The position numbers were made by a program, and so were the translations under genes. Below, in pieces: positions 1 through 64,000 of a DNA stretch of 64,000 nucleotides. Source of the stretch: Nocardioides coralli (lineage in GTDB: Bacteria > Actinomycetota > Actinomycetes > Propionibacteriales > Nocardioidaceae); the NCBI RefSeq assembly GCF_019880385.1, contig NZ_CP082273.1, positions 1,240,001-1,304,000 of the forward strand, in the 5' to 3' direction. The first letter of the stretch is position 1, and each line of letters starts with the position of its first letter. The notes beneath the pieces were generated by a model. It searched no databases. It was given only the letters and a program-made list of their open reading frames with translations, and was not told the DNA's origin.

Positions 1-998
1 TGCGCGACGTCGCCGCACTGCCCGACCCGGTCGGGGAGGTGGTGCGCGGGAGCGTGCTCGCCAACGGCCTGGAGCTGCGGCAGGTCCGGGTGCCCTTCGG
101 TGTGGTCGGCATCGTCTACGAGGCTCGACCCAACGTCACGGCCGACGCGGCGGGGATCTGCCTCAAGTCCGGCAACGCCGTCCTGCTGCGGGGGTCCTCC
201 AGCGCCCGGTCCTCCAACGCCGCGGTGGTCGAGCTGCTGCGTGGGGCCGCCGAGCGGACCGGGCTCGACCCCGACGTCGTGCAGCTGGTGCCCGGCGACA
301 CCCACGACAGCGTCAAGGAGCTGATGCGGGCCCGCGGCCTGGTGGACGTGCTGATCCCTCGCGGCGGCGCGGGACTGATCCGCTCGGTGGTGGAGGAGTC
401 GACGGTGCCCGTCATCGAGACCGGCGTGGGCAACTGTCACGTCTACGTGGACGCCGGAGCCGACCTCGACCGGGCCCTGGCGATCGTCCTCAACGCCAAG
501 ACCCACCGCACGAGCGTGTGCAACGCTGCCGAGTCGCTGCTGGTCCACCAGGCGGTGGCTCAGCAGTTCCTCCCGCGGGTGGTCGAGGCGCTGCAGGGCG
601 CCGGGGTCACCATCCACGGCGACGAGACGTTCGCGGCGTACGACGGCGTGGTGCCCGCCACCGACGACGACTGGGCCGCCGAGTACCTCTCGCTGGACAT
701 CTCGGCCCGGGTCGTGCCCGACCTGGCGGAGGCGATCGAGCACATCCATCGCCACTCCAGCCACCACTCCGACGCGATCGTGACCGAGGACCAGGGAGCC
801 GCCCGGCACTTCGTGGCCGCCGTCGACTCCGCCGCCGTCCTGGTCAACGCCTCCACCCGGTTCACCGACGGTGCGGAGTTCGGCTTCGGGGCCGAGATCG
901 GCATCAGCACCCAGAAGCTCCACGCCCGGGGGCCCATGGGGCTGCCCGAGATGACCTCGACCAAGTACGTGGTCACCGGAGCGGGCCACGTCCGGTGA
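1..998 (+). CDS. proA: Gamma-glutamyl phosphate reductase, 5'-truncated by the window edge
   Basis: Second enzyme of proline synthesis: NADPH-dependent reduction of gamma-glutamyl phosphate to glutamate semialdehyde in the cytoplasm. The frame is already open at base 3 and reads [13 protein letters not shown] before the first possible start codon (GTG at 39), so the gene enters from outside the window. About 331 residues are visible of the usual 410-420. The aldehyde-dehydrogenase-type core is clear: [12 protein letters not shown], the LLRGSSSA nucleotide-binding stretch, and the catalytic cysteine in TSVCNAAES (codon 519-521). The C-terminus is complete, ending [19 protein letters not shown]. 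It is followed by a small membrane protein and nadD, a common actinobacterial arrangement. Confidence 0.97.
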
Positions 999-1005
999 CG
1001 ACCGA

Positions 1006-1011
1006 TACCAT
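1006..1011 (+). promoter_or_regulatory. -10 hexamer of a probable leaderless promoter
   Basis: TACCAT fits the actinobacterial TANNNT -10 consensus and lies 7 bases before the ATG at 1019. That spacing suggests transcription starting at the start codon itself. No clear -35 was seen. Confidence 0.5.
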
Positions 1012-1018
1012 GACGCCC

Positions 1019-1165
1019 ATGTCGATGATCGTCACCATGGCCACCGAGTCCCACCACGAGGTCGACCACGCCCTCAGCTGGGGGATCGGCGTCGTCTCGC
1101 TCGTGATCCTGCTCGGTCTGCTCGGTGGGCTCGTCGCCTTCGGCGGAGGACGCGAGCACAGCTGA
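1019..1165 (+). CDS. Small single-pass membrane protein between proA and nadD
   Basis: A 48-residue protein of unknown function, too short for many gene callers. It has a short polar N-terminus ([14 protein letters not shown]), one hydrophobic segment (about residues 18-40, [20 protein letters not shown]) and a conserved-looking GGGREHS tail. The start at 1019 is preferred because TACCAT lies 7 bases upstream; ATGs at 1010, 1025 and 1037 are in the same frame. Its stop overlaps the proposed nadD start (CTGA), and the GGAGGA near its 3' end would serve nadD. Small membrane proteins at this position occur in other actinobacteria (my recollection of the family). Function not known. Confidence 0.65.
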
Positions 1166-1794
1166 GCGACACGACCACGTCCACCACCCCGACCCGCCGG
1201 GTCGGGGTCATGGGTGGCACCTTCGACCCGATCCACCACGGCCACCTCGTCGCGGCGTCCGAGGTCCAGGCCTGGTTCGGCCTCGACGAGGTCGTCTTCG
1301 TCCCCACCGGCGACCCCTGGCAGAAGTCCGACCGCGACGTGTCCGCCGCCGAGGACCGCTACCTGATGGCGGTCATCGCGACGGCGGCCAACCCGCGGTT
1401 CCGGGTGTCGCGCGTCGACATCGACCGGGCGGGTCCGACCTACACCATCGACACGCTCCAGGACCTCCATCGCGAGCTCCCCGACACCGAGCTCTACTTC
1501 ATCACCGGCGCCGACGCGCTCGCCGACATCTTCACCTGGCGCGACGCCGGCCGGCTCTTCGAGCTGGCGCACTTCGTGGGCTGCACCCGACCGGGCTACA
1601 GCATGGACCCGTCGATGCTTGCCGACATCCCCGACGACCGGGTCACCCTGGTCGAGATCCCGGCCCTGGCGATCTCGTCCACGGACTGCCGTGAGCGGGC
1701 AGCCAAGGGTGAGCCGGTCTGGTACCTCGTCCCCGACGGGGTCGTCCAGTACATCGCCAAGCACCACCTCTACACCGAGACCGGAGCAGCATGA
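1162..1794 (+). CDS. nadD: Nicotinate-nucleotide adenylyltransferase, probable CTG start
   Basis: Makes deamido-NAD+ from nicotinate mononucleotide and ATP in NAD synthesis. The family signature [15 protein letters not shown] and the late [14 protein letters not shown] motif are both present. The only ATG (1210) would begin at MGGTFDP and remove the first beta strand of the Rossmann fold, although the codons before it encode a proper strand (TRRVGV). No ATG, GTG or TTG occurs upstream in this frame. A CTG at 1162 overlaps the preceding stop as CTGA and has GGAGGA 11 bases before it, so I place the start there (210 residues; 194 from ATG 1210). The stop overlaps rsfS by ATGA. Confidence 0.9.
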
Positions 1795-2168
1795 CCGCCA
1801 CCGACCACGCCGTGGAGCTCGTCCACACCGCCGCCCGTGCGGCCGCCGACAAGCTCGCCACCGATCTCCTCGCCTACGACGTCAGCGACCAGCTCGCCAT
1901 CACCGACGCCTTCCTCCTGGCCTCCGGCAGCAACGACCGCCAGGTGAAGGCGATCGTCGACGAGGTCGAGGACAAGCTGCGCGAGATCGGCGCCAAGCCG
2001 ATCCGTCGGGAAGGGGAGCGCGACGGGCGCTGGGTGCTCATCGACTACGGCGAGATCGTGGTGCACGTGCAGCACGAGGAGGAGCGGCAGTTCTACGCCC
2101 TCGAGCGGCTGTGGCGTGACTGCCCCACCATCGAGCTGCCGGCCGACGTGGCCACCGGTGGCCGCTGA
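1791..2168 (+). CDS. rsfS: Ribosomal silencing factor RsfS
   Basis: RsfS (Iojap family) binds ribosomal protein L14 and blocks joining of the 50S and 30S subunits when nutrients are short. The 125-residue length is typical. Family features are visible: [30 protein letters not shown] near the N-terminus and the [17 protein letters not shown] motif near the C-terminus. The ATG overlaps the nadD stop by 4 bases and the end overlaps the next gene by 11, so nadD, rsfS and the phosphatase form one translationally coupled operon, the usual nadD-rsfS pairing. Confidence 0.96.
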
Positions 2169-2781
2169 CGCGAGGCGGCTGGTGCTGCTCCGGCACGGCC
2201 GCACCGCGTGGAACGCCGAGCACCGGGCGCAGGGCCACGCTGACGTCGAGCTCGACGACGTGGGCCACACGCAGGCCGCCACCGTGGCGCCGTACGTGGC
2301 GCGACTCGAGCCCGAAGCGCTCTGGAGCTCCGACCTCGCGCGGGCACGGCAGACCGCGGCGTACGTCGAGAAGGAGACCGGCCTCGTGGCACGGCTGGAC
2401 CCACGGCTGCGTGAGTACGACGTGGGGGAGCGGACCGGCCTGACGGTCGCGGAGTTCGCCGCGGCCCACCCCGAGGAGCACGCCGCGTGGCTCGGGGGCA
2501 GCTACGACGCCGTCCGGGGCGCGGAGGGCACCGCGGACGTGCTGGCGCGGATCGTGCCGGCCTGCCGTGAGCTGGTGGCCACGGTCGCGCCTGGTGCCAC
2601 CGCTGTCGCCGTCACCCATGGCGCCGCCCTCCGGGTGGCGACGGCTGCGCTGCTCGGCTGGCCCGTGGAGCACGGCCGTTCCCTGGGCGTCCTCGACAAC
2701 TGCGCGATGGCGGTGCTCGACGTGCCCGCCGGTGGCGCTGCGCGCCTGCGCTCCTGGAACGTCGGGCCCGACCAGCCCTGA
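2158..2781 (+). CDS. Histidine phosphatase (phosphoglycerate-mutase-like) family protein
   Basis: A 207-residue cofactor-independent histidine phosphatase. The catalytic RHG motif is in VLLRHGRTAWN near the N-terminus, the second catalytic His is in AVTHGAALR, and the acid pocket follows REYDVGERTG. GTG at 2158 gives a protein starting just before the catalytic strand; GTG at 2116 would add 14 residues unlike the family. It follows rsfS directly, as in many actinobacteria, where it is usually annotated as a phosphoglycerate mutase. The true substrate cannot be read from sequence; several members dephosphorylate sugar phosphates or similar small molecules. Confidence 0.88.
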   Translation: MAADARRLVLLRHGRTAWNAEHRAQGHADVELDDVGHTQAATVAPYVARLEPEALWSSDLARARQTAAYVEKETGLVARLDPRLREYDVGERTGLTVAEFAAAHPEEHAAWLGGSYDAVRGAEGTADVLARIVPACRELVATVAPGATAVAVTHGAALRVATAALLGWPVEHGRSLGVLDNCAMAVLDVPAGGAARLRSWNVGPDQP

Positions 2782-2841
2782 CCCCGGCCCCTCGGCGACC
2801 CGGTCGGCCAACCCGATTTCGCGTGGCTCGGGATGGCCCGT

Positions 2842-2847
2842 TAGTAT
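2842..2847 (+). promoter_or_regulatory. -10 element upstream of tRNA-Ala
   Basis: TAGTAT matches TANNNT and lies 31 bases before the mature tRNA 5' end. The intervening bases would be the 5' leader removed by RNase P. No convincing -35 hexamer was found. Confidence 0.45.
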
Positions 2848-2878
2848 TCCTGCTCGTTGCCCGGAAGGGTGACGATCT

Positions 2879-2954
2879 GGGGCTGTGGCGCAGCTGGTAG
2901 CGCATCTGCATGGCATGCAGAGGGTCAGGGGTTCGAGTCCCCTCAGCTCCACCA
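2879..2954 (+). tRNA. tRNA-Ala, anticodon GGC
   Basis: A 76-base cloverleaf with encoded CCA. The acceptor stem GGGGCTG pairs with CAGCTCC and contains the G3:U70 wobble that identifies alanine tRNAs. The D arm is GCGC-AGCTGGTA-GCGC. The anticodon stem is TCTGC/GCAGA with loop ATGGCAT, giving anticodon GGC for GCC codons. The T arm is AGGGG-TTCGAGT-CCCCT, followed by A73 and CCA. It stands alone between the phosphatase and a pair of membrane protein genes, with a tRNA-like remnant 27 bases downstream. Confidence 0.97.
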
Positions 2955-2980
2955 GAGAGATCGAGGAAGAGTCATTCAGG

Positions 2981-3057
2981 GCCGCGCCGGCGCAGCTGGT
3001 AGCGGCTCTGTGGCATTTCGGAGCAGGAGCAGGAAACGACGGGGCCGGATCCCCCCG
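2981..3057 (+). pseudogene. Degenerate tRNA-like sequence, probable decayed copy of tRNA-Ala
   Basis: Bases 2989-3004 repeat the D-arm region of the preceding tRNA exactly (GGCGCAGCTGGTAGCG). They are followed by a possible 5-bp anticodon stem CTCTG/CGGAG around TGGCATTT, which again contains TGGCAT. About 20 bases on, CGGGG and CCCCG can form a T-arm-like hairpin around CCGGAT. The acceptor arms no longer pair, the D stem is broken and the T loop lacks TTCGA, so this should not be a working tRNA. A tandem duplication followed by decay explains it best. Confidence 0.5.
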
Positions 3058-3253
3058 TGATCGACCCCGCCGTCGCCGCCAAGCGATTCCTGCTGGTCCG
3101 GCGACCTCCGTGGGTGATGACGACCCCGAGGCTCTGGCGATCCCCGACCGGAGGTCACCGGCGCCTTTCATGGAAGCCTGCCGGAGCGGCGCGCGCCTCC
3201 CCCGGAAGGGTGAGGCGCGGGCTGGGCGGTGGGGTCGCGTAATCTTGCCCGCC
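3058..3253 (+). other. Intergenic stretch with one -10-like site
   Basis: No gene or RNA was recognised here. TAATCT at 3240-3245 lies 8 bases before the GTG at 3254 and is a plausible leaderless -10 for the membrane protein that follows. Confidence 0.4.
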
Positions 3254-3625
3254 GTGACGATCCTCGCCTGGACCGCCGCAGGTCTCCTGCTCGTGCTCGC
3301 CGTCCTCGCCGCCGTCGCCACGCGAGTGACCCGGCTCGAACGCCCGGTCCGCAGTGCGCTCGTGGCCGCCGAGGCCCTGGTCGCGTTCATCGTGGTCGCC
3401 GACATCGGCCTGCTTCTCCGCGCCGACGCCGCGGACCGGCCCGAGAGCATGGTGACCCACGTCGGGTACGCCGTGGCCGCAGCCGGCCTCCTGCCTGCCC
3501 TGGTGTGGCGCGCTCCCGCCCAGGCCGAGGACGACCCGGACACCGACCAGGCGTCGCTGTGGGTCGTCGCGATCGCCCTCGTCGCGGTCGCGGTGTGCGT
3601 CCTGCGCCTGGTGCAGACCCGGTGA
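3254..3625 (+). CDS. Small multi-pass membrane protein, function unknown
   Basis: A 123-residue protein with four predicted hydrophobic segments: about residues 4-23 (AWTAAGLLLVLAVLAAV), 36-56 (ALVAAEALVAFIVVADIGLL), 66-82 and 101-118. The loop between the third and fourth is acidic (EDDPDTDQ). The size and a charged cytosolic loop recall small subunits of multi-subunit cation antiporters (MnhF-like), but no signature allows that name. The GTG start is supported by TAATCT 8 bases upstream. Its stop overlaps the next gene as GTGA, so the two are probably co-translated and may act together. Confidence 0.6.
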   Translation: MTILAWTAAGLLLVLAVLAAVATRVTRLERPVRSALVAAEALVAFIVVADIGLLLRADAADRPESMVTHVGYAVAAAGLLPALVWRAPAQAEDDPDTDQASLWVVAIALVAVAVCVLRLVQTR

Positions 3626-4011
3626 GGACCTCGACGGGCCGTCAGGTGCTCGTCGCCGTCTACGCGGTCTTCGCCCTGGCCGCCGGAGCCCGGTCCCTGG
3701 TCCAGATCACGACGTCCTTCGACGAGGCCCCACTCGCGTACGTGCTCTCGGCAGCCGCTGCGGCCGTCTACCTCGTGGCCGCCGTCGCCCTGCGACGTAC
3801 GTCGGCGCGGGCCCACCGGGTGGCGGTGGCCGCGTGCGCGTTCGAGGCGTGCGGCGTGCTCGTGGTCGGCACGCTGTCGCTGGTCCGCGCGGACATGTTC
3901 CCCGACCAGACGGTGTGGTCGGGCTACGGCATCGGCTACGGGTTCGTGCCGTTGGTGCTGCCGTTCCTCGGGCTCGGGTGGCTGCGTCGCCACGCAGCGA
4001 ACCCGCCCTGA
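3622..4011 (+). CDS. Small multi-pass membrane protein, function unknown
   Basis: A 129-residue protein with about four hydrophobic segments: residues 8-26 (VLVAVYAVFALAAGARSLV), 37-56, 65-86 and 104-123. The motif ARSLVQ after the first segment and the PDQTVWSGYGIGYGFVPLVLPFLGL region resemble small actinobacterial membrane proteins annotated only as hypothetical. The start GTG overlaps the stop of the preceding membrane protein. The 3' end overlaps the convergent kinase-like gene by 76 bp, so the last 25 codons are shared antisense. No function can be assigned. Confidence 0.6.
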   Translation: MRTSTGRQVLVAVYAVFALAAGARSLVQITTSFDEAPLAYVLSAAAAAVYLVAAVALRRTSARAHRVAVAACAFEACGVLVVGTLSLVRADMFPDQTVWSGYGIGYGFVPLVLPFLGLGWLRRHAANPP

Positions 4012-4790
4012 TCCCCGGGGTGGGCCGGCAGGGTCACGCGCACGGTCGTCCCGGCGCCCTCGGTCGAGTCGACGACCAGCCGGCCGTCGTGACGGTCGAC
4101 GATCTCCTTGGCCGTGACGAGGGACGAGCGCACCTCGGGGGCGAACAGCGCGCGCAGGTCCTCCGCGGAGATGCCGATCCCGTTGTCGACGACGGTCAGC
4201 GCCACCCCCTCGGGCGCGGCCTGGGCCGTCACGGAGATGCGACCCCCGCTGGGGGTGTACTTGAGGGCGTTCCCGACCAGGACCAGGATCACCTGCTCGA
4301 TGCGTTCGCGGTCTGCCTTGACCCGGCGCAGGTGCGGGGCCACCGACACGGTCAGGTCGAGCTCGCGCAGCCGCGCGACCGACTCCAGGGCGCTCTGGCT
4401 CTGCCGCACCAGCTCACCGAGGTCGAGATCGACCAGGTCGAGGGCCGCCAGCTCCGACGGGACCGCGGGGCCCTTGTCCGACGGCGGCCGGAGCAGGTCG
4501 TCGAGCAGGCTCGCGAGCCGCTCGGCGTTGCGACCGATGGTCCGGACCGCGCTCAGGGTCGTGGGGGAGAGGCGTCCGAGCTCGCCGTCCTCGAGCAGCT
4601 CGACGTAGCCCTGAATGCTCGCCAGCGGCGTCCGCAGGTCCTGCGACACGTTGGCGACGAGCCGGTTGCGGGCAAGGTCGCGCTCGTCGCGGGTCCGGCT
4701 CAGCTCCTCGAGGGTGGCTGACAGCTCCGCGACGAGCTCTTCCTTCGTCAGCTCCGAGACGTCGGTCCCAGTCCCGTTCATGACCTCCAC
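3936..4790 (-). CDS. Degenerate sensor histidine kinase lacking the phospho-acceptor His
   Basis: A 284-residue soluble protein with a short coiled coil (residues 12-45), a HisKA-like domain and a HATPase-like domain. The H-box reads NVSQDLRTPLASI, with Gln50 where the phosphorylated His should be. The N-box (GNALKYTP, Asn174) and G1 box (VVDNGIGIS) are kept. After LFAPEV (about residue 219) the sequence runs straight into SSLVTAKEIVDRHDGRLVVDS, without the Gly-rich G2 box and ATP lid. No transmembrane segment or sensor domain is present. ATP may still bind, but autophosphorylation should not occur. GTG 4790 is the outer start; ATG 4781 is also possible. No response regulator is adjacent. Confidence 0.8.
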   Translation of the reverse strand: MEVMNGTGTDVSELTKEELVAELSATLEELSRTRDERDLARNRLVANVSQDLRTPLASIQGYVELLEDGELGRLSPTTLSAVRTIGRNAERLASLLDDLLRPPSDKGPAVPSELAALDLVDLDLGELVRQSQSALESVARLRELDLTVSVAPHLRRVKADRERIEQVILVLVGNALKYTPSGGRISVTAQAAPEGVALTVVDNGIGISAEDLRALFAPEVRSSLVTAKEIVDRHDGRLVVDSTEGAGTTVRVTLPAHPGDQGGFAAWRRSHPSPRNGSTNGTNP

Positions 4791-4859
4791 GCTCTCGTCG
4801 TCGTCAGACGAGTCTAGGTTGAGGACCCCCCGCCGTCAGGAGAACGACGAGGTGGCGTG

Positions 4860-5624
4860 TCAGGCGATCGTGAGCCCGCCGTCCACCGGCACGACCTGGC
4901 CGGTGACGTAGCCGGAAGCGGGGGACGCGAGCCAGACCACGGTCGCCGCGAGCTCGGTGGGGTCGCCGTGCCGGCCGGCGGGGATCCGCGGCAGCTGCGA
5001 CCGGAGGTAGTCCTCGGGGTACTGGTCGGTCATCTCGGAGGCGAAGAAGCCCGGAGCTATCGCATTGACCCGGATTCCCTTGCGTCCGGTCCACTGCTGC
5101 GCGAGATCGCGGGTCAGCCCGTTCAGACCCGCCTTGGAGGCGGCGTAGGCCGCCTGGGGGAGCCCGGCGGTGGTGAGCGCGAGGACGCTCGAGACGTTGA
5201 CGATGCTCGAGCCCGGCCCCATCACCCGGCCACACGCCTGGGCCATCCAGTAGCAGCCGCTGAGGTTGACCTCGACGACGTTCCGGAACTGTTCCGGTGT
5301 CTCCCGGGTCGCCGGCACCGCGGTGCCGACGCCGGCGTTGTTGACCAGCACGTCGACCCGCCCGAAGGCGTCCGTCGCCGCATCGACCAGGGCCTGGCAC
5401 TGCGCGGGGTCGGCAACGTCGGTGGCGACCGTGACGACGCGCCGACCGGCGGCCCGCACCAGCTGCGCGGTCTCCTCGAGCCGGTCGACCCGTCGCGCGC
5501 CCAGCACCAGGTCGGCGCCCGCCTCGGCCAGGGCCCGGGCGAAGGCGACCCCCAGTCCGCTGGACGCGCCGGTCACGACCGCCACCTTGCCGTCGAGCCG
5601 GAACAGGTCGAGGACGCCGCTCAT
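4860..5624 (-). CDS. SDR family NAD(P)-dependent oxidoreductase
   Basis: A 254-residue classical short-chain dehydrogenase/reductase. Seen in order: the cofactor motif TGASSGLG (about residues 18-25), an acidic VATDVAD region, NNAG (about 91-94), the catalytic serine in NVSSVLAL, and YAASK with the catalytic Tyr and Lys (about 157-161), followed by VNAIAPGFFASEMT and a C-terminal YVTGQVVPVDGG. The architecture is that of 3-oxoacyl-reductase or gluconate dehydrogenase-like members; the substrate is unknown. TAGGGT on the minus strand (5631-5636) is 6 bases before the ATG, a leaderless arrangement. It is transcribed away from leuS. Confidence 0.9.
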   Translation of the reverse strand: MSGVLDLFRLDGKVAVVTGASSGLGVAFARALAEAGADLVLGARRVDRLEETAQLVRAAGRRVVTVATDVADPAQCQALVDAATDAFGRVDVLVNNAGVGTAVPATRETPEQFRNVVEVNLSGCYWMAQACGRVMGPGSSIVNVSSVLALTTAGLPQAAYAASKAGLNGLTRDLAQQWTGRKGIRVNAIAPGFFASEMTDQYPEDYLRSQLPRIPAGRHGDPTELAATVVWLASPASGYVTGQVVPVDGGLTIA

Positions 5625-5676
5625 GGGCCGACCCTAGTGGGCGGCCGCAGCCGTGCCCTGCCGGCGGCACCTCGGC

Positions 5677-5682
5677 TACCAT
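5677..5682 (+). promoter_or_regulatory. -10 hexamer for the leuS leader transcript
   Basis: TACCAT (TANNNT) is exactly 6 bases before the ATG of the short leader ORF at 5689, so the transcript probably begins at that codon. The -35 region is not distinctive. Confidence 0.55.
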
Positions 5683-5688
5683 GGGGCC

Positions 5689-5715
5689 ATGCGCAGGTCG
5701 CTGCTTCTTGCCTAG
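5689..5715 (+). CDS. Leucine leader peptide MRRSLLLA upstream of leuS
   Basis: Eight codons followed by TAG, with three consecutive Leu codons CTG-CTT-CTT near the end. It is directly followed by an 11-bp perfect hairpin and then a rho-independent terminator before leuS. This layout is that of ribosome-mediated attenuation, in which leucyl-tRNA shortage stalls a ribosome on the Leu codons. The leuA leader at 51171 uses the same CTG-CTT-CTT run. Translation is inferred from layout only. The pairing that would prevent the terminator was not resolved by eye. Confidence 0.6.
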   Translation: MRRSLLLA

Positions 5716-5746
5716 CCGCGTCGGTCACGCACCACCCGACGCGGCT
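5714..5746 (+). promoter_or_regulatory. First hairpin of the leuS leader
   Basis: AGCCGCGTCGG (5714-5724) and CCGACGCGGCT (5736-5746) form a perfect 11-bp stem with an 11-base loop. The 5' arm begins inside the leader-peptide stop codon, so a ribosome on the leader would cover it. This is a candidate for the control stem of an attenuator. Confidence 0.6.
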
Positions 5747-5771
5747 GCCCCTCGTGCGCGAGGGGCTTTTT
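5747..5771 (+). terminator. Rho-independent terminator inside the leuS leader
   Basis: GCCCCTCG and CGAGGGGC form an 8-bp stem with a TGCG loop, followed by TTTTT (5767-5771). It is 41 bases before the leuS ATG and after a leader peptide, so it is more likely a regulated attenuator than the end of an unrelated transcript. Confidence 0.75.
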
Positions 5772-5811
5772 CGTGCCCCGACCGACGAGCAGCGACGAGA
5801 CGAGAGAGACG

Positions 5812-8304
5812 ATGAGCGAGCAGACCGAGCAGACCGAGCGCGACGCGGCGTACGACGTCCACGCGGCCGAGACGAAGTGGCAGCGGGTGTGGCGGGAGAT
5901 GCAGCCCTTCACCGCCGACGACGAGGTCGTCCTGAGCGGGGCGCGCGAGAAGCGCTACGCGCTGACGATGTTCCCCTACCCCAGCGGCGACCTGCACATG
6001 GGTCATGCCGAGGTCACCGCGCTGCACGACGTGGTCGCCCGCTACTGGCGCCAGCGGGGCTACGAGGTCATGAACCCGATGGGGTGGGACTCCTTCGGGC
6101 TGCCCGCGGAGAACGCCGCCATCAAGAACGACGAGCACCCGGCGACCTACACCTACGCCAACATCGACACCCAGCTGGAGTCCTTCCAGAACTACGGGAT
6201 CAGCTTCGACTGGACCCGTCGCTTCAACACCAGCGACCCCAGCTACTACCGCTGGACCCAGTGGCTGTTCCTGAAGTTCCGGGAGCGTGGCCTGGCCTAC
6301 CGCAAGAACAGCCCGGTCAACTGGTGCCCCCAGGACCAGACGGTGCTGGCCAACGAGCAGGTGGTCGACGGCCACTGCGAGCGCTGCGGGGCCGAGGTCA
6401 CCAAGCGCGAGCTGACCCAGTGGTACTTCAGGATCACCGAGTACGCCCAGGAGCTGCACGACCAGCTGGACGTGCTGGCCCCGACCTGGCCCGAGCGCGT
6501 CATCACCGCCCAGCGGAACTGGATCGGTCGTTCCGAGGGCGCTCACGTGGAGTTCCCCATCGAGGGCACCGACGAGGTGCTGACCGTCTACACCACGCGT
6601 CCTGACACGGTCTTCGGTGCGACGTTCATGGTCGTCGCCGCCGACGCCGCCCTGGCCGACCGGCTGGTCACCGACGAGCAGCGGCCGGCGTTCGAGGCCT
6701 ACCGCGAGGAGGTCCGCAAGGCCAGCGAGATCGAACGCCAGTCGACCGACCGGCCCAAGACCGGGGTCGACCTGGGGGTCACGGCGGTCAACCCGCTGAC
6801 CGGGGAGTCGATCCCGGTGTGGGCCGCCGACTACGTGCTGGCCGACTACGGCACCGGGGCGATCATGGCGGTCCCCGGGCAGGACCAGCGCGACTGGGAC
6901 TTCGCCACGAAGTTCGGGCTGCCGATCGTCCGGACCGTGCAGCCGCCGGAGGGCTGGGAGGGCGAGGCCTACGTCGGCGAGGGCCCGGCCATCAACTCGG
7001 CCAACGACGAGATCTCGCTGGACGGGCTGGAGGTCGAGGAGGCCAAGACCCGGATCATCGCGTGGCTGGAGGACAAGGGTCGCGGCACGGGAACGGTCAA
7101 CTTCCGGCTGCGTGACTGGCTGCTGAGCCGGCAGCGCTACTGGGGCGTCCCGATCCCGATCATCCACTGCGACCGGTGCGGCGAGGTGCCGGTCCCCGAG
7201 GACGAGCTGCCGGTCGAGCTGCCCGAGCTGCGCGGCGCCGACCTGAAGCCGAAGGGGGTCTCGCCCCTGGCCGCCGCCGAGGACTGGGTGAGCGTCGACT
7301 GCCCCCAGTGTGGCGGCGCCGCTCGGCGTGACTCCGACACCATGGACACCTTTGTGGACTCGTCCTGGTACATGTTCCGGTTCTGCTCGCCGAACGACGA
7401 CACGCAGGCCTTCGACCCCGCGCTGGTCAACGCCTGGATGCCGTGCGACATCTACGTCGGCGGCGTCGAGCACGCCGTGCTGCACCTGTTGTACGCGCGG
7501 TTCTTCACCAAGGCGCTGGCCGACATGGGGATGGTCGACTTCCGCGAGCCGTTCGCCGCGCAGCTGAACCAGGGCATCGTCATCAACCAGGGCAAGAAGA
7601 TGAGCAAGTCGCTGGGCAACGGCGTCAGCCTGGGGGAGCAGCTGCGCGAGTACGGCGTCGACGCGGTGCGCCTGACGCTGGTCTTCGCGGGGCCGCCCGA
7701 GGACGACATCGACTGGGCCGACATGTCGCCGGCCGGTTCCCTGCGGTTCCTGCAGCGGGCGCGGCGGCTGGCCGGTGACGTCACCTCCGAGCCCGGCACG
7801 GACCCCGCCTCCGGGGACGACGAGCTGCGGCGCGTCACCCACCGGACGCTGCAGGAGGCGGCGGACCTGGTCGAGGGCTACCGGTTCAACGTCATGGTGG
7901 CCCGGGTCATGGAGCTGGTGAACGCCACCCGGAAGGCGATCGACTCGGGAGCCGGACCGGCCGACCCCGCCGTCCGGGAGGCCGCCGAGGCGGTGGCCAT
8001 CGTGCTGAGCCTGGTGGCGCCGTACACGGCCGAGGAGATGTGGGAGCTGCTGGGCCACCGCCCGACGGTCGCCGACGCCGGCTGGCCGACGGTGGACGAG
8101 GCGCTGCTGGTGGAGGAGTCCGTGACCTGCGTCGTGCAGGTCAAGGGCAAGGTGCGCGCGCGACTGGAGGTCAGCCCCGACGTCACGGACGCCGACCTGG
8201 AGGCCGCGGCGCTGGCGGATCCTGCCGTGCAGCGGGCGATCGACGGGGCGCCGGTGCGCAAGGTGATCGTGCGCGCGCCCAAGCTGGTCAACGTCGTGGT
8301 GTGA
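5812..8304 (+). CDS. leuS: Leucyl-tRNA synthetase
   Basis: Class I synthetase charging tRNA-Leu, 830 residues. The HIGH-type motif is [15 protein letters not shown], the KMSKS loop is [11 protein letters not shown], and the CP1 editing domain has [12 protein letters not shown] and [20 protein letters not shown] Cys pair sits in HCDRCGE and a second in CPQCGG. The ATG at 5812 follows the leader terminator and a GA-rich weak ribosome site. An upstream in-frame GTG at 5773 lies directly after the terminator's T-run and would add 13 low-complexity residues. Control is probably by the leucine leader. The stop overlaps the following SDR gene as GTGA. Confidence 0.97.
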
Positions 8305-9041
8305 TCGTGGACCTGCGCTACCGGCTCGCGGCTGTGACGGGTGCCGGTGGCGGCCTCGGCCATGAGCTGGCGCTCGCCCTCGGTCGCGCGGGCGCGAGCG
8401 TGCTCGTCGTCGACCGCGACCCGGGCACGGCGGAGGCGACCGCCGCCGCCGTTCGCAGGTCTCGAGTCCCCGCGTGGCCGTTGCGGGCCGACGTGGGCGA
8501 GGACGCCGACTTGGTCGCCATCGCCGCGCGGGGACGGGACCTCGGCGGCCTTGACCTGCTCGTCAACAACGCGGGCGCGTGGACAGTGGGGGAGCAGTGG
8601 CCTGCCGCGCTGGCTACGGACTGGGGGCGAACCCTGGACGTCAACCTGAGAGCACCGATGCGGCTCACGCAGCTGTTCCTCGACGGCCTGGCTGGGAGGC
8701 GTGGCCGGGACGACGGCAGCCCAGCCGTCGTCAACATCTCCTCCAGCGCCGGCCTCGGAGCTGATGCCTACCGGTCACCCGAGTACGCCGCGGCCAAGGC
8801 AGGCCTGGTGCGCTTCACCACCTCGTTGTCTGATCCGGGCGCGACGGGCGGCGCGCGGGTCATGGCCGTCGTGCCCGGGTGGATCGGGCTCGACCGGGCA
8901 CAGGCGGAATGGGCGGCGTTGCCCGCTGAGGAGCGCGAGCACCTGCCCGCACTCGTTCCTCCTGCGGCGGTGTGCCGCGAGGTGCTGCGACTGTTCTCCC
9001 ACGGCTCGGCTGGCGAGGTGGTCGAGCTGCTGGGCGGATAG
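8301..9041 (+). CDS. SDR family oxidoreductase
   Basis: A 246-residue short-chain dehydrogenase. It has TGAGGGLG for cofactor binding (about residues 11-18), an acidic residue after the second strand (VVDRDPG) hinting at NAD preference, NNAG, NISSSAG with the catalytic Ser, and the catalytic pair in YAAAKAG. GTG at 8301 overlaps the leuS stop; GTG at 8307 is an alternative two codons later. It is shorter in the C-terminal part than classical SDRs and lacks the usual TG-x-x-x-x-VDGG end. Substrate unknown. Read-through from leuS is likely. Confidence 0.82.
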
Positions 9042-9050
9042 GGTCACGCC

Positions 9051-9908
9051 ATGTCTCGGACCGTGGTCGTCACCGACTCCACGGCCTCGCTGCCCCCGGC
9101 CGAGGCCGAGGAGCGCGGCATCGTCGTGGTGCCCCTGCAGGTCGTGATCGGCGCGACGTCGTACGACGAGGGCGCCGACGGTGCCACCCCCGAGATGGTC
9201 GCCGAAGCGCTGCGTGACTACCGCCCGGTCAGCACCTCGCGGCCCTCGCCCGCGGTGATGCGCGAGGTCTACGAGCGTGCCGCCGCCGACGGCGCCACCG
9301 AGATCGTGTCGGTGCACCTCTCCGGTGACATGAGCGGCACCTTCGAGTCAGCGCAGCTCGCAGCTCGCGACACGTCCGTGCCGGTCCACGCCGTCGACAG
9401 CCGCCAGGTGGGGATCGCCACCGGGCTGGCGGTGCTGGCCGCCTCGGACGTCGTCCTCGGCGGTGGTTCGGCGGCCGAGGCCGCGGCGGCCGCCCGGGAC
9501 CGCGCGGAGGGCACCACCTCGTTGTTCTACGTCGACACGCTCGACTACCTGCGACGCGGCGGCCGGATCGGCGCCGCCTCCGCCCTCCTCGGTGGGGCGC
9601 TCGCCGTCAAGCCGCTGCTGACCATCGAGGACGGGCGGGTCGCGACCCTGGAGAAGGTCCGCACCTCCGGTCGCGCGCTGGCACGGCTGGCCGAGCTCGC
9701 GGTCGAGGCGGCAGGAGACGGCCCCGTCGAGATCGGTGTCGCCCATCTCGCCAACCCCGATCGCGCCGACCACCTGGCCGACCAGCTCGGCACGCGGCTG
9801 GTCGACAACCTCGACGGACGGGCGGTCCGCTGCGGCGAGGTGGGGGCGGTGCTCGGGGCACACGTGGGCCCGGGGATGCTCGCGGTCTGCGTCGCCCGGC
9901 TCGGCTGA
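9051..9908 (+). CDS. DegV family fatty-acid-binding protein
   Basis: A 285-residue DegV/FakB-type protein. Members bind a fatty acid and in Firmicutes present it to the FakA kinase. Seen: TDSTASLP near the N-terminus, VSTSRPSP, the LSGDMSGTFESA loop, DSRQVGIATG, and YVDTLDYLRRGGRIGAA. TAGGGT at 9039-9044 is 6 bases before the ATG and overlaps the preceding TAG stop, so transcription is probably leaderless. No fakA-like kinase is in the window. DegV next to comEA-comEC is common in actinobacteria. Confidence 0.92.
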   Translation: MSRTVVVTDSTASLPPAEAEERGIVVVPLQVVIGATSYDEGADGATPEMVAEALRDYRPVSTSRPSPAVMREVYERAAADGATEIVSVHLSGDMSGTFESAQLAARDTSVPVHAVDSRQVGIATGLAVLAASDVVLGGGSAAEAAAAARDRAEGTTSLFYVDTLDYLRRGGRIGAASALLGGALAVKPLLTIEDGRVATLEKVRTSGRALARLAELAVEAAGDGPVEIGVAHLANPDRADHLADQLGTRLVDNLDGRAVRCGEVGAVLGAHVGPGMLAVCVARLG

Positions 9909-10005
9909 GGCGCGGGAGCGCACGTCACGGCCACCGGACGCCGCCTGCGCGTGCCGGTTCTCCACAGGCTTCCGTTCGGGGCTACCGCGGCCCGGTCCGG
10001 GTTCC

Positions 10006-10011
10006 TAGCGT
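10006..10011 (+). promoter_or_regulatory. -10 hexamer for leaderless comEA
   Basis: TAGCGT is 7 bases before the ATG at 10019. The 110-bp gap after degV holds no terminator that I can see. Confidence 0.5.
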
Positions 10012-10018
10012 CGGCGCC

Positions 10019-10900
10019 ATGGCGAGCCGACCCACCCGTGCCGAGCACGACGCCGCGGTCTCCCGCCGGCTGGGTCAGCTCGCCGCCGAGCTGGCTGCCG
10101 CCGGCAGCGCGACCCCGTCGTCACCGGCACCTGCGGGGGTCCGGGACTCGCCACCGGAGGCGGCGCCGGTACCCGAACCGGCGCCGCTTCCGGTTCCCGG
10201 CCGCCACGCCTCCCGTCGGCCGCGACGCCACGCCGCGTGGCTGCCGGAGCCGCTCCGTGGACGGGTGGGCCTCGGACCGGGACCGGTGGCCGTGGTGGCG
10301 GTGCTGGTGGCGGTGGGACTGGCCGTGACCACCTGGTGGGTGGTGCGGTCGGGGGCGTCCGAGGTCGTCCCGGTGACCCCGACCTCCCCGGCCGACCCCG
10401 CGGCCACCAGCTCACCTCTCGTCAGCAGCCCCGCCGGCCCGGCCACCGCACCCGCGACCGCGTCGGACGCCGCCGCCACGGTGACCGTCGACGTCGCGGG
10501 CAAGGTGCACCGGCCCGGCATCGTCGTCCTCGACGCCGGAGCGCGGGTGGTCGACGCCCTGGAGGCGGCGGGAGGGGCCCGACGCGGTGTCGACCTCACC
10601 GGTCTCAACCTGGCCCGGGTGCTGGTCGACGGTGAGCAGATCCTGGTCGGGCTCCCGGTCCTCGCCCCGACCGCGGCGCTGCCCACCGGTCCGGGACCGC
10701 CCGCAGGGTCGCTCGTCAACATCAACACCGCCTCGCTCACCGAGCTGGAGACCTTGCCCGAGGTCGGCCCGGTCACCGCTCAGGCTATCGTCAGCTGGCG
10801 CGAGGAGAACGGCGGGTTCACCGCCACCGAGGAGCTGCTCGAGGTCGACGGCATCGGTGAGGCGACGCTGGAGGCGATGGCTCCCTTCGTGACGGTCTGA
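10019..10900 (+). CDS. comEA: ComEA-like helix-hairpin-helix DNA-binding protein
   Basis: Membrane-anchored DNA receptor of the competence type, 293 residues. It has a long Pro/Ala-rich cytosolic N-terminus, one transmembrane segment at about residues 88-110 (VAVVAVLVAVGLAVTTWWVV), a Pro/Ser/Thr linker, an SLBB domain (VTVDVAGKVHRPGIV onward, about 160-220), and a C-terminal double HhH domain (LVNINTASLTELETLPEVGPVTAQAI to DGIGEATLEAM). This order is typical of ComEA. It is 4 bases upstream of comEC, and the two would bind and import single-stranded DNA. Whether this organism is competent is unknown. Confidence 0.93.
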   Translation: MASRPTRAEHDAAVSRRLGQLAAELAAAGSATPSSPAPAGVRDSPPEAAPVPEPAPLPVPGRHASRRPRRHAAWLPEPLRGRVGLGPGPVAVVAVLVAVGLAVTTWWVVRSGASEVVPVTPTSPADPAATSSPLVSSPAGPATAPATASDAAATVTVDVAGKVHRPGIVVLDAGARVVDALEAAGGARRGVDLTGLNLARVLVDGEQILVGLPVLAPTAALPTGPGPPAGSLVNINTASLTELETLPEVGPVTAQAIVSWREENGGFTATEELLEVDGIGEATLEAMAPFVTV

Positions 10901-10904
10901 CGAG

Positions 10905-13091
10905 GTGGAGCGGCCCGACCTGCGGATGCCGGCGCTCGCGCTCGCGGCCTGGCTCGGCGGCCTCGCGGCGGCCCTGGTGGGCGCGGTCGCCGTCCTGGTG
11001 CTGGTCCTCGGTGGCCTGGGGCTGGCCCGGCTACGGGGCAGTCGCACCCTGGCGGTGGCGGTCCTCGTGCTCGCAGCCGTGGGCGCGACCTCGTTGCTGC
11101 GTGCCGAGCAGGTCTCGGGCGACCCCGTGGCGCAGCTCGCGCGGGAGGGAGCCGTGGTGAGGGCCGAGGCGGTGCTGACGTCCGACCCGCGGCCGACGCG
11201 GTCGGGCTTCGGCGAGGGAGTGGTCGTCCGGGCGTCGGTGCGGAGCGTGACCGGCCGCGGGGCGACGTACCACCTGCGCTCGCCGGTGCTGCTGCTCGCC
11301 GACCCCGCCTGGTCGACGGCACCGCTCGGCGCTCGCGTCAGGTTCACCGCCCGGCTCGCGAGCCCCCGCTCCGGCGACCTCGCCGCCGTGGCCTCGACCG
11401 TCGGTCCACCGGACGTCGTGGCGGCCCCGGACGTCTGGTGGCGCGGCGCCGCGGTGGTCCGGTCCTCGCTGCGCGCGTCGGTCGAGGAGCGGCCCGCGGC
11501 ACAGCGTGCCCTCGTCCCGGCGCTGGTGGTGGGCGACGACACCGGGCTCGACGAGGGACTGGCCGAGCAGTTCCGGGCCACCGGCCTCACCCACCTGCTG
11601 GCGGTCTCCGGCACCAACCTGACGCTGGTGGTCGGCTTCCTGCTGCTGGCCGGGCGCTGGTGCGGCGTGCGCGGCCGCGGCCACTACCTGGTCGGCGCGC
11701 TCGCGATCGTCGGGTTCGTGCTGATCGCCCGGACCGAGCCGAGCGTGGTCCGGGCTGCGGCGATGGGGACCGTCGCGCTGGTCGGCATGGGCGTCGACGG
11801 CCGCCGGCGCGGCCCGCGCGCCCTGGGTGTCGCCGTGGTGGGCCTGCTGCTGGTCGATCCCGAGCTCGCCGTCTCGGTGGGCTTCGCGCTGTCGGCGGTG
11901 GCCACGGCCGGCATCCTGCTCCTCGCTCCCGGCTTCCGCGACGCCCTCGCCCGCTGGCTGCCGCGGTGGCTGGCCGGCGCGATCGCGGTGCCGCTCGCCG
12001 CCCAGCTCGCCTGCACGCCGCTGGTCGCGGGCATCTCGGGCCAGGTCAGCCTCGTCGCGGTCGGGGCCAACCTGCTCGTCGCGCCGGTGATCGGGCCCGC
12101 CACCGTGCTGGGGCTGGCCGGCGGGCTCGTCGGCCTGGTGTGGGCGCCGGTCGGGCGGCTCCTCGGCACGCTGGCGAGCTGGTGCGTCGCCTGGCTGGTG
12201 CTCGTCGCAGAACGAGGCGCCGACCTGCCCACCGCGGCCGTGGGGTGGGGCACGGGCGTGCTCGCGATCGCCGGGCTCACCGTCCTGACCGTCGTCACCT
12301 CGCTGGCCCTGCCCCGCCTGCTGCGAGCTCCGGTCCCCGGGCTGTCCTCTGCCTGTCTGCTGGTGCTGCTGGTGGCCGTGCCGCTCCCGACCCCCGGGTG
12401 GCCGCCCAGGGGATGGGTGCTGGTCGCCTGTGACGTCGGGCAGGGCGACGCCCTCGCCGTCCGGGTCGGAGCCGGCGCGGCGGTGGTCGTCGACGCCGGA
12501 CCCGATCCGGGTGCCGTCGACCGCTGCCTCGACCGGCTGCGGGTCGAGCAGGTGCCCCTGATGGTGCTCACCCACGACCACGCCGACCACGTCGACGGGG
12601 CGAGCGGGGTCGACGACGACCGCACGCTCGGGGAGGTCGAGACCAGCGACACCTCGCCCTACGGAGCGACGCGGGTCGTGGGCGAGGCGACCCTGCAGGT
12701 GCTGTGGCCCCCGCCCGATCTCGAGTCGGAGAACCCCAACGACACCAGCGTGGTGCTCCTGGTGGAGGTGCGCGGCGTCCGGCTCCTGCTCACCGGTGAC
12801 CTCGAGCCTCCGGGTCAGGCGGTGCTCGCCCGGACCTGGCCGGACCTGGCCGTCGACGTCCTCAAGGTGCCCCACCACGGCAGCCGCTACCAGGACCTCG
12901 GCTGGCTGCTCGGGCTCGGCGCCCGGGTCGCCGTCGTCTCGGCGGGGGTCGACAACGACTACGGTCACCCCTCGCCCGACACGGTACGACCGCTGCAGGC
13001 CGCCGGACTCGAGCTGCTCCGCACCGACCTCCACGGCGACGTCGCGGTGACCGTCGAGGACGGCGAGCTGGGTGTCGCCACGGCCCGATAG
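10905..13091 (+). CDS. comEC: ComEC/Rec2 family DNA-uptake channel
   Basis: A 728-residue integral membrane protein. An N-terminal pair of hydrophobic segments and an OB-like extracellular domain are followed by the multi-pass Competence domain (LLAVSGTNLTLVVGF is the family hallmark, about residues 228-243). A C-terminal metallo-beta-lactamase domain has CDVGQGDAL, the metal motif THDHADHVDG, LLLTGDLE and KVPHHGSR. All three canonical ComEC domains are present, so it looks intact. It starts with GTG four bases after comEA. The 3' end is close to holA, whose own -10 lies over the stop codon. Confidence 0.93.
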   Translation: MERPDLRMPALALAAWLGGLAAALVGAVAVLVLVLGGLGLARLRGSRTLAVAVLVLAAVGATSLLRAEQVSGDPVAQLAREGAVVRAEAVLTSDPRPTRSGFGEGVVVRASVRSVTGRGATYHLRSPVLLLADPAWSTAPLGARVRFTARLASPRSGDLAAVASTVGPPDVVAAPDVWWRGAAVVRSSLRASVEERPAAQRALVPALVVGDDTGLDEGLAEQFRATGLTHLLAVSGTNLTLVVGFLLLAGRWCGVRGRGHYLVGALAIVGFVLIARTEPSVVRAAAMGTVALVGMGVDGRRRGPRALGVAVVGLLLVDPELAVSVGFALSAVATAGILLLAPGFRDALARWLPRWLAGAIAVPLAAQLACTPLVAGISGQVSLVAVGANLLVAPVIGPATVLGLAGGLVGLVWAPVGRLLGTLASWCVAWLVLVAERGADLPTAAVGWGTGVLAIAGLTVLTVVTSLALPRLLRAPVPGLSSACLLVLLVAVPLPTPGWPPRGWVLVACDVGQGDALAVRVGAGAAVVVDAGPDPGAVDRCLDRLRVEQVPLMVLTHDHADHVDGASGVDDDRTLGEVETSDTSPYGATRVVGEATLQVLWPPPDLESENPNDTSVVLLVEVRGVRLLLTGDLEPPGQAVLARTWPDLAVDVLKVPHHGSRYQDLGWLLGLGARVAVVSAGVDNDYGHPSPDTVRPLQAAGLELLRTDLHGDVAVTVEDGELGVATAR

Positions 13092-13094
13092 GGT
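13089..13094 (+). promoter_or_regulatory. -10 hexamer for leaderless holA
   Basis: TAGGGT overlaps the comEC stop codon and is 7 bases before the ATG at 13102. It decides the holA start in favour of 13102 over GTG 13072. Confidence 0.5.
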
Positions 13095-13101
13095 CCGGGC
13101 C

Positions 13102-14085
13102 ATGGCCGGCCCGCGAGCAGCAGACGTCCTCGGCCGGGTCACCCTCGTGACCGGCAAGGAGGAGTTCCTGGGGGAGCGGTCCGTCGCCGAGGTGCGCGCG
13201 GCCGTGATGGCCCACGACGACGAGGCGGAGCTCTCCGAGACCCGCGGCGTCGACCTCGCTCCCGCGTCCCTGGGCGAGCTCGCCGCCCCGTCCCTCTTCT
13301 CCGCCACCCGCTGCGTGGTCGTCCGGGGCCTGGAGGACCTGCCCGAGGAGTCGGTCGAGGGGTTGCTGGCCTACGCCGCCTCGCCGGTCGACGAGGTGGC
13401 GCTGGTCCTCGTCCACGGTGGGGGCCAGAAGGGCTCGGGTGTCCTCACGAAGCTCCGCAAGCTCGGATCGGTCACGGAGGTGAAGTCGGCGGAGCTGAAG
13501 GCCTCCGAGTTCCCCGGCTTCGTGGCCGCCGAGGTGCGCGCCGCCGGCGGCCGGATCGAGCAGGAGGCGGCAGCGGCCCTGGTGCAGGCCGTGGGCCAGG
13601 ACCTCCGCTCGCTCGCCGCGGCCGCCTCACAGCTGGTCGCCGACTTCCCCGACAGCACGCTCGGCGTCGACGAGGTCCGGAAGTACTTCGGGGGTCGGGC
13701 CGAGGCCAAGTCCTTCGCGGTCGCCGACGCGGCGTTCTGGGGACGGCGCGCCGCGGCGCTGGAGGAGCTGCGGTGGGCCCTCGACACCGGCACCCCACCC
13801 GTCCTGGTCACCTCGGCCTTCGCCGGCAGTGCCCGCAGCGTCGCCCGCTACCTCGCGGCGCCGCGCGGCATGCGCGACGGAGACCTGGCCCGCGAGCTCG
13901 GCGTACCCCCCTGGAAGGTGCGGACGGTGCGCGACCAGTCCCGCGCCTGGACGGAGAGTGGCATCGCCCGGGTGATCCGGGCGGTCGCCCAGGCCGACGC
14001 CGACATCAAGGGTGCCGCCAGCGACGCCTCCTACACCCTCGAGCGGCTCGTGCTGAGCGTGACCGGCTTCCGCGACCAGCGGTAG
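13102..14085 (+). CDS. holA: DNA polymerase III delta subunit
   Basis: Clamp-loader subunit that opens the sliding clamp, 327 residues from this start. Features: LVTGKEEFLGERSV (AAA+-like, with the degenerate Walker region of delta), a middle helical region, and the C-terminal collar domain with FWGRRAAALEELRWAL and LGVPPWKVRTVRDQSRAW. The DNA polymerase III delta fold and its position between comEC and rpsT are the standard actinobacterial arrangement. A GTG at 13072 would extend the protein by 10 residues and overlap comEC; the leaderless -10 argues for 13102. Confidence 0.94.
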   Translation: MAGPRAADVLGRVTLVTGKEEFLGERSVAEVRAAVMAHDDEAELSETRGVDLAPASLGELAAPSLFSATRCVVVRGLEDLPEESVEGLLAYAASPVDEVALVLVHGGGQKGSGVLTKLRKLGSVTEVKSAELKASEFPGFVAAEVRAAGGRIEQEAAAALVQAVGQDLRSLAAAASQLVADFPDSTLGVDEVRKYFGGRAEAKSFAVADAAFWGRRAAALEELRWALDTGTPPVLVTSAFAGSARSVARYLAAPRGMRDGDLARELGVPPWKVRTVRDQSRAWTESGIARVIRAVAQADADIKGAASDASYTLERLVLSVTGFRDQR

Positions 14086-14099
14086 GGGCCGAAATGCAA

Positions 14100-14126
14100 G
14101 AGAACCCGCCACGAGGGCGGGTTCTC
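14100..14126. terminator. Bidirectional terminator between holA and rpsT
   Basis: GAGAACCCGCC and GGCGGGTTCTC form a perfect 11-bp stem around ACGAG. The genes on both sides converge on it: holA ends at 14085 and rpsT at 14141. Confidence 0.8.
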
Positions 14127-14140
14127 GCAGGAGCGGTGCG

Positions 14141-14401
14141 TCAGAGGGACGACGCGCGCTTCATGATGGCCGACTTGCGGTTGGCGGCCTGGTTCTTGTG
14201 GATGACACCCTTGGAGACCGCCTTGTCGAGCTTGCGAGCGGCCTCGCGGCTCGCCGCGACGGCGGTGTCCTTGTCTCCGGCGTCAGCGGCCTCGCGGAAC
14301 TTGCGCACGGCGGTCTTCAGGCCGGTCTTGACGGCCTTGTTGCGCTCGTGACGCTTCTGGTTCTGCTTGTTCCGCTTGATCTGGGACTTGATGTTCGCCA
14401 C
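14141..14401 (-). CDS. rpsT: 30S ribosomal protein S20
   Basis: An 86-residue basic protein binding the 5' domain of 16S rRNA. The N-terminus [21 protein letters not shown] and the end [22 protein letters not shown] are diagnostic, and the length is standard. A GAAGG ribosome site precedes the ATG. It is transcribed alone, opposite to holA and lepA, with a terminator shared with holA. Confidence 0.98.
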
Positions 14402-14533
14402 TGATGAAGCCTTCGAGTCGGTGGATGAGGTGCTGATGCTGTGGTCGGCGCGGTCTGCCGCGCGCGACGTGCAAGGTTAGCAGCGCGCCGTCGGCGCACC
14501 CAAATCACGAGAGGGGCCGGTCGGCGACCCGCG

Positions 14534-15472
14534 TCAGGCCCAACCGCGCCGTTCGGCGAGCCATTCCCAGCACACCTCGCCCTGCCAGCGCTGGTGGTCG
14601 CGCAGGTAGGGGGAGGTCGAGGGCACCGGGTCGCCGGCGGACTTGAGGAAGTAGCCCGTCACCAGCGCCAGCACCGCGTCGACCGCCTCGGCGGGTACGT
14701 CGTGGAGCAGCGGTCGGGCGCGGATCACGGCGTCGACGTCGATCCCGTCACCACGCGGGCCGACGAGCAGCAGCAGCGAGTCGAGCCACGGGGCGCCGAC
14801 CACAGGCCAGTTCCAGTCGCAGAAGAGGGTGCGGCCGTCGCGGGCCAGCAGCACGTTGTCGTCGCGCAGGTCGGTGTGGACGACGGTGTCCCCGCGGGTG
14901 ACCTCGGCGAAGCCGGCCGCCAGGGCCGCAGCCTCCTCGCCGTGGGCAAGGTCGGGGCGCCGGGCCAGCACCGACTCCCAGTGGCCGACGAAGGAGGCCA
15001 GCTCCGCCTCGAAGGTCTCCAGCGCCAGGGCCTCCGGCGCCGGCGTCAGCACCTCGGCTGCGGCCTCCAGGGTGTCCAGGCAGCGGTCGAGGTCTCCGAG
15101 CTGCCACGGGCGAGCCGGCTGGTCGGCCTCGACGTGCTCGATCCCCAGCACGACCCAGTCGTCGTCCTCGACCCAGAGCAGGGCCGGAGCCGGCGCGGCC
15201 GCGGGGAGCGCGGCCAGCTTGCGGGCCTCCTCGCGGTAGGCGTCGGCGAAGACCGGCTGTGCCCGGGCCGAGGCTGCCTTGACGAAGTGACGACTGCCGT
15301 CCTCGCAGATGAGCACCGAGGCGAAGCCGGGGGTGAAACCACGGTTCTGGCTCTGGGCCTCGACGACGGGGGAGCCGCAGCGGCGCTCGATCATCGTGCG
15401 CAGCGGCGGGGGCAGGAATCGCCACTCCAGTCTCCGAGCGGTCTCGGACGTGAGCGGGGGAGCGAGCTGCAT
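14534..15472 (-). CDS. Phosphotransferase (APH family) protein
   Basis: A 312-residue member of the aminoglycoside-phosphotransferase-like kinase fold. A Lys for ATP is in RHFVKAASA, the catalytic loop is VVHTDLRDDNVLL, and the metal-binding DxD-like site is FCDWNWP. The substrate may be a small molecule unrelated to antibiotics, as for most genomic members. I chose ATG 15472 (MQLAPPLTSETARR); an extension to 15643 adds 57 low-complexity Arg/Pro-rich residues. It reads away from lepA. A second, different phosphotransferase lies just after lepA. Confidence 0.78.
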   Translation of the reverse strand: MQLAPPLTSETARRLEWRFLPPPLRTMIERRCGSPVVEAQSQNRGFTPGFASVLICEDGSRHFVKAASARAQPVFADAYREEARKLAALPAAAPAPALLWVEDDDWVVLGIEHVEADQPARPWQLGDLDRCLDTLEAAAEVLTPAPEALALETFEAELASFVGHWESVLARRPDLAHGEEAAALAAGFAEVTRGDTVVHTDLRDDNVLLARDGRTLFCDWNWPVVGAPWLDSLLLLVGPRGDGIDVDAVIRARPLLHDVPAEAVDAVLALVTGYFLKSAGDPVPSTSPYLRDHQRWQGEVCWEWLAERRGWA

Positions 15473-15794
15473 GCCGGCATCCTCACATCGCAGCGGCGGG
15501 ATGGCGGGGCCGACGCCCCGGGAGGGGAGGGGCTGCGCGGAGGGCGGCGCGCCGAGCGAAGTCCGAGCAGGTGCCCCCACCCGCGCCCGGACGCAGGTGG
15601 ACCTTCTCCGTTCTGTCACGGACCGGGAACCCCCCGGTGTCAACCGGTCCGTGTGACGCCACCCCCCGGCAGCCTTACCCCATCAACGCACCGGGGGGCC
15701 GAAGGTCACGGCCTCCGCCGGCAGTTCTGGTTCGCGACGTCCCCCGTGGAAGAATCGGCCTCCCGCCCGCATCCGCGACCGACGAAAGCAGTCC
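15473..15794. other. Intergenic region between the phosphotransferase and lepA, with one strong inverted repeat
   Basis: CACGGACCGG (15617-15626) and CCGGTCCGTG (15644-15653) form a perfect 10-bp inverted repeat with a 17-base GC-rich loop. There is no T-run, so it may be an operator or leader hairpin rather than a terminator. Nothing else was recognised in this 322-bp stretch. Confidence 0.45.
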
Positions 15795-17669
<1,875 letters not shown>

Positions 17670-17672
17670 CCG

Positions 17673-18590
17673 GTGGCGGACATCCCGCCTGCGCTGCAGG
17701 AGCGGCGGCTGCTCGGGGAGGACTGGATCTCCTGGCTCGATCGCTTGCCGAGGCTGCGCGACGAGCTGGTGGAGGAGTGGGAGCTCACCGTCGACGGACC
17801 CCCGATGCACGGGTTCTGCTCGCTGGTCGTCCCGGTTCGTGACCCCCGCGGGGTGCCGGCTGCGTTGAAGGTGAGCTTCGACGGCGACGACGAGAGCCTG
17901 CACGAGGGGTTGGCCCTCCAGCACTGGGCCGGCAACGGCACCGTCGGGCTGCTGCGCGCCGATCCCCGGCACCGGGCCCTGCTCCTGGAGCGGCTGCACC
18001 CCCAGGACCTCACGGAGAGCTGGGACCTCGAGGCGTGCGAGATCGTCGCCGGGTTCTACGAGCGGCTCCACCGACCCGCGCTGCCACAGCTGCGGCCGCT
18101 CACGGCGTACGTCGACCGGTGGCTCGACGACCTGGAGGCCCTCGGCCGTGAGATCCCCGTCCCGCGGCGGATGGTGGAGCAGGCGATCCACCTCGGTCGG
18201 GGACTGACGACGGATGACGCGAGCACCGGCGTGATGATCCACGGCGACCTGCACTACGAGAACGTGCTGGCCGGCGACCGGGAACCGTGGCTGGTCATCG
18301 ACCCCAAGCCGATGAGCGGGGATGCCCACTGGGAGCCCGCGCCGATGCTGTGGAACCGGTGGGAGGAGCTGGCGGGCGACCTGCGCGACGGGATCAGGCG
18401 CCGATTCCACACCCTCGTCGACGCGGGCGGCCTGGACGAGCACCGGGCCCGGGACTGGGTCATCGTGCGCATGGTGATCGATGCCTCGTGGACGGTCCAC
18501 GACGCCCGGCGTGCGGATCGCGCCATGACGAACCCGGAACGGGACCGGATCACGCAGTGCGTCGCGCTGGTGAAGGCCGTCCAGGACTGA
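17673..18590 (+). CDS. APH(6)-type aminoglycoside/hydroxyurea phosphotransferase family protein
   Basis: A 305-residue kinase of the streptomycin 6-phosphotransferase/hydroxyurea family. The middle has AALKVSFDGDDESLHEGLAL with the ATP-contacting Lys and Glu. The catalytic loop is MIHGDLHYENVLAG, and PWLVIDPKPMSGD carries the metal-binding Asp, a motif combination characteristic of that family. The GTG start is three bases after lepA. Family membership does not prove streptomycin resistance; chromosomal members often have unknown substrates. No regulator is adjacent. Confidence 0.82.
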   Translation: MADIPPALQERRLLGEDWISWLDRLPRLRDELVEEWELTVDGPPMHGFCSLVVPVRDPRGVPAALKVSFDGDDESLHEGLALQHWAGNGTVGLLRADPRHRALLLERLHPQDLTESWDLEACEIVAGFYERLHRPALPQLRPLTAYVDRWLDDLEALGREIPVPRRMVEQAIHLGRGLTTDDASTGVMIHGDLHYENVLAGDREPWLVIDPKPMSGDAHWEPAPMLWNRWEELAGDLRDGIRRRFHTLVDAGGLDEHRARDWVIVRMVIDASWTVHDARRADRAMTNPERDRITQCVALVKAVQD

Positions 18591-18941
18591 GCGTTGTCGA
18601 CGTGGTGGCACGTTCGCCTGGTGCGGATCGTGGTTGGCTGGGCTGGGCGCCGTCACCATCGTCACCCTGGCCGGGGGTGGGCGGATCGGGCGGCATCTCG
18701 CGCCTCCCCCAGCTGCTCGTCGTGCTGTCGGGGTCGGTCGAGGCCAGCCGGGCTGACGGCTCCCCATGGTGGTCGCGGCAGGTCAGGCTGTCGCGTGGGA
18801 GAGCGGTGAGGTGCACCAGACACGGTCGAGCACAGCCAGCGTCCTGCTGATCGTGGAAGGCGATCTCACGCTCGACTGAGCTCGGTCGTGCGGGAACGTG
18901 CCTGGGGCCCCGCCCTGTGGTGGGCGGGGTGTGGGGCGGGG
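18591..18941. other. Intergenic region without a recognisable gene
   Basis: 351 bp between the phosphotransferase (+) and the convergent HNH gene (-). Apart from a hairpin near its right end I see no promoter, RNA or convincing ORF. Its composition is less codon-structured than its neighbours. Confidence 0.4.
18908..18929 (-). terminator. Hairpin downstream of the HNH gene
   Basis: CCCCGCC (18908-18914) and GGCGGGG (18923-18929) form a 7-bp GC stem with an 8-base loop, 12 bases beyond the HNH stop codon. There is no T-run, so termination is plausible but not certain. Confidence 0.45.
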
Positions 18942-20360
18942 TCAATCTCGGTGGGGTGGGTCGGGCTCGGGCCGGGCGTCGCCGGTGGGGTCGATGGCGG
19001 TGGTGCCGGTGTGGTCGCGGAGGTAGTGGTGGCCGTGGGGTGAGGTCCACCGGTAGGTGCCGGGTTCGGGGGTTTCGTAGTGCCAGTGGCCGTGGGTCTT
19101 GTGGCGGTGGTGGCGTCGGCACAGCGGGGCGATGCCGGTCGTGGAGGTCTCCGGGTGGTCGCGATAGGGAGTGGTGTGGTCGTGGTCGCAGCCGTGGTGG
19201 TCGGGGTGGAGGCGGCGGGCGGGCCGGGTGCAGTGGGGGAAGACGCAGGTGAGGTCGCGCAGGGTCACGCGCTCGGTGATGCGGTGGGGGATCTCGTACT
19301 GGTCGACGTGGACGTGCTGGTTGAGGTCGATGACGGGCTGGACCACCAGGTGGGTGTCGGGGTGGCCGCACCAGTCGCGGATCTGGGTGGCGGTGACCGG
19401 GGCGCGGGTGGTCTCACACCGCCCGATCCCGCCCCCGGTGCCGGTGAGGGCGTCGGTGCTGAGGTGGAGGTAGAGCACGGTCTTCCGGACCGGTGTGCGG
19501 GTGGGGGCCGGGGGTTTCGTGGCTCGCTGCGCTCGCACCTCAACCTCCGACCTCGAGCCCCCAGCCTCCGGCGGGGTGAGGTCGAGGGTGAGCTGGCGGC
19601 GGGCGAGCTCGCCGACCGCGAGGGCGCGGCGCTGGTCCAGGGTCGCCTCGGAGCCGAGGTCGGCCAGCTGGGTGGCCAGCCCACGCACGGCGTCGTCGAG
19701 GCTGATCGCGTCGGCCAGGTCGAGCTCGCCGGTGACGTAGGCGGTGCCGTCGAAGGAGACGTGGTTGCGGTCGACGGTGAAGTGCCGCCGGTCGAGGCCG
19801 TCGCGGCGGCGTTGTTCGGCCTGGTCGGGCATGAACCGGCCGATGGCCTCCTCGACCAGCCGGTCCAGGGCCGTGGGGCGGATCTTGTGGGCCACCGGGG
19901 CGACGTGTTGGTCGACGAACGTGGCGGCTTCGGGGGTGAGGTCGGCGCCGATGGTGGCGTCGGCGACCCGGCGGGCCTTCCAGGCCGGCAGGTCCCCGGC
20001 CACCACCCGTGCCCACAGGCGGGGGAGTCGGTAGCGGAGCTCGACGGCCTGGCCGAGGTAGTGCTTGCCGGCCTCGGTGGAGAGGCCGAGGGCGGCGGCG
20101 TACTCGGCGACGCTGAACTCTGCCACCAGGGGGGCGCCGGGGCCGGCGATCGGGATCACGCCTTCCAGGCCGGAGCGGAAGGTGTAGGTCTCGGCGTCCT
20201 CCACGCTCTCGGCGGGGTGGATGATCGCCCACTGCACCGCGAGCTGGAGCTTGCGGGCCTCGGCGCGGTCCGCGGCGGCGGTCTCGGCCCGCGCCGCCGC
20301 CAGCACCCCCGCAGCGTCATCCGGCAGGGTGCCGGGCTGCTCGGGTGCGGTGATCGCCAT
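18942..20360 (-). CDS. DUF222/13E12-repeat HNH endonuclease-type protein
   Basis: A 472-residue member of the 13E12 repeat family, abundant in actinobacteria. The N-terminal DUF222 region (ARAETAAADRAEARKLQLA, later AEFSVAEYAAALGLSTEAG and VADATIGADLTPE) is followed by a C-terminal HNH site with CVFPHC, HPDHHGCDHDHT, and LCRRHHRHKTHG. ATG 20360 gives MAITAPEQPG; upstream in-frame codons are repeat sequence, not family-like. Residues EVEVRAQRATKPPAP in the middle are encoded by a dispersed repeat (19507-19547), which looks like an in-frame insertion. Role unknown; these proteins are often multi-copy and have been suggested to be mobile. Confidence 0.88.
   Translation of the reverse strand: MAITAPEQPGTLPDDAAGVLAAARAETAAADRAEARKLQLAVQWAIIHPAESVEDAETYTFRSGLEGVIPIAGPGAPLVAEFSVAEYAAALGLSTEAGKHYLGQAVELRYRLPRLWARVVAGDLPAWKARRVADATIGADLTPEAATFVDQHVAPVAHKIRPTALDRLVEEAIGRFMPDQAEQRRRDGLDRRHFTVDRNHVSFDGTAYVTGELDLADAISLDDAVRGLATQLADLGSEATLDQRRALAVGELARRQLTLDLTPPEAGGSRSEVEVRAQRATKPPAPTRTPVRKTVLYLHLSTDALTGTGGGIGRCETTRAPVTATQIRDWCGHPDTHLVVQPVIDLNQHVHVDQYEIPHRITERVTLRDLTCVFPHCTRPARRLHPDHHGCDHDHTTPYRDHPETSTTGIAPLCRRHHRHKTHGHWHYETPEPGTYRWTSPHGHHYLRDHTGTTAIDPTGDARPEPDPPHRD
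19507..19547. repeat. Dispersed palindromic-type repeat, copy inside the HNH gene
   Basis: Runs from GCCGGGGGTTTCG through GGCTCGCTGCGCTCGC to ACCTCAACC. It matches the copy at 20475-20520 almost base for base, with CGTGG for CGAGG and one base fewer in CTGCGC versus CTGGCGC. On the coding strand it adds the codons for EVEVRAQRATKPPAP. Confidence 0.7.
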
Positions 20361-20474
20361 GAGTCCACCCAAGCACTCACCACTGACAGCAACCCCCGTG
20401 GTTGAGCGGTTCTCCACACCCCGGAGGGGGGTCTCGACAAGCTCGACCTCCGTGGGGTCGGGTTGGCGGAGGAG

Positions 20475-20520
20475 GGCCGGGGGTTTCGAGGCTCGCTGGC
20501 GCTCGCACCTCAACCACCGG
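20475..20520. repeat. Dispersed palindromic-type repeat, intergenic copy
   Basis: GGCCGGGGGTTTCGAGG followed by CTCGCTGGCGCTCGC and ACCTCAACCACCGG. It shares its whole length with the copy at 19507-19547. The CGAG...CTCG content suggests REP-like stem formation. Confidence 0.7.
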
Positions 20521-20528
20521 CGGCGTCC

Positions 20529-20551
20529 CGCTCGCACCTCAACCACCGGCG
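20529..20551. repeat. Partial repeat copy
   Basis: CGCTCGCACCTCAACCACC recurs immediately after the full copy, followed by GGCGG. It looks like a tandem partial duplication of the repeat's right half. Confidence 0.65.
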
Positions 20552-20627
20552 GCTTCGAGACCAGGTGATCGAACGTGGAGGGGTGGGTCACCGTGCCCGG
20601 GGTGGGGTCCCGTGGTGGGATGGGCGG

Positions 20628-21272
20628 GTGGAGTTCGTGGTGCGGTCGGTGAACGTCGGTCAGCCGCGCCAGTGGGCGTGGGCGAAGATCGGACGGACCT
20701 CGATCGAGAAGCACACGGTTCCCGGCCCCGTGGAGGTGCACCGCCTCGGCCTCGCCGGTGACCAGGTGTCCGACACCCGGCACCACGGCGGCGTCGACCA
20801 GGCGGTCTACGCCTTCGCGCGCGAGGACCTCGACCTGTGGGGCCTCGAGCTCGACACCCACCTGCGTGACGGGTTGTTCGGCGAGAACCTCACGACCAGC
20901 GGGTACGACGTCAACGGCGCGGAGGTCGGCGAGCGGTGGCGGGTGGGCAGCGCGCTGCTCGAGGTCGCCTCGGTCCGGATCCCCTGCAACGACTTCAAGG
21001 GCTGGCTCGGCGAGTGCGGCCTCGACAGCGCCGGCTGGGTCAAGCGCTTCGCCGCGACGGGAAGGCCTGGTCCCTACCTCCGCGTCCTGGAGGACGGCGA
21101 GGTCTCCAGCGGTGACCGGGCCGAGGTCGTCGCGCGACCCGGTCACGGCGTCACGGTGTCGCTGATGTTCCGGGCCCTCACCACGGAGCCCGCCCTCCTG
21201 CCGCGGCTGCTCGAGGTGCCCGACCTCGTGACCGAGGCGCGACTCAGGGCAGAGCGCTACGTCGCGGGGTGA
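20628..21272 (+). CDS. MOSC domain protein, YiiM-like
   Basis: A 214-residue MOSC protein of the YiiM type, related to proteins that use molybdenum cofactor to reduce N-hydroxylated bases. Seen: VRSVNVGQPRQ at the N-terminus, the conserved GLAGDQVSDTRHHGGVDQAVYAF, LFGENLTTSG, and VASVRIPCNDFKG with the expected Cys. The C-terminus has the YiiM 3-alpha region. The GTG start gives a protein beginning exactly at the domain edge. It is transcribed divergently from the HNH gene and is monocistronic by layout. Confidence 0.87.
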   Translation: MEFVVRSVNVGQPRQWAWAKIGRTSIEKHTVPGPVEVHRLGLAGDQVSDTRHHGGVDQAVYAFAREDLDLWGLELDTHLRDGLFGENLTTSGYDVNGAEVGERWRVGSALLEVASVRIPCNDFKGWLGECGLDSAGWVKRFAATGRPGPYLRVLEDGEVSSGDRAEVVARPGHGVTVSLMFRALTTEPALLPRLLEVPDLVTEARLRAERYVAG

Positions 21273-21378
21273 GTCGTCGGTGACGATCCCGCACCACTTC
21301 GTGGATGTGCTACCGCTGCGTAACAGGGTGTTCTAGGTTAATCGGAAACAGCACCCCGAGTGACGCCAGGAGTTCCCC

Positions 21379-23196
21379 GTGCCCCTTACCCACGACACCA
21401 GCTTCCTCGAGACGATGCCGGCGAACGTCGCGATCCAGTTCCACGACCGGGTCGAGCAGTCCGCGGACCTGGAGGCGTTCCGCTACCCCGTGGGCGAGTC
21501 CTGGGAGTCGGTGACCTGGCGGCAGGCCGGCGAGAAGGTCTCCGCGCTGGCGGCCGGACTGCTGTCGCTCGGCCTGGAGAACGAGCAGCGGGTCGGGATC
21601 GCCTCGGGCACGCGCTACGAGTGGATCCTCGCTGACCTCGCCATCATGTGCGCGGGCGGCGCCACCACGACGGTCTACCCGACCACCAACAGCGAGGACA
21701 CCTCCTACATCCTCGGGGACGCGGAGTGCCGGGTGGTCTTCGCCGAGGACGACACCCAGGTCGCCAAGATCAAGGAGCACCGCAACGAGCTGCCCCACGT
21801 GTCGAAGGTCGTGACCTTCGAGGGCACCACCGACGGCGACTGGATCATCTCGATGGACGACCTGGCCGAGCTCGGATCGGCCTACCTCGCCGAGCACCCC
21901 GACGTGATCAAGGAGAAGGCCGCGTCGATCGCGCCGGACCAGCTCGCGACCCTCATCTACACCTCGGGGACCACCGGCCGCCCGAAGGGTGTCCGGCTCC
22001 AGCACAAGTCCTGGGTCTACGAGGGCGAGGCGATCAAGGCGCAGAACATCCTGCACGAGGACGACCTGCAGTTCCTGTGGCTGCCGATGGCGCACTCGTT
22101 CGGCAAGGTGCTGCTGTCGACCCAGATGGCGTGCGGCTTCGCGACCGCGATCGACGGTCGCGTGGAGAAGATCGTCGACAACCTCGGGGTGGTGAAGCCG
22201 ACGTTCATGGGTGCGGCCCCCCGGATCTTCGAGAAGGCGCACGGACGGATCGTCACCATGACCGCCGCCGAGGGTGGGGCCAAGGAGAAGATCTTCAAGC
22301 AGGCGTTCAAGGTGGGGCTCGAGGTCGATCGCCTCAAGCGCGAGGGCAAGTCGATCCCGCTGCCGCTCAAGCTGCAGCACGGCCTGTTCGACAAGCTGGT
22401 CTTCAGCAAGGTGCGCGACCGCTTCGGCGGCCGGGTCCGCTTCTTCATCTCCGGCGCCGCGGCCCTCAACCGCGACATCGCGGAGTGGTTCCACGCCGCG
22501 GGGATCCTGATCCTGGAGGGCTACGGGCTCACCGAGACCTCCGCCGGCTCCTTCGTCAACCACCCCGAGGACTACCGCTTCGGCACCGTCGGCCCCGCCG
22601 TCCCCGGTACCCAGGTCAAGCTCGGCGACAACGACGAGATCATGGTCAAGGGCCCGGGCGTCATGGACGGCTACCACAACCGGCCCGAGGAGACGGCGGC
22701 GACGCTGACCGACGACGGGTGGCTGCGTACCGGCGACAAGGGCTCGCTCGACAGCGACGGCTACCTGACGATCACCGGCCGGATCAAGGAGCTGTTCAAG
22801 ACCTCCGGCGGCAAGTACGTCGCGCCCCCGGCGATCGAGTCGAAGTTCAAGGCGATCTGTCCCTACGCCAGCCAGTTCATGGTCTTCGGTGACGAGCGGC
22901 AGTTCTGCGTCGCGCTGATCACGCTCGACCCGGACGCGATCGCCGGGTGGGCCGAGGAGAACGGTGTCAGCGGCGACTACGCGGCGATCGTGAAGTCCGA
23001 CCAGTGCCGCGAGATGGTCGCGGGCTACGTCGAGGAGCTCAACAGCCGCCTCAACCGCTGGGAGACCATCAAGAAGTGGGAGCTGCTCGACCACGACCTG
23101 ACGGTCGAGTCGGGCGAGCTGACGCCGTCGATGAAGGTCAAGCGCAACGTCGTGCAGGACAACCACAAGGAGCTCATCGACTCCTTCTACGCCTGA
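21379..23196 (+). CDS. Long-chain fatty-acid-CoA ligase, FadD15-like
   Basis: A 605-residue AMP-forming acyl-CoA synthetase of the long-chain class. The P-loop is TLIYTSGTTGRPKGVRL, the A5 motif is EGYGLTETSAGS, A7 WLRTGDKGSLD, A8 GRIKELFKTSGGKYVAP, and the C-terminal A10 Lys is in LTPSMKVKRNVV. It starts with GTG, and AGGAG lies 8 bases upstream. TAGGTT at 21334-21339 is a possible -10. The length and the LTPSMKVKR end match bacterial long-chain ligases used in fatty-acid activation for degradation or lipid assembly. It is monocistronic, with a strong terminator behind it. Confidence 0.93.
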   Translation: MPLTHDTSFLETMPANVAIQFHDRVEQSADLEAFRYPVGESWESVTWRQAGEKVSALAAGLLSLGLENEQRVGIASGTRYEWILADLAIMCAGGATTTVYPTTNSEDTSYILGDAECRVVFAEDDTQVAKIKEHRNELPHVSKVVTFEGTTDGDWIISMDDLAELGSAYLAEHPDVIKEKAASIAPDQLATLIYTSGTTGRPKGVRLQHKSWVYEGEAIKAQNILHEDDLQFLWLPMAHSFGKVLLSTQMACGFATAIDGRVEKIVDNLGVVKPTFMGAAPRIFEKAHGRIVTMTAAEGGAKEKIFKQAFKVGLEVDRLKREGKSIPLPLKLQHGLFDKLVFSKVRDRFGGRVRFFISGAAALNRDIAEWFHAAGILILEGYGLTETSAGSFVNHPEDYRFGTVGPAVPGTQVKLGDNDEIMVKGPGVMDGYHNRPEETAATLTDDGWLRTGDKGSLDSDGYLTITGRIKELFKTSGGKYVAPPAIESKFKAICPYASQFMVFGDERQFCVALITLDPDAIAGWAEENGVSGDYAAIVKSDQCREMVAGYVEELNSRLNRWETIKKWELLDHDLTVESGELTPSMKVKRNVVQDNHKELIDSFYA

Positions 23197-23240
23197 GCCC
23201 GGCCACCCCGGGCCGCCGATCCGGTGGCCCGGGGCCGGGC
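23197..23240 (+). terminator. GC-rich terminator hairpin after the acyl-CoA ligase
   Basis: GCCCGG plus CCCCGGGCC (23197-23214, with a 3-base bulge) pairs with GGCCCGGGG plus CCGGGC (23226-23240). This is a 15-bp stem without a T-run, starting one base after the stop codon. Confidence 0.65.
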
Positions 23241-23256
23241 GTGGCACGATGGCGAG

Positions 23257-24468
23257 GTGCCCTCGGCCCTGCCCACGGGGGAGCCCGCCCCGGCCGACGG
23301 ACGGCTCCCCGACAGCGCGCTCGACGAGCTCGGTCAGCGCCCGTTCGGGATCTACGTGCACGTCCCCTTCTGCACCGTGCGGTGCGGCTACTGCGACTTC
23401 AACACCTACACCGCCGAGGAGCTCGGCTCGGGCGTCAACCGCGGGTCGTACGCCGAGTGGGCGATCGCCGAGGTCCGCCAGGCCAGGCGGGTGCTCGGTG
23501 ACACCGACCTGCCGGTGTCGACGGTCTTCCTCGGCGGTGGCACCCCGACGCTGCTGCCGCCCGCCGACCTCGGAGCGGTCCTGGCCGCGATCGGCGCCGA
23601 GTTCGGCTTCGCCGACGGCGTCGAGGCGACGACCGAGGCCAATCCGGACTCCGTGACCGCCTGGGACCTCGCGCAGCTGCGCGAGGTGGGACTGACCCGG
23701 ATCTCCTTCGGCATGCAGTCCGCCGTGCCGCACGTGCTGGCGACGCTCGACCGCACGCACGACCCGCTCCGGGTGCCGGCCGCCGTGCGGTGGGCCCGAG
23801 AGGCGGGCTTCGACCAGGTCAGCCTCGACCTCATCTACGGCACGCCGGGGGAGTCCCTCGCCGACTGGAGCAGCTCGCTCGACGAGGCCCTGGCCTGCGA
23901 GCCCGACCACGTGTCGGCGTACGCCCTCATCGTGGAGGAGGGCACCGCCCTGGCCCGGCGGATCCGGCGCGGCGAGCTGCCGATGACCGACGACGACGAC
24001 CTCGCCGACAAGTACCTGGTCGCCGACGAGCGGCTCACGGCAGCCGGTCTCGGGTGGTACGAGGTGTCCAACTGGGCGAGGGACGCGGTCGCCCGCTGCC
24101 GCCACAACGAGCTCTACTGGACCGGCGCCGACTGGTGGGGGATCGGCCCGGGGGCCCACTCCCACGTCGGTGGAGTGCGGTGGTGGAACGTCAAGCATCC
24201 CGCGGCGTACGCCGACCGGCTGGCCGCCGGAGCCAGCCCCGCACACGCCCGCGAGCTCCTGGACGGCGAGACCCGGCGCGTGGAGCGGGTGCTGCTGGAG
24301 ACCCGGTTGCGAGCGGGACTGGACGTCGCCTTGCTCGACGACGGCGGGCGTGCTGCGGTCCCCGGGCTGACCTCACGGGGGCTGGTGGTCGCCGACGCCG
24401 ACCGGCTGGTGCTGACGACGACCGGCCGGCTGCTGGCCGACGCGGTGGTGCGCGACCTGCTGCCCTGA
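23257..24468 (+). CDS. hemW: HemW-like radical SAM heme chaperone
   Basis: A 403-residue radical SAM protein related to coproporphyrinogen III dehydrogenase and thought to insert heme. The cluster motif is CTVRCGYC (C-x3-C-x2-C) in YVHVPFCTVRCGYCDFN, followed by the GGGTP motif, EANPDS, GMQSA and the HemW C-terminal domain. The start GTG 23257 gives MPSALPTGEPAP; CACGAT is 6 bases before it, a leaderless spacing. GTG 23224 would start inside the terminator stem. It lies upstream of hrcA-dnaJ, as in other actinobacteria, but here four reverse-strand genes intervene. Confidence 0.93.
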   Translation: MPSALPTGEPAPADGRLPDSALDELGQRPFGIYVHVPFCTVRCGYCDFNTYTAEELGSGVNRGSYAEWAIAEVRQARRVLGDTDLPVSTVFLGGGTPTLLPPADLGAVLAAIGAEFGFADGVEATTEANPDSVTAWDLAQLREVGLTRISFGMQSAVPHVLATLDRTHDPLRVPAAVRWAREAGFDQVSLDLIYGTPGESLADWSSSLDEALACEPDHVSAYALIVEEGTALARRIRRGELPMTDDDDLADKYLVADERLTAAGLGWYEVSNWARDAVARCRHNELYWTGADWWGIGPGAHSHVGGVRWWNVKHPAAYADRLAAGASPAHARELLDGETRRVERVLLETRLRAGLDVALLDDGGRAAVPGLTSRGLVVADADRLVLTTTGRLLADAVVRDLLP

Positions 24469-24473
24469 GCCGG

Positions 24474-24896
24474 CTACTTCACCAGGCGCAGCGTCAGCGG
24501 GTAGCGGTAGTCCTCGCCGTTGGCGGCCCGGACCGTCGCCAGGATGATGAGCCCGAGGACGACCAGCGCCAGGACCACGGCGATCGGCACGATCACGAAC
24601 GCCAGGATCCCGAAGGTGAGCACCACGAGGAGCACGGAGACGATCGTCCCGGCGATGGCGTAGATGAGCACGGAGATCTGGAAGTTGAGCGACTCGACCG
24701 CGTGCCGGCGCACGAAGGGGGACTCGCCCTTGATGAGCATCACCAGCAGCGGGGCGAGGAAGCCCAAGGCGATGTAGGCCGAGACGAGGGTGCCGATGTG
24801 GGACACCAGGGCCCAGTTCTTCGCCTCCTGGGTGACGGCGTCGCCGGGGCCGTGGGCCGGGTCGCCGTACGGCGGCTGCCCGTGGGGATCGCTCAT
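24474..24896 (-). CDS. DUF4870 membrane protein
   Basis: A 140-residue protein with a Gly/Pro-rich cytosolic N-terminus (MSDPHGQPPYGDPAHGPG) and the DUF4870 core: NWALVSHIGTLVSAYIALGFLAPLL, then KGESPFVRRHAVESLNFQIS, then two further membrane segments (about residues 78-130). The family is distantly related to Tic20; its role is unknown. The ATG overlaps the DUF3097 stop as ATGA, so the pair is co-translated, convergent with hemW. Confidence 0.88.
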   Translation of the reverse strand: MSDPHGQPPYGDPAHGPGDAVTQEAKNWALVSHIGTLVSAYIALGFLAPLLVMLIKGESPFVRRHAVESLNFQISVLIYAIAGTIVSVLLVVLTFGILAFVIVPIAVVLALVVLGLIILATVRAANGEDYRYPLTLRLVK

Positions 24897-25750
24897 GGTT
24901 CCAGCGTAACGAAGTCGATGAGCTCCTCGACGCGTCCGAGGAGCGCCGGCTCGAGGTCCTGGAAGCCGCGCACCCCGCCCAGGACGTGGCGCCAGGCCCG
25001 GGCGATGTCGGCCTGGTCCCGGTGGGGCCACCCCAGCCGCTGGCAGGTACCGCGCTTCCAGTCCTCGCGTTTCGGCACCGCCGGCCAGGCGCCGATGCCC
25101 AGCCGCTCCGGCTTCACCGCCTGCCAGATGTCGATGAACGGGTGACCCGTGATGAGCACGTGCGGCCCGATGTCGGACCGCGCGATCGCATCGGCGATCC
25201 GCTTCTCCTTCGACCCGGTGACGAGGTGGTCGACGAGGACGCCGACCCGACGTCCCGGGCCGGGGCGGAAGTCGCGCAGGTGCGCGGCCAGATCGTCGAC
25301 GCCCCCGAGGTACTCGACGACGACGCCCTCCAGTCGGAGGTCGTCACCCCACACCTTCTCGACGAGCTCGGCGTCGTGGCGGCCCTCGACGTAGATCCGG
25401 CTCTGCCTGGCCACCCGCGCCTGGGCCCCGTGGACGGCGACCGAGCCGGAGGCGGTCCGGGTCGGCCGTGCCGGTGCCGGGTTGCGGGCGGGCGCGGTGA
25501 GGATGACGGGTCGCCCCTCGAGCAGGAACCCCGCTCCCAGGGGGAAGGTACGCCGCGAGCCGCGCCGGTCCTCGAGGGTGACGGTGTGCAGGTCGCGGTC
25601 AACGGCGACGATCTCGCCGCAGAAGTCGGTGGTGACCTCCTCGACCACCTCGCCCTTCTCCGCCGGTGCCTCGACGGCGCGACCGCGGGCGGGAGCGCGC
25701 CAGTCGGTGGCGAGGACGTCGGTGCCGTAGCGGTCGCGCGGGGAGGTCAC
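24893..25750 (-). CDS. DUF3097 family protein
   Basis: A 285-residue actinobacterial protein of unknown function. The centre carries a TOPRIM-like or nuclease-like block: IYVEGRHDAELVEKVWGDDLR, then VVVEYLGGVDDLAAHL, VGVLVDHLVTGSKE, and VLITGHPFIDIWQAVKP. The Glu in VEGRHD and the Asp pair in later strands look like metal ligands, as in TOPRIM domains; this is inference. DUF3097 genes usually neighbour hemW, as here. It is upstream of and overlaps the DUF4870 gene. Confidence 0.87.
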   Translation of the reverse strand: MTSPRDRYGTDVLATDWRAPARGRAVEAPAEKGEVVEEVTTDFCGEIVAVDRDLHTVTLEDRRGSRRTFPLGAGFLLEGRPVILTAPARNPAPARPTRTASGSVAVHGAQARVARQSRIYVEGRHDAELVEKVWGDDLRLEGVVVEYLGGVDDLAAHLRDFRPGPGRRVGVLVDHLVTGSKEKRIADAIARSDIGPHVLITGHPFIDIWQAVKPERLGIGAWPAVPKREDWKRGTCQRLGWPHRDQADIARAWRHVLGGVRGFQDLEPALLGRVEELIDFVTLEP

Positions 25751-25764
25751 CGCGACACGGTAGG

Positions 25765-26013
25765 TCAGTCGTCGGTCCCGCCCGCTGCGGACGCGCCGTC
25801 GTCGTGGGAGTCCGACCCGGTGTCGCCCGAGTCGCCCGCGTCGTCCGCCTCGTCCTCGGACTCCTCGGCGGTCTTGCCGCCCTCGAGGTCGAGCTCGTCC
25901 GGGTCGACGTCGTCCGCCAGCGGCTCGGCCAGGGGGTTGTCCTCCCCGGGCTGGAGGTCCTCGGGGAGGTCCTCGTCACGGATGCCGCCGGGCTCACTCT
26001 CGGATTCGCTCAT
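25765..26013 (-). CDS. Small acidic protein, function unknown
   Basis: An 82-residue protein, very rich in Asp, Glu, Ser and Gly and predicted to be disordered. The conserved-looking core is EDLPEDLQPGEDNPLAEPLADD; the C-terminal half (about residues 45-82) is low-complexity acidic sequence. Similar short proteins with a PGEDNPLAEPL core occur in actinobacteria (recollection, not checked). It lies 14 bp upstream of the DUF3097 gene and may share its transcript. No function inferred. Confidence 0.65.
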   Translation of the reverse strand: MSESESEPGGIRDEDLPEDLQPGEDNPLAEPLADDVDPDELDLEGGKTAEESEDEADDAGDSGDTGSDSHDDGASAAGGTDD

Positions 26014-26046
26014 GGCCGCAAACTAGCGGGTCGGCAGCGGACCGCG

Positions 26047-26895
26047 TCAGACCAGCGGCAGCCGTTTCTGGCTGCGTGGCAGCTGTTCGTAGCCGCGCGC
26101 CACGGCGTGCTCGAGCAGCGACGGATCCCACGGCCACGTGGCCTCGGTCAGTGCGTCGGCGAGCGGGACGCCGCGTCCGGCGAGGTCGCGGATGGTCTCG
26201 GCCACGACGCCCAGCTCGTCGTGCTGGCGCTCGACGAAGGCGCGGTCGACGAGGGCGCCGTGACCCGGCACCACGACGCTGGTGGGCTTCAGGAGTCCGA
26301 TCACCAGGTCGAGGGTCAGCGGCCAGTCCATCGGGAAGGAGTCCGGACCCAGGGACGGCGGCGCCGACTCCTCGACGAGGTCACCCGCGAGGAGCACGTC
26401 GGCGTCGGGGACCTGCACCACCAGGTCGCCCGCCGTGTGTCCGCGTCCGGGATGGAGCAGCTCCACGACCCGGTCGCCGAGGTCGATGACCCGGACGGAG
26501 GAGAAGGTGTCGTCGGGCAGCACGACCTCCGTCGCGAGCACCTCGTCGCGGTGCGGGTCGTCGGACTCGGCATAGCGCCGCCGGACCCCCTCGGCGCCCG
26601 CGGCGAGCTCGGCGGCTGCCTCCTCGTGCGCGGTGACCGGCACCGCGCCGAACTCCTGGCGCAGCCGTCCGTTGCCGAAGGTGTGGTCGTGGTGCCAGTG
26701 CGTGTTGACGATCCCGATCACGGACCCGGCGGCCAGGCGGCGTACGTCGGCGGCGACCTCACCCGCCGCGGCGGCGGACCCGTGGGTGTCGACGACCAGC
26801 AGCCCCCGGTCACCCCCCACGACGGTCACGTTGAGGTCGAACCACTCGTGCCGCGCGACCCACACCCGGTCCGCGACCTCGTCGAAGTCAGCCAC
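26047..26895 (-). CDS. Metallo-beta-lactamase fold hydrolase
   Basis: A 282-residue MBL-fold protein. The metal motif is NTHWHHDHTFGN (HxHxDH), the second-site residues are in LHPGRGHTAGDL, VLLAGDLVEE and VVPGHG, the full five-motif set. No extra domain is present. The family covers glyoxalase II-like and lactonase-like enzymes; the substrate is unknown. GTG 26895 has TAGGGT 7 bases upstream on the minus strand (26903-26908), a leaderless promoter back to back with the hrcA promoter. The gene reads away from hrcA. Confidence 0.88.
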   Translation of the reverse strand: MADFDEVADRVWVARHEWFDLNVTVVGGDRGLLVVDTHGSAAAAGEVAADVRRLAAGSVIGIVNTHWHHDHTFGNGRLRQEFGAVPVTAHEEAAAELAAGAEGVRRRYAESDDPHRDEVLATEVVLPDDTFSSVRVIDLGDRVVELLHPGRGHTAGDLVVQVPDADVLLAGDLVEESAPPSLGPDSFPMDWPLTLDLVIGLLKPTSVVVPGHGALVDRAFVERQHDELGVVAETIRDLAGRGVPLADALTEATWPWDPSLLEHAVARGYEQLPRSQKRLPLV

Positions 26896-26914
26896 GCCCC
26901 CGACCCTAGTAGGC

Positions 26915-26941
26915 TTGGCACTCAGATCGAGCGAGTGCCAG
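26915..26941 (+). promoter_or_regulatory. CIRCE operator (HrcA-binding site)
   Basis: TTGGCACTC, nine bases, then GAGTGCCAG: 8 of 9 positions of the arms are complementary, against the consensus TTAGCACTC-N9-GAGTGCTAA. TAGGCT at 26910-26915 fits a -10 touching its left end, so bound HrcA would block transcription of hrcA-dnaJ. It is 41 bases before the hrcA start codon. Confidence 0.9.
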
Positions 26942-26981
26942 AATCGTGGGCTGCCGGTCGAGAGCGTGAGGAGGTGTCGGC

Positions 26982-27986
26982 GTGCAGGACGATCGTCGTC
27001 TCGCCGTCCTCCGCGCGATCGTCGAGGACTACGTGGCCACCGAGGAGCCAGTCGGCTCGAAGGCACTGGTGGAGCGCCACCGGCTCGGTGTCTCCCCGGC
27101 GACGGTCCGCAACGACATGGCCGCGCTCGAGGAGGAGGGCTACATCACGCAGCCCCACACCAGCGCCGGCCGGGTGCCGACCGACAAGGGCTACCGGCTC
27201 TTCGTCGACCGGCTCACCGCGATCAAGCCGATGACCCCGGCCGAGCGCCGCGCGATCGCCACCATCCTCGACGGCGCGGTCGACCTCGACGACGTCGTCA
27301 ACCGCTCGGTGCGGCTGCTCGCGCAGCTCACCCGGCAGGTCGCCGTCGTCCAGTACCCCACCCTGAGCCGCAGCACGGTCCGCCACGTCGAGCTCGTGGC
27401 CCTGGCCCCCACGCGGGTCCTGGCCGTGCTCATCCTCAGCACCGGGCGGGTCGAGCAGCGCATCGTCGAGGTGAGCGCCCCGCTCACCGACGACTCGCTC
27501 GCCGACCTGCGCAACGCCGTCAACCGGGCGGCCGCCGGCGCCGTGATCGCCGAGGCCGTCACCTCCCTCGGCCAGCTCGCGGTCGAGCAGCCGACGACCG
27601 CGTCCCTGGCCGAGGCGCTCGCCGAGGCCATGACCGACCACCGCTCCGACGAGCGGATCGTCGTCGGCGGCGCCGCCAACCTGGCCCGCTTCGGGACCAG
27701 CTTCGAGTCCGACGTCCGCCCGCTCCTCGAGGCGCTCGAGGAGCACGTCGTCCTGCTCAAGCTGCTCGGCGAGGTCACCGGCGACACCGTGACCGTCCGG
27801 ATCGGTCACGAGGGCCCCTACCAGGAGCTGTCGACGACGTCGGTCGTCGCCACCGGCTACGGGCCCGGCGACGAGGCGCTCGCGACCCTCGGGATCGTGG
27901 GCCCCACCCGCATGGACTACCCCGGCACGATGGCCGCGGTCCGGGCCGTGGCCCGCTACGTGTCCCGGATCCTCGACGAGGCCTGA
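26982..27986 (+). CDS. hrcA: Heat-inducible transcriptional repressor HrcA
   Basis: A 334-residue repressor of heat-shock genes that needs GroEL for activity. The winged-helix domain begins at the N-terminus ([64 protein letters not shown]). It is followed by the HrcA-specific dimerisation and GAF-like domain to about residue 330. GTG 26982 follows GAGGAGG at 26968-26974 with a 7-base spacer. It is autoregulated through the CIRCE site upstream. dnaJ follows after 33 bp. Confidence 0.97.
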
Positions 27987-28019
27987 GGGCCACCACCTCC
28001 GACCAGAAGGAAGCAGTTC

Positions 28020-29189
28020 TTGAGCCAGGACCCCTACGACCTCCTGGGTGTCGACCGCGACGCCGACGGCGACGCCATCAAGAAGGCCTACCGCAAGCTC
28101 GCGCGCCAGTACCACCCCGACGTCAATCCCGACCCGGCGTCGCAGGAGCGCTTCAAGGAGATCTCGCGCGCCTACGAGGTGTTGTCGGACCCGCAGAAGC
28201 GGGCGGCGTACGACCGGGGCGGCGACCCCTTCGGCGGGGTCGGCGGCTTCGGCCAGGGCGCGGGCTTCTCCTTCACCGACATCATGGACGCCTTCTTCGG
28301 CGGCGGTGCGGGCCCGACCCAGGGTCGCGGGCCCCGGTCGCGGGTGCGTCGTGGGCAGGACGCGCTGATCCGGATCGAGGTCGACCTCGCGGAGGCGGCC
28401 TTCGGCGTGACCCGCGAGCTCAAGGTCGACACGGCCGTCGTCTGCGGCACCTGCCACGGCGAGGGGGCCGCTCCGGGCAGCAAGCCCGTGACCTGTGAGA
28501 CGTGCCGGGGTGCCGGCGAGGTCGCCCACGTGCAGCGGTCCTTCCTCGGTGAGGTCCGCACGCTGCGGCCCTGCGCGGCCTGCCGCGGCTTCGGCACGGT
28601 CATCCCCGACCCCTGCCGGGAGTGCTCCGGCGACGGCCGGGTGCGCTCACGTCGCACCCTCACCGTCAAGATCCCCGCCGGGGTGGACACCGGCACCCGG
28701 GTGCAGCTCACCGAGCAGGGCGAGGTCGGCCCGGGCGGAGGCCCGCCCGGCGACCTCTACGTCGAAATCGGGGTGGCCCCGCACGAGACCTTCACCCGGC
28801 AGGGCGACGACCTGCACTGCACCGTCACGGTGCCGATGACCGCGGCTGCGCTCGGGACCACCCTGACGCTGCCGACGCTCGAGGCCGACCTGGTCGCCGA
28901 CCCCGACGACACCGAGGTCGAGACGGAGTTCGAGCTCGAGGTGCGGGCCGGCACCCAGTCCGGCTCCGAGCAGGTGCTGCGCGGCCGCGGCGTCCCCGGG
29001 CTGCGCGGGGGGCGGGGCGACCTGGTGGTCCACCTGGTCGTGGAGACCCCGACCCGGCTCGACCCGCGCCAGGAGGAGCTGCTGCGCGAGCTGGCAGCGA
29101 TCCGCGGCGAGGAGCAGCCGAGCGGGCAGGTGCGGCCCTCGCAGAAGTCGGTCTTCGGCCGGCTGCGCGACGCCTTCAACACCCACTGA
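28020..29189 (+). CDS. dnaJ: Chaperone protein DnaJ (DnaJ2 type)
   Basis: A 389-residue type I J-protein, co-chaperone of DnaK. The J domain has HPD in [11 protein letters not shown] short Gly/Phe region ([14 protein letters not shown]) leads to four zinc-finger repeats: [24 protein letters not shown] and CRECSGDG. Two beta-sandwich substrate domains complete it. The start is TTG 28020, with AAGGAAG 6-12 bases before it. It is the second gene of the hrcA operon, the paralogue usually found with hrcA rather than the dnaK-grpE copy. Confidence 0.96.
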
Positions 29190-29191
29190 CG

Positions 29192-29932
29192 ATGTCGCTG
29201 CCCGTGCACCTCGCGCCCCTGCCCGACGGGGTCGCAGCCGGGTCGGTGGTCGAGGTGACCGGCGACGAGGCCCACCACGCCGTCGCCGTGCGCCGGTTGC
29301 GCGTGGGGGAGCAGGTGGTGCTGACCGACGGCCGTGGCACCGCGGTGACCGGGGCGGTCGAGGAGGTCGGCAAGCGGGCGTTCTCGGTCCGGGTGGCCGA
29401 CGTACGCCGGGAGCAGGCGCCCGAACCGGAGCTCGTGGTGGTCCAGGCGCTCCCCAAGGGTGACCGCGGCGAGCTCGCCGTCGAGGTGCTCACCGAGGTC
29501 GGCGTCGCCCGGATCGTGCCCTGGGCCGCGGCGCGCTGCGTGGCGGTCTGGAAGGGCGAGCGGGCCGAGAAGTCCCTGGGCCGGTGGCGGGCGACCGCGC
29601 GGGAGGCCGGCAAGCAGGCCCGTCGGGTGTGGTCGGCCGAGGTCGACCCGCTGGCCCGCACCCCCGAGGTGGTCTCGCTGGTGGAGGGCGCCGCAGCGGC
29701 GTACGTGCTGCACGAGGCGGCCACCGAGCCGCTGGCGGGGCGAGCGGTGCCCGAGCGGGGCCGGATCGTGCTGGTGGTCGGCCCGGAGGGCGGGCTGACC
29801 GACGAGGAGGTGGCGAGCCTCGCGGCCGCCGGGGCCCGTCCGGTGCGGTTGGGCACCGAGGTGCTGCGGACCTCGACGGCCGGGGTGGCCGCGGCGGCGG
29901 CGTTGCTCTCGCGGACCGCCCGCTGGGCCTGA
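29192..29932 (+). CDS. rsmE: 16S rRNA (uracil-1498-N3)-methyltransferase
   Basis: SPOUT-class methyltransferase of 246 residues that methylates U1498 of 16S rRNA. Seen: TGDEAHHAVAVRRLRVGEQV near the N-terminus (PUA-like domain), VQALPKGDRGELAVEVLTEVGV, and the knot with VLVVGPEGGLTDEEV and LGTEVLRTSTAGVAAAA. The ATG is three bases after the dnaJ stop, so hrcA-dnaJ-rsmE form one operon. The stop faces a reverse-strand lipoprotein gene after 9 bp, with no terminator visible between. Confidence 0.95.
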   Translation: MSLPVHLAPLPDGVAAGSVVEVTGDEAHHAVAVRRLRVGEQVVLTDGRGTAVTGAVEEVGKRAFSVRVADVRREQAPEPELVVVQALPKGDRGELAVEVLTEVGVARIVPWAAARCVAVWKGERAEKSLGRWRATAREAGKQARRVWSAEVDPLARTPEVVSLVEGAAAAYVLHEAATEPLAGRAVPERGRIVLVVGPEGGLTDEEVASLAAAGARPVRLGTEVLRTSTAGVAAAAALLSRTARWA

Positions 29933-29941
29933 GCCCACGAC

Positions 29942-30856
29942 TCAGCCGACGCGGAACTTCTTGTCGTCGGTCATGGCGCCGACGCCCTCGGTGCCACCGG
30001 TGGGGTCGTCCGTGGTGACCCAGATCGTGTAGTCCCCGGGAGCGAGGTCGCTGACGTCCACCTCGACCTCGAACGGGAACAGCCGGTCGCCCATCCAGCC
30101 CGCCATGGTGGCGAAGCCCTCCTTGACGACCGCGTCACCGCGGCGCACCTCCCACCCGAGGTTGGCCTCGAAGCTGTTGCCGACGCCAGTCACCTCGAGC
30201 GTCCCGCCGTCGACCACCGCACCCTGCTCGGGGGTGGTGATGCTGACGTGGGAGAGCACCCGGAGCATCGAGCCCTGCGCGAGGGGCTCGGAGGTGGGTA
30301 CGCCGAACACCTGGTCGATCGGGTTGTCGGTGGTGCGGAACTGCACCGGGGCCCGCTCCTGCACGGCCGCCTGCACGGTGTAGATGACCTGCTCGACGGC
30401 GGCGCGGGCCTCGGCCTGCGACATCCCCTCGGGGCGGTTGCGCGCCGTCGGGTCCACGACGACCGACACGACCTCGCCGTCGTAGGAGGCGGACCGGAGC
30501 TCTGCCTCCTGCCACGCGGTGCGGTAGTCGGGGTCCAGCGGGGTGCTCTGCAGCAGCGTGACGGCGGCCTCGAGCGGCTCGCCGGCCGCCCGCTGGAACT
30601 CGCGGTAGAGGCGCGGACCGGCGCGCTCGGTGTCGCCGATGTAGTAGACCGCGGCGGTCCGCTCCTCCGGGGCCGCGTCCTCCGACCCGGAGGGGTCGGC
30701 GACGGGTGAGTCGTCGGGCTCCTGCCCGGCCGGGGTCCGGTCGGCCGGGTCCTCGGCGACGGGCGTGGGGTCCTCGGCGCAGCCGGCCAGCAGCACGAGC
30801 AGGGCGGCGGCGACGGTGGTGCGCAGTGTCATGGCGGTCATGGTGGTGCCTTTCAC
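29942..30856 (-). CDS. GerMN/Gmad2-type lipoprotein
   Basis: A 304-residue lipoprotein: signal peptide with lipobox LLAGC (Cys at about residue 26), an acidic linker, a GerMN-like domain (AAVYYIGDTERAGPRLYREF to about residue 190), and a C-terminal Ig-like Gmad2-type domain (about 205-302; SITTPEQGAVVDGGTLEVTG, SFEANLGWEV, MAGWMGDRLFPFEVEVDV). Its closest visible relative is the next gene upstream; they share VFGVPTSEP-type and GWMGDRLFPF motifs. The start GTG overlaps that gene's stop as GTGA. It is probably exported to the outer face of the membrane. Binding partner unknown. Confidence 0.82.
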   Translation of the reverse strand: MKGTTMTAMTLRTTVAAALLVLLAGCAEDPTPVAEDPADRTPAGQEPDDSPVADPSGSEDAAPEERTAAVYYIGDTERAGPRLYREFQRAAGEPLEAAVTLLQSTPLDPDYRTAWQEAELRSASYDGEVVSVVVDPTARNRPEGMSQAEARAAVEQVIYTVQAAVQERAPVQFRTTDNPIDQVFGVPTSEPLAQGSMLRVLSHVSITTPEQGAVVDGGTLEVTGVGNSFEANLGWEVRRGDAVVKEGFATMAGWMGDRLFPFEVEVDVSDLAPGDYTIWVTTDDPTGGTEGVGAMTDDKKFRVG

Positions 30857-31902
30857 TCGATGACGACGGTCCGGGTGTCGGAGTAGGCGCCGGGCCCCTC
30901 CGCACCTCCGGTCGGGTCGTCGGTCTGGACGGTCAGCGTGTAGGTGCCGGGGGTGAGTGAGGAGATGTCGATCTCCCCGGAGAACGGGAAGAGCCGGTCG
31001 CCCATCCAGCCCTCGGCCGTGAAGAAGCCGGGCTCGAGGGCCCGTCCGTCCGCGGACTCGACAGCCCAGAGGACGTTCGCCTCGAACGAGTTCGCCACTC
31101 CCTCGACCGGCAGGACGTCGCCGCTGACGGTGACGCCCTCGGCGGGCGTGGTCAGGTTGACCAGGGCCAGCGTCTCGAGCGCGGGTCCGGCGGTCACCGG
31201 CTCCGACGTCGGTACGCCGAGCACCCGGTCGACCGGCTCGCCGTCGGCCACGAAGCGGACGGGGGCGCGGGCCTGCACGGCGCCCTGCAGCGTGCGGACG
31301 ACCTGGTCCACGGCGAGCCGGGCCTCGGTCTCGTCGAGGCCCTCGGGGAGGTCACTCACCGCGGGGTCGACCTCGACGGTGATCTCGCCGTCGGCACCGC
31401 TGCCGTCGTAGGCCGCCGAGCGCAGCTGGTCGGCCCGCCACGCCGTGCGGTAGTCGGGGTCCTGGGGAACCGTCGACAGCAGCTCCACGGCTGCCGTGAG
31501 CGGGTCGCCGAGGCCCTGCCGGAACTCCCGGTAGAGGCGGACCCCGGTCGGGGTGTCGCCGAGGTAGTAGACGCCGACGGCGGTGCCTGCGGGGTCGGTG
31601 GGGTCGGGAGCGCCGGAGTCCTCGGTCGCCGACACCTCGCCGGAGGGCGATCCGGCCGGCCCGGGCTCCTCGCTCGTCAACCGGTCGCCGCTCACGAGGG
31701 CGATCGCCGTCACCACAGCAGCGGCGGCGACCATCGCGCCACCGGTGGCCAGCAGCCACGGACGCCGTGGCGTCGGCGCGGTGAGGGCCCGCAGCTCCTC
31801 GAACCGGTCGGTGGGCTCGACGTCGTCGACGGCCTCGGAGATCAGGCGGGAGAGCTCCCGGTCGATCCCGGGGTCGGACCAGCGGTCGTCGTGGGGGCTC
31901 AT
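30853..31902 (-). CDS. Membrane protein with GerMN/Gmad2 domains, candidate anti-sigma factor
   Basis: A 349-residue protein: cytosolic N-terminus (MSPHDDRWSDPGIDRELSRL, about 1-68) as in membrane-bound anti-sigma factors but without an HxxxCxxC zinc motif, one transmembrane segment at about 70-92 (LLATGGAMVAAAAVVTAIALV), then GerMN-like and Ig-like Gmad2-type domains outside. It lies between a sigma factor gene (ATGA overlap upstream) and its lipoprotein paralogue (GTGA overlap downstream). The position is that of an anti-sigma factor; that role is inferred from context. Confidence 0.78.
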   Translation of the reverse strand: MSPHDDRWSDPGIDRELSRLISEAVDDVEPTDRFEELRALTAPTPRRPWLLATGGAMVAAAAVVTAIALVSGDRLTSEEPGPAGSPSGEVSATEDSGAPDPTDPAGTAVGVYYLGDTPTGVRLYREFRQGLGDPLTAAVELLSTVPQDPDYRTAWRADQLRSAAYDGSGADGEITVEVDPAVSDLPEGLDETEARLAVDQVVRTLQGAVQARAPVRFVADGEPVDRVLGVPTSEPVTAGPALETLALVNLTTPAEGVTVSGDVLPVEGVANSFEANVLWAVESADGRALEPGFFTAEGWMGDRLFPFSGEIDISSLTPGTYTLTVQTDDPTGGAEGPGAYSDTRTVVIE

Positions 31903-32429
31903 GGCCGGTCCTCCAGGTAGTCGGAGAGGCGTTCGCGCAGGGCCGCCGCCCCGCGGGACGCATGGCTCTTGACCGCGCCGCGGCTGATGCCGAGCGCGTC
32001 GGCGATCTCGGCCTCGGACAGCTCGGCGTAGTAGCGCAGGGCCATCACCTCGCGCTGCCGACCGGGGAGCGAGCGCAGGGCCGCCAGCACGGCCTCGCGA
32101 CGATCGCGGACGAGGGCCGAGTCGTCGGCGCCCGGCACGGGGTCGGTGACCCCGCGCTGGGCGGCGGCGTGGCGGGCGACGACGGCCCGGTGTCGCAGGG
32201 CGGAGCGGGAGCGGTTGACGACCGTCTGGCGCAGGTAGGCGAGGCCACGGTCGGGGTCCCGCAGCCGCCGCCACCGGGAGTGCACGGCCACGAACGCGTC
32301 CTGCACGATCTCCTCGGCCAGGCCGACGTCATGCACCAGCAGCACCGCGAGCCGGACCAGCGACCGCCAGTGAGCGGCGTACAGCTGCTCCAGGGCGGTG
32401 TCGGCGTCCCACGCCGTCTCGCCGGTCAC
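31899..32429 (-). CDS. ECF RNA polymerase sigma factor (SigE-family type)
   Basis: A 176-residue sigma-70 family protein with region 2 (LEQLYAAHWRSLVRLAVLLVHD, then AEEIVQDAFVAVHSRWRRL) and region 4 (LRSLPGRQREVMALRYYAELSEAEIADALGISRGAVKSHASRG, about residues 115-158). No extra C-terminal domain is present. TAGCGT on the minus strand (32464-32469) is the likely -10; it overlaps the upstream GTG 32465, so I prefer GTG 32429. A nine-codon ORF from ATG 32455 ends over that GTG. The stop overlaps the next gene. The operon is sigma, membrane GerMN protein, GerMN lipoprotein. Confidence 0.88.
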   Translation of the reverse strand: MTGETAWDADTALEQLYAAHWRSLVRLAVLLVHDVGLAEEIVQDAFVAVHSRWRRLRDPDRGLAYLRQTVVNRSRSALRHRAVVARHAAAQRGVTDPVPGADDSALVRDRREAVLAALRSLPGRQREVMALRYYAELSEAEIADALGISRGAVKSHASRGAAALRERLSDYLEDRP

Positions 32430-32455
32430 GGCCCGCCAGGGGGCTGGGTCTGCAT
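32426..32455 (-). CDS. Possible nine-codon upstream ORF of the sigma factor operon
   Basis: ATG at 32455 opens MQTQPPGGP and its TGA overlaps the proposed sigma factor GTG (GTGA). TAGCGT is 8 bases upstream, so this ATG would be close to the transcript's 5' end. It may couple translation into the sigma gene. No ribosome site precedes the sigma GTG. Speculative. Confidence 0.3.
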   Translation of the reverse strand: MQTQPPGGP

Positions 32456-32603
32456 GCGTCAGCACGCTAGTGGCACGCGCGAGCAGGCGGCGGGGTTGAC
32501 ACGGCGCGCTGGGCGATTCGCCGTACACGGGGAGGCTCGGCGGCCTACCGTTGGCCCACCACCACTCGGCTCCCGGAGACACCCGCCGGAGAGGAGAAGA
32601 CGC

Positions 32604-34691
32604 ATGCGGCAACGACGGCGGCTGCTCCTGCTGCCAGCGCTCGCGCTCCTCGGGGTCTTCTACGCCTTCTCGCTCGCCGAGGGGACGCGCCTCGACCTCG
32701 ACGTCGCCCTGGTGTTCCCGACGGGCGTGCTGGGTGCCGGCATCCTGCTGGCCACCGGTGTCGCCCGTGACCGCGACTGGGGCGCCCTCGCCGTCGGTGC
32801 GCTGGTCCTCGGGGTCGGGCTGTGGGCCGACCAGGGGTGGGTCTGGGCCACGGGCCTCGCGCTCGCCGCCACGGGCGAGGCGTGGCTCCTCGCCCGGATC
32901 GCCTCGCGCGGGCGCGACGAGCCGGCGGGCCTGCGCTCCTTCCCGGAGGCGATCCTGGTCATGGGCGGCGTCCTGGCCGCCAACGTGTGGCGGCTCGCCG
33001 CCCTCGGTCTCTTCGTCGCCTTCTTCGGTGAGCCCCTGGACGCGCGACAGCTGTTCGTGGTCGCCGGCGCCGGGATCGCGGGAGCTCTCGCGGGGCTGCC
33101 GCCCTTCCTCAGGCTCGCCACGCGCCCCCGGGCGGCGTCGGTCCCCGAGGCCGTGGCCTACTGGATCGGCCTGCCGACGGCGGTGCTGCTGGTGTTCCTG
33201 CCCGGTGGCCGCCCGGAGCTGATGTTCGGGGTGATCACCCTGCTGGCCTGGCTGGCCTTCCGGAGCGCGATGTGGGAGACGGTCGTCCACAACGCCGTGG
33301 TCGCCACCGTCGCGATCTCCGCGACGGCCTACGGCTACGGCCCGATCCACGCGCTGGTCACCGACTCCGGGTTCAGCCCCGAGCGTGCCCTGACGGTCGG
33401 CTTCGGGTTCGTCACCGCGTGCGCGCTCTGCGCGCTGCCGCTGAGCGTGATGATGGCCGACCAGTACGCCGAGCAGCAGGCCTTCTCCGCCCAGCGCTCC
33501 ATGCTCAACGACGTCCTGGAGTCGGCCGGCTCGACCGTCATCATCGCCACCGACCCGCAGGGCAGGATCACCCTGTTCAACACGGGCGCCAAGACCATCC
33601 TCGGCTACGACGAGGACGAGGTCGTCGGGAAGTCGCCGGCGGTCTTCCTCGATCCCCAGGAGCTGGCCAACTGGGCGCTCGCCCTCCGCACGGAGGCCGA
33701 CTTCGGCCAGGTCTGCCGGGCCCTGATCTGGTCCGGGAAGTCCGAGCCGATGGACTGGACCTACCTGCGCAAGGACGGCGAGCGGCGACTGCTGTCGATG
33801 ACGATCTCGCCGATCCAGACCGAGCACGGGACGATCACCGGCTACCTGTGTGCGGCGCGGGACGTCACCGAGCGCGTGCAGGCCGAGCAGGCGCTGCAGA
33901 CGGCGCTGGCCCACGAGCAGGAGGCGGTCGAGCGGCTCAAGGCCGTCGACGGGGTCAAGGACCAGTTCGTCGCGACCGTGAGCCACGAGCTGCGGACCCC
34001 GATGGCGAGCATCATCGGCTACACCGAGATGCTGCAGGACGCCCTCGCCGACCACCCGAACGCCCGGGCGCTGCTCGACTTCCTCGACCGGATCGACCGC
34101 AACGGCAACCGGATGCTCGTGCTGATCCAGGACCTGCTGACCCTGTCGCGGGTCGAGTCGCACGACCTCGAGCTGGTCCCCGAGGTCGTCGACCTCCGCG
34201 ACCTGGTCACCGGTGCCTACGACGACCTCCGCACCCGCCTCGGCGACCGTCGCCTCGACGTCTCGCTGCGGGTGCCACCCTCCCCGGTGACCACCGAGTG
34301 CGACCCGCGCATGATCGAGCAGGTCATCACCAACCTCATGAGCAACGCGGTCAAGTTCACCCCCGACGGCGGGCGGATCATGATCTCGCTCCGCTCCAAC
34401 GGCACCACCAGCCGCTTCGTGGTGAGCGACAACGGTCTGGGCATCTCCGAGACCGACCAGGAGCGCCTGTTCAGCCGCTTCTTCCGGACCTTCGAGGCGG
34501 AGACACGCCAGATCCAGGGGTCTGGACTCGGCCTCACGATCGTGCAGGCGATCGTCGCGGTGCACGGCGGCTCGATCACCGTCGACAGCGCGGTCGGGCG
34601 CGGCTCCACCTTTGCCGTCGAGCTGCCGTGCCGGCTCGACGACGCGGCTCGCGAACCGGCATGGGAGCAGGGTGCTCCGCTCGTCTCCTAG
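32604..34691 (+). CDS. PAS-domain membrane sensor histidine kinase
   Basis: A 695-residue kinase with an N-terminal membrane sensor of about eight hydrophobic segments (residues 8-300, MASE1-like in general form), a PAS domain (STVIIATDPQGRITLFNTGAKTILGY, about 312-430), HisKA with an intact H-box VSHELRTPMASI, and HATPase with N-box (NLMSNAVKFTP), G1 (VSDNGLGIS), F-box (LFSRFFRT) and G2 (GSGLGLTIVQ). ATG 32604 has GAGGAGAAG 5 bases upstream. No response regulator is adjacent. It reads away from the sigma factor operon. Confidence 0.92.
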   Translation: MRQRRRLLLLPALALLGVFYAFSLAEGTRLDLDVALVFPTGVLGAGILLATGVARDRDWGALAVGALVLGVGLWADQGWVWATGLALAATGEAWLLARIASRGRDEPAGLRSFPEAILVMGGVLAANVWRLAALGLFVAFFGEPLDARQLFVVAGAGIAGALAGLPPFLRLATRPRAASVPEAVAYWIGLPTAVLLVFLPGGRPELMFGVITLLAWLAFRSAMWETVVHNAVVATVAISATAYGYGPIHALVTDSGFSPERALTVGFGFVTACALCALPLSVMMADQYAEQQAFSAQRSMLNDVLESAGSTVIIATDPQGRITLFNTGAKTILGYDEDEVVGKSPAVFLDPQELANWALALRTEADFGQVCRALIWSGKSEPMDWTYLRKDGERRLLSMTISPIQTEHGTITGYLCAARDVTERVQAEQALQTALAHEQEAVERLKAVDGVKDQFVATVSHELRTPMASIIGYTEMLQDALADHPNARALLDFLDRIDRNGNRMLVLIQDLLTLSRVESHDLELVPEVVDLRDLVTGAYDDLRTRLGDRRLDVSLRVPPSPVTTECDPRMIEQVITNLMSNAVKFTPDGGRIMISLRSNGTTSRFVVSDNGLGISETDQERLFSRFFRTFEAETRQIQGSGLGLTIVQAIVAVHGGSITVDSAVGRGSTFAVELPCRLDDAAREPAWEQGAPLVS

Positions 34692-34694
34692 GCT
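34689..34694 (+). promoter_or_regulatory. -10 hexamer for the leaderless HIT gene
   Basis: TAGGCT overlaps the kinase stop codon and lies 6 bases before the ATG at 34701. Confidence 0.45.
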
Positions 34695-34700
34695 GGTGGC

Positions 34701-35048
34701 ATGACCGGCGACGAGGACTGCGTCTTCTGCAAGATCGTGTCGGGGGAGATCCCCGGTGACGTCGTCCTCTCGACCGACGAGGTCGTCGCCTTCCGCGACC
34801 TCCAACCCGTGGCGCCCACCCACGTCCTGGTGGTGCCGCGGGCCCACGCTCCCGATGCCGCCGCCACCGCGGCTGACGACCCGGCCCTTCTGGGCGCACT
34901 GGTCTCGGCCGGCGCCGAGGTGGCCCGTCAGGAGGGGGTCAGCGACTACCGCCTCGTGCTCAACACCGGCGCCGAGGCGGGCCAGAGCGTCTTCCACACC
35001 CACTTGCACGTCCTCGGGGGTCGCGCCTTCAGCTGGCCGCCCGGGTGA
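34701..35048 (+). CDS. HIT family nucleotide hydrolase/transferase
   Basis: A 115-residue histidine triad protein of the HINT type. CVFCKIVSGEIP near the N-terminus is typical, and the triad is HTHLHVLGG with catalytic His in the middle. Members hydrolyse adenosine phosphoramidates or related nucleotides. A gene of this family usually lies between rsmE and phoH in actinobacteria. The stop overlaps the next gene as GTGA, so the monooxygenase-like lipoprotein is translated with it. Confidence 0.94.
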   Translation: MTGDEDCVFCKIVSGEIPGDVVLSTDEVVAFRDLQPVAPTHVLVVPRAHAPDAAATAADDPALLGALVSAGAEVARQEGVSDYRLVLNTGAEAGQSVFHTHLHVLGGRAFSWPPG

Positions 35049-36244
35049 GGATCGTGGGGACCCGCAGGCTGCTGGTGGCGACCGCGCTGGGTGCGCTGCT
35101 CCTGACCGGCTGCGCGGCCGAGGGGCCCGCGCCGCGGGCCTCCCAGGACGAGCCCACCCCGCCCGCGACCGCGGAGGCCGAGCCCCCCGAGGTCCACCAC
35201 GCCGACATCCCGGAGGGTGACTCGCGCCCGCTGCGCGAGGGCGAGCGCCGGCTCACCCTCCGGATGCCTGCCGCCTACACCCCGAGCGCCCCCCACGGGG
35301 CGGGGTCCGACGACTACCGCTGCTTCCTGCTCGACCCCCGCCTGCGCCAGGACAGCTACCTGACCGGCACCCACGTCATCCCGGGCAACCGCGAGGTGGT
35401 CCACCACGTGATCCTGTTCCGGGTCCCGCCCGAGCAGGTCGAGCGGGCCCGGACGCGTGACGACCTCGACGACGGGCCGGGCTGGACCTGCTTCGGCGGC
35501 ACCGGGGTCGACGACGTCACCGACGTCGACGACGCCGGCTGGCTGGGCGCGTGGGCACCGGGTGGTGAGGAGTCGGTGCACCGCCGCGGGCTCGGCGTAC
35601 CGCTCGAGGCCGGCAGCCAGATCGTGATGCAGGTGCACTACAACCTGCTGGCCGGCGACGAACCCGACGCCTCGGCGACCCAGCTCCGGCTGGCACCGGG
35701 CGACGCGGACATCACCGGCCTGGGCACCATGCTCCTGCCCGGCCCCGTCGAGCTGCCCTGCCGGAAGGGCCACCGTGGCTCGCCGCTCTGTGACCGCGAC
35801 GCGGCCCTCGCCGACGTCCAGGAGCGTTTCGGCCCCCGGGCGGGGGCGACCGCCAACCTGCTCCACCTCCTGTGCGGCTCGAAGCCGCGCCCCGGCAACA
35901 CCCAGTCCTGCACCCGCACGCTGTCGGAGCCGATGACCGTCCACGGGGTGGCGGGCCACATGCACCTGCTCGGACGCAGCATCACCATCGAGACGAACGC
36001 CGGCACCGACCGGGCCCGGACCCTGCTCGACATCCCCGTCTGGGACTTCGACGACCAGGGTGCTCGTCCGACCGAGCCGGTGAGGCTCTCCGCCTTCGAC
36101 CAGGTCACGGTCACCTGCCGTCACGTCCAGTGGCTGCGCGACCGGTTGCCGGCCTTCGAGGGGCAGGACGAGCGCTACGTGCTGTGGGGCGAGGGGACCA
36201 CCGACGAGATGTGTCTCGGCATCCTGCAGGTCACCCGCCCGTGA
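35045..36244 (+). CDS. PHM-like copper type II ascorbate-dependent monooxygenase lipoprotein
   Basis: A 399-residue lipoprotein (lipobox LLTGC, Cys23) whose core matches the two-copper peptidylglycine hydroxylase fold. All ligand positions are visible: HH at 120-121 (EVVHHVILF) and H198 (QVHYN) for the CuH site, H305 and H307 (GHMHLLG) and M389 (TTDEMCLGI) for the CuM site. Multiple Cys could form the disulfides of the fold. It should hydroxylate a C-H bond of an extracytoplasmic substrate using copper, O2 and a reductant; the substrate is unknown. The GTG start overlaps HIT. Such genes are not usual neighbours of HIT and phoH. Confidence 0.82.
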   Translation: MRIVGTRRLLVATALGALLLTGCAAEGPAPRASQDEPTPPATAEAEPPEVHHADIPEGDSRPLREGERRLTLRMPAAYTPSAPHGAGSDDYRCFLLDPRLRQDSYLTGTHVIPGNREVVHHVILFRVPPEQVERARTRDDLDDGPGWTCFGGTGVDDVTDVDDAGWLGAWAPGGEESVHRRGLGVPLEAGSQIVMQVHYNLLAGDEPDASATQLRLAPGDADITGLGTMLLPGPVELPCRKGHRGSPLCDRDAALADVQERFGPRAGATANLLHLLCGSKPRPGNTQSCTRTLSEPMTVHGVAGHMHLLGRSITIETNAGTDRARTLLDIPVWDFDDQGARPTEPVRLSAFDQVTVTCRHVQWLRDRLPAFEGQDERYVLWGEGTTDEMCLGILQVTRP

Positions 36245-36287
36245 CGAGTGGGATCCACCCCGCCCGCGTGCGTAGCATGGAAGCCCC

Positions 36288-37322
36288 ATGACTGACACCC
36301 AGAACACGCCCGGACGTGGCGCCACCAGCACCCACCACACCGTGGTCGTCCCCAACAGCATCGACATGGTCAGCCTGCTCGGGCCCGGCGACGAGCACCT
36401 CGCGCTGCTCGAGCGCGCCTTCGACGCCGAGGTCCACGTGCGCGGCAACCGCATCACGCTGCACGGCGAGCCCGGTGAGGTCGCCCTCGCCGAGCGGCTC
36501 CTCGACGAGCTCGTGACCATCATCCGCACCGGCCAGGGCCTCAGCACCGAGACGGTCGAGCGGGTGCTCGCGATGCTGCGCGCCGAGACCACCGAGCGGC
36601 CCGCCGACGTGCTCTCGCTCAACATCCTGTCCAACCGCGGGCGCTCCATCCGGCCCAAGACGCTCAACCAGAAGCGCTACGTCGACTCCATCGACAAGCA
36701 CACGATCACCTTCGGCATCGGCCCGGCCGGCACCGGCAAGACCTACCTGGCGATGGCCAAGGCGGTGCAGGCGCTCCAGGGCAAGGACGTCAACCGGATC
36801 ATCCTGACCCGCCCCGCGGTCGAGGCGGGGGAGCGGCTGGGCTTCCTGCCGGGCACGCTCAGCGAGAAGATCGACCCCTACCTGCGGCCGCTCTACGACG
36901 CCCTCCACGACATGATCGACCCCGACTCGATCCCCAAGCTGCTCGCGGCGGGGACGATCGAGGTGGCGCCGCTGGCCTACATGAGGGGCCGCACCCTCAA
37001 CGACGCGTTCGTGATCCTCGACGAGGCCCAGAACACCACGCCCGAGCAGATGAAGATGTTCCTCACCCGGCTCGGCTTCGGCTCCAAGATCGTGGTCACC
37101 GGTGACGTGACCCAGATCGACCTCCCGGGCGGCACCCGCTCGGGGCTCCGCGTCGTCGAGGACATCCTCACCGGCGTGGAGGACGTGGTGTTCAACCGGC
37201 TGACCAGCCACGACGTCGTCCGCCACAAGCTCGTCGGCCGGATCGTCGCGGCCTACGACGAGTTCGACGCCCGCGGCGACGGCGCCCGGGGCGATGCGGG
37301 TCGGGACGGGCGCGGCCGGTGA
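36288..37322 (+). CDS. phoH: PhoH-like ATPase
   Basis: A 344-residue P-loop ATPase of the PhoH/YbeZ class associated with RNA metabolism. An N-terminal KH-like domain ([25 protein letters not shown]) precedes Walker [14 protein letters not shown], Walker [13 protein letters not shown], and [11 protein letters not shown] with the sensor region. TAGCAT at 36273-36278 is 9 bases before the ATG. The stop overlaps ybeY as GTGA. phoH-ybeY-corC is a deeply conserved set linked to ribosome and 16S rRNA maturation. Confidence 0.96.
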
Positions 37323-37783
37323 GCATCGAGATCATCGACGAGTCCGGCCACGGTCTCGACGTACGCCGCCTCGCCGGTCTGTCGCGCTTCGTGATGGACC
37401 AGATGCGGGTCCACCCGCAGGCGGAGCTCTGCATCAAGGCCGTCGACGAGCCGACCATCGCCCAGCTCAACGGGCAGTGGATGGAGAAGGAGGGTCCCAC
37501 CGACGTGCTGGCGTTCCCGATCGACGAGCTGCGGCCCGGGCTGGTCGACGCGGAGCCGGAGGAGGGCGTGCTCGGCGACCTGGTGCTCTGCCCGGCCGTG
37601 GCCGAGCGGCAGGGTGAGCAGGCCGGGCACGGCACCGAGGCCGAGATCGAGCTGCTGACCGTGCACGGGATCCTCCACCTGCTCGGCTACGACCACGCCG
37701 AGCCCGAGGAGCACCGCGAGATGTTCGGGCTCCAGGACCAGCTGCTCGCCGGCTGGCGCACCCGCGGCAGCGACCAGCGGTGA
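37319..37783 (+). CDS. ybeY: Endoribonuclease YbeY
   Basis: A 154-residue metal-dependent RNase acting in 16S rRNA 3'-end maturation. The zinc motif is LTVHGILHLLGYDHAEPEE (H-G-x-L-H-L-x-G-Y-D-H, three His). The N-terminal part, LSRFVMDQMRVHPQAELCIKAVDE and EGPTDVLAFPIDE, is typical. GTG 37319 overlaps phoH, and the stop overlaps the CorC-like gene as GTGA, so three genes are translationally coupled. Confidence 0.96.
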   Translation: MSIEIIDESGHGLDVRRLAGLSRFVMDQMRVHPQAELCIKAVDEPTIAQLNGQWMEKEGPTDVLAFPIDELRPGLVDAEPEEGVLGDLVLCPAVAERQGEQAGHGTEAEIELLTVHGILHLLGYDHAEPEEHREMFGLQDQLLAGWRTRGSDQR

Positions 37784-39090
37784 CCGGCTCCGACCTGTGG
37801 CTGCTCGGCGCGGCCGCAGCCCTGGTGGTCCTCGCGGGCGTGTTCTCCGCCGCCGACGCCGCGCTGGCGTCGTACTCCCGCGCCCGCGCCGAGGAGCTCG
37901 CCGCCGAGGGACGGGCCGGTGCCCGCCGGCTCGTGGCGCTGCTCGACGACGCCACGCGTCACCTCAACACAGCACTGCTGCTCCGGCTGCTCTGCGAGAT
38001 CTCGGCGACGGTCCTGGTCACCCAGCTCGTGCGGGACCTGTGGGACGGCGACTTCTGGAAGGCGGCCCTCTCGTCGATCGCGCTCATGCTGGTGGTGTCG
38101 TTCGTCGTGATCGGCGTCGGGCCACGCACCCTGGGCCGCCAGCACGCGGAACGGGTCGCCCTCTGGTCGGCCGCGCCCCTCGCCACCGCCACCCGGGTGC
38201 TGGGCCCCGTGTCACGGGTGCTGATCATGGTCGGCAACGCGCTGACTCCCGGGCAGGGCTTCCGGGAGGGACCGTTCGCGACCGAGACCGAGCTCCGCGA
38301 GCTCGTCGACCTCGCCGAGGCCTCGGCGGTCATCGAGTCCGGCGAGCGCAAGATGATCCACTCGGTCTTCGAGCTCGGCGACACCATCGCCCGCGAGGTG
38401 ATGGTCCCGCGCAACGACATCGTCTACATCGAGCGCTACAAGAACCTGCGGCAGACCATGTCGCTGTTCCTGCGCAGCGGCTTCTCCCGGATCCCCGTGA
38501 CCGGGGAGAACCTCGACGACATCCTGGGCTTCGCCTACCTCAAGGATCTCGTGCGCCGCGACTTCGAGGCGCCTGACGTCGAGTTCACCCAGCGCGTGGA
38601 GGAGGTGATGCGGCCGGCGATCTACGTGCCGGACTCCAAGCCCGTGGACGCGCTGCTGTCGGAGATGCAGTCGATGCGGCAGCACATCGCCGTCGTCGTC
38701 GACGAGTACGGCGGAACCGCAGGCCTGGTGACGATCGAGGACGTGCTCGAGGAGATCGTGGGCGAGATCACCGACGAGTACGACGAGGAGGAGATCGACG
38801 TCGAGGTGCTCGACGAGGGCGTGGCCGCCCGTGTCTCGTCCCGATACCCGGTCGACGACCTCGACGAGCTCTTCGGCTTCCAGGTCGACGAGGAGGACGT
38901 CGACAGCGTGGGCGGCCTGATGGCCAAGCACCTCGGGCGGGTGCCCATCCCCGGCTCCTCGGTCGAGGCCCACGGCCTGGTGTTCGAGGCCGAGGAGACG
39001 GCTGGTCGACGCAACAAGGTCGGCACCGTGCTGATCCGACGACTCGCGCCGGTGGTGCCGGAGGCGGGGGAGGGAGACCTCGATGAGTGA
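37780..39090 (+). CDS. CNNM/CBS/CorC-domain membrane transport protein
   Basis: A 436-residue protein with an N-terminal CNNM (DUF21) membrane domain (four hydrophobic segments, about residues 5-160), tandem CBS domains (EVMVPRNDIVYIERYKNLRQTM; VEEVMRPAIYVPDSKPVDALLSE; about 205-335), and a C-terminal CorC_HlyC domain (VSSRYPVDDLDELFGF, about 355-430). The family exports Mg2+ or Co2+ and was formerly called hemolysin. It lies between ybeY and the deaminase-like gene, overlapping both, as in other actinobacteria. Confidence 0.94.
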   Translation: MTGSDLWLLGAAAALVVLAGVFSAADAALASYSRARAEELAAEGRAGARRLVALLDDATRHLNTALLLRLLCEISATVLVTQLVRDLWDGDFWKAALSSIALMLVVSFVVIGVGPRTLGRQHAERVALWSAAPLATATRVLGPVSRVLIMVGNALTPGQGFREGPFATETELRELVDLAEASAVIESGERKMIHSVFELGDTIAREVMVPRNDIVYIERYKNLRQTMSLFLRSGFSRIPVTGENLDDILGFAYLKDLVRRDFEAPDVEFTQRVEEVMRPAIYVPDSKPVDALLSEMQSMRQHIAVVVDEYGGTAGLVTIEDVLEEIVGEITDEYDEEEIDVEVLDEGVAARVSSRYPVDDLDELFGFQVDEEDVDSVGGLMAKHLGRVPIPGSSVEAHGLVFEAEETAGRRNKVGTVLIRRLAPVVPEAGEGDLDE

Positions 39091-39424
39091 CCTTTCCGCC
39101 GAGGACGCGAAGCTGGTGACGCTGGCCCGCGCCACCCGGACCCGGGCCGGGGCCGCGGAGGGCGCCGCGCTCCGGGACGCCGACGGTCGCACCTACGCCG
39201 GCGCGACGGTCGACCTGCCCTCGCTGCACGTCTCGGCGGTGGGGGCCTGCGTCGCCATGGCGGTGGCGGCTGGTGTCCGCGGCGTGGAGGCCGTGGTGGT
39301 GCTGACCGAGCAGGATGAGGTGCCACGGGCCGATCGGGCTGTGCTCGCCGAGCTCGGTGGCGCCGGGGTCACGGTGCACCGCGGCGAGCCCCGGGGCACG
39401 GTGCTGGAGTCCTTCCGGACCTGA
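39083..39424 (+). CDS. Cytidine-deaminase-like protein without the zinc motifs
   Basis: A 113-residue protein at the position where actinobacterial genomes carry a gene annotated as cytidine deaminase. ATRTRAGAAEGAALRDADGRTYAGATVDLPSLHVSAVGACVAMAVAAG (about residues 16-62) follows the deaminase layout. The (C/H)AE motif is replaced by SAVGACVAMA and no PCxxC motif follows, so zinc binding and deamination are unlikely. The ATG overlaps the CorC-like gene by 8 bases. It normally precedes era; here about 6 kb of other genes are inserted after it. Confidence 0.75.
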   Translation: MSDLSAEDAKLVTLARATRTRAGAAEGAALRDADGRTYAGATVDLPSLHVSAVGACVAMAVAAGVRGVEAVVVLTEQDEVPRADRAVLAELGGAGVTVHRGEPRGTVLESFRT

Positions 39425-39485
39425 GCCTCGGGTAAAGACTTCGACGGGTTGACGGATACCTTGACCGAAATCGACCGCGCTCGGT

Positions 39486-39491
39486 CACAAT
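39486..39491 (+). promoter_or_regulatory. -10-like hexamer for the XRE-TPR regulator
   Basis: CACAAT is 6 bases before ATG 39498. TTGACC at 39461-39466 is a possible -35 at 19 bases. GACCG-CGCT-CGGTC (39473-39486) is a small inverted repeat between them that could be an operator. Confidence 0.4.
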
Positions 39492-39497
39492 CTGTCC

Positions 39498-40865
39498 ATG
39501 GACGTTGTCGAAGCTGCGATTCTCCGGGAGATCGACCCCGCTGAGCTGGGCGGTCGTATCCGTGCTGCGCGTGTTGCCAAGGGCTGGACCCAGACCGACC
39601 TGGCGGGCGATCTCGTCTCCGTCGGCTACGTGTCACGCCTCGAGTCCGGCCAGCGCCGGCCCAACGCCGAGGTGCTCTCCGGGCTGGCTGCCCGGCTCGG
39701 GCTGCCCGTCGACCAGCTGCTGCGCGGCGCCAGCGCGCGCGAGCACGACGAGATCCGGCTGGAGCTCGACCTGGCGGAGTTCGCGTTCGAGAACGGCGAG
39801 GCCATCGAGGCCGAGTCGCGCGCACGCCACGCCATCGACCGCGCGACGTCGGCGTCCCTCCACGACCTCGTGGAGCGCGGGCGCTTCCTGGTCGCCCGGA
39901 CGCTGGAGCAGCAGGGCGCCATCGACGAGGCGATCCTGCAGCTCGAGCCGCTGGTCACCGCCCCCGAGGGCGGCATCCTCAAGATCCAGGCCGCCATCGC
40001 GCTGAGCCGCTGCTACCGCGAGTCCGGCGACCTCGGGCTGGCGATCGAGACCGGGGAGCGGGTGCTCGAGAAGCTGTCGGGGACGCCGCTCGACAGCGCC
40101 GACGAGTCCGTGCAGCTCGCCGTCACCCTGGCCGCCGCCTACTCGGAGCGGGGCGACGTGGGCCAGGCGGTGCGCACCTGCCGCCGGGCCATCGACAAGG
40201 CCGAGACGCTGCAGTCACCCAAGGCCCGGGCCTCCGCCTACTGGAACGCCTGCATCCTGGAGACCAAGCAGGGCCGGATCCGCGAGGCCGTCCCCCTCGC
40301 CGAGCGCGCGCTCGCCCTCCTGTCGGAGGGTCGCGACGGGCGCAACCTCGCCCGGCTGCGGACCGAGCTCGCCGACATGCAGCTGCGGCTCGACCCCCCC
40401 AACGTGGAGGCGGCCCACGAGCAGCTGGCCAAGGCGGCGGTGGAGCTCCACACCTCCAGCGGCGGCGCCATCGACTTCGCGCGTCACAGCCTCTCGCGTG
40501 CCCGGGCCCTGCTGCTCGAGGGAAAGTACGACGAGGCGCGCCAGCTCGCCGCGGAGATCAACGAGGCCGTCGGTTCACGTGCGCCCATGCTGGCCGCGGA
40601 CGCTCTCGCGGTGGTGGGTCAGGCCTGGGGCGGAGGCGGCAACTTCGCCGAGGCCGGCAACGCCTACCGCCAGGCAGTGCTGGTGCTGACCGGCGTGGGA
40701 TCCGACCGCGAGGCGGCCGAGCTGTGGTTCGAGCTGGCCGGCCTGCTCGAGGGAGTCGGCGACATGGAGTCCGCCCGCTCCGCCTACCGCAGCGCCGCTG
40801 CCTCCGCCGGACTGCGCAGCCGGCCGGTGGTGCGCCTCGACGTGGAGTCGCGGCAGGAGATCTGA
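39498..40865 (+). CDS. XRE-family regulator with C-terminal TPR domain
   Basis: A 455-residue cytosolic DNA-binding protein. The XRE-type helix-turn-helix is at about residues 18-75 (RIRAARVAKGWTQTDLAGDL, YVSRLESGQRRPNAEVLSGLAARL). The rest (about 90-440) is helical with repeated TPR-like units, e.g. ALSRCYRESGDLGLAIETGERVLEKL and LAAAYSERGDVGQAVRTCRRAIDKAE. The HTH-TPR build resembles peptide-responsive RRNPP regulators of Firmicutes, but family membership cannot be shown by eye. It is convergent with four tiny peptide genes and separated from them only by a bidirectional terminator, making them candidate ligands. Confidence 0.85.
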   Translation: MDVVEAAILREIDPAELGGRIRAARVAKGWTQTDLAGDLVSVGYVSRLESGQRRPNAEVLSGLAARLGLPVDQLLRGASAREHDEIRLELDLAEFAFENGEAIEAESRARHAIDRATSASLHDLVERGRFLVARTLEQQGAIDEAILQLEPLVTAPEGGILKIQAAIALSRCYRESGDLGLAIETGERVLEKLSGTPLDSADESVQLAVTLAAAYSERGDVGQAVRTCRRAIDKAETLQSPKARASAYWNACILETKQGRIREAVPLAERALALLSEGRDGRNLARLRTELADMQLRLDPPNVEAAHEQLAKAAVELHTSSGGAIDFARHSLSRARALLLEGKYDEARQLAAEINEAVGSRAPMLAADALAVVGQAWGGGGNFAEAGNAYRQAVLVLTGVGSDREAAELWFELAGLLEGVGDMESARSAYRSAAASAGLRSRPVVRLDVESRQEI

Positions 40866-40893
40866 GAGCGCGCGTCCTCCTTGCGGACGCACG

Positions 40894-40927
40894 AAGCGGG
40901 GCCGGAGGTCTTCCTCCGGCCCCGCTT
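40894..40927. terminator. Strong bidirectional terminator between regulator and peptide genes
   Basis: AAGCGGGGCCGGAGG and CCTCCGGCCCCGCTT form a perfect 15-bp stem with a TCTT loop. It starts 28 bases after the regulator stop and ends 41 bases before the last peptide gene's stop on the other strand. Confidence 0.85.
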
Positions 40928-40968
40928 GTGTGCTCAGGGGCTGCGTGGGTCGACAGCCCTGCAGCTGG

Positions 40969-41103
40969 TCAGCAGCACCAGTTGTTGGTCCTGGTGTTCG
41001 ACGACTTGCCGGCCTCGGCGGTGGTGGCCACGCCGGCGGTGCCGAGGGTGGCCGCCAGGGTGGTGACGAGGGCGGCGATGACGAGCTTGACCTTGCGGTT
41101 CAT
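40969..41103 (-). CDS. Small secreted peptide ending NNWCC (copy 1, divergent)
   Basis: 44 residues, with AGGAGA 6 bases before the ATG. The N-terminus MNRKVKLVIAALVTTLAATL is a classic signal peptide (basic start, hydrophobic core), and AEA-G is a signal peptidase I site after residue 31. The predicted mature peptide is GKSSNTRTNNWCC, 13 residues. It differs from copies 2 and 3 at six positions (2, 4, 5, 25, 36, 39), while the Trp-Cys-Cys end is kept. It is last in the tandem array on this strand. No modification enzyme is near. Function unknown; peptide signal or metal-binding peptide are possibilities. Confidence 0.75.
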   Translation of the reverse strand: MNRKVKLVIAALVTTLAATLGTAGVATTAEAGKSSNTRTNNWCC

Positions 41104-41176
41104 GACGGTCTCCTGAGGGTGTGGGTGGGTTGTGGCCGACGGACACCCGAGACAGAGCTCCGTCTTCAGCGGCTGG

Positions 41177-41281
41177 TCAGCAGCACCGGTGGGTGTCCTT
41201 CTCGCGGATGGTCGTGTCCTGCCGGCGTCGGCCTGGCGACGCCGGCGCACCCGAGAGTGGCGGCGTGGCGAGGGCGCTCAT
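41177..41281 (-). CDS. Divergent small peptide ORF ending THRCC
   Basis: 34 residues, lying between copies 1 and 2. The C-terminus DTTIREKDTHRCC resembles KSSITRGNNWCC of the other copies ([S/T][S/T]I...CC), and the DNA around the stop codon (GGTCAGCAGCACC) is identical to theirs. The N-terminus MSALATPPLSGAPASPGRRR is not a good signal peptide. GGAGG is 10 bases before the ATG and TAGCAT (minus strand) is upstream. It may be a decayed or specialised member of the array. Confidence 0.45.
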   Translation of the reverse strand: MSALATPPLSGAPASPGRRRQDTTIREKDTHRCC

Positions 41282-41393
41282 CAGATGCCCTGCCTCCCAG
41301 CCATGCTAGGTCCGCTGCCGTGGTGCTCGTGGGAAAACTGGTGATTTCTGTTCCCCGTGAGGCGGCTCCGGCCGAGCCGTTGCCACCCGGGTC

Positions 41394-41528
41394 CTAGCAG
41401 CACCAGTTGTTGCCACGGGTGATGGAGGACTTGCCGGCCTCGGCGGTGGTGGCGATGCCGGCGGTGCCGAGGGTGGCCGCGAGGGTGGTGACGAGGGCGG
41501 CGATGACGAGCTTGGCCTGACGGGTCAT
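41394..41528 (-). CDS. Small secreted peptide ending NNWCC (copy 2)
   Basis: 44 residues, identical in protein sequence to copy 3. MTRQAKLVIAALVTTLAATL starts a signal peptide that ends at TTAEA; the mature part is GKSSITRGNNWCC. AGGAGA is 5 bases before the ATG, and the bases preceding it match copy 3 (CCAGGAGATCGAC). The stop is TAG where copy 3 has TGA. The start-to-start distance to copy 3 is 213 bp, consistent with tandem duplication and a recent origin or sequence homogenisation. Confidence 0.78.
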   Translation of the reverse strand: MTRQAKLVIAALVTTLAATLGTAGIATTAEAGKSSITRGNNWCC

Positions 41529-41606
41529 GTCGATCTCCTGGTGCTGTGGTGGGTGTCGTGCGTGTGGTGAACCGGGCCCCGAGAGAGGACGAACCTGCGT
41601 GTCAGG

Positions 41607-41741
41607 TCAGCAGCACCAGTTGTTGCCACGGGTGATGGAGGACTTGCCGGCCTCGGCGGTGGTGGCGATGCCGGCGGTGCCGAGGGTGGCCGCGAGGGTG
41701 GTGACGAGGGCGGCGATGACGAGCTTGGCCTGACGAGTCAT
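41607..41741 (-). CDS. Small secreted peptide ending NNWCC (copy 3, promoter-proximal)
   Basis: 44 residues, identical to copy 2 in every residue. It is the first gene of the array on the minus strand, so the promoter should lie in 41742-41900. Signal peptide to Ala31, mature GKSSITRGNNWCC. The ribosome site is AGGAGA. A CCCTGT-C-ACAGGG palindrome is 94 bases upstream. Two identical peptide genes and one divergent copy suggest selection for dose and for variants. Confidence 0.78.
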   Translation of the reverse strand: MTRQAKLVIAALVTTLAATLGTAGIATTAEAGKSSITRGNNWCC

Positions 41742-41834
41742 GTCGATCTCCTGGTGCTGGTGGTGGGTATGCGCCTGATGTGCTCAGGATGGGGACTCGG
41801 AGGCAAATTGGGAAGAGGGCACGCGCAGGATTTT

Positions 41835-41847
41835 CCCTGTCACAGGG
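41835..41847. promoter_or_regulatory. Palindrome CCCTGT-C-ACAGGG, possible operator for the peptide genes
   Basis: A perfect 6-bp inverted repeat around a single C, upstream of copy 3. It could bind a dimeric regulator such as the XRE-TPR protein. Only one copy was noticed; role inferred from position. Confidence 0.35.
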
Positions 41848-41938
41848 GCGCCGACCGGCGTGATTCACGCTCAGAATCGAGGGTCGAGCCCGGCATAGAC
41901 CATCTCCGGGAAGTGGGTGCGGAATCCGGGGCGGTGTG

Positions 41939-42090
41939 TAAACTGGGGTCACAGGCAGGTGGCAAATCCCCCTTTTGCCCACGCCGGCCTGATTGGCGGG
42001 AGTGCCACCCACCCCCGGAACCCCGCCGAGCAACGGTGCCGCCCAACAGGCACGGAGGCTCCCCGCACTCGGTACGGGGAGCCTCTCTCG
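41939..42090 (+). ncRNA. Possible structured leader or small RNA ending in a strong hairpin
   Basis: TAAACT at 41939-41944 could be a -10. The following bases fold into successive stems: GTGGCAAA with TTTTGCCCAC (one bulge), GTGCC with GGCAC, and finally GAGGCTCCCCG (42055-42065) with CGGGGAGCCTC (42075-42085), an 11-bp stem followed by TCTCGTT. It matches no riboswitch I recognise. It could be a small RNA or a terminated leader ahead of the tmsA-like gene. Confidence 0.35.
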
Positions 42091-42128
42091 TTCCCGGACT
42101 TCCACCCGTTCCGGCCGCCGCTTCGGAG

Positions 42129-42134
42129 TAGCGT
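42129..42134 (+). promoter_or_regulatory. -10 hexamer for the leaderless tmsA-like gene
   Basis: TAGCGT is 7 bases before GTG 42142 and lies downstream of the strong hairpin, so the gene probably has its own promoter. It decides for 42142 over GTG 42133 and 42136. Confidence 0.5.
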
Positions 42135-42141
42135 GGTGCCC

Positions 42142-43494
42142 GTGACCCTGGTCGGTCCCCACCTCCACGACCTCGCGGTGTCGCGGCTGCGGCGCTCCTA
42201 CGCCGCGCTGCCGCAGGGTGAGCAGGTACGACTCGCCAAGGGCACGACGAACCTGTTCCGGCAACGGCAAAATCTGGCCGGTGGTCTAGACGTGTCGGGC
42301 CTCCGCGGGGTCGTCTCCCTCGACATCGAGGCCGCGACGGTCGACGTCCAGGGCATGTGCACCTACGAGGACCTGGTCGCCGCGACCCTGCCCCACGGGC
42401 TGGTCCCGTGCGTCGTTCCGCAGCTGCGCACGATCACGGTCGGGGGTGCCGTCAGCGGGCTCGGGATCGAGTCCACGAGCTTTCGGCGCGGGCTGCCCCA
42501 CGAGACGGTGCTCGAGATGGACGTGTTCACCGGGGCTGGTGAGGTGGTGACCACCCGTCCGGGCGAGGAGCTCTTCGACACCTTCCCCAACTCCTACGGA
42601 TCCCTCGGCTACGCGACCCGGCTGCGGCTCCTGCTCGAGCGGGTCCCGGGCCGGGTCTCCCTCCGGCACCTCGACGTGGACGACCCCGGTCTGCTGGCGA
42701 AGACCATCGGCCTCGTGGTCGAGACGGGCGAGCACGACGGCGTTCGGGTCGACGGGCTCGACGGGGTCTCGTTCGCGCCGGACCGGCACCGGCTGACCCT
42801 CGCCACCTGGAGCGACGAGGCGGGTCCCACCAGCGACTACACCGGGCAGCAGGTCTACTACCGGTCGGTGGCGGAGCGCGACCGCGACCTGCTGACCATG
42901 CACGACTACCTGTGGCGCTGGGACACCGACTGGTTCTGGTGCTCGCGCGCCTTCGGCGCCCAGCACCCGGTGCTGCGTCGGCTGTGGCCGCGCCGGTGGC
43001 GCCGCTCCGACGTCTACATGCGGCTGCTGGCCCTCGACCGGCGCTTCCAGGTCGCCGACCGGCTCGACCGTCGGGCCGGCCGGCCACAGCGCGAACGGGT
43101 CATCCAGGACGTCGAGGTGCCGCTCGAGGGGCTCCCGGAGTTCCTCACCTGGTTCGACGCCGAGGTCGGCATGCGACCGGTCTGGCTGTGCCCGCTCGTG
43201 ACCAGCCGGGACTGGCCCACCTACCCCCTGGAGCCCGGACGCTGCTACGTCAACGTCGGGTTCTGGGGCACCGTCCACGTCGGACCGACCGCCCCGGAGG
43301 CGCCCCGCAACCGTGCCGTCGAGACGAAGGTCCTCGAGCTCGGCGGCCACAAGAGCCTCTACTCTGACGCCTTCTACGACCGGGAGACCTTCGACCGGCT
43401 CTACGGCGGCGACCACCTCGCCGCCGTCAAGCGCCGCCACGACCCCGACGACCGGCTGCCCACGCTCTACGACAAGGCGGTGCTGCGACGATGA
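42142..43494 (+). CDS. tmsA: FAD-binding oxidoreductase, TmsA/BfaA-like (10-methylene fatty acyl reductase)
   Basis: A 450-residue FAD-linked oxidase-type protein. The FAD-binding part has VSLDIEAATVDVQGMCTYEDLVAATLP, LRTITVGGAVSGLGIESTSFRRG, and GSLGYATRLRL (about residues 55-165); the C-terminal half is of the DIM/sterol-reductase-like type. It is followed with a 4-base overlap by a cyclopropane-synthase-like methyltransferase. This pairing is the tmsA-tmsB (bfaA-bfaB) set that makes 10-methylstearate (tuberculostearate) in actinobacteria, where this protein reduces the 10-methylene intermediate. Symbol assigned from the pair, not from alignment. Confidence 0.75.
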   Translation: MTLVGPHLHDLAVSRLRRSYAALPQGEQVRLAKGTTNLFRQRQNLAGGLDVSGLRGVVSLDIEAATVDVQGMCTYEDLVAATLPHGLVPCVVPQLRTITVGGAVSGLGIESTSFRRGLPHETVLEMDVFTGAGEVVTTRPGEELFDTFPNSYGSLGYATRLRLLLERVPGRVSLRHLDVDDPGLLAKTIGLVVETGEHDGVRVDGLDGVSFAPDRHRLTLATWSDEAGPTSDYTGQQVYYRSVAERDRDLLTMHDYLWRWDTDWFWCSRAFGAQHPVLRRLWPRRWRRSDVYMRLLALDRRFQVADRLDRRAGRPQRERVIQDVEVPLEGLPEFLTWFDAEVGMRPVWLCPLVTSRDWPTYPLEPGRCYVNVGFWGTVHVGPTAPEAPRNRAVETKVLELGGHKSLYSDAFYDRETFDRLYGGDHLAAVKRRHDPDDRLPTLYDKAVLRR

Positions 43495-44765
43495 CCACGG
43501 CACGGATGACGATCGCCGAGGCGGTGACCTCCCTCCTGCGCGACGGCATGCCAGTCCGGTTCGAGGCCTACGACGGCAGCACGGCCGGGCCCCGTGACGC
43601 CGGCATCGGTCTCGAGCTGCTCAACGAGCGCGGCCTGTCCTACCTCCTGACGGCGCCCGGCGACCTCGGCATGGCCCGGGCCTACGTCTCCGGCGACCTG
43701 GTCGTCCACGGCGTCCACCCGGGCGACCCTTATCCCGCGCTGGTCGTGCTGATGAACCACCTCCGGTTCCGCACGCCCAGCGCCCGGGAGGCCGTGACGA
43801 TCGTCAAGGGGCTCGGCCTGGGCACCCTCCGCCCGCCATCCCCGCCGCCCCAGGAGTCGCTGCCGCGGTGGCGGCGCGCGGTCGAGGGACTGCGGCACTC
43901 CAAGGGTCGTGACGCCGAGGTCATCTCGCACCACTACGACGTCTCCAACCGGTTCTACGAGATGGTGCTGGGTCCCTCGATGACCTACACCTGCGCCGTG
44001 TTCCCCACGCGCGAGGCGACGCTGGAGGAGGCGCAGACCGAGAAGTACGACCTGATCTGCCGCAAGCTGAACCTGCAGGCCGGCCAGCGGCTCCTCGACG
44101 TGGGGTGCGGCTGGGGCGGCATGGTGCGGCACGCCGCCCGGGAGTACGGCGTCAGGGCGCTCGGGGTCACCTTGTCGGTCCAGCAGGCATCCTGGGCCAA
44201 GGAGGCCATCGACCGCGAAGGGTTGAGCGACCTCGCCGAGGTGCGCCACCTGGACTACCGCGACGTCGTCGAGACCGGCTTCGACGCCGTCAGCTCCATC
44301 GGCCTCACCGAGCACATCGGCGTGCGCAACTACCCGGCGTACTTCTCGCACCTGCGTGACCGGCTCCGACCGCAGGGCCGGCTGCTCAACCACTGCATCA
44401 CCCGCCCCCACAACCGGCGCCAGATGATCGGTTCCTTCCTCGACCGCTACGTCTTTCCCGACGGTGAGCTGACCGGTTCGGGACGGATCATCACCGAGGC
44501 GCAGGACGTCGGGCTGGAGGTCATGCACGAGGAGAACTTCCGCCTCCACTACGCGCTCACCCTGGCGGGCTGGAACCGGAACCTGCGCGACCACTGGGAC
44601 GAGTGCGTCGCGGAGGTGGGCGAGGGCACCGCCCGGGTCTGGGGCCTCTACATGGCGGGGTCGCGGCTGGCCTTCGAGCGCAACCAGATCCAGCTCCACC
44701 ACGTGCTGGCCACCCGCACCAGCGATGTCGGGGAGGACGGGTTCCCGCTCCGACCGCGGTGGTGA
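43491..44765 (+). CDS. tmsB: Cyclopropane-fatty-acid-synthase family methyltransferase, TmsB/BfaB-like
   Basis: A 424-residue SAM-dependent methyltransferase acting on unsaturated phospholipid acyl chains. The SAM site is RLLDVGCGWGGMVRHAA; upstream is HYDVSNRFYEMVLGPSMTYTCAVF and downstream EHIGVRNYPAYF, both hallmarks of the cyclopropane synthase family. With the preceding reductase it would methylenate oleoyl chains at C10, giving 10-methyl branched acids. The ATG overlaps the tmsA stop (ATGA). The next gene has its own leaderless promoter. Confidence 0.85.
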   Translation: MTTARMTIAEAVTSLLRDGMPVRFEAYDGSTAGPRDAGIGLELLNERGLSYLLTAPGDLGMARAYVSGDLVVHGVHPGDPYPALVVLMNHLRFRTPSAREAVTIVKGLGLGTLRPPSPPPQESLPRWRRAVEGLRHSKGRDAEVISHHYDVSNRFYEMVLGPSMTYTCAVFPTREATLEEAQTEKYDLICRKLNLQAGQRLLDVGCGWGGMVRHAAREYGVRALGVTLSVQQASWAKEAIDREGLSDLAEVRHLDYRDVVETGFDAVSSIGLTEHIGVRNYPAYFSHLRDRLRPQGRLLNHCITRPHNRRQMIGSFLDRYVFPDGELTGSGRIITEAQDVGLEVMHEENFRLHYALTLAGWNRNLRDHWDECVAEVGEGTARVWGLYMAGSRLAFERNQIQLHHVLATRTSDVGEDGFPLRPRW

Positions 44766-44766
44766 C

Positions 44767-44772
44767 TAGCCT
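44767..44772 (+). promoter_or_regulatory. -10 hexamer for the leaderless SIP-type gene
   Basis: TAGCCT begins two bases after the methyltransferase stop and is 6 bases before GTG 44779. Confidence 0.45.
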
Positions 44773-44778
44773 TGCGAC

Positions 44779-45549
44779 GTGAGCACGCGCGCCCGGTTCC
44801 ACGACGCCACCGTCGCGGCCCGGGAGCAGCTCTCCCCCCACCTGCTGCGCCTCACGCTGTCCGGGCTCCAGGACTTCGTGAGCACGGGCGTGCCCGACGA
44901 GTGGGTCGGACTCGTCGTTCCGGGGCAGTTCCAGTCGCGCTACTACACCGTGCGTGACTGGCGCGACGGACAGCTCGTCGTCGACGTCGTCGTGCACGAG
45001 GTCGGCCTGGTGACGGAGTGGGCGTCCCGGGACTGCGTCGGCGACACGGTCACGGTCAGCGACCCCAAGGGGTCCTTCGCCCTCCCGCCGGACGCCGAGT
45101 GGCTGCTCCTCGTCGGGGACCTGACGGCGCTGCCGGCGATGGCGCGCATCACGGAGGCCCTGCCGGACCTGCCGACGCGGGTCTGGGCCGAGGTCGCCGA
45201 CGACCTCGACGGCTACCTGCCCGCGGGTCCCGACGTCACCTGGCTCGAGCCGCCCGCCCCGGGCAGCAGCCGACTCGCCGAGGTGGTCGAGGAGATCGAC
45301 TGGCCGGCCGGTCAGGGGTACTTCTGGATGGCGGGGGAGTCCGCCCAGATGCGCGCGATCCGCAGGTTCCTCATGCGCGAGCGACAGCTGCCGTCCTCGG
45401 CGTACGACGTGATGGGCTACTGGCGCGGCGTGAAGGAGCGTCGTCCCAGGGCCGTCGACCCGGGACCCGTCTGGCGGGCCGGCAAGGCGGCGGGCAAGAC
45501 CGACGAGGAGATCTGGGCCGACTACGACAGGGCACGAGATGGGCAGTGA
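44779..45549 (+). CDS. Siderophore-interacting-type FAD protein
   Basis: A 256-residue flavoprotein of the SIP/ViuB type. The FAD domain has the conserved QSRYYTVRDWRDGQLVVDVVVHEVGLVTEWASR region (about residues 55-88) with R-x-Y-T, then PKGSF, and a C-terminal NAD(P)H-binding SIP domain with WMAGESAQMRAIRRFL and YDVMGYWRGVKE. The family reduces ferric siderophores to release iron. No siderophore genes are in the window; it may instead supply electrons to the fatty-acid reductase upstream, which is speculation from context. It is downstream of tmsB and just before era. Confidence 0.85.
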   Translation: MSTRARFHDATVAAREQLSPHLLRLTLSGLQDFVSTGVPDEWVGLVVPGQFQSRYYTVRDWRDGQLVVDVVVHEVGLVTEWASRDCVGDTVTVSDPKGSFALPPDAEWLLLVGDLTALPAMARITEALPDLPTRVWAEVADDLDGYLPAGPDVTWLEPPAPGSSRLAEVVEEIDWPAGQGYFWMAGESAQMRAIRRFLMRERQLPSSAYDVMGYWRGVKERRPRAVDPGPVWRAGKAAGKTDEEIWADYDRARDGQ

Positions 45550-45568
45550 CGAGATCGGCGAGGACCCG

Positions 45569-46495
45569 ATGAGCCAGTACGCCGGGTTCCGCAGCGGCTT
45601 CGCCTGCTTCGTGGGCCGCCCCAACGCAGGGAAGTCGACGTTGACCAACGCGCTGGTCGGCCAGAAGGTCGTCATCACCTCGGACAAGCCGCAGACCACC
45701 CGGACGGTGGTGCGGGGCATCGTCCAGCGGCCCGACGCACAGCTCGTGCTCGTGGACACCCCCGGCCTCCACCGGCCGCGGACCCTCCTCGGTGAGCGGC
45801 TCAACGACCTCGTCCGCACCACCTGGAGCGAGGTCGACGTGGTGGGCGTGTGCTTCCCGGCCGACCAGAAGATCGGACCCGGAGACCGGTTCCTGGTCGC
45901 GGAGCTCGCCAAGGTGCGGCGTACGACCAAGGTCGCGATCGCCACCAAGACCGACCTCGCCGCGCCCGACCGGATCGCTGACCACCTCCTCGACATCGCC
46001 GAGCTCGGGCGGGAGACCGGCACCGAGTGGGCCGAGATCGTCCCGGTCTCGGCCGTCGCGGGCGACCAGGTCGGTCTGCTCGCCGACCTCCTGGTCGGCC
46101 GGATGCCGGAAGGGCCGCCGCTCTACCCGGACGGGGACCTCACCGACACGCCGGAGGAGCAGCTGGTGGCCGAGCTGATCCGCGAAGTGGCCCTGGAAGG
46201 GGTCCGCGACGAGCTCCCCCACTCGATCGCTGTCGTGGTCGAGGAGATGGGCCTGCGCGAGGACCGCCCCGACGACAAGCCGTTGCTCGACGTGCACGCC
46301 AACCTGTTCGTGGAGCGCTCGTCCCAGAAGGGGATCGTGATCGGCCACCGCGGGGCACGGCTGCGCGAGGTCGGCAGTCGGGCGCGTGGGCAGATCGAGG
46401 CCCTGCTCGGCACCCCGGTCTACCTCGACCTCCACGTCAAGGTCGCCAAGGACTGGCAGCGCGACCCCCGGCAGCTCCGCAGGCTGGGGTTCTGA
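45569..46495 (+). CDS. era: GTPase Era
   Basis: Ribosome-assembly GTPase binding the 3' end of 16S rRNA. G1 is GRPNAGKSTL, G2 TTRTVVRGI, G3 DTPGLHRPRTLLG, G4 TKTD (the actinobacterial variant of NKxD), and the C-terminal KH domain has KGIVIGHRGARLREVGSRAR. I chose ATG 45569 (308 residues) because GAGGA lies four bases before it; ATG 45539 overlaps the SIP gene and adds 10 residues. It normally follows the deaminase-like gene directly, so the genes from 39.5 to 45.5 kb interrupt an otherwise conserved order. Confidence 0.96.
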   Translation: MSQYAGFRSGFACFVGRPNAGKSTLTNALVGQKVVITSDKPQTTRTVVRGIVQRPDAQLVLVDTPGLHRPRTLLGERLNDLVRTTWSEVDVVGVCFPADQKIGPGDRFLVAELAKVRRTTKVAIATKTDLAAPDRIADHLLDIAELGRETGTEWAEIVPVSAVAGDQVGLLADLLVGRMPEGPPLYPDGDLTDTPEEQLVAELIREVALEGVRDELPHSIAVVVEEMGLREDRPDDKPLLDVHANLFVERSSQKGIVIGHRGARLREVGSRARGQIEALLGTPVYLDLHVKVAKDWQRDPRQLRRLGF

Positions 46496-46503
46496 GGACG
46501 GCC

Positions 46504-46516
46504 GACCGGGCCGGTC
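46504..46516. terminator. Small palindrome between convergent era and lipoprotein genes
   Basis: GACCGG-G-CCGGTC is a perfect 6-bp inverted repeat directly after era and touching the lipoprotein stop codon. The stem is short and lacks a T-run, so it is only a weak terminator candidate. Confidence 0.3.
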
Positions 46517-47351
46517 AGTCCGGGATCCAGCACAGGCCCCACGTCTGGCCGGCCCGCCACTGGTCGGCGGTCGGCCACTCGTAGCCCCATTGGAAGTCGA
46601 GCGGGTCGTCCGCCGCCGCCTCGCCGGCGGCACGGCACGGGTCCTCACCGGCCGATCGCGCCCGAGCGACGCCCGGGTAGTCGCCGGACCCCAGACCCAC
46701 GGTGCGGATCGCCCGCCACGTGTGGTCCCGGTCGCACACGACGCGCTGGAAGCCCCGGGTTCCGGGCTCCGCCGTGCCGCACACGCCGTACCGGTCACGT
46801 CCTGTCGCGGTGTCGAGCGCTCCGCGCAGCGACCCGGTCGTGGCCAGCAGGTCGCGCGCGCCGGCCAGCACGACCGCGTCGCACCGGAACCACGCGGCGC
46901 CGGCGTCCGACTGGCGCACCGTCGGGGTGAACCAGACCGCGCGCAGCATGCTGAGGCGCCGTTGCTCCTCGGTCCCACCCACGAACCGGGCCAGCAGCCG
47001 CGGACAGGCCATCGACACCTGCCGCTCGATCCGCGCAGAGTCGACGGCGAGCAGATGACCCCCGACCACGGAGTCGAGATCGCCGACGCGGAAGGTCTCG
47101 GCCGTGTGCTCGCGCCGGCACGGGACCTCGTTCCTGCCGGCCGAGGGAGAGACGGCGGCGGCGTACGACAGGCGGCGGCAGCTGCCCACCCGGGGGCGCG
47201 GTGCCGGCGACGCCGTGGGGGGAGGGCTCGGGGTGGGGGACACGACGGCGGACGAGGCCGGTGCGGCGGGCTGCCTGCCCGGGTCGGCCGCCTCGCCGGA
47301 GCAGCCCGTCAGCGCGACGACCGCGGCGAGGGCTGCCAACCGGCGGATCAT
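46515..47351 (-). CDS. Septum-formation-family lipoprotein (second of a pair)
   Basis: A 278-residue lipoprotein: signal MIRRLAALAAVVALTGC with the lipid-linked Cys at 17, a Pro/Ser-rich linker to about residue 50, and two related halves, each with Cys plus a [S/R]xxHTAE[T]-like or HTWRAI segment (VPCRREHTAETFRVG and VVCDRDHTWRAIRTVG). That pattern is typical of septum formation domain proteins. The ATG overlaps the stop of its upstream paralogue. It is probably anchored outside the membrane; role in division not shown. Confidence 0.72.
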   Translation of the reverse strand: MIRRLAALAAVVALTGCSGEAADPGRQPAAPASSAVVSPTPSPPPTASPAPRPRVGSCRRLSYAAAVSPSAGRNEVPCRREHTAETFRVGDLDSVVGGHLLAVDSARIERQVSMACPRLLARFVGGTEEQRRLSMLRAVWFTPTVRQSDAGAAWFRCDAVVLAGARDLLATTGSLRGALDTATGRDRYGVCGTAEPGTRGFQRVVCDRDHTWRAIRTVGLGSGDYPGVARARSAGEDPCRAAGEAAADDPLDFQWGYEWPTADQWRAGQTWGLCWIPD

Positions 47352-48151
47352 CGGTCGGTCTTCGCCCAGCAGACCGAGCGACGGTTGCCGACCTCCCACT
47401 CGGCCTCGTGGAACCACGTGTAGGCGAAGTCGTACTTCACGGGATAGCCGAGCACGGCGCCGACGGAGGAGTCGCAGAAGTCACGTGTCCGCACCTCCAC
47501 GACCCGGTCGCCGGGGTAGTCGTCCTCCGGCTCGCCCAGCTTGATCGTGGTCACGGCGCGCCAGCTGTGGGGCTCGGAGCACGGCACCCGCGCCGCCGCC
47601 GACACGGTCGCACCGTCGGCGCACACCAGCCACTTGTCGTCCACCTTTCCCTGGAGCAACCCCTTGCTGGTGGGTGGGAGGTCGACGTACTCGGCGCTGT
47701 TGTCGCCGCCCCCGACGATGTCGCACCGGTACCACCGGGCGCCGTCGTCCCAGGCCGTCTCGGAGGGCCGGAACCACGCCCAGCTCACGACGCTGCGCAT
47801 CACCAGGCTCTCGTCGCCGCCGACGAACTTCTCGAACTTCTCGCTGCAGGTGCTGTAGGCGAACCGGCCGAGCGCCTCGTCGTCGTAGGCGACGTCGTCG
47901 AGCTCCGCGGGCAGCTGCCCGACCGCGTAGGTCTCGGCGGTGTGCGGCTCGCTGCACGGCACCGTCCGGGTGGCGTTGCTCGGCTGGGCCACGTCCTGGG
48001 GGGTGAGCACCCGGCAGGCACCGAGCTCAGGGGTCTCCACGGCGTCGACCTGGGCGGGGTCGACGTTGGTCCCCTGGTCGTCACCGGAGCAGCTCGCCAG
48101 CAGCACGACCCCCGCGAGGCCGGCCAGCAGCCGCGTGCGGACGGCGGTCAT
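47348..48151 (-). CDS. Septum-formation-family lipoprotein (first of a pair)
   Basis: A 267-residue lipoprotein with signal and lipobox LLASC (Cys21). It has the same bipartite layout as the next gene: TVPCSEPHTAETYAVG and RVPCSEPHSWRAVTTI, with conserved WFRPSETAWDDGARWYRCDIV. Many paired Cys suggest disulfides. The two genes are clear tandem duplicates joined by ATGA. Function unknown beyond the family name. Confidence 0.72.
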   Translation of the reverse strand: MTAVRTRLLAGLAGVVLLASCSGDDQGTNVDPAQVDAVETPELGACRVLTPQDVAQPSNATRTVPCSEPHTAETYAVGQLPAELDDVAYDDEALGRFAYSTCSEKFEKFVGGDESLVMRSVVSWAWFRPSETAWDDGARWYRCDIVGGGDNSAEYVDLPPTSKGLLQGKVDDKWLVCADGATVSAAARVPCSEPHSWRAVTTIKLGEPEDDYPGDRVVEVRTRDFCDSSVGAVLGYPVKYDFAYTWFHEAEWEVGNRRSVCWAKTDR

Positions 48152-48166
48152 GCTCGGTGTGCTCCC

Positions 48167-48652
48167 TCACTCGCTCAACAGAGCCGCGATGGTACCGCCC
48201 AGCTCGTACGCCGCCGCGAGGTCCTCCTCCCGTGGGTCACCCATGACGGTGAGGACCTCGGCCGCCTGGCGCCAGGGAAGTGCCCCGGTGATGCTCAGCA
48301 CCGACCGCACCGCTCCGGTGGTGTCGTAGCGACCGTGCACCCAGAGCCCGAACGGCTTGCGGCCTCCGGTGACCGGCGTCCCGGACCCGTCGTCGCCCAG
48401 GGCGCCCCCGAGCCGCAGGAAGGTGGTGTCGAAGAAGTGCTTCAGGGCGCCGCTCATGTAGCCGAAGTTGGCGCTGGTGCCGAGCAGGAAGCCATCGGCC
48501 GCTTCGGCGTCCGCGGCCGAGGCCTCGAGCGCAGCCCGCACGGTCACCTCGACCCCCGACACCTGGTCGTCGTGGGCGCCGGCCACGACGTTGTCCGTGA
48601 GCGCCCGCAGCGTCCGGGTGGGGGAGTGGTGGACGACGAGCAGGCGGGCCAT
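48167..48652 (-). CDS. Flavodoxin-like/NADPH-dependent FMN reductase-type protein
   Basis: A 161-residue flavodoxin-fold protein. MARLLVVHHSPTRTLRALTD gives the phosphate-binding loop, GFLLGTSANFGYMSGALKHFFD is the typical FMN-binding loop, and a final LTVMGDPREEDLAAAYELG helix follows. It probably carries electrons or reduces small molecules with FMN. It lies between the lipoprotein pair and the glycosyltransferase, 15 and 29 bp from them, so it may be part of the TetR-controlled transcript. Confidence 0.82.
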   Translation of the reverse strand: MARLLVVHHSPTRTLRALTDNVVAGAHDDQVSGVEVTVRAALEASAADAEAADGFLLGTSANFGYMSGALKHFFDTTFLRLGGALGDDGSGTPVTGGRKPFGLWVHGRYDTTGAVRSVLSITGALPWRQAAEVLTVMGDPREEDLAAAYELGGTIAALLSE

Positions 48653-48681
48653 GCCGTCAGGGTAGGCGTGGCCGTCGGCGG

Positions 48682-49914
48682 TCAGGTCACCGTCGAGGGC
48701 AGCAGCGACTCGAGCAGCTCGGCACCGCGGGCCGCGCCACCCGCGGCGTCGAACCCGGCGGCGACGCGGGCGGCACCTGCACGACAGCCGAGGGCCTGCT
48801 CCACGCCGGTACGCAGGGTCGACCCGGTGAGGCGGGCGGACCTGACGCGCGCGCCGGCTCCGGCGTGCACGACCCGCGCGGCGACCTCGAGCTGGTCGCG
48901 ACCGAAGGGCACGACGCAGACGGGCACGCCGTGCGCGAGGGCCTTCTGGGTCACGCCCATCCCCCCGTGGGTCACCGCCACAGCCGCCCGTTCCAGCAGG
49001 ATGCCGTGCGGCACGAACTCGTGGACGCGGACGTTGCCAGGCAGCGGCCCGAGGTCGGTGAGGCCGGCCGGCATCGTCGCGACGACGGTCCACGGACCAT
49101 CGGCGAGCCCGGTGACGGCCGCGCGCACGAGGGCCTCGTCGCGCTGGTACTCCGAGGACGTCGCGACCAGCACCAGGTCGCCGTCGACGTCCGTGAGCCA
49201 GTCAGGCGCCTCGGCCGCCGGTTCCCAGGCGAGGGCCCCGATCATCTGGACGCCCGGAGCCCAGTCCGGGTGGGGGTACTCGAGGGGCTCGGCCGTCGCG
49301 ACCAGCATCAGGGGTGCGCTCCGGAAGAACTCGTCGGCCCCACGCACGGGGGCGAGGTCGTGGTCGGCGCGCAGCTGGTTGAGGCGCGGCCGGACTGCCC
49401 GTTCGGCAGCACCGAGGAACACGGGGCGGGCGATCCCGTCGCGCAGCCGGCCCGCCAGGCCGCCCAGGGGTCGGAGGCCGGGTCCGTAGGGCGGGGTGCC
49501 CGGAGAGGAGAGTGCCGGGGTGTAGGGGCTGAAGCGCGCCCACGGGCCGCCCCACGCCTCGGCGGCGACCGAGGCGCCCCACGCGTTGATGTCGACGAGG
49601 AGCAGGTCGGGCGCGACGGCGTCGACGGCGCTGAGGAGGTCCGGTGCGTCGTGGGCCGCCCGGGCCACGAAGGTCGCGACGGAGGACTTCAGTGCGCCGA
49701 CGGCACCCCGCGCCCTCCAGTCATCCATGGGCACCGCCTCGATCGCCGGGTCGATCGGTTCCGCGTGCAGGCCCAGCGAGCGCATCGTCGCCACCCGGGA
49801 CGACAGCGTGCGCAGGTGCACCTCGTGCCCCCGCGAGCGGAGCTCGAGCAGGAGCGGCGTCATGGGGAACAGGTGGCCGATGGCGGGGCTGGTGTAGGCG
49901 AGGACGGTCGACAT
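48682..49914 (-). CDS. MGT-type (GT1) glycosyltransferase
   Basis: A 410-residue GT-B fold enzyme of the macrolide/flavonoid glycosyltransferase type. The N-terminus, VLAYTSPAIGHLFPMTPLLLELRSRGHEV, is diagnostic, and the C-terminal donor site has VRVHEFVPHGILLERAAVAVTHGGMGVTQKALAHGVPVCVVPFGRDQ. Members transfer sugars to macrolides, flavonoids or other lipophilic compounds and can inactivate antibiotics. The start codon overlaps the TetR stop by one base (TGATG). Control by that TetR is likely, suggesting induction by the acceptor compound. Confidence 0.9.
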   Translation of the reverse strand: MSTVLAYTSPAIGHLFPMTPLLLELRSRGHEVHLRTLSSRVATMRSLGLHAEPIDPAIEAVPMDDWRARGAVGALKSSVATFVARAAHDAPDLLSAVDAVAPDLLLVDINAWGASVAAEAWGGPWARFSPYTPALSSPGTPPYGPGLRPLGGLAGRLRDGIARPVFLGAAERAVRPRLNQLRADHDLAPVRGADEFFRSAPLMLVATAEPLEYPHPDWAPGVQMIGALAWEPAAEAPDWLTDVDGDLVLVATSSEYQRDEALVRAAVTGLADGPWTVVATMPAGLTDLGPLPGNVRVHEFVPHGILLERAAVAVTHGGMGVTQKALAHGVPVCVVPFGRDQLEVAARVVHAGAGARVRSARLTGSTLRTGVEQALGCRAGAARVAAGFDAAGGAARGAELLESLLPSTVT

Positions 49915-50480
49915 CAGGACCTCCGGGTGAGTGGTTCGAGCAGCTCGGTGAGCGCGAGCGCGGTCTGCCGCCGGCTCAGGCCGGCATCGAGCCGCAGCAG
50001 CTTCCAGGTGTAGACGTCGCACACGGCGACGTACTGGGCCAGGCGTCGCGAACGCTCGACGCCGGTCGTGCCCGAGAGCCAGGGGGCGAACACCGCGGCG
50101 CACCACCGCCGGTGCAGGGCTCGCCCGGACGCCGTCATGGCGGCGATCGGAGCCACCGTCTCCTCCTCGGCGAGCAGCCGCAGGGCCGTGAGGCCGTGCT
50201 CGTCGTAGTGGTCGAGGAGGTTCTCGACGATCCCGGGGAGGTCGCCCGCCGGTGCGGACAGCCGCTGCCTCGCGACCTGCTCACCCACGCGGTCGGCGGC
50301 GGCGGCGATCAGACCTTCCTTGTCGCCGTACCGCCGGATGACGGTCTGCACGGTGACGCCGGCGCGCTCGGCCACACCGGCGAGGGTCAGGCGGGAGTAG
50401 GGGAGCTCGGCGAAGAGCTCGGTGGCGGCGTCGAGGATCCGGGTCCCGGTCTCCTCGATGGAACGGGCACGTGCGGTCAT
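49914..50480 (-). CDS. TetR family transcriptional regulator
   Basis: A 188-residue regulator. The N-terminal HTH is RILDAATELFAELPYSRLTLAGVAERAGVTVQTVIRRYGDKEGLIAAA (about residues 14-60), typical of TetR; the rest is a ligand-binding helical domain. ATG 50480 is preferred; ATG 50504 would add MKKPRGYV but starts inside the operator. It is the first gene of the run ending with the glycosyltransferase and probably represses its own operon through the palindrome at 50504-50520. Confidence 0.9.
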   Translation of the reverse strand: MTARARSIEETGTRILDAATELFAELPYSRLTLAGVAERAGVTVQTVIRRYGDKEGLIAAAADRVGEQVARQRLSAPAGDLPGIVENLLDHYDEHGLTALRLLAEEETVAPIAAMTASGRALHRRWCAAVFAPWLSGTTGVERSRRLAQYVAVCDVYTWKLLRLDAGLSRRQTALALTELLEPLTRRS

Positions 50481-50503
50481 CACGTAGCCCCGCGGCTTTT
50501 TCA

Positions 50504-50520
50504 TGTTAATCAAATTAACA
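50504..50520. promoter_or_regulatory. TetR operator palindrome
   Basis: TGTTAAT-CAA-ATTAACA is a perfect 7-bp inverted repeat in an otherwise GC-rich region, 23 bases upstream of the TetR start. TAACAT on the minus strand, overlapping its left arm, could be the -10. Binding would block the tetR-glycosyltransferase transcript. Confidence 0.75.
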
Positions 50521-50588
50521 CCAATAGCGGTCCTCGACCACGCTGGTCCGGACCGATACCGTGAGCCGCGTCGACCGGGGAGGTCTCC

Positions 50589-51098
50589 ATGCGCATCGCC
50601 GCCGCTGCCGTGACAGCTGTTCTCGTGCTGGGCCTGTCGGGGTGCGGAAGTGACGAGGAGGGCCAGGCCCGGGAAGCGCTCGCCACCTCGCTGCTCGCGA
50701 GCAACGCCGACGGCACCTTCGAGGTCTCCCAGGAGGAGGCCGACTGCGTCGCCGACGGGATGGTGGAGGAGATCGGGGTCGACAAGCTGATCGACTACGG
50801 CCTCCTGACCGAGGACCTCGAGGCGCGCGACGAGAGCCTCGAGAACCAGGAGCTCGAGCAGGAGGACGCCGACAGCGCGGCCACGGTCTTCGTCGACTGC
50901 GTCGACGTGCAGGCGCTGCTGACTGACTCCATCGCCCAGGGGCTCGGCGGCGACGTCGACCCCGAGCTGGCCAGCTGCATCGAGGAGCGGCTCACCGATG
51001 AGGTGGTGCGCGACTTCCTCGCCACGGTCTTCACCGGCGACCAGGCGGCCGCCACGCAGGCCGTGACCCAGGAGCTGAGCAGCTGCCTGACCGCCTGA
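50589..51098 (+). CDS. Lipoprotein of unknown function
   Basis: A 169-residue lipoprotein: signal MRIAAAAVTAVLVLGLSGC (Cys19), then an acidic helical domain with three Cys-containing segments (EEADCVADGMVEE, VFVDCVDVQALL, LASCIEERL) and a final SSCLTA. The repeated E/D-x-x-C spacing suggests an internal repeat or two disulfides. GGGGAGG lies 5 bases before the ATG. TACCGT at 50556 is a possible -10. It stands alone upstream of the leuA leader. No function recognised. Confidence 0.78.
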   Translation: MRIAAAAVTAVLVLGLSGCGSDEEGQAREALATSLLASNADGTFEVSQEEADCVADGMVEEIGVDKLIDYGLLTEDLEARDESLENQELEQEDADSAATVFVDCVDVQALLTDSIAQGLGGDVDPELASCIEERLTDEVVRDFLATVFTGDQAAATQAVTQELSSCLTA

Positions 51099-51155
51099 GC
51101 TGTCCAGCCCGTGAGCGGCGGTCGGCGTCCGGCGGCGTCCCGAGGACGGGTCGGC

Positions 51156-51161
51156 TACGCT
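51156..51161 (+). promoter_or_regulatory. -10 hexamer for the leuA leader transcript
   Basis: TACGCT fits TANNNT and is 9 bases before the leader ATG at 51171, so the leader peptide should be at or near the transcript 5' end. Confidence 0.5.
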
Positions 51162-51170
51162 GACGGCGTC

Positions 51171-53055
<1,885 letters not shown>

Positions 53056-53090
53056 GGCCCGTCCGCCCCGACATCCGGTCGTCCGTGGCC

Positions 53091-53096
53091 TAGGCT
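53091..53096 (+). promoter_or_regulatory. -10 hexamer for the leaderless hydrolase gene
   Basis: TAGGCT is 6 bases before ATG 53103. The gap after leuA is only 47 bp. Confidence 0.45.
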
Positions 53097-53102
53097 GCCC
53101 GG

Positions 53103-53972
53103 ATGCTGGTATCCGAGCGCATCGGGCAGTTCTTCCTCGACGGCGAGACGGGGCGGGACCGGCTGGAGTACACCGAGTACGGCTCGGGCGACGACTGGGT
53201 GGTGCTGCTGCACGGGCAGCTGATGCCGCGGCGGATGCACCAGCCGTTGGCGCGGTCGCTGGCCGCCGAGGGTTTCCACGTCGTCACCCTGGACCTGCTG
53301 GGTCATGGTCGCTCCGACCGGCCCGCCGACCCGCTGGCCTACTCGATGACGGCCTTCGGCGAGCAGGTGGTGGCACTCCTGGACCACCTCGGCGCCGAGC
53401 AGGCGGTGGTGGGTGGCACCTCGCTGGGCGCCAACGTCTCGCTCGAGGTGGCGGTGCTGGCACCGGAGCGGGTCCGCGGCCTGCTCCTGGAGATGCCGGT
53501 CCTGCACAACGCGCTGGAGGCCGGCCTCATCGCCTTCGGACCGCTGCTCTTCGCGGCCCGCTTCCTGCCGGCCAGCATCGGCGTCGTACGACGGCTGACC
53601 CGACCGGTGCCGCGGGGCCTGGTGCCGTTCTGGGCCGGCATCGCCCTGGACACCTGCGACCAGCGGGCCGCGCCGCTCGCCGCGGTCGTGCACGGGATCT
53701 TCTTCGGGCGGGTCGCCCCCAGTGCCCGGCTGCGCCGCCAGATCGCCGCGCCCGCCCTCGTGGTCGGCCACCCCGCCGACCCGATCCACCCGGCCGCCGA
53801 CGCCGCCATGCTCGCGGAGGAGCTGCCGGACGCGACGTTCGTGCGCGCCACCAGCATCCTCGAGTGGCGCGCCCGCCCGGAGCGGCTCGACGCGGCGGCC
53901 CTCGCGTTCGTCCGCAACTGCTGGCAGACACCCGGGCAGACACGCGGCGGGCGGGGTCGGCGTCGCGCCTGA
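53103..53972 (+). CDS. Alpha/beta hydrolase
   Basis: A 289-residue alpha/beta-hydrolase. The oxyanion region is VVLLHGQLMP, the second strand TLDLLGHGRSDRP, the nucleophile elbow is GGTSLGANVSLEVA (G-x-S-x-G as T-S-L-G), and the acid is in VVGHPADPIHPAAD. The usual catalytic His near the C-terminus is not obvious (SILEWRARPERLD), which is worth noting. Substrate unknown. It sits between leuA and recO. Confidence 0.83.
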   Translation: MLVSERIGQFFLDGETGRDRLEYTEYGSGDDWVVLLHGQLMPRRMHQPLARSLAAEGFHVVTLDLLGHGRSDRPADPLAYSMTAFGEQVVALLDHLGAEQAVVGGTSLGANVSLEVAVLAPERVRGLLLEMPVLHNALEAGLIAFGPLLFAARFLPASIGVVRRLTRPVPRGLVPFWAGIALDTCDQRAAPLAAVVHGIFFGRVAPSARLRRQIAAPALVVGHPADPIHPAADAAMLAEELPDATFVRATSILEWRARPERLDAAALAFVRNCWQTPGQTRGGRGRRRA

Positions 53973-53990
53973 GCAGGGCAGAATGGTGGG

Positions 53991-54719
53991 GTGCCCCTCT
54001 ACCGCGACGAGGCGGTCGTGCTGCGCACCCACAAGCTGGGTGAGGCCGACCGCATCATCACGCTCCTGACCCGCCAGCACGGCCGGGTCCGGGCGGTCGC
54101 GAAGGGGGTCCGCAAGACCACCTCCCGCTGGGGGTCCCGGCTGGAGCCGTTCACCCACGTCGACCTCCAGCTGGCCGAGGGACGCAGCCTCGACGTGGTG
54201 ACCCAGGCCGACACCGTCACGCCCTTCGCCGCCGGGATCGGTCACGACTACGACCGCTACACCGCCGGCACGGTGATGCTGGAGACGGCCGACCGCCTGG
54301 TGACCGAGGAGAAGGAGCCCTCGCTCCAGCACTTCCTGCTGCTGGTGGGTGGGCTGCGCGCCATGGCGGCGGGGGAGCACGGACCCCACCAGGTGCTCGA
54401 CAGCTACCTGCTGCGGTCCCTGGCGGTGGCCGGGTACGCGCCGTCGTTCGACCACTGTGCGCGGTGCGGTGACGCCGGGCCGCACCGGTGGTTCAACCCC
54501 TCGGCGGGCGGGGTGCTCTGCGCCACGTGCAAGCTGCCCGGGTCGGCGGGGCCGGCGGGGGAGACGGTGCGGGCCCTGGGCGCGTTGCTGGCCGGCGACT
54601 GGCCGGTCGTGCACGCCACGGACCCACGTCACCTCAGGGAGGCCAGCGGGCTGGTGGCTGCCTACCTCGCCTGGCACCTCGAGCGCGGCCTGCGCTCGTT
54701 GGCCTACGTGGAGCGCTAG
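53991..54719 (+). CDS. recO: DNA repair protein RecO
   Basis: Recombination mediator that loads RecA onto SSB-coated DNA, 242 residues. The OB fold is at the N-terminus (YRDEAVVLRTHKLGEADRIITLLTRQHGRVRAVAKGVRK). The helical domain contains a zinc-finger-like set C-x2-C...C-x2-C (CARCGDAGPHRWFNPSAGGVLCATC, about residues 148-172). GTG 53991 has CAGAAT 6 bases upstream. It is convergent with uppS, an arrangement common in actinobacteria. Confidence 0.95.
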   Translation: MPLYRDEAVVLRTHKLGEADRIITLLTRQHGRVRAVAKGVRKTTSRWGSRLEPFTHVDLQLAEGRSLDVVTQADTVTPFAAGIGHDYDRYTAGTVMLETADRLVTEEKEPSLQHFLLLVGGLRAMAAGEHGPHQVLDSYLLRSLAVAGYAPSFDHCARCGDAGPHRWFNPSAGGVLCATCKLPGSAGPAGETVRALGALLAGDWPVVHATDPRHLREASGLVAAYLAWHLERGLRSLAYVER

Positions 54720-54731
54720 CCGGGAAGCCTC

Positions 54732-55496
54732 TCAGGTGCCGCCGTAGCGACGGTCGCGCCGCGCGTAGGTCTCGATCGCCTGCCAGAGATGGGTGCGGTC
54801 GACATCGGGCCAGAGCACGTCGGAGAACACGAGCTCGGCGTACGCCGCCTGCCAGAGCATAAAGTTGGACAGCCGCTGCTCACCGGAGGTCCGCCACACC
54901 ATGTCGGCGTCGGCGACCTCGGGCACGTAGAGGTGGCGGGCGAAGGTGCGCTCGTCGATGCGGCGCGGGTCGAGCCGGCCCGCGGCGACGTCGGTGGCGA
55001 TGGACCGGGCAGTGTCGGCGAGCTCGGCGCGGCCGCCGTAGTTGACGCACATCGTCAAGGTCAGGACGTCGTTGTCGCGCGTCAGCTCCTCGGCGACCCG
55101 CAGCTCCTTGATCACCGACCGCCACAGCCGGGGTGTGCGGCCCGCCCACCGGACGCGGACGCCGAGCTCGTGCATCTCGTCGCGGCGGCGCCGGATCACG
55201 TCCCGATTGAAGCCCATGAGGAACCTGACCTCGTCGGGCGAGCGTGACCAGTTCTCGGTCGAGAAGGCGTACGCCGAGATCGCCCGGACCCCGATCTCGA
55301 TGGCACCCTCGACCACGTCGAAGAGCGAGTGCTCACCCTGCTCGTGGCCGGCGGTCCGGGGGAGCCCCCGCTCCTGCGCCCAGCGGCCGTTGCCGTCCAT
55401 CACGATCGCGACGTGGCGCGGGACCAGCTCGCGCGGCACCGCCGGGGGCCGGGCGCCGGACGGGTGCGGGCTGGGGGGTCGGACGGGGCGCCTCAC
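54732..55496 (-). CDS. uppS: Isoprenyl (undecaprenyl-type) diphosphate synthase
   Basis: cis-Prenyltransferase of 254 residues making the polyprenyl diphosphate carrier for cell-wall synthesis. The catalytic Asp is in [17 protein letters not shown], followed by [28 protein letters not shown], and the C-terminal [28 protein letters not shown] Pro/Arg-rich N-terminus of about 25 residues precedes the domain. Actinobacteria often have two such enzymes making different chain lengths, so the product length is not certain. Confidence 0.95.
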
Positions 55497-55615
55497 CCGG
55501 CGCAGGATGTCAGACGTCGTACCGGGCCGCGAGGCGGGACCCGCAAAATGCGCCTGCTCGAGGTCCGCGTCTGCGACGATGCGCTGGGCCAGTCACCCGG
55601 GGGAAGGAGCCTGCC

Positions 55616-57229
55616 GTGGACGTGGAGGCTCGGCGCCGGGGTCTGCCCGGCGACGACCGCGGTCCCTCACCGCTGCTGGTGCAGGGGGCGTTCGTCCTCA
55701 TGCTGGCGGTCGACCTCGTCTCGACGTCCGTCCTCGGGTCGGGGAGCCTGCTCGACGTCCACGTGGGGCTGGCCTTCCTGATCGCGGTGTCGGTGCTCGT
55801 GGCGTGCTGGCTGGTGCCGTGGCGACAGCTGCCGCACGCCGCTGTCGCGGTGCTGCCGCTGCTCGACCTCGTGGCTCTCGGGCTGACCCGGATCGGGCTC
55901 CCGGGGACGGGGTCGGACATCCTCTGCGTGCTGCCGGCGCTCTGGCTCGGCCGTGAGTTCCACTACCGCGGGGCGCTGGTCGCCGGGGTAGGGGTGGTGG
56001 CCGGCATGAGCGTCCCGTGGATGGTGCTGCTCGGTCCGGTCGAGGGCAACGTGGCCAGCGCGTTGCTCGCCCCGGCGCTCGCCGCGCTCGCGGCGTTGCT
56101 GCTCGCGGCGGGGACCCACCACGTGCGGCGCCGTGACGAGGAGGTCGAGCAGCACCGGCGGTTCAACGCCGCCATCCTCGACACCGTCGACGTCGGGCTG
56201 GTCCTCCTGGACCGTGACGGCGCCTACCAGAGCATGAACCGGCGACACGACGACTTCATGCGCCTCGCCTTCCCGGAGGGCCACTCCGGGTACGCCGGTC
56301 AGCTCGGCCAGGTCTACGGCGAGGACGGGCGGCACCTCCTCGCCCGCGAGGAGATGCCCTCCTACCGGGCGATGCAGGGCGAGGAGTTCGACGACTGCCG
56401 CATCTGGGTCGGCGGCGACCCGCTGACGTCACGGGCCCTGTCGGTCTCGGCGCGCACCGTCCACGACGAGACGGGAGCCTTCGCCGGTGCCGCGCTCGCC
56501 TACAAGGACGTCACCGACTTCATGCGGGCGCTGGAGGTCAAGGACGAGTTCGTCGCCTCGGTCTCGCACGAGCTGCGGACACCCCTCACCTCCATCCGGG
56601 GGTACGCCGACCTGCTCATGGACCGCGACGACCTCCCGGACGACGCGACCCGCGCGCTGACGGTGGTGCTCCGCAACTCCGAGCGCCTGGGTCGCCTGGT
56701 CGCGGACCTGTTGCAGAGCGCTCAGTTCGAGCTGGGATCGGTCCACGTGGTGCGTACCCGCGGCGACCTGGCAGCGCTCGTGAGGGACGCGGTGTCAGCC
56801 GCCGGCCCGGCGGCGGCCTCCTCGCAGCTGGAGCTGTCCTATGTGGGTCCGGAGCGACTGGTGATGATGATGGACCAGGTGCGGATGCGCCAGGTGGTCG
56901 ACAACCTGGTCTCCAACGCGGTCAAGTACACCCCGCCGCACGGACGGGTGGAGGTGGGCCTGAGCGTGGACGGTGCCAGGATCGAGCTGTCGGTCAGCGA
57001 CACGGGCATCGGCATCGACCCGGCAGACCGGGACCGGCTGTTCACGCGGTTCTTCCGCACGCGGCACGCCGAGGAGCAGAACGTGCAGGGTGTCGGCCTG
57101 GGCCTGTCGATCACCAAGTCGATCGTCGAGAGCCACGGGGGCCGGATCGAGGTCGACAGCGAGGTCGGGCGCGGCAGCACGTTCCGCGTCCGGATGCCCT
57201 TCACGGGCAGCATGGCCGCGGAGGCCTGA
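55616..57229 (+). CDS. PAS-domain membrane sensor histidine kinase
   Basis: A 537-residue kinase: about five hydrophobic segments in residues 20-165, a PAS domain (FNAAILDTVDVGLVLLDRDGAYQSMNRRH, about 183-300), HisKA with VSHELRTPLTSI, and HATPase with NLVSNAVKYTP, SDTGIGIDP, LFTRFFRT and GVGLGLSITKSIV. All boxes are intact, unlike the kinase at 3.9-4.8 kb. GTG 55616 has GGAAGGAG 6 bases upstream. No response regulator is beside it, so the partner is elsewhere. Confidence 0.92.
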   Translation: MDVEARRRGLPGDDRGPSPLLVQGAFVLMLAVDLVSTSVLGSGSLLDVHVGLAFLIAVSVLVACWLVPWRQLPHAAVAVLPLLDLVALGLTRIGLPGTGSDILCVLPALWLGREFHYRGALVAGVGVVAGMSVPWMVLLGPVEGNVASALLAPALAALAALLLAAGTHHVRRRDEEVEQHRRFNAAILDTVDVGLVLLDRDGAYQSMNRRHDDFMRLAFPEGHSGYAGQLGQVYGEDGRHLLAREEMPSYRAMQGEEFDDCRIWVGGDPLTSRALSVSARTVHDETGAFAGAALAYKDVTDFMRALEVKDEFVASVSHELRTPLTSIRGYADLLMDRDDLPDDATRALTVVLRNSERLGRLVADLLQSAQFELGSVHVVRTRGDLAALVRDAVSAAGPAAASSQLELSYVGPERLVMMMDQVRMRQVVDNLVSNAVKYTPPHGRVEVGLSVDGARIELSVSDTGIGIDPADRDRLFTRFFRTRHAEEQNVQGVGLGLSITKSIVESHGGRIEVDSEVGRGSTFRVRMPFTGSMAAEA

Positions 57230-57252
57230 GGAGGTCCCTCCCCAACGGGGGC

Positions 57253-57648
57253 TCAGTGGTCGCTGCACCGGCGGCAGACGCCGAAGATCTCCAGGGTGTG
57301 GCTCACGTCGGCGTACCCGTGCTCCTCCGCGGTCGCGCGGGTCCACCGCTCGACGGCCGGCCCCTCGACCTCCACGGTGGCACCGCACGATCGGCAGACG
57401 AGGTGGTGGTGGTGGCTGCCCGAGCACCGGCGGTAGCTCGCCTCGCCCTCGGCCGAGCGGATCACGTCCACCTGGTCGTGGTCGGCCAGCAGCTGCAGGG
57501 TGCGGTAGACGGTCGCCAGGCCGATCGTGCTGCCGCCGGACCGCAGCATCTCGTGGACCTCCTGTGCGGAGCGGAAGTCGGGCACGTTCTCCAGCGCCTC
57601 GGCGACGGCCTGTCGCTGTCGCGTGAGCCGCAGCGGCTGCTCAGGCAT
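57253..57648 (-). CDS. zur: Fur-family zinc uptake regulator (Zur)
   Basis: A 131-residue Fur-family repressor. The winged helix is LRLTRQRQAVAEALENVPDFRSAQEVHEML, and STIGLATVYRTLQLLAD is the recognition helix. The metal sites have HHHHLVCRSCG and VCRRC (structural CxxC pairs), plus His residues in EEHGYADVSHTLEIFG. It is the last gene of the znuA-znuC-znuB operon (8-bp overlap with znuB), so Zur rather than Fur is the likely identity. It probably binds the two palindromes before znuA, controlling itself and the transporter. Confidence 0.88.
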   Translation of the reverse strand: MPEQPLRLTRQRQAVAEALENVPDFRSAQEVHEMLRSGGSTIGLATVYRTLQLLADHDQVDVIRSAEGEASYRRCSGSHHHHLVCRSCGATVEVEGPAVERWTRATAEEHGYADVSHTLEIFGVCRRCSDH

Positions 57649-58477
57649 GGGCGACCTCCCGGGAGCGGACCCACAGCCCGAGGGGCCAGGCGGCGACGAA
57701 CCCGGCCAGCGCCAGCAGCACGATGGTGGGGCCGGGGGAGACGGTCACGCGGAAGGACAGGTACGCCGCCAGCATGAGACCACCGACGGCGGCGCCCAGG
57801 CCCAGCACCATCGCCAGCCCGAGGGTGCTGCGGAAGGACCGGGTGAGCTGCTGGGCCGTGGCGACCGGCACCACCATCAGGGCCGAGACCAGCAGCAGGC
57901 CCACGGTGCGCATGGCGACCGTCACGGTGACGGCGGCCAGCACGGCGACGAGCACGTTGTAGAGCCGGATGCGGACGCCGGCGACCTGGGCGAACTCCTG
58001 GTCCTGGGCCACGGCGAAGAGCTGGGGGAGCAGACCGAGGCTGACCGCCACCACGACCGCGGCGAGGGCGACGGTCACCCAGACCTCCTCGGCGGACACG
58101 CTGGTGACGGAGCCGAAGAGGTAGGCCTGCAGCTCGGCCGCGCCCTGGCCTGCCAGGCCGATGATCAGCACACCGCCGGCGAGCCCGCCGTAGAAGAGCA
58201 GCGCCAGGGCGACGTCCCCGCTGGTGTGGCCGCGCTCCCGGATGACCTCGACCAGGACCGCACCGATGACGGCGACCACCACTGCCGACCAGACCGGCGA
58301 GGTCCCGGTCAGCAGTCCGGCGGCCACGCCCGTCACCGCCACGTGCCCCAGCCCGTCGCCGAGCAGGGCGAGGCGACGCTGCACGAGGTAGGTACCGATC
58401 GCCGGGGCCGCCAGGCCGGTGACGGCCGCCGCCACGAGCGCCCGGAGCATGAAGGGGTGGGAGAGCAGGTCGATCAC
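57641..58477 (-). CDS. znuB: Zinc ABC transporter permease
   Basis: A 278-residue ABC-3 family membrane protein with about eight hydrophobic segments. The typical start, LLSHPFMLRALVAAAVTGLAAPAIGTYLVQRRLALLGDGLGHVAVTGVA, includes the conserved cytosolic loop for the ATPase. GLLLVSALMVVPVATAQQL is a family signature. It overlaps znuC by four bases and zur by eight. It forms the channel for Zn2+ delivered by ZnuA. Manganese or iron transport cannot be excluded by sequence, but the Zur context favours zinc. Confidence 0.93.
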   Translation of the reverse strand: MIDLLSHPFMLRALVAAAVTGLAAPAIGTYLVQRRLALLGDGLGHVAVTGVAAGLLTGTSPVWSAVVVAVIGAVLVEVIRERGHTSGDVALALLFYGGLAGGVLIIGLAGQGAAELQAYLFGSVTSVSAEEVWVTVALAAVVVAVSLGLLPQLFAVAQDQEFAQVAGVRIRLYNVLVAVLAAVTVTVAMRTVGLLLVSALMVVPVATAQQLTRSFRSTLGLAMVLGLGAAVGGLMLAAYLSFRVTVSPGPTIVLLALAGFVAAWPLGLWVRSREVAHA

Positions 58478-59259
58478 CGGGCCCCCTCCTGCAGGGTGTC
58501 GAGCGGCGAGCCGACGTGCGGGGTGTGGTCGTGCCGCAGCGGCTGCGCGTGGTGGTGGACGTGCACGTCGTCGTCGGCCAGCGGTGCGCCGTCGTAGGTG
58601 ACCTCACCGTGGGAGAGCACGACCGCCCGGTCGACCAGGGCCTGCAGCGGACCGAGCTCGTGGGCGACCAGGAGCACCGCCTTGCCGCGCTCCTTGAGGA
58701 CGCTCAGCGAGCGTGCCAGGGCCTGCTGGTGCGGCAGGTCGACGCCCGCCGTGGGCTCGTCGAGGAGGAACAGGTCGGGCTCCCCCGCGAGGGCTCGGGC
58801 GATGAGCACCCGCTGCTGCTGGCCACCCGAGAGCGTCGCCACGCTGCGACGAGCGAGGTCCTCGATCCCGACGACCTGCAGCGCGTCACGGATGGCTCGG
58901 CGGTCGGATCGCGAGAGCGGCGCCAGGGGCCGGCGCCGTCCGAGGCGCCCGGCGGCGACCACCTCCCTCACCGACGCGGGTACGCCGGAGGCGGCACTGG
59001 CTCGCTGCGGCACGAACCCGAGGCGTCCCCAGTCCCGGAACCGGTTCAGCGGAGTGCCGAAGAGCGAGACGGTCCCGGCCGACAGCGGCCGCAGCCCGGT
59101 CAGGGCGCGGACCAGCGTCGACTTCCCGGACCCGTTGGCGCCCATCAGCGCGAGGAACTCGCCCGGCTCGACGGTGAGGTCCACGCCGTGCAGGACCTGG
59201 CGTCCGCTGAGGGACAGGCTGACGCCTCGGGCGTCGACGACCGCTGGTTCGCCGCTCAA
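58474..59259 (-). CDS. znuC: Zinc ABC transporter ATP-binding protein
   Basis: A 261-residue ABC ATPase. Walker A is [14 protein letters not shown], signature [15 protein letters not shown], Walker [13 protein letters not shown], and switch His LVAHEL. The C-terminal His-rich tail ([20 protein letters not shown], about residues 227-247) may bind zinc and is a feature of some ZnuC proteins. It overlaps znuA by ATGA and znuB by four bases. Confidence 0.94.
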
Positions 59260-60248
59260 CAGCCGTTCGCCTCCTCGAGCGCGGTCAGGTTGGCGCGCAT
59301 GAGAGAAAGGTAGTCATCCTCGGCTGTCTCGTCGGTGAGTCCCTCCAGCGGATCGAGGACGGCGGTCTCGATGCCGAGGTCGGCCGCGAGCGTCTCGGCG
59401 ACCTCGGGGCTGGCGAGACGCTCGGAGAAGACCGTGGTCAGCCCCTCGTCCCGGATCAGGTCGGCCAGCTCGGCCAGGACCGCGGGCGTGGGCTCCGTCC
59501 CCGGGTCGAGCCCGGCGATGGCCTCGACGTGCAAGTCGTACTTCTCGAGGTAGCCGAACGCGTCGTGGCTCGCGACCACGATGTCGCGTCGGCAGCCGGA
59601 GAGCCCCTCCTCGTAGTCGGCGTCGAGGGCAGTGAGCTCCTCGACCAGCTCCTCGGCGTTGCCGCGGAAGGTGCCGGCGTTCTCGGGGTCGAGCTCCGCG
59701 AGCTCATCGGCCACCGCCTCGGCGAGCAGCGCCATCCGCTCCGGGTCCTGCCAGAAGTGGGGGTCGAGGTCGCCGTGGTCGTGCTCCTCGTCGTGGGTCT
59801 CCTCGTCGGCGTGGGTCCCCTCGTCGGCGTGGGACTCGCCGTCGCCGTGGGCCTCCCCGTCGTGCTCCTCGGCGCCGTGGTCGAGGGCCGGCACCAGGTC
59901 CACCACCTCCCCGGCCTCCAGGGTCGGCCCCGAGGCGTTGACGTCGATGCCGTCGTCGACGGCCGGCTGGAAGCCCTCCAGGTAGACGACGAGGTCGGCC
60001 TCGCTCAGCCGGGCGGTCGCGTCGATGGAGAGCTCGAGGTCGTGGGAGTCCTGACCGGGCGCCGTGAGGTTGGTGACGGTCCACCCGTCGCCCGCCACCC
60101 GCTCGCTGACCCAGGCCAGGGGGTAGAAGGACGCGACGACCTCACGTCCCTCGGCCCCCTCGTCAGCTGCCGCTCCGCATCCCGCAAGGAGGGAGACGGA
60201 CGCCAGGGCGGCGACGAGCGGGGACCAGCGGCGGGTGGCGGACAACAT
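59256..60248 (-). CDS. znuA: Zinc-binding ABC transporter lipoprotein
   Basis: A 330-residue cluster A-I solute-binding protein, lipoprotein (SLLAGC, Cys24). Metal ligands: His in DSHDLELS, the second His in DPHFWQDP, Asp in [11 protein letters not shown]. Between them is a long His/Asp/Glu-rich loop (about residues 120-155, with [16 protein letters not shown]), the zinc-shuttling loop typical of ZnuA. ATG 60248 is preferred; ATG 60257 lies inside the first Zur-like box and adds MVL. First gene of the znuA-C-B-zur operon. Confidence 0.94.
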
Positions 60249-60262
60249 GAGAACCATTCTCA
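60248..60262. promoter_or_regulatory. Zur-box-like palindrome 1
   Basis: TGAGAAC-C-ATTCTCA, 6 of 7 arm positions complementary, similar to the TGANAATNATTNTCA-type Fur/Zur box. It overlaps the znuA start codons. Confidence 0.65.
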
Positions 60263-60269
60263 GGCAGTT

Positions 60270-60284
60270 TGAGAATGATTGTCA
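60270..60284. promoter_or_regulatory. Zur-box-like palindrome 2
   Basis: TGAGAAT-G-ATTGTCA, 6 of 7 arm positions complementary and centred 22 bp (two helical turns) from box 1. It lies between znuA and the divergent monooxygenase-fold gene, so both might be controlled. Confidence 0.75.
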
Positions 60285-60313
60285 AAGCTCGGACGGCGGG
60301 CATACTGGCCGGT

Positions 60314-60634
60314 GTGCTGGTGGTGAACAGGTTCCGGGTCGAGGAGGCCGACGCGGACTCCTTCCGCGTCGACGTCGAGCAGGCCCGGGAGGCCCTGGCG
60401 GCCCGGCCCGGGCACCTCGGCAGCCACCTCGGTCGCAACCTCGACGACCCCACGCTGTGGGTGCTCACCACCACCTGGGAGCACGTCGGCGCCTACCGTC
60501 GCGCGCTGTCGGCGTACGACGTCAAGCTCCGTGCCGTGCCGCTGCTCAGCCGCGCGATCGACGAGCCGTCCGCCTACGAGGACGTCCGGCCCGGGGCCGT
60601 GCTCAACGTGCGCGACAGCCGGTCGTTAGGCTGA
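60314..60634 (+). CDS. Antibiotic biosynthesis monooxygenase (ABM) fold protein
   Basis: A 106-residue ferredoxin-like fold protein of the ABM/heme-oxygenase-like type. VVNRFRVEEADADSFRVDVEQAREALAARPGHLGSHLGRNLDDPTLWVLTTTWEHVGAYRRAL (about residues 3-65) is the full pattern with the conserved W-E-H. Members degrade heme or oxidise small substrates without cofactors, or have unknown roles. It is divergent from znuA with the Zur boxes between, so zinc control is possible. GTG start; no strong ribosome site seen. Confidence 0.78.
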   Translation: MLVVNRFRVEEADADSFRVDVEQAREALAARPGHLGSHLGRNLDDPTLWVLTTTWEHVGAYRRALSAYDVKLRAVPLLSRAIDEPSAYEDVRPGAVLNVRDSRSLG

Positions 60635-60676
60635 ACCCTCGCCCAGACCGGCAGCCAGCCGGCCGGACCGTCGGAA

Positions 60677-62089
<1,413 letters not shown>

Positions 62090-62102
62090 TTGGCCGCTCA
62101 TG

Positions 62103-62108
62103 CACAAT
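62103..62108 (+). promoter_or_regulatory. -10-like hexamer for the leaderless lipoprotein gene
   Basis: CACAAT is 6 bases before ATG 62115. The ten bases ACAATGACCG recur at 62833-62842 before dusB at the same distance from its start. Confidence 0.4.
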
Positions 62109-62114
62109 GACCGC

Positions 62115-62807
62115 ATGCATCTCCCCGCCCGCCTGACCGGCCTGTTCCTCGCCGCGACCCTGGTCCTCTCGGGCTGCTCCGGGGACGACGAGGCGCCGGC
62201 TGCGGAGGAGCCCACCGAGACGACGACCGCGGAGACCGAGGAGGAGCCCTACCTCGAGGTTCCGGACGGCGTCGAGCTGACCGCCCAGGGGTCGACCCTC
62301 GAGGTCGGCGACACCGCGACCGTGGCCTACGAGCCCCGCCAGGACCAGGTGGGTGCGCTCGAGGTCAAGGTCACCTCGCTCGAGAAGGCGTCCTTCGACC
62401 AGTTCGTGGGATGGGAGCTGAGCAAGCAGACCCGCCAGACCTCCCCCTACTTCGTCCGCGCCAACGTGACCAACGTCGGCGACAGCAACCTGGGCGGCCG
62501 CCCGGTGCCGCTCTACATCGTCGACGGGGAGAACCGCCTCATCGAGGCATCGGTGTTCACCGGGACCTTCAAGCCCTGCGACGGGGCGTCGTTCCCCAAG
62601 AAGTTCAAGTCCGGCGCCTCGGTCAAGGCGTGCCTGGTCTACCTCGCCCCCGACAAGGGTGACCTGACGGCCGTCAGCTTCCGCCCCACCCAGGAGTTCA
62701 ACCCGATCACCTGGGAGGGCGAGCTGAAGCCGGCCAAGGGCAGCGGCCAGGACAAGAAGCAGGGCAAGGGCAAGGACAAGGGCAAGGGCGGCTCGGGCGG
62801 CGGCTGA
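62115..62807 (+). CDS. Lipoprotein with Ig-like domain, function unknown
   Basis: A 230-residue lipoprotein: signal MHLPARLTGLFLAATLVLSGC (Cys21), an acidic Thr/Glu-rich linker to about residue 50, a beta-rich domain (VGDTATVAYEPRQDQVGALEVKV, RANVTNVGDSNLGGRPVPLYIVD, about 55-205) resembling DUF4352-type immunoglobulin-like folds, and a Lys/Gly/Gln-rich tail (about 208-230) that may touch the membrane or cell wall. A Cys pair (FKPCDGASF, VKACLVYL) could be a disulfide. ATG 62115 is preferred over 62100 because CACAAT is 6 bases upstream of it. Confidence 0.78.
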   Translation: MHLPARLTGLFLAATLVLSGCSGDDEAPAAEEPTETTTAETEEEPYLEVPDGVELTAQGSTLEVGDTATVAYEPRQDQVGALEVKVTSLEKASFDQFVGWELSKQTRQTSPYFVRANVTNVGDSNLGGRPVPLYIVDGENRLIEASVFTGTFKPCDGASFPKKFKSGASVKACLVYLAPDKGDLTAVSFRPTQEFNPITWEGELKPAKGSGQDKKQGKGKDKGKGGSGGG

Positions 62808-62831
62808 TTTCGCGGCCGAGCCTCACGTGCG

Positions 62832-62837
62832 GACAAT
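62832..62837 (+). promoter_or_regulatory. -10-like hexamer for leaderless dusB
   Basis: GACAAT is 6 bases before GTG 62844, inside the same ACAATGACCG sequence seen before the preceding lipoprotein. Confidence 0.4.
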
Positions 62838-62843
62838 GACCGG

Positions 62844-63986
62844 GTGAGCCATCCCGTCCCCACCAACCTGCGCCTGGGCGCGCTTGTCGTCGACACGCCG
62901 GTGGTGCTCGCTCCCATGGCGGGGATCACCAACGCCGCCTACCGGCGCCTGTGTGCCGAGCAGGGAGCGGGGCTCTATGTCTGCGAGATGATCACCTCGC
63001 GGGGCCTGGTCGAGGGTGACGAGACCACCCGCTCGATGCTGGTCTTCGACGACGCCGAGCGCATCCGGTCGGTCCAGCTCTACGGCACTGACCCGGTCTA
63101 CGTCGGCAAGGCGGTCGAGATCCTCTGCGCCGAGTACGGCGTCGACCACGTCGACCTGAACTTCGGCTGCCCCGTGCCCAAGGTGACCCGCAAGGGCGGC
63201 GGGGGAGCGCTGCCGTGGAAGCGGGGCCTGCTCGCCGACATCCTCGAGGAGGCCGTCGGCGCCGCGGCGCCGTACGACGTCCCCGTGACCATGAAGACCC
63301 GCAAGGGCCTCGACGACGACCACCTCACCTATCTCGACGCCGGCCGTATCGCTCAGGAGACGGGCTGTGCCGCCATCGCCCTCCACGGACGCACCGTCGC
63401 CCAGTCCTACTCGGGTCAGGCTGACTGGGATGCGATCGCCGCCCTCGTCGAGGAGGTCGACATCCCCGTGCTCGGCAACGGCGACATCTGGGAGGCCGAG
63501 GACGCGCTGCGCATGGTGCGGCAGACCGGCGCCGCCGGCGTGGTGGTCGGCCGGGGCTGCCTGGGCCGCCCGTGGCTCTTCCGGGACCTGGCCGCTGCGT
63601 TCGCCGGCGAGCCCGCACGGACGCTGCCGACCCTCGGGGAGGTGCGTTCGATGATGCGGCGCCACGCCGAGCTGCTCTGCGAGCACCTGGGGGAGGAGCG
63701 GGGCTGCAAGGAGTTCCGCAAGCACGTGTCCTGGTACCTCAAGGGCTTCCGGGCCGGGGGAGAGCTGCGCCGGTCACTGGCGCTCGTCGACTCCCTCGCG
63801 GCGCTCGACGGGCTGCTGGCCGACCTCGACCCCGACGAGCCGTTCCCCGTCTCCGAGCTCGGCGCCCCCCGCGGCCGGCAGGGGTCACCCCGGGCACGTG
63901 TCGTCCTTCCCGAGGGGTGGCTGGAGGACACCGACGGCTCCGGTGTCTCACTTCGTGAGGAGACCGCGGAGGTCACGGGCGGATAA
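62844..63986 (+). CDS. dusB: tRNA-dihydrouridine synthase (DusB-type)
   Basis: FMN enzyme reducing uridines in the tRNA D loop, 380 residues. VLAPMAGITNAAYRRLCAEQGAG, the catalytic Cys in DLNFGCPVPKVTRKGGGGAL, ALHGRTVAQSYSGQADW, NGDIWEAEDAL and VVVGRGCLGRPWLF are standard Dus motifs. The C-terminal extension (about residues 330-380) is Pro/Arg-rich as in actinobacterial members. The gene is complete and ends 14 bases before the window edge; no further gene start is visible. Confidence 0.95.
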   Translation: MSHPVPTNLRLGALVVDTPVVLAPMAGITNAAYRRLCAEQGAGLYVCEMITSRGLVEGDETTRSMLVFDDAERIRSVQLYGTDPVYVGKAVEILCAEYGVDHVDLNFGCPVPKVTRKGGGGALPWKRGLLADILEEAVGAAAPYDVPVTMKTRKGLDDDHLTYLDAGRIAQETGCAAIALHGRTVAQSYSGQADWDAIAALVEEVDIPVLGNGDIWEAEDALRMVRQTGAAGVVVGRGCLGRPWLFRDLAAAFAGEPARTLPTLGEVRSMMRRHAELLCEHLGEERGCKEFRKHVSWYLKGFRAGGELRRSLALVDSLAALDGLLADLDPDEPFPVSELGAPRGRQGSPRARVVLPEGWLEDTDGSGVSLREETAEVTGG

Positions 63987-64000
63987 CGCCGCGGTGACGG

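Follow-up and report, generated by a model that had tools for sequence, protein, structure and literature searches.

Among receptors of the RRNPP type, NprR and PlcR carry an N-terminal HTH and have the gene for a small secreted propeptide next to their own. In streptococci, Rgg-SHP and ComR-ComS pairs use very short propeptides and act on few operators, among them that in the promoter of the peptide gene; in ComS, aromatic residues lie near the C terminus. In the accessible part of a published survey, the RRNPP signature is described as a propeptide of 10-100 aa that is secreted through Sec and matured, a TPR receptor of 250-500 aa, and adjacent genes for the two, and SHPs are described as leaving the cell via PptAB (PMC10075063).

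The locus described here compares closely with these systems. NprR-NprX, PlcR-PapR and Rap-Phr likewise join a small secreted propeptide to an adjacent TPR receptor of 250-500 aa; in our locus the propeptides measure 44 aa and the proposed receptor 455 aa with predicted TPRs. The preliminary description had likened the arrangement to an RRNPP-type layout beside an HTH-TPR regulator, and both the layout and the TPR architecture hold. The short propeptide, the predicted operator in the peptide promoter and the aromatic residue near the C terminus are reminiscent of Rgg-SHP and ComR-ComS; a difference is that most leaders here carry AxA-like sites. In contrast to the RRNPP pairs of Firmicutes, this pair belongs to Actinomycetota, its tails are WCC, WPxMCC or repeated DIxWP, and its genes are convergent or divergent in the loci counted here.

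Actinobacteria are major producers of antibiotics. Their cell-cell signalling includes gamma-butyrolactones (ArpA type, Streptomyces), but these are enzyme-made small molecules and involve no propeptide. Small-molecule signals of this kind are presented as typical of Actinomycetota in the accessible part of one source (PMC10075063), and that of another lists cyclic or modified peptides and butyrolactones as actinobacterial signals and tabulates 'TPR' among regulators of Rhodococcus and Streptomyces with no peptide alongside (PMC4748050). No published description of a Trp-Cys-Cys peptide paired with an XRE-TPR regulator was found in the accessible text of the literature searched.

Results

Layout of the locus

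The window, by which we mean the whole 64-kb stretch of DNA that was analysed, holds a compact block of one regulator gene and several small peptide genes (Table 1). The three 44-residue minus-strand peptides proposed in the preliminary description were found again as stated, each open reading frame having its own AGGAG ribosome site, a signal-like N terminus, the AEA-G motif and an NNWCC end. As had also been proposed, all three genes point toward the HTH-TPR regulator gene, with a hairpin between that proved perfect over its 15 bp; its surroundings (40870-40945) gave a z of -5.3 against shuffles, and the hairpin is likely a bidirectional terminator. Copies 2 and 3 share 99% identity over 151 nt; for copy 1 the value is 87%. 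A decayed fourth copy had been overlooked in the earlier count of three. Among the 14 small secreted-like open reading frames of the window, just three end in CC, and these are the three peptides. The host genome is a single 3.53-Mb contig, in which the one extra peptide match (E 0.93, 34% identity, in a 374-residue frame) is doubtful and not a copy, and the one extra regulator match, at 36% identity to the HTH part alone, is not a copy either.

Table 1. Features of the peptide-regulator block, in positions of the 64-kb window
Feature	Position	Strand	Remarks
XRE-TPR regulator, 455 aa, proposed receptor	39498..40865	+	HTH at about residues 16-74; nine predicted TPRs, residues 80-436
Peptide gene 1, secreted-type, 44 aa	40969..41103 (incl. 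stop)	-	tail GKSSNTRTNNWCC
Peptide gene 2, secreted-type, 44 aa	41394..41528 (incl. stop)	-	tail GKSSITRGNNWCC
Peptide gene 3, outermost, 44 aa	41607..41741 (incl. stop)	-	protein same as gene 2
Fourth peptide copy, decayed	about 41169..41281	-	repeat families D2 and D3; open frame ends DTHRCC
Perfect hairpin, 15-bp	40894..40927		in the 103-bp gap between regulator and peptide genes
Operator-like palindrome	39458..39477	+	20 bp 5' of regulator start
Operator-like site, weak	41790..41809		48 bp upstream of peptide gene 3

Pairing within Nocardioides and in named genomes

Lack of conservation of the pairing in related genomes had been named beforehand as a refutation test, and the pairing proved conserved. 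A single-sequence peptide search was positive in 9 of 196 genus genomes, the host included; all nine tails end in CC, seven of those in the eight relatives in WCC. At these eight loci, extended to 12-16.5 kb, a regulator homologue (43-63% identity) lies convergent with the peptide in seven and the eighth sits at a contig end. A regulator-alignment scan of named genomes widened the sample to the best 80 of 200 matching stretches, mostly Nocardioides. Under one fixed rule, a secreted-type CC peptide was convergent with the regulator at 56 of these 80 loci (median distance to the end of the regulator match, 55 bp) and divergent at five. The rule tolerated one residue after CC, which admits L071 (CCL, convergent) and L089 (CCR, divergent), and L095 is doubtful among the divergent loci (75 aa, GTG start). 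Looser rules add two more loci, L087, where the peptide is cut by the contig, and L053, where it lies 1.6 kb off; two loci are cut by contig ends and 15 are without a CC peptide, the distant relatives L099-L103 being counted among these 15.

Chance pairing was considered and rejected: of 220 open reading frames that pass the same rule in 706 kb of flanking DNA, the only one ending in CC is the L053 peptide, itself a true relative. With looser background settings, 0/327 frames end in CC and 9/327 have a [WFY]P or CC tail. A peptide profile gave 74 hits (E at most 5.5e-7) across 59 of the 196 genus genomes, every one reaching the last profile column; for 72 of them a regulator is found no more than 2 kb away, and in the genomes of the remaining two both peptide and regulator are at contig ends. 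At E up to 1 the profile matches every genome, mainly through its signal-peptide part, and such weak hits are meaningless. The regulator is present in 94/196 genus genomes at E 1e-60.

Peptide sequence

The 64 convergent peptides are 39-52 aa long, within a selection rule that allowed 30-75 aa. Among 66 distinct CC-ending peptides of the Nocardioides type, tryptophan occupies position -3 in 50 and arginine position -6 in 31, and only four have an additional cysteine. Their leaders have a charged start and a hydrophobic core, and in 62-64 of the 66 a tail of 7-21 residues comes after a permissive AxA-like site. For peptides at least 70% identical, dN was below dS in 28 of 29 usable pairs (median ratio 0.325; the pairs are short and not independent), as expected under conservation as protein. 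Tandem arrays of two or three copies are found at 6 of the 56 convergent loci. For the window peptides, no Pfam or NCBIfam model scored above its cut-off. A protein search with these returned their own two sequences and one metagenomic relative, P0003, and no others, and a peptide from another family's locus found no match.

An operator-like palindrome

Expectation-maximisation on 54 non-redundant peptide promoters of 67, that of the window included, yielded a palindrome with the pattern TTGnCAAAnTTTGnCAA, which the model assigns to about 84% of them. In 51 of 56 loci, of up to 13 kb, the top-scoring site falls no more than 250 bp before the start of the outermost peptide gene, and in 45 it falls at 40-110 bp; this stretch is the one used for training. 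Outside it, the second-best site precedes the regulator in 36 of the 56, and at least 10 bits are attained upstream of 43 of the 75 regulators, compared with 0.4% of 3823 random windows and 1.3% of shuffled sequences. In the window itself both sites are weak: that 5' of the regulator, which lay outside training, scores 10.7 bits and is the top match of the 64 kb, and that upstream of peptide gene 3, whose promoter was in training, is second with 9.6 bits.

An 18-base version of the operator, with at most one mismatch, occurs exactly once in 19 of 22 relatives, mostly chosen for one operator variant, and lies upstream of the outermost peptide gene; no second strong site was found in the 22. The remaining eight hits have three mismatches each and a reversed control gives 22, so no wider regulon is seen. 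The host-genome pattern search at three mismatches returned three sites against four for the control, none of them at the peptide-regulator locus. From these patterns we conclude that the peptide gene is the predicted strong target and the regulator gene a weaker one, with no further target visible.

Beyond Nocardioides-type loci the motif is patchy and recognisable in only part of the lineages: just 6 of the 41 loci L200-L240 have a site of at least 10 bits at any position, such a site precedes the regulator in 2 of 7 Streptomyces plasmid loci, and the motif is strong at L251, L346 and L347 (23.9-26.2 bits).

Architecture and fold of the regulator

The regulator combines HTH_3/HTH_31 with TPRs (TPR_12 at 6.2e-17), and its AlphaFold model has nine TPRs. 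PlcR-PapR is the third-ranked Foldseek match to this model. In VIA-align, RapI ranks 14th and NprR 16th, LGN and other eukaryotic TPR proteins score higher than Rap and NprR, and PlcR is absent among the 50 matches listed; the fold alone is therefore not specific to RRNPP proteins. With the family profile, PlcR is the best natural HTH-TPR match (5.5e-14, collinear across the HTH and first TPRs), although both domains are common and other TPR proteins match as well; the ComR HTH matches at 2e-9 to 5e-9.

Related pairs beyond the genus

The regulator was found in 37/149 genomes and 8/26 genera of a family sample (E 1e-60), in 77/394 genomes and 32/137 genera of a class sample (E 1e-50), and in 29/396 genomes of a phylum sample (E 1e-40), 20 of these in other classes; Nocardioides is part of these samples, which overlap. 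Divergent CC peptides are frequent in other families, with tails such as NWPTMCC, PGDFCC and TSLYCC, and at four loci of one family a CC peptide lies on either side of the regulator. Nonomuraea gerenzanensis has a divergent partner with the tail GDAGCC, and Streptomyces goshikiensis a downstream partner, WP_008741297.1, with the tail DIPLCC.

One clade, made up of Winogradskya humida and a family with its closest plasmid relatives in Streptomyces, has partners ending in or repeating WP at 5 of 15 regulator rows: precursors carry DISWP three times (L247), DIGWP twice (L250) or DIEWP twice (L251), and L264 and L102 have an IEWP tail. Among the seven Streptomyces plasmid loci, two have a clear repeated propeptide, namely WP_331719352.1 (NBC_00158) with three IDWP units, and WP_306061608.1 (Mut1) with three DIGWP units and one DIGRP; the translated small hypothetical proteins at L347, L349 and L350 do not fit a propeptide. 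In other classes, a tiny secreted-type frame with a [WFY]P or CC tail adjoins the regulator at 16 of 21 loci, with tails that include APWPHCC, APWPPCC, GFPWPK and NWPHH, compared with none of 35 other small frames in these loci and the 9/327 of the Nocardioides-type background. Some partners outside the class amount to little beyond a hydrophobic helix and a short tail (MKRVATMMFAVAIVLALAIGATAGFPWPK).

A tree of 179 regulators, restricted to non-identical proteins with matches of about 300 residues or more, was built by FastTree alone and has several long branches. As labelled, 113 have a CC partner, six a WP partner and 60 neither; the WP labels of L224 and L238 were removed manually, the match lying in an antisense-looking frame, and the label pattern failed to catch L102 (IEWP) and L304 (DIPLCC), which count as neither. 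With rows lacking a partner excluded, two changes between CC and WP are needed. Because intermediate tails exist (WPxMCC, APWPHCC), these data suggest one continuum of tails, not two inventions.

Genomic neighbourhood and origin

The block is flanked by a cytidine deaminase-like gene, a weak assignment below the NCBIfam cut-off, and an FAD-binding gene; the latter and a cyclopropane synthase of methyltransferase fold adjoin the peptides. Era, recognised by eye from GRPNAGKST, lies at 45539-46495, three genes away from the peptides. Of 59 genus genomes sampled, 57 have the FAD-binding gene. At 18 of 30 loci, the window included, the deaminase-like gene is found no more than 1.5 kb from the FAD-binding gene, whereas the regulator stands beside the latter in none of 29 other loci fetched. 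The window's gene order is common to one of the eight relatives (G069), and the other seven match none of its six neighbour genes. Beyond regulator and peptide, no neighbour is conserved across 75 loci except at clade level. This pattern fits insertion of the block between two conserved genes. It also agrees with the proposal in the preliminary description of an acquired module, the pair occurring in another gene context in 6 of 8 relatives, and with its remark that no modification enzyme is near, the FAD-binding gene being ordinary for the genus.

A phage origin was considered and rejected. Arbitrium (AimR-AimP) is phage-borne; no relative was found in the viral contigs scanned, and the lone hit in a phage record, MT836207.1, looks like Nocardioides DNA, sharing 95.7% identity with a locus of uncultured Nocardioides.

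Discussion

Pairing, leaders, tails, repeats, palindrome, nine-TPR fold and a dN below dS are better explained by an RRNPP-like circuit than by an effector peptide, and we consider it probable that the block is a self-contained, self-regulating peptide-sensing circuit of this kind. In such a circuit the propeptide would be exported by Sec, and signal peptidase I would cut after AxA and free a short C-terminal peptide, here GKSSITRGNNWCC. This peptide, or a trimmed end of it, could re-enter the cell via an oligopeptide permease, a route that the five SBP_bac_5 genes of the host genome show only to be possible, and would then dock on the concave surface that the nine TPRs form. As a probable dimer, the regulator would contact the palindrome ahead of the outermost peptide gene and, less strongly, the one ahead of its own gene, with the peptide level feeding back on both genes. 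At the level of sequence, support comes from the pairing, the signal-like leaders, the conserved tails, the shared palindrome and the dN below dS of related peptides, while export, cleavage, import, binding, the sign of regulation and the output are what we infer from these. Counting against the circuit are the absence of a visible regulon, the absence of a neighbour gene conserved beyond clade level, the 15 of 80 loci without a CC peptide, the patchy operator, a fold that eukaryotic TPR proteins match better than Rap and NprR do, and the weak sites of the window.

Alternatively, the peptide could be an end product, metal-binding, redox-active or antibacterial, with the TPR regulator answering another cue. 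Vicinal cysteines can bind metal or form a disulfide, and the Cys-Cys end might do either; the tandem copies could raise the dose, and in the genomes searched the strong operator stands solely before the peptide gene. The position of the partner is nevertheless constant where its chemistry varies, and the same regulator family is accompanied by cysteine-free WP tails, which rules out metal or disulfide chemistry as the function shared by all. Short units repeated in one precursor would also suit signals better, and the pair conserves no further gene beyond clade level. We judge an end product unlikely.

It is more doubtful still that the regulator senses the precursor inside the producer, as a monitor of export or membrane stress with no extracellular return. 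Such sensing would accommodate the out-of-class partners that resemble a hydrophobic helix with a short tail, for which a cleaved, diffusible form is not certain, but nearly all of the 66 Nocardioides-type peptides have the AxA-like site and the tail of 7-21 residues behind it. A RiPP, whose cysteines or tryptophan would be enzymatically modified before action, might be suspected from the short precursor, from the nearly constant C-terminal Trp-Cys-Cys and from the FAD-binding and cyclopropane synthase genes next to the peptides. Both of these genes are ordinary for the genus, however, the regulator is absent at all 29 other loci of the FAD-binding gene, no modifying enzyme is conserved beside the pair across the 75 loci beyond clade level, although one might be encoded elsewhere, and no Pfam or NCBIfam family was assigned to the peptides; we regard this explanation as highly improbable.

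Returning to the RRNPP-like circuit, the related pairs could represent an ancient, phylum-wide peptide language of Actinomycetota, in which one receptor family is served by a drifting C-terminal code; we judge the chances of this wider reading to be evenly balanced, having placed them slightly lower because only part of these lineages has a recognisable operator. Read in this way, the code would run through WCC, WPxMCC, APWPHCC, PWPK, NWPHH and repeated DIxWP, in records of Nocardioides, Streptomyces and Nonomuraea, in Frankiales-type MAGs and in families of other classes.

The pairing suggests peptide signalling in a group better known for small-molecule signals, and a conserved pair whose operator can be read would carry intracellular peptide sensing far beyond Firmicutes. 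Short synthetic peptides could be given to cultures to probe gene switching. Partner peptide genes are easily overlooked: four that appear in the PLSDB gene table, WP_008741297.1, WP_331750220.1, WP_331719352.1 and WP_306061608.1, all bear the name 'hypothetical protein'.

Variation in the peptides and genes accompanying the regulator

Among the regulator loci compared across actinobacteria (L-numbers), four from one family (L219, L220, L221 and L227) carry two differing peptides with tails ending in CC, one on each side of a single XRE-TPR regulator. The regulator-peptide pair also occurs in small-genome actinobacteria of 1.6–2.2 Mb (L253, L260, L271 and L273), where tails such as GGIWCC are found, and where some tails run on past the two cysteines (GGIWCCLV, GQWCCDAIPA). 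Within the N. alpinus clade, numerous loci have a PAS-histidine kinase gene directly past the peptide (L037–L080 and L070, a 17-locus cluster); its domains were verified in L048 and L057, and L070 holds a looser relative.

At two further loci, L069 and L074, operator-like sites matching the palindrome of Nocardioides-type peptide promoters (17.3 and 14.4 bits) lie about 30–65 bp past the regulator match. No peptide ORF was found beside them, yet the sites persist, which suggests that the peptides have been lost or have gone unrecognised.

L252, L254, L256, L262 and L267 form a paralogous XRE-TPR clade (family f18). A partner of the CC type, or of the type ending in or repeating WP, is absent at these regulators, and close to them lies a conserved small peptide of about 52 residues, secreted-like or membrane, which starts MQVKK, MQAKK or MQGKK and ends, for example, in FVSHLS. 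In another group, family f20 (L376, L377, L379 and L380), small ORFs of secreted-like type lie divergent to the regulator and carry AGP or IGP past the hydrophobic stretch; they are possibly a further class of partner.

A Nocardioides-type regulator is also contained in MT836207.1 (L308), a record deposited as Bacteriophage sp. ex human faeces. It has 95.7% identity to a locus of an uncultured Nocardioides and looks like bacterial DNA.
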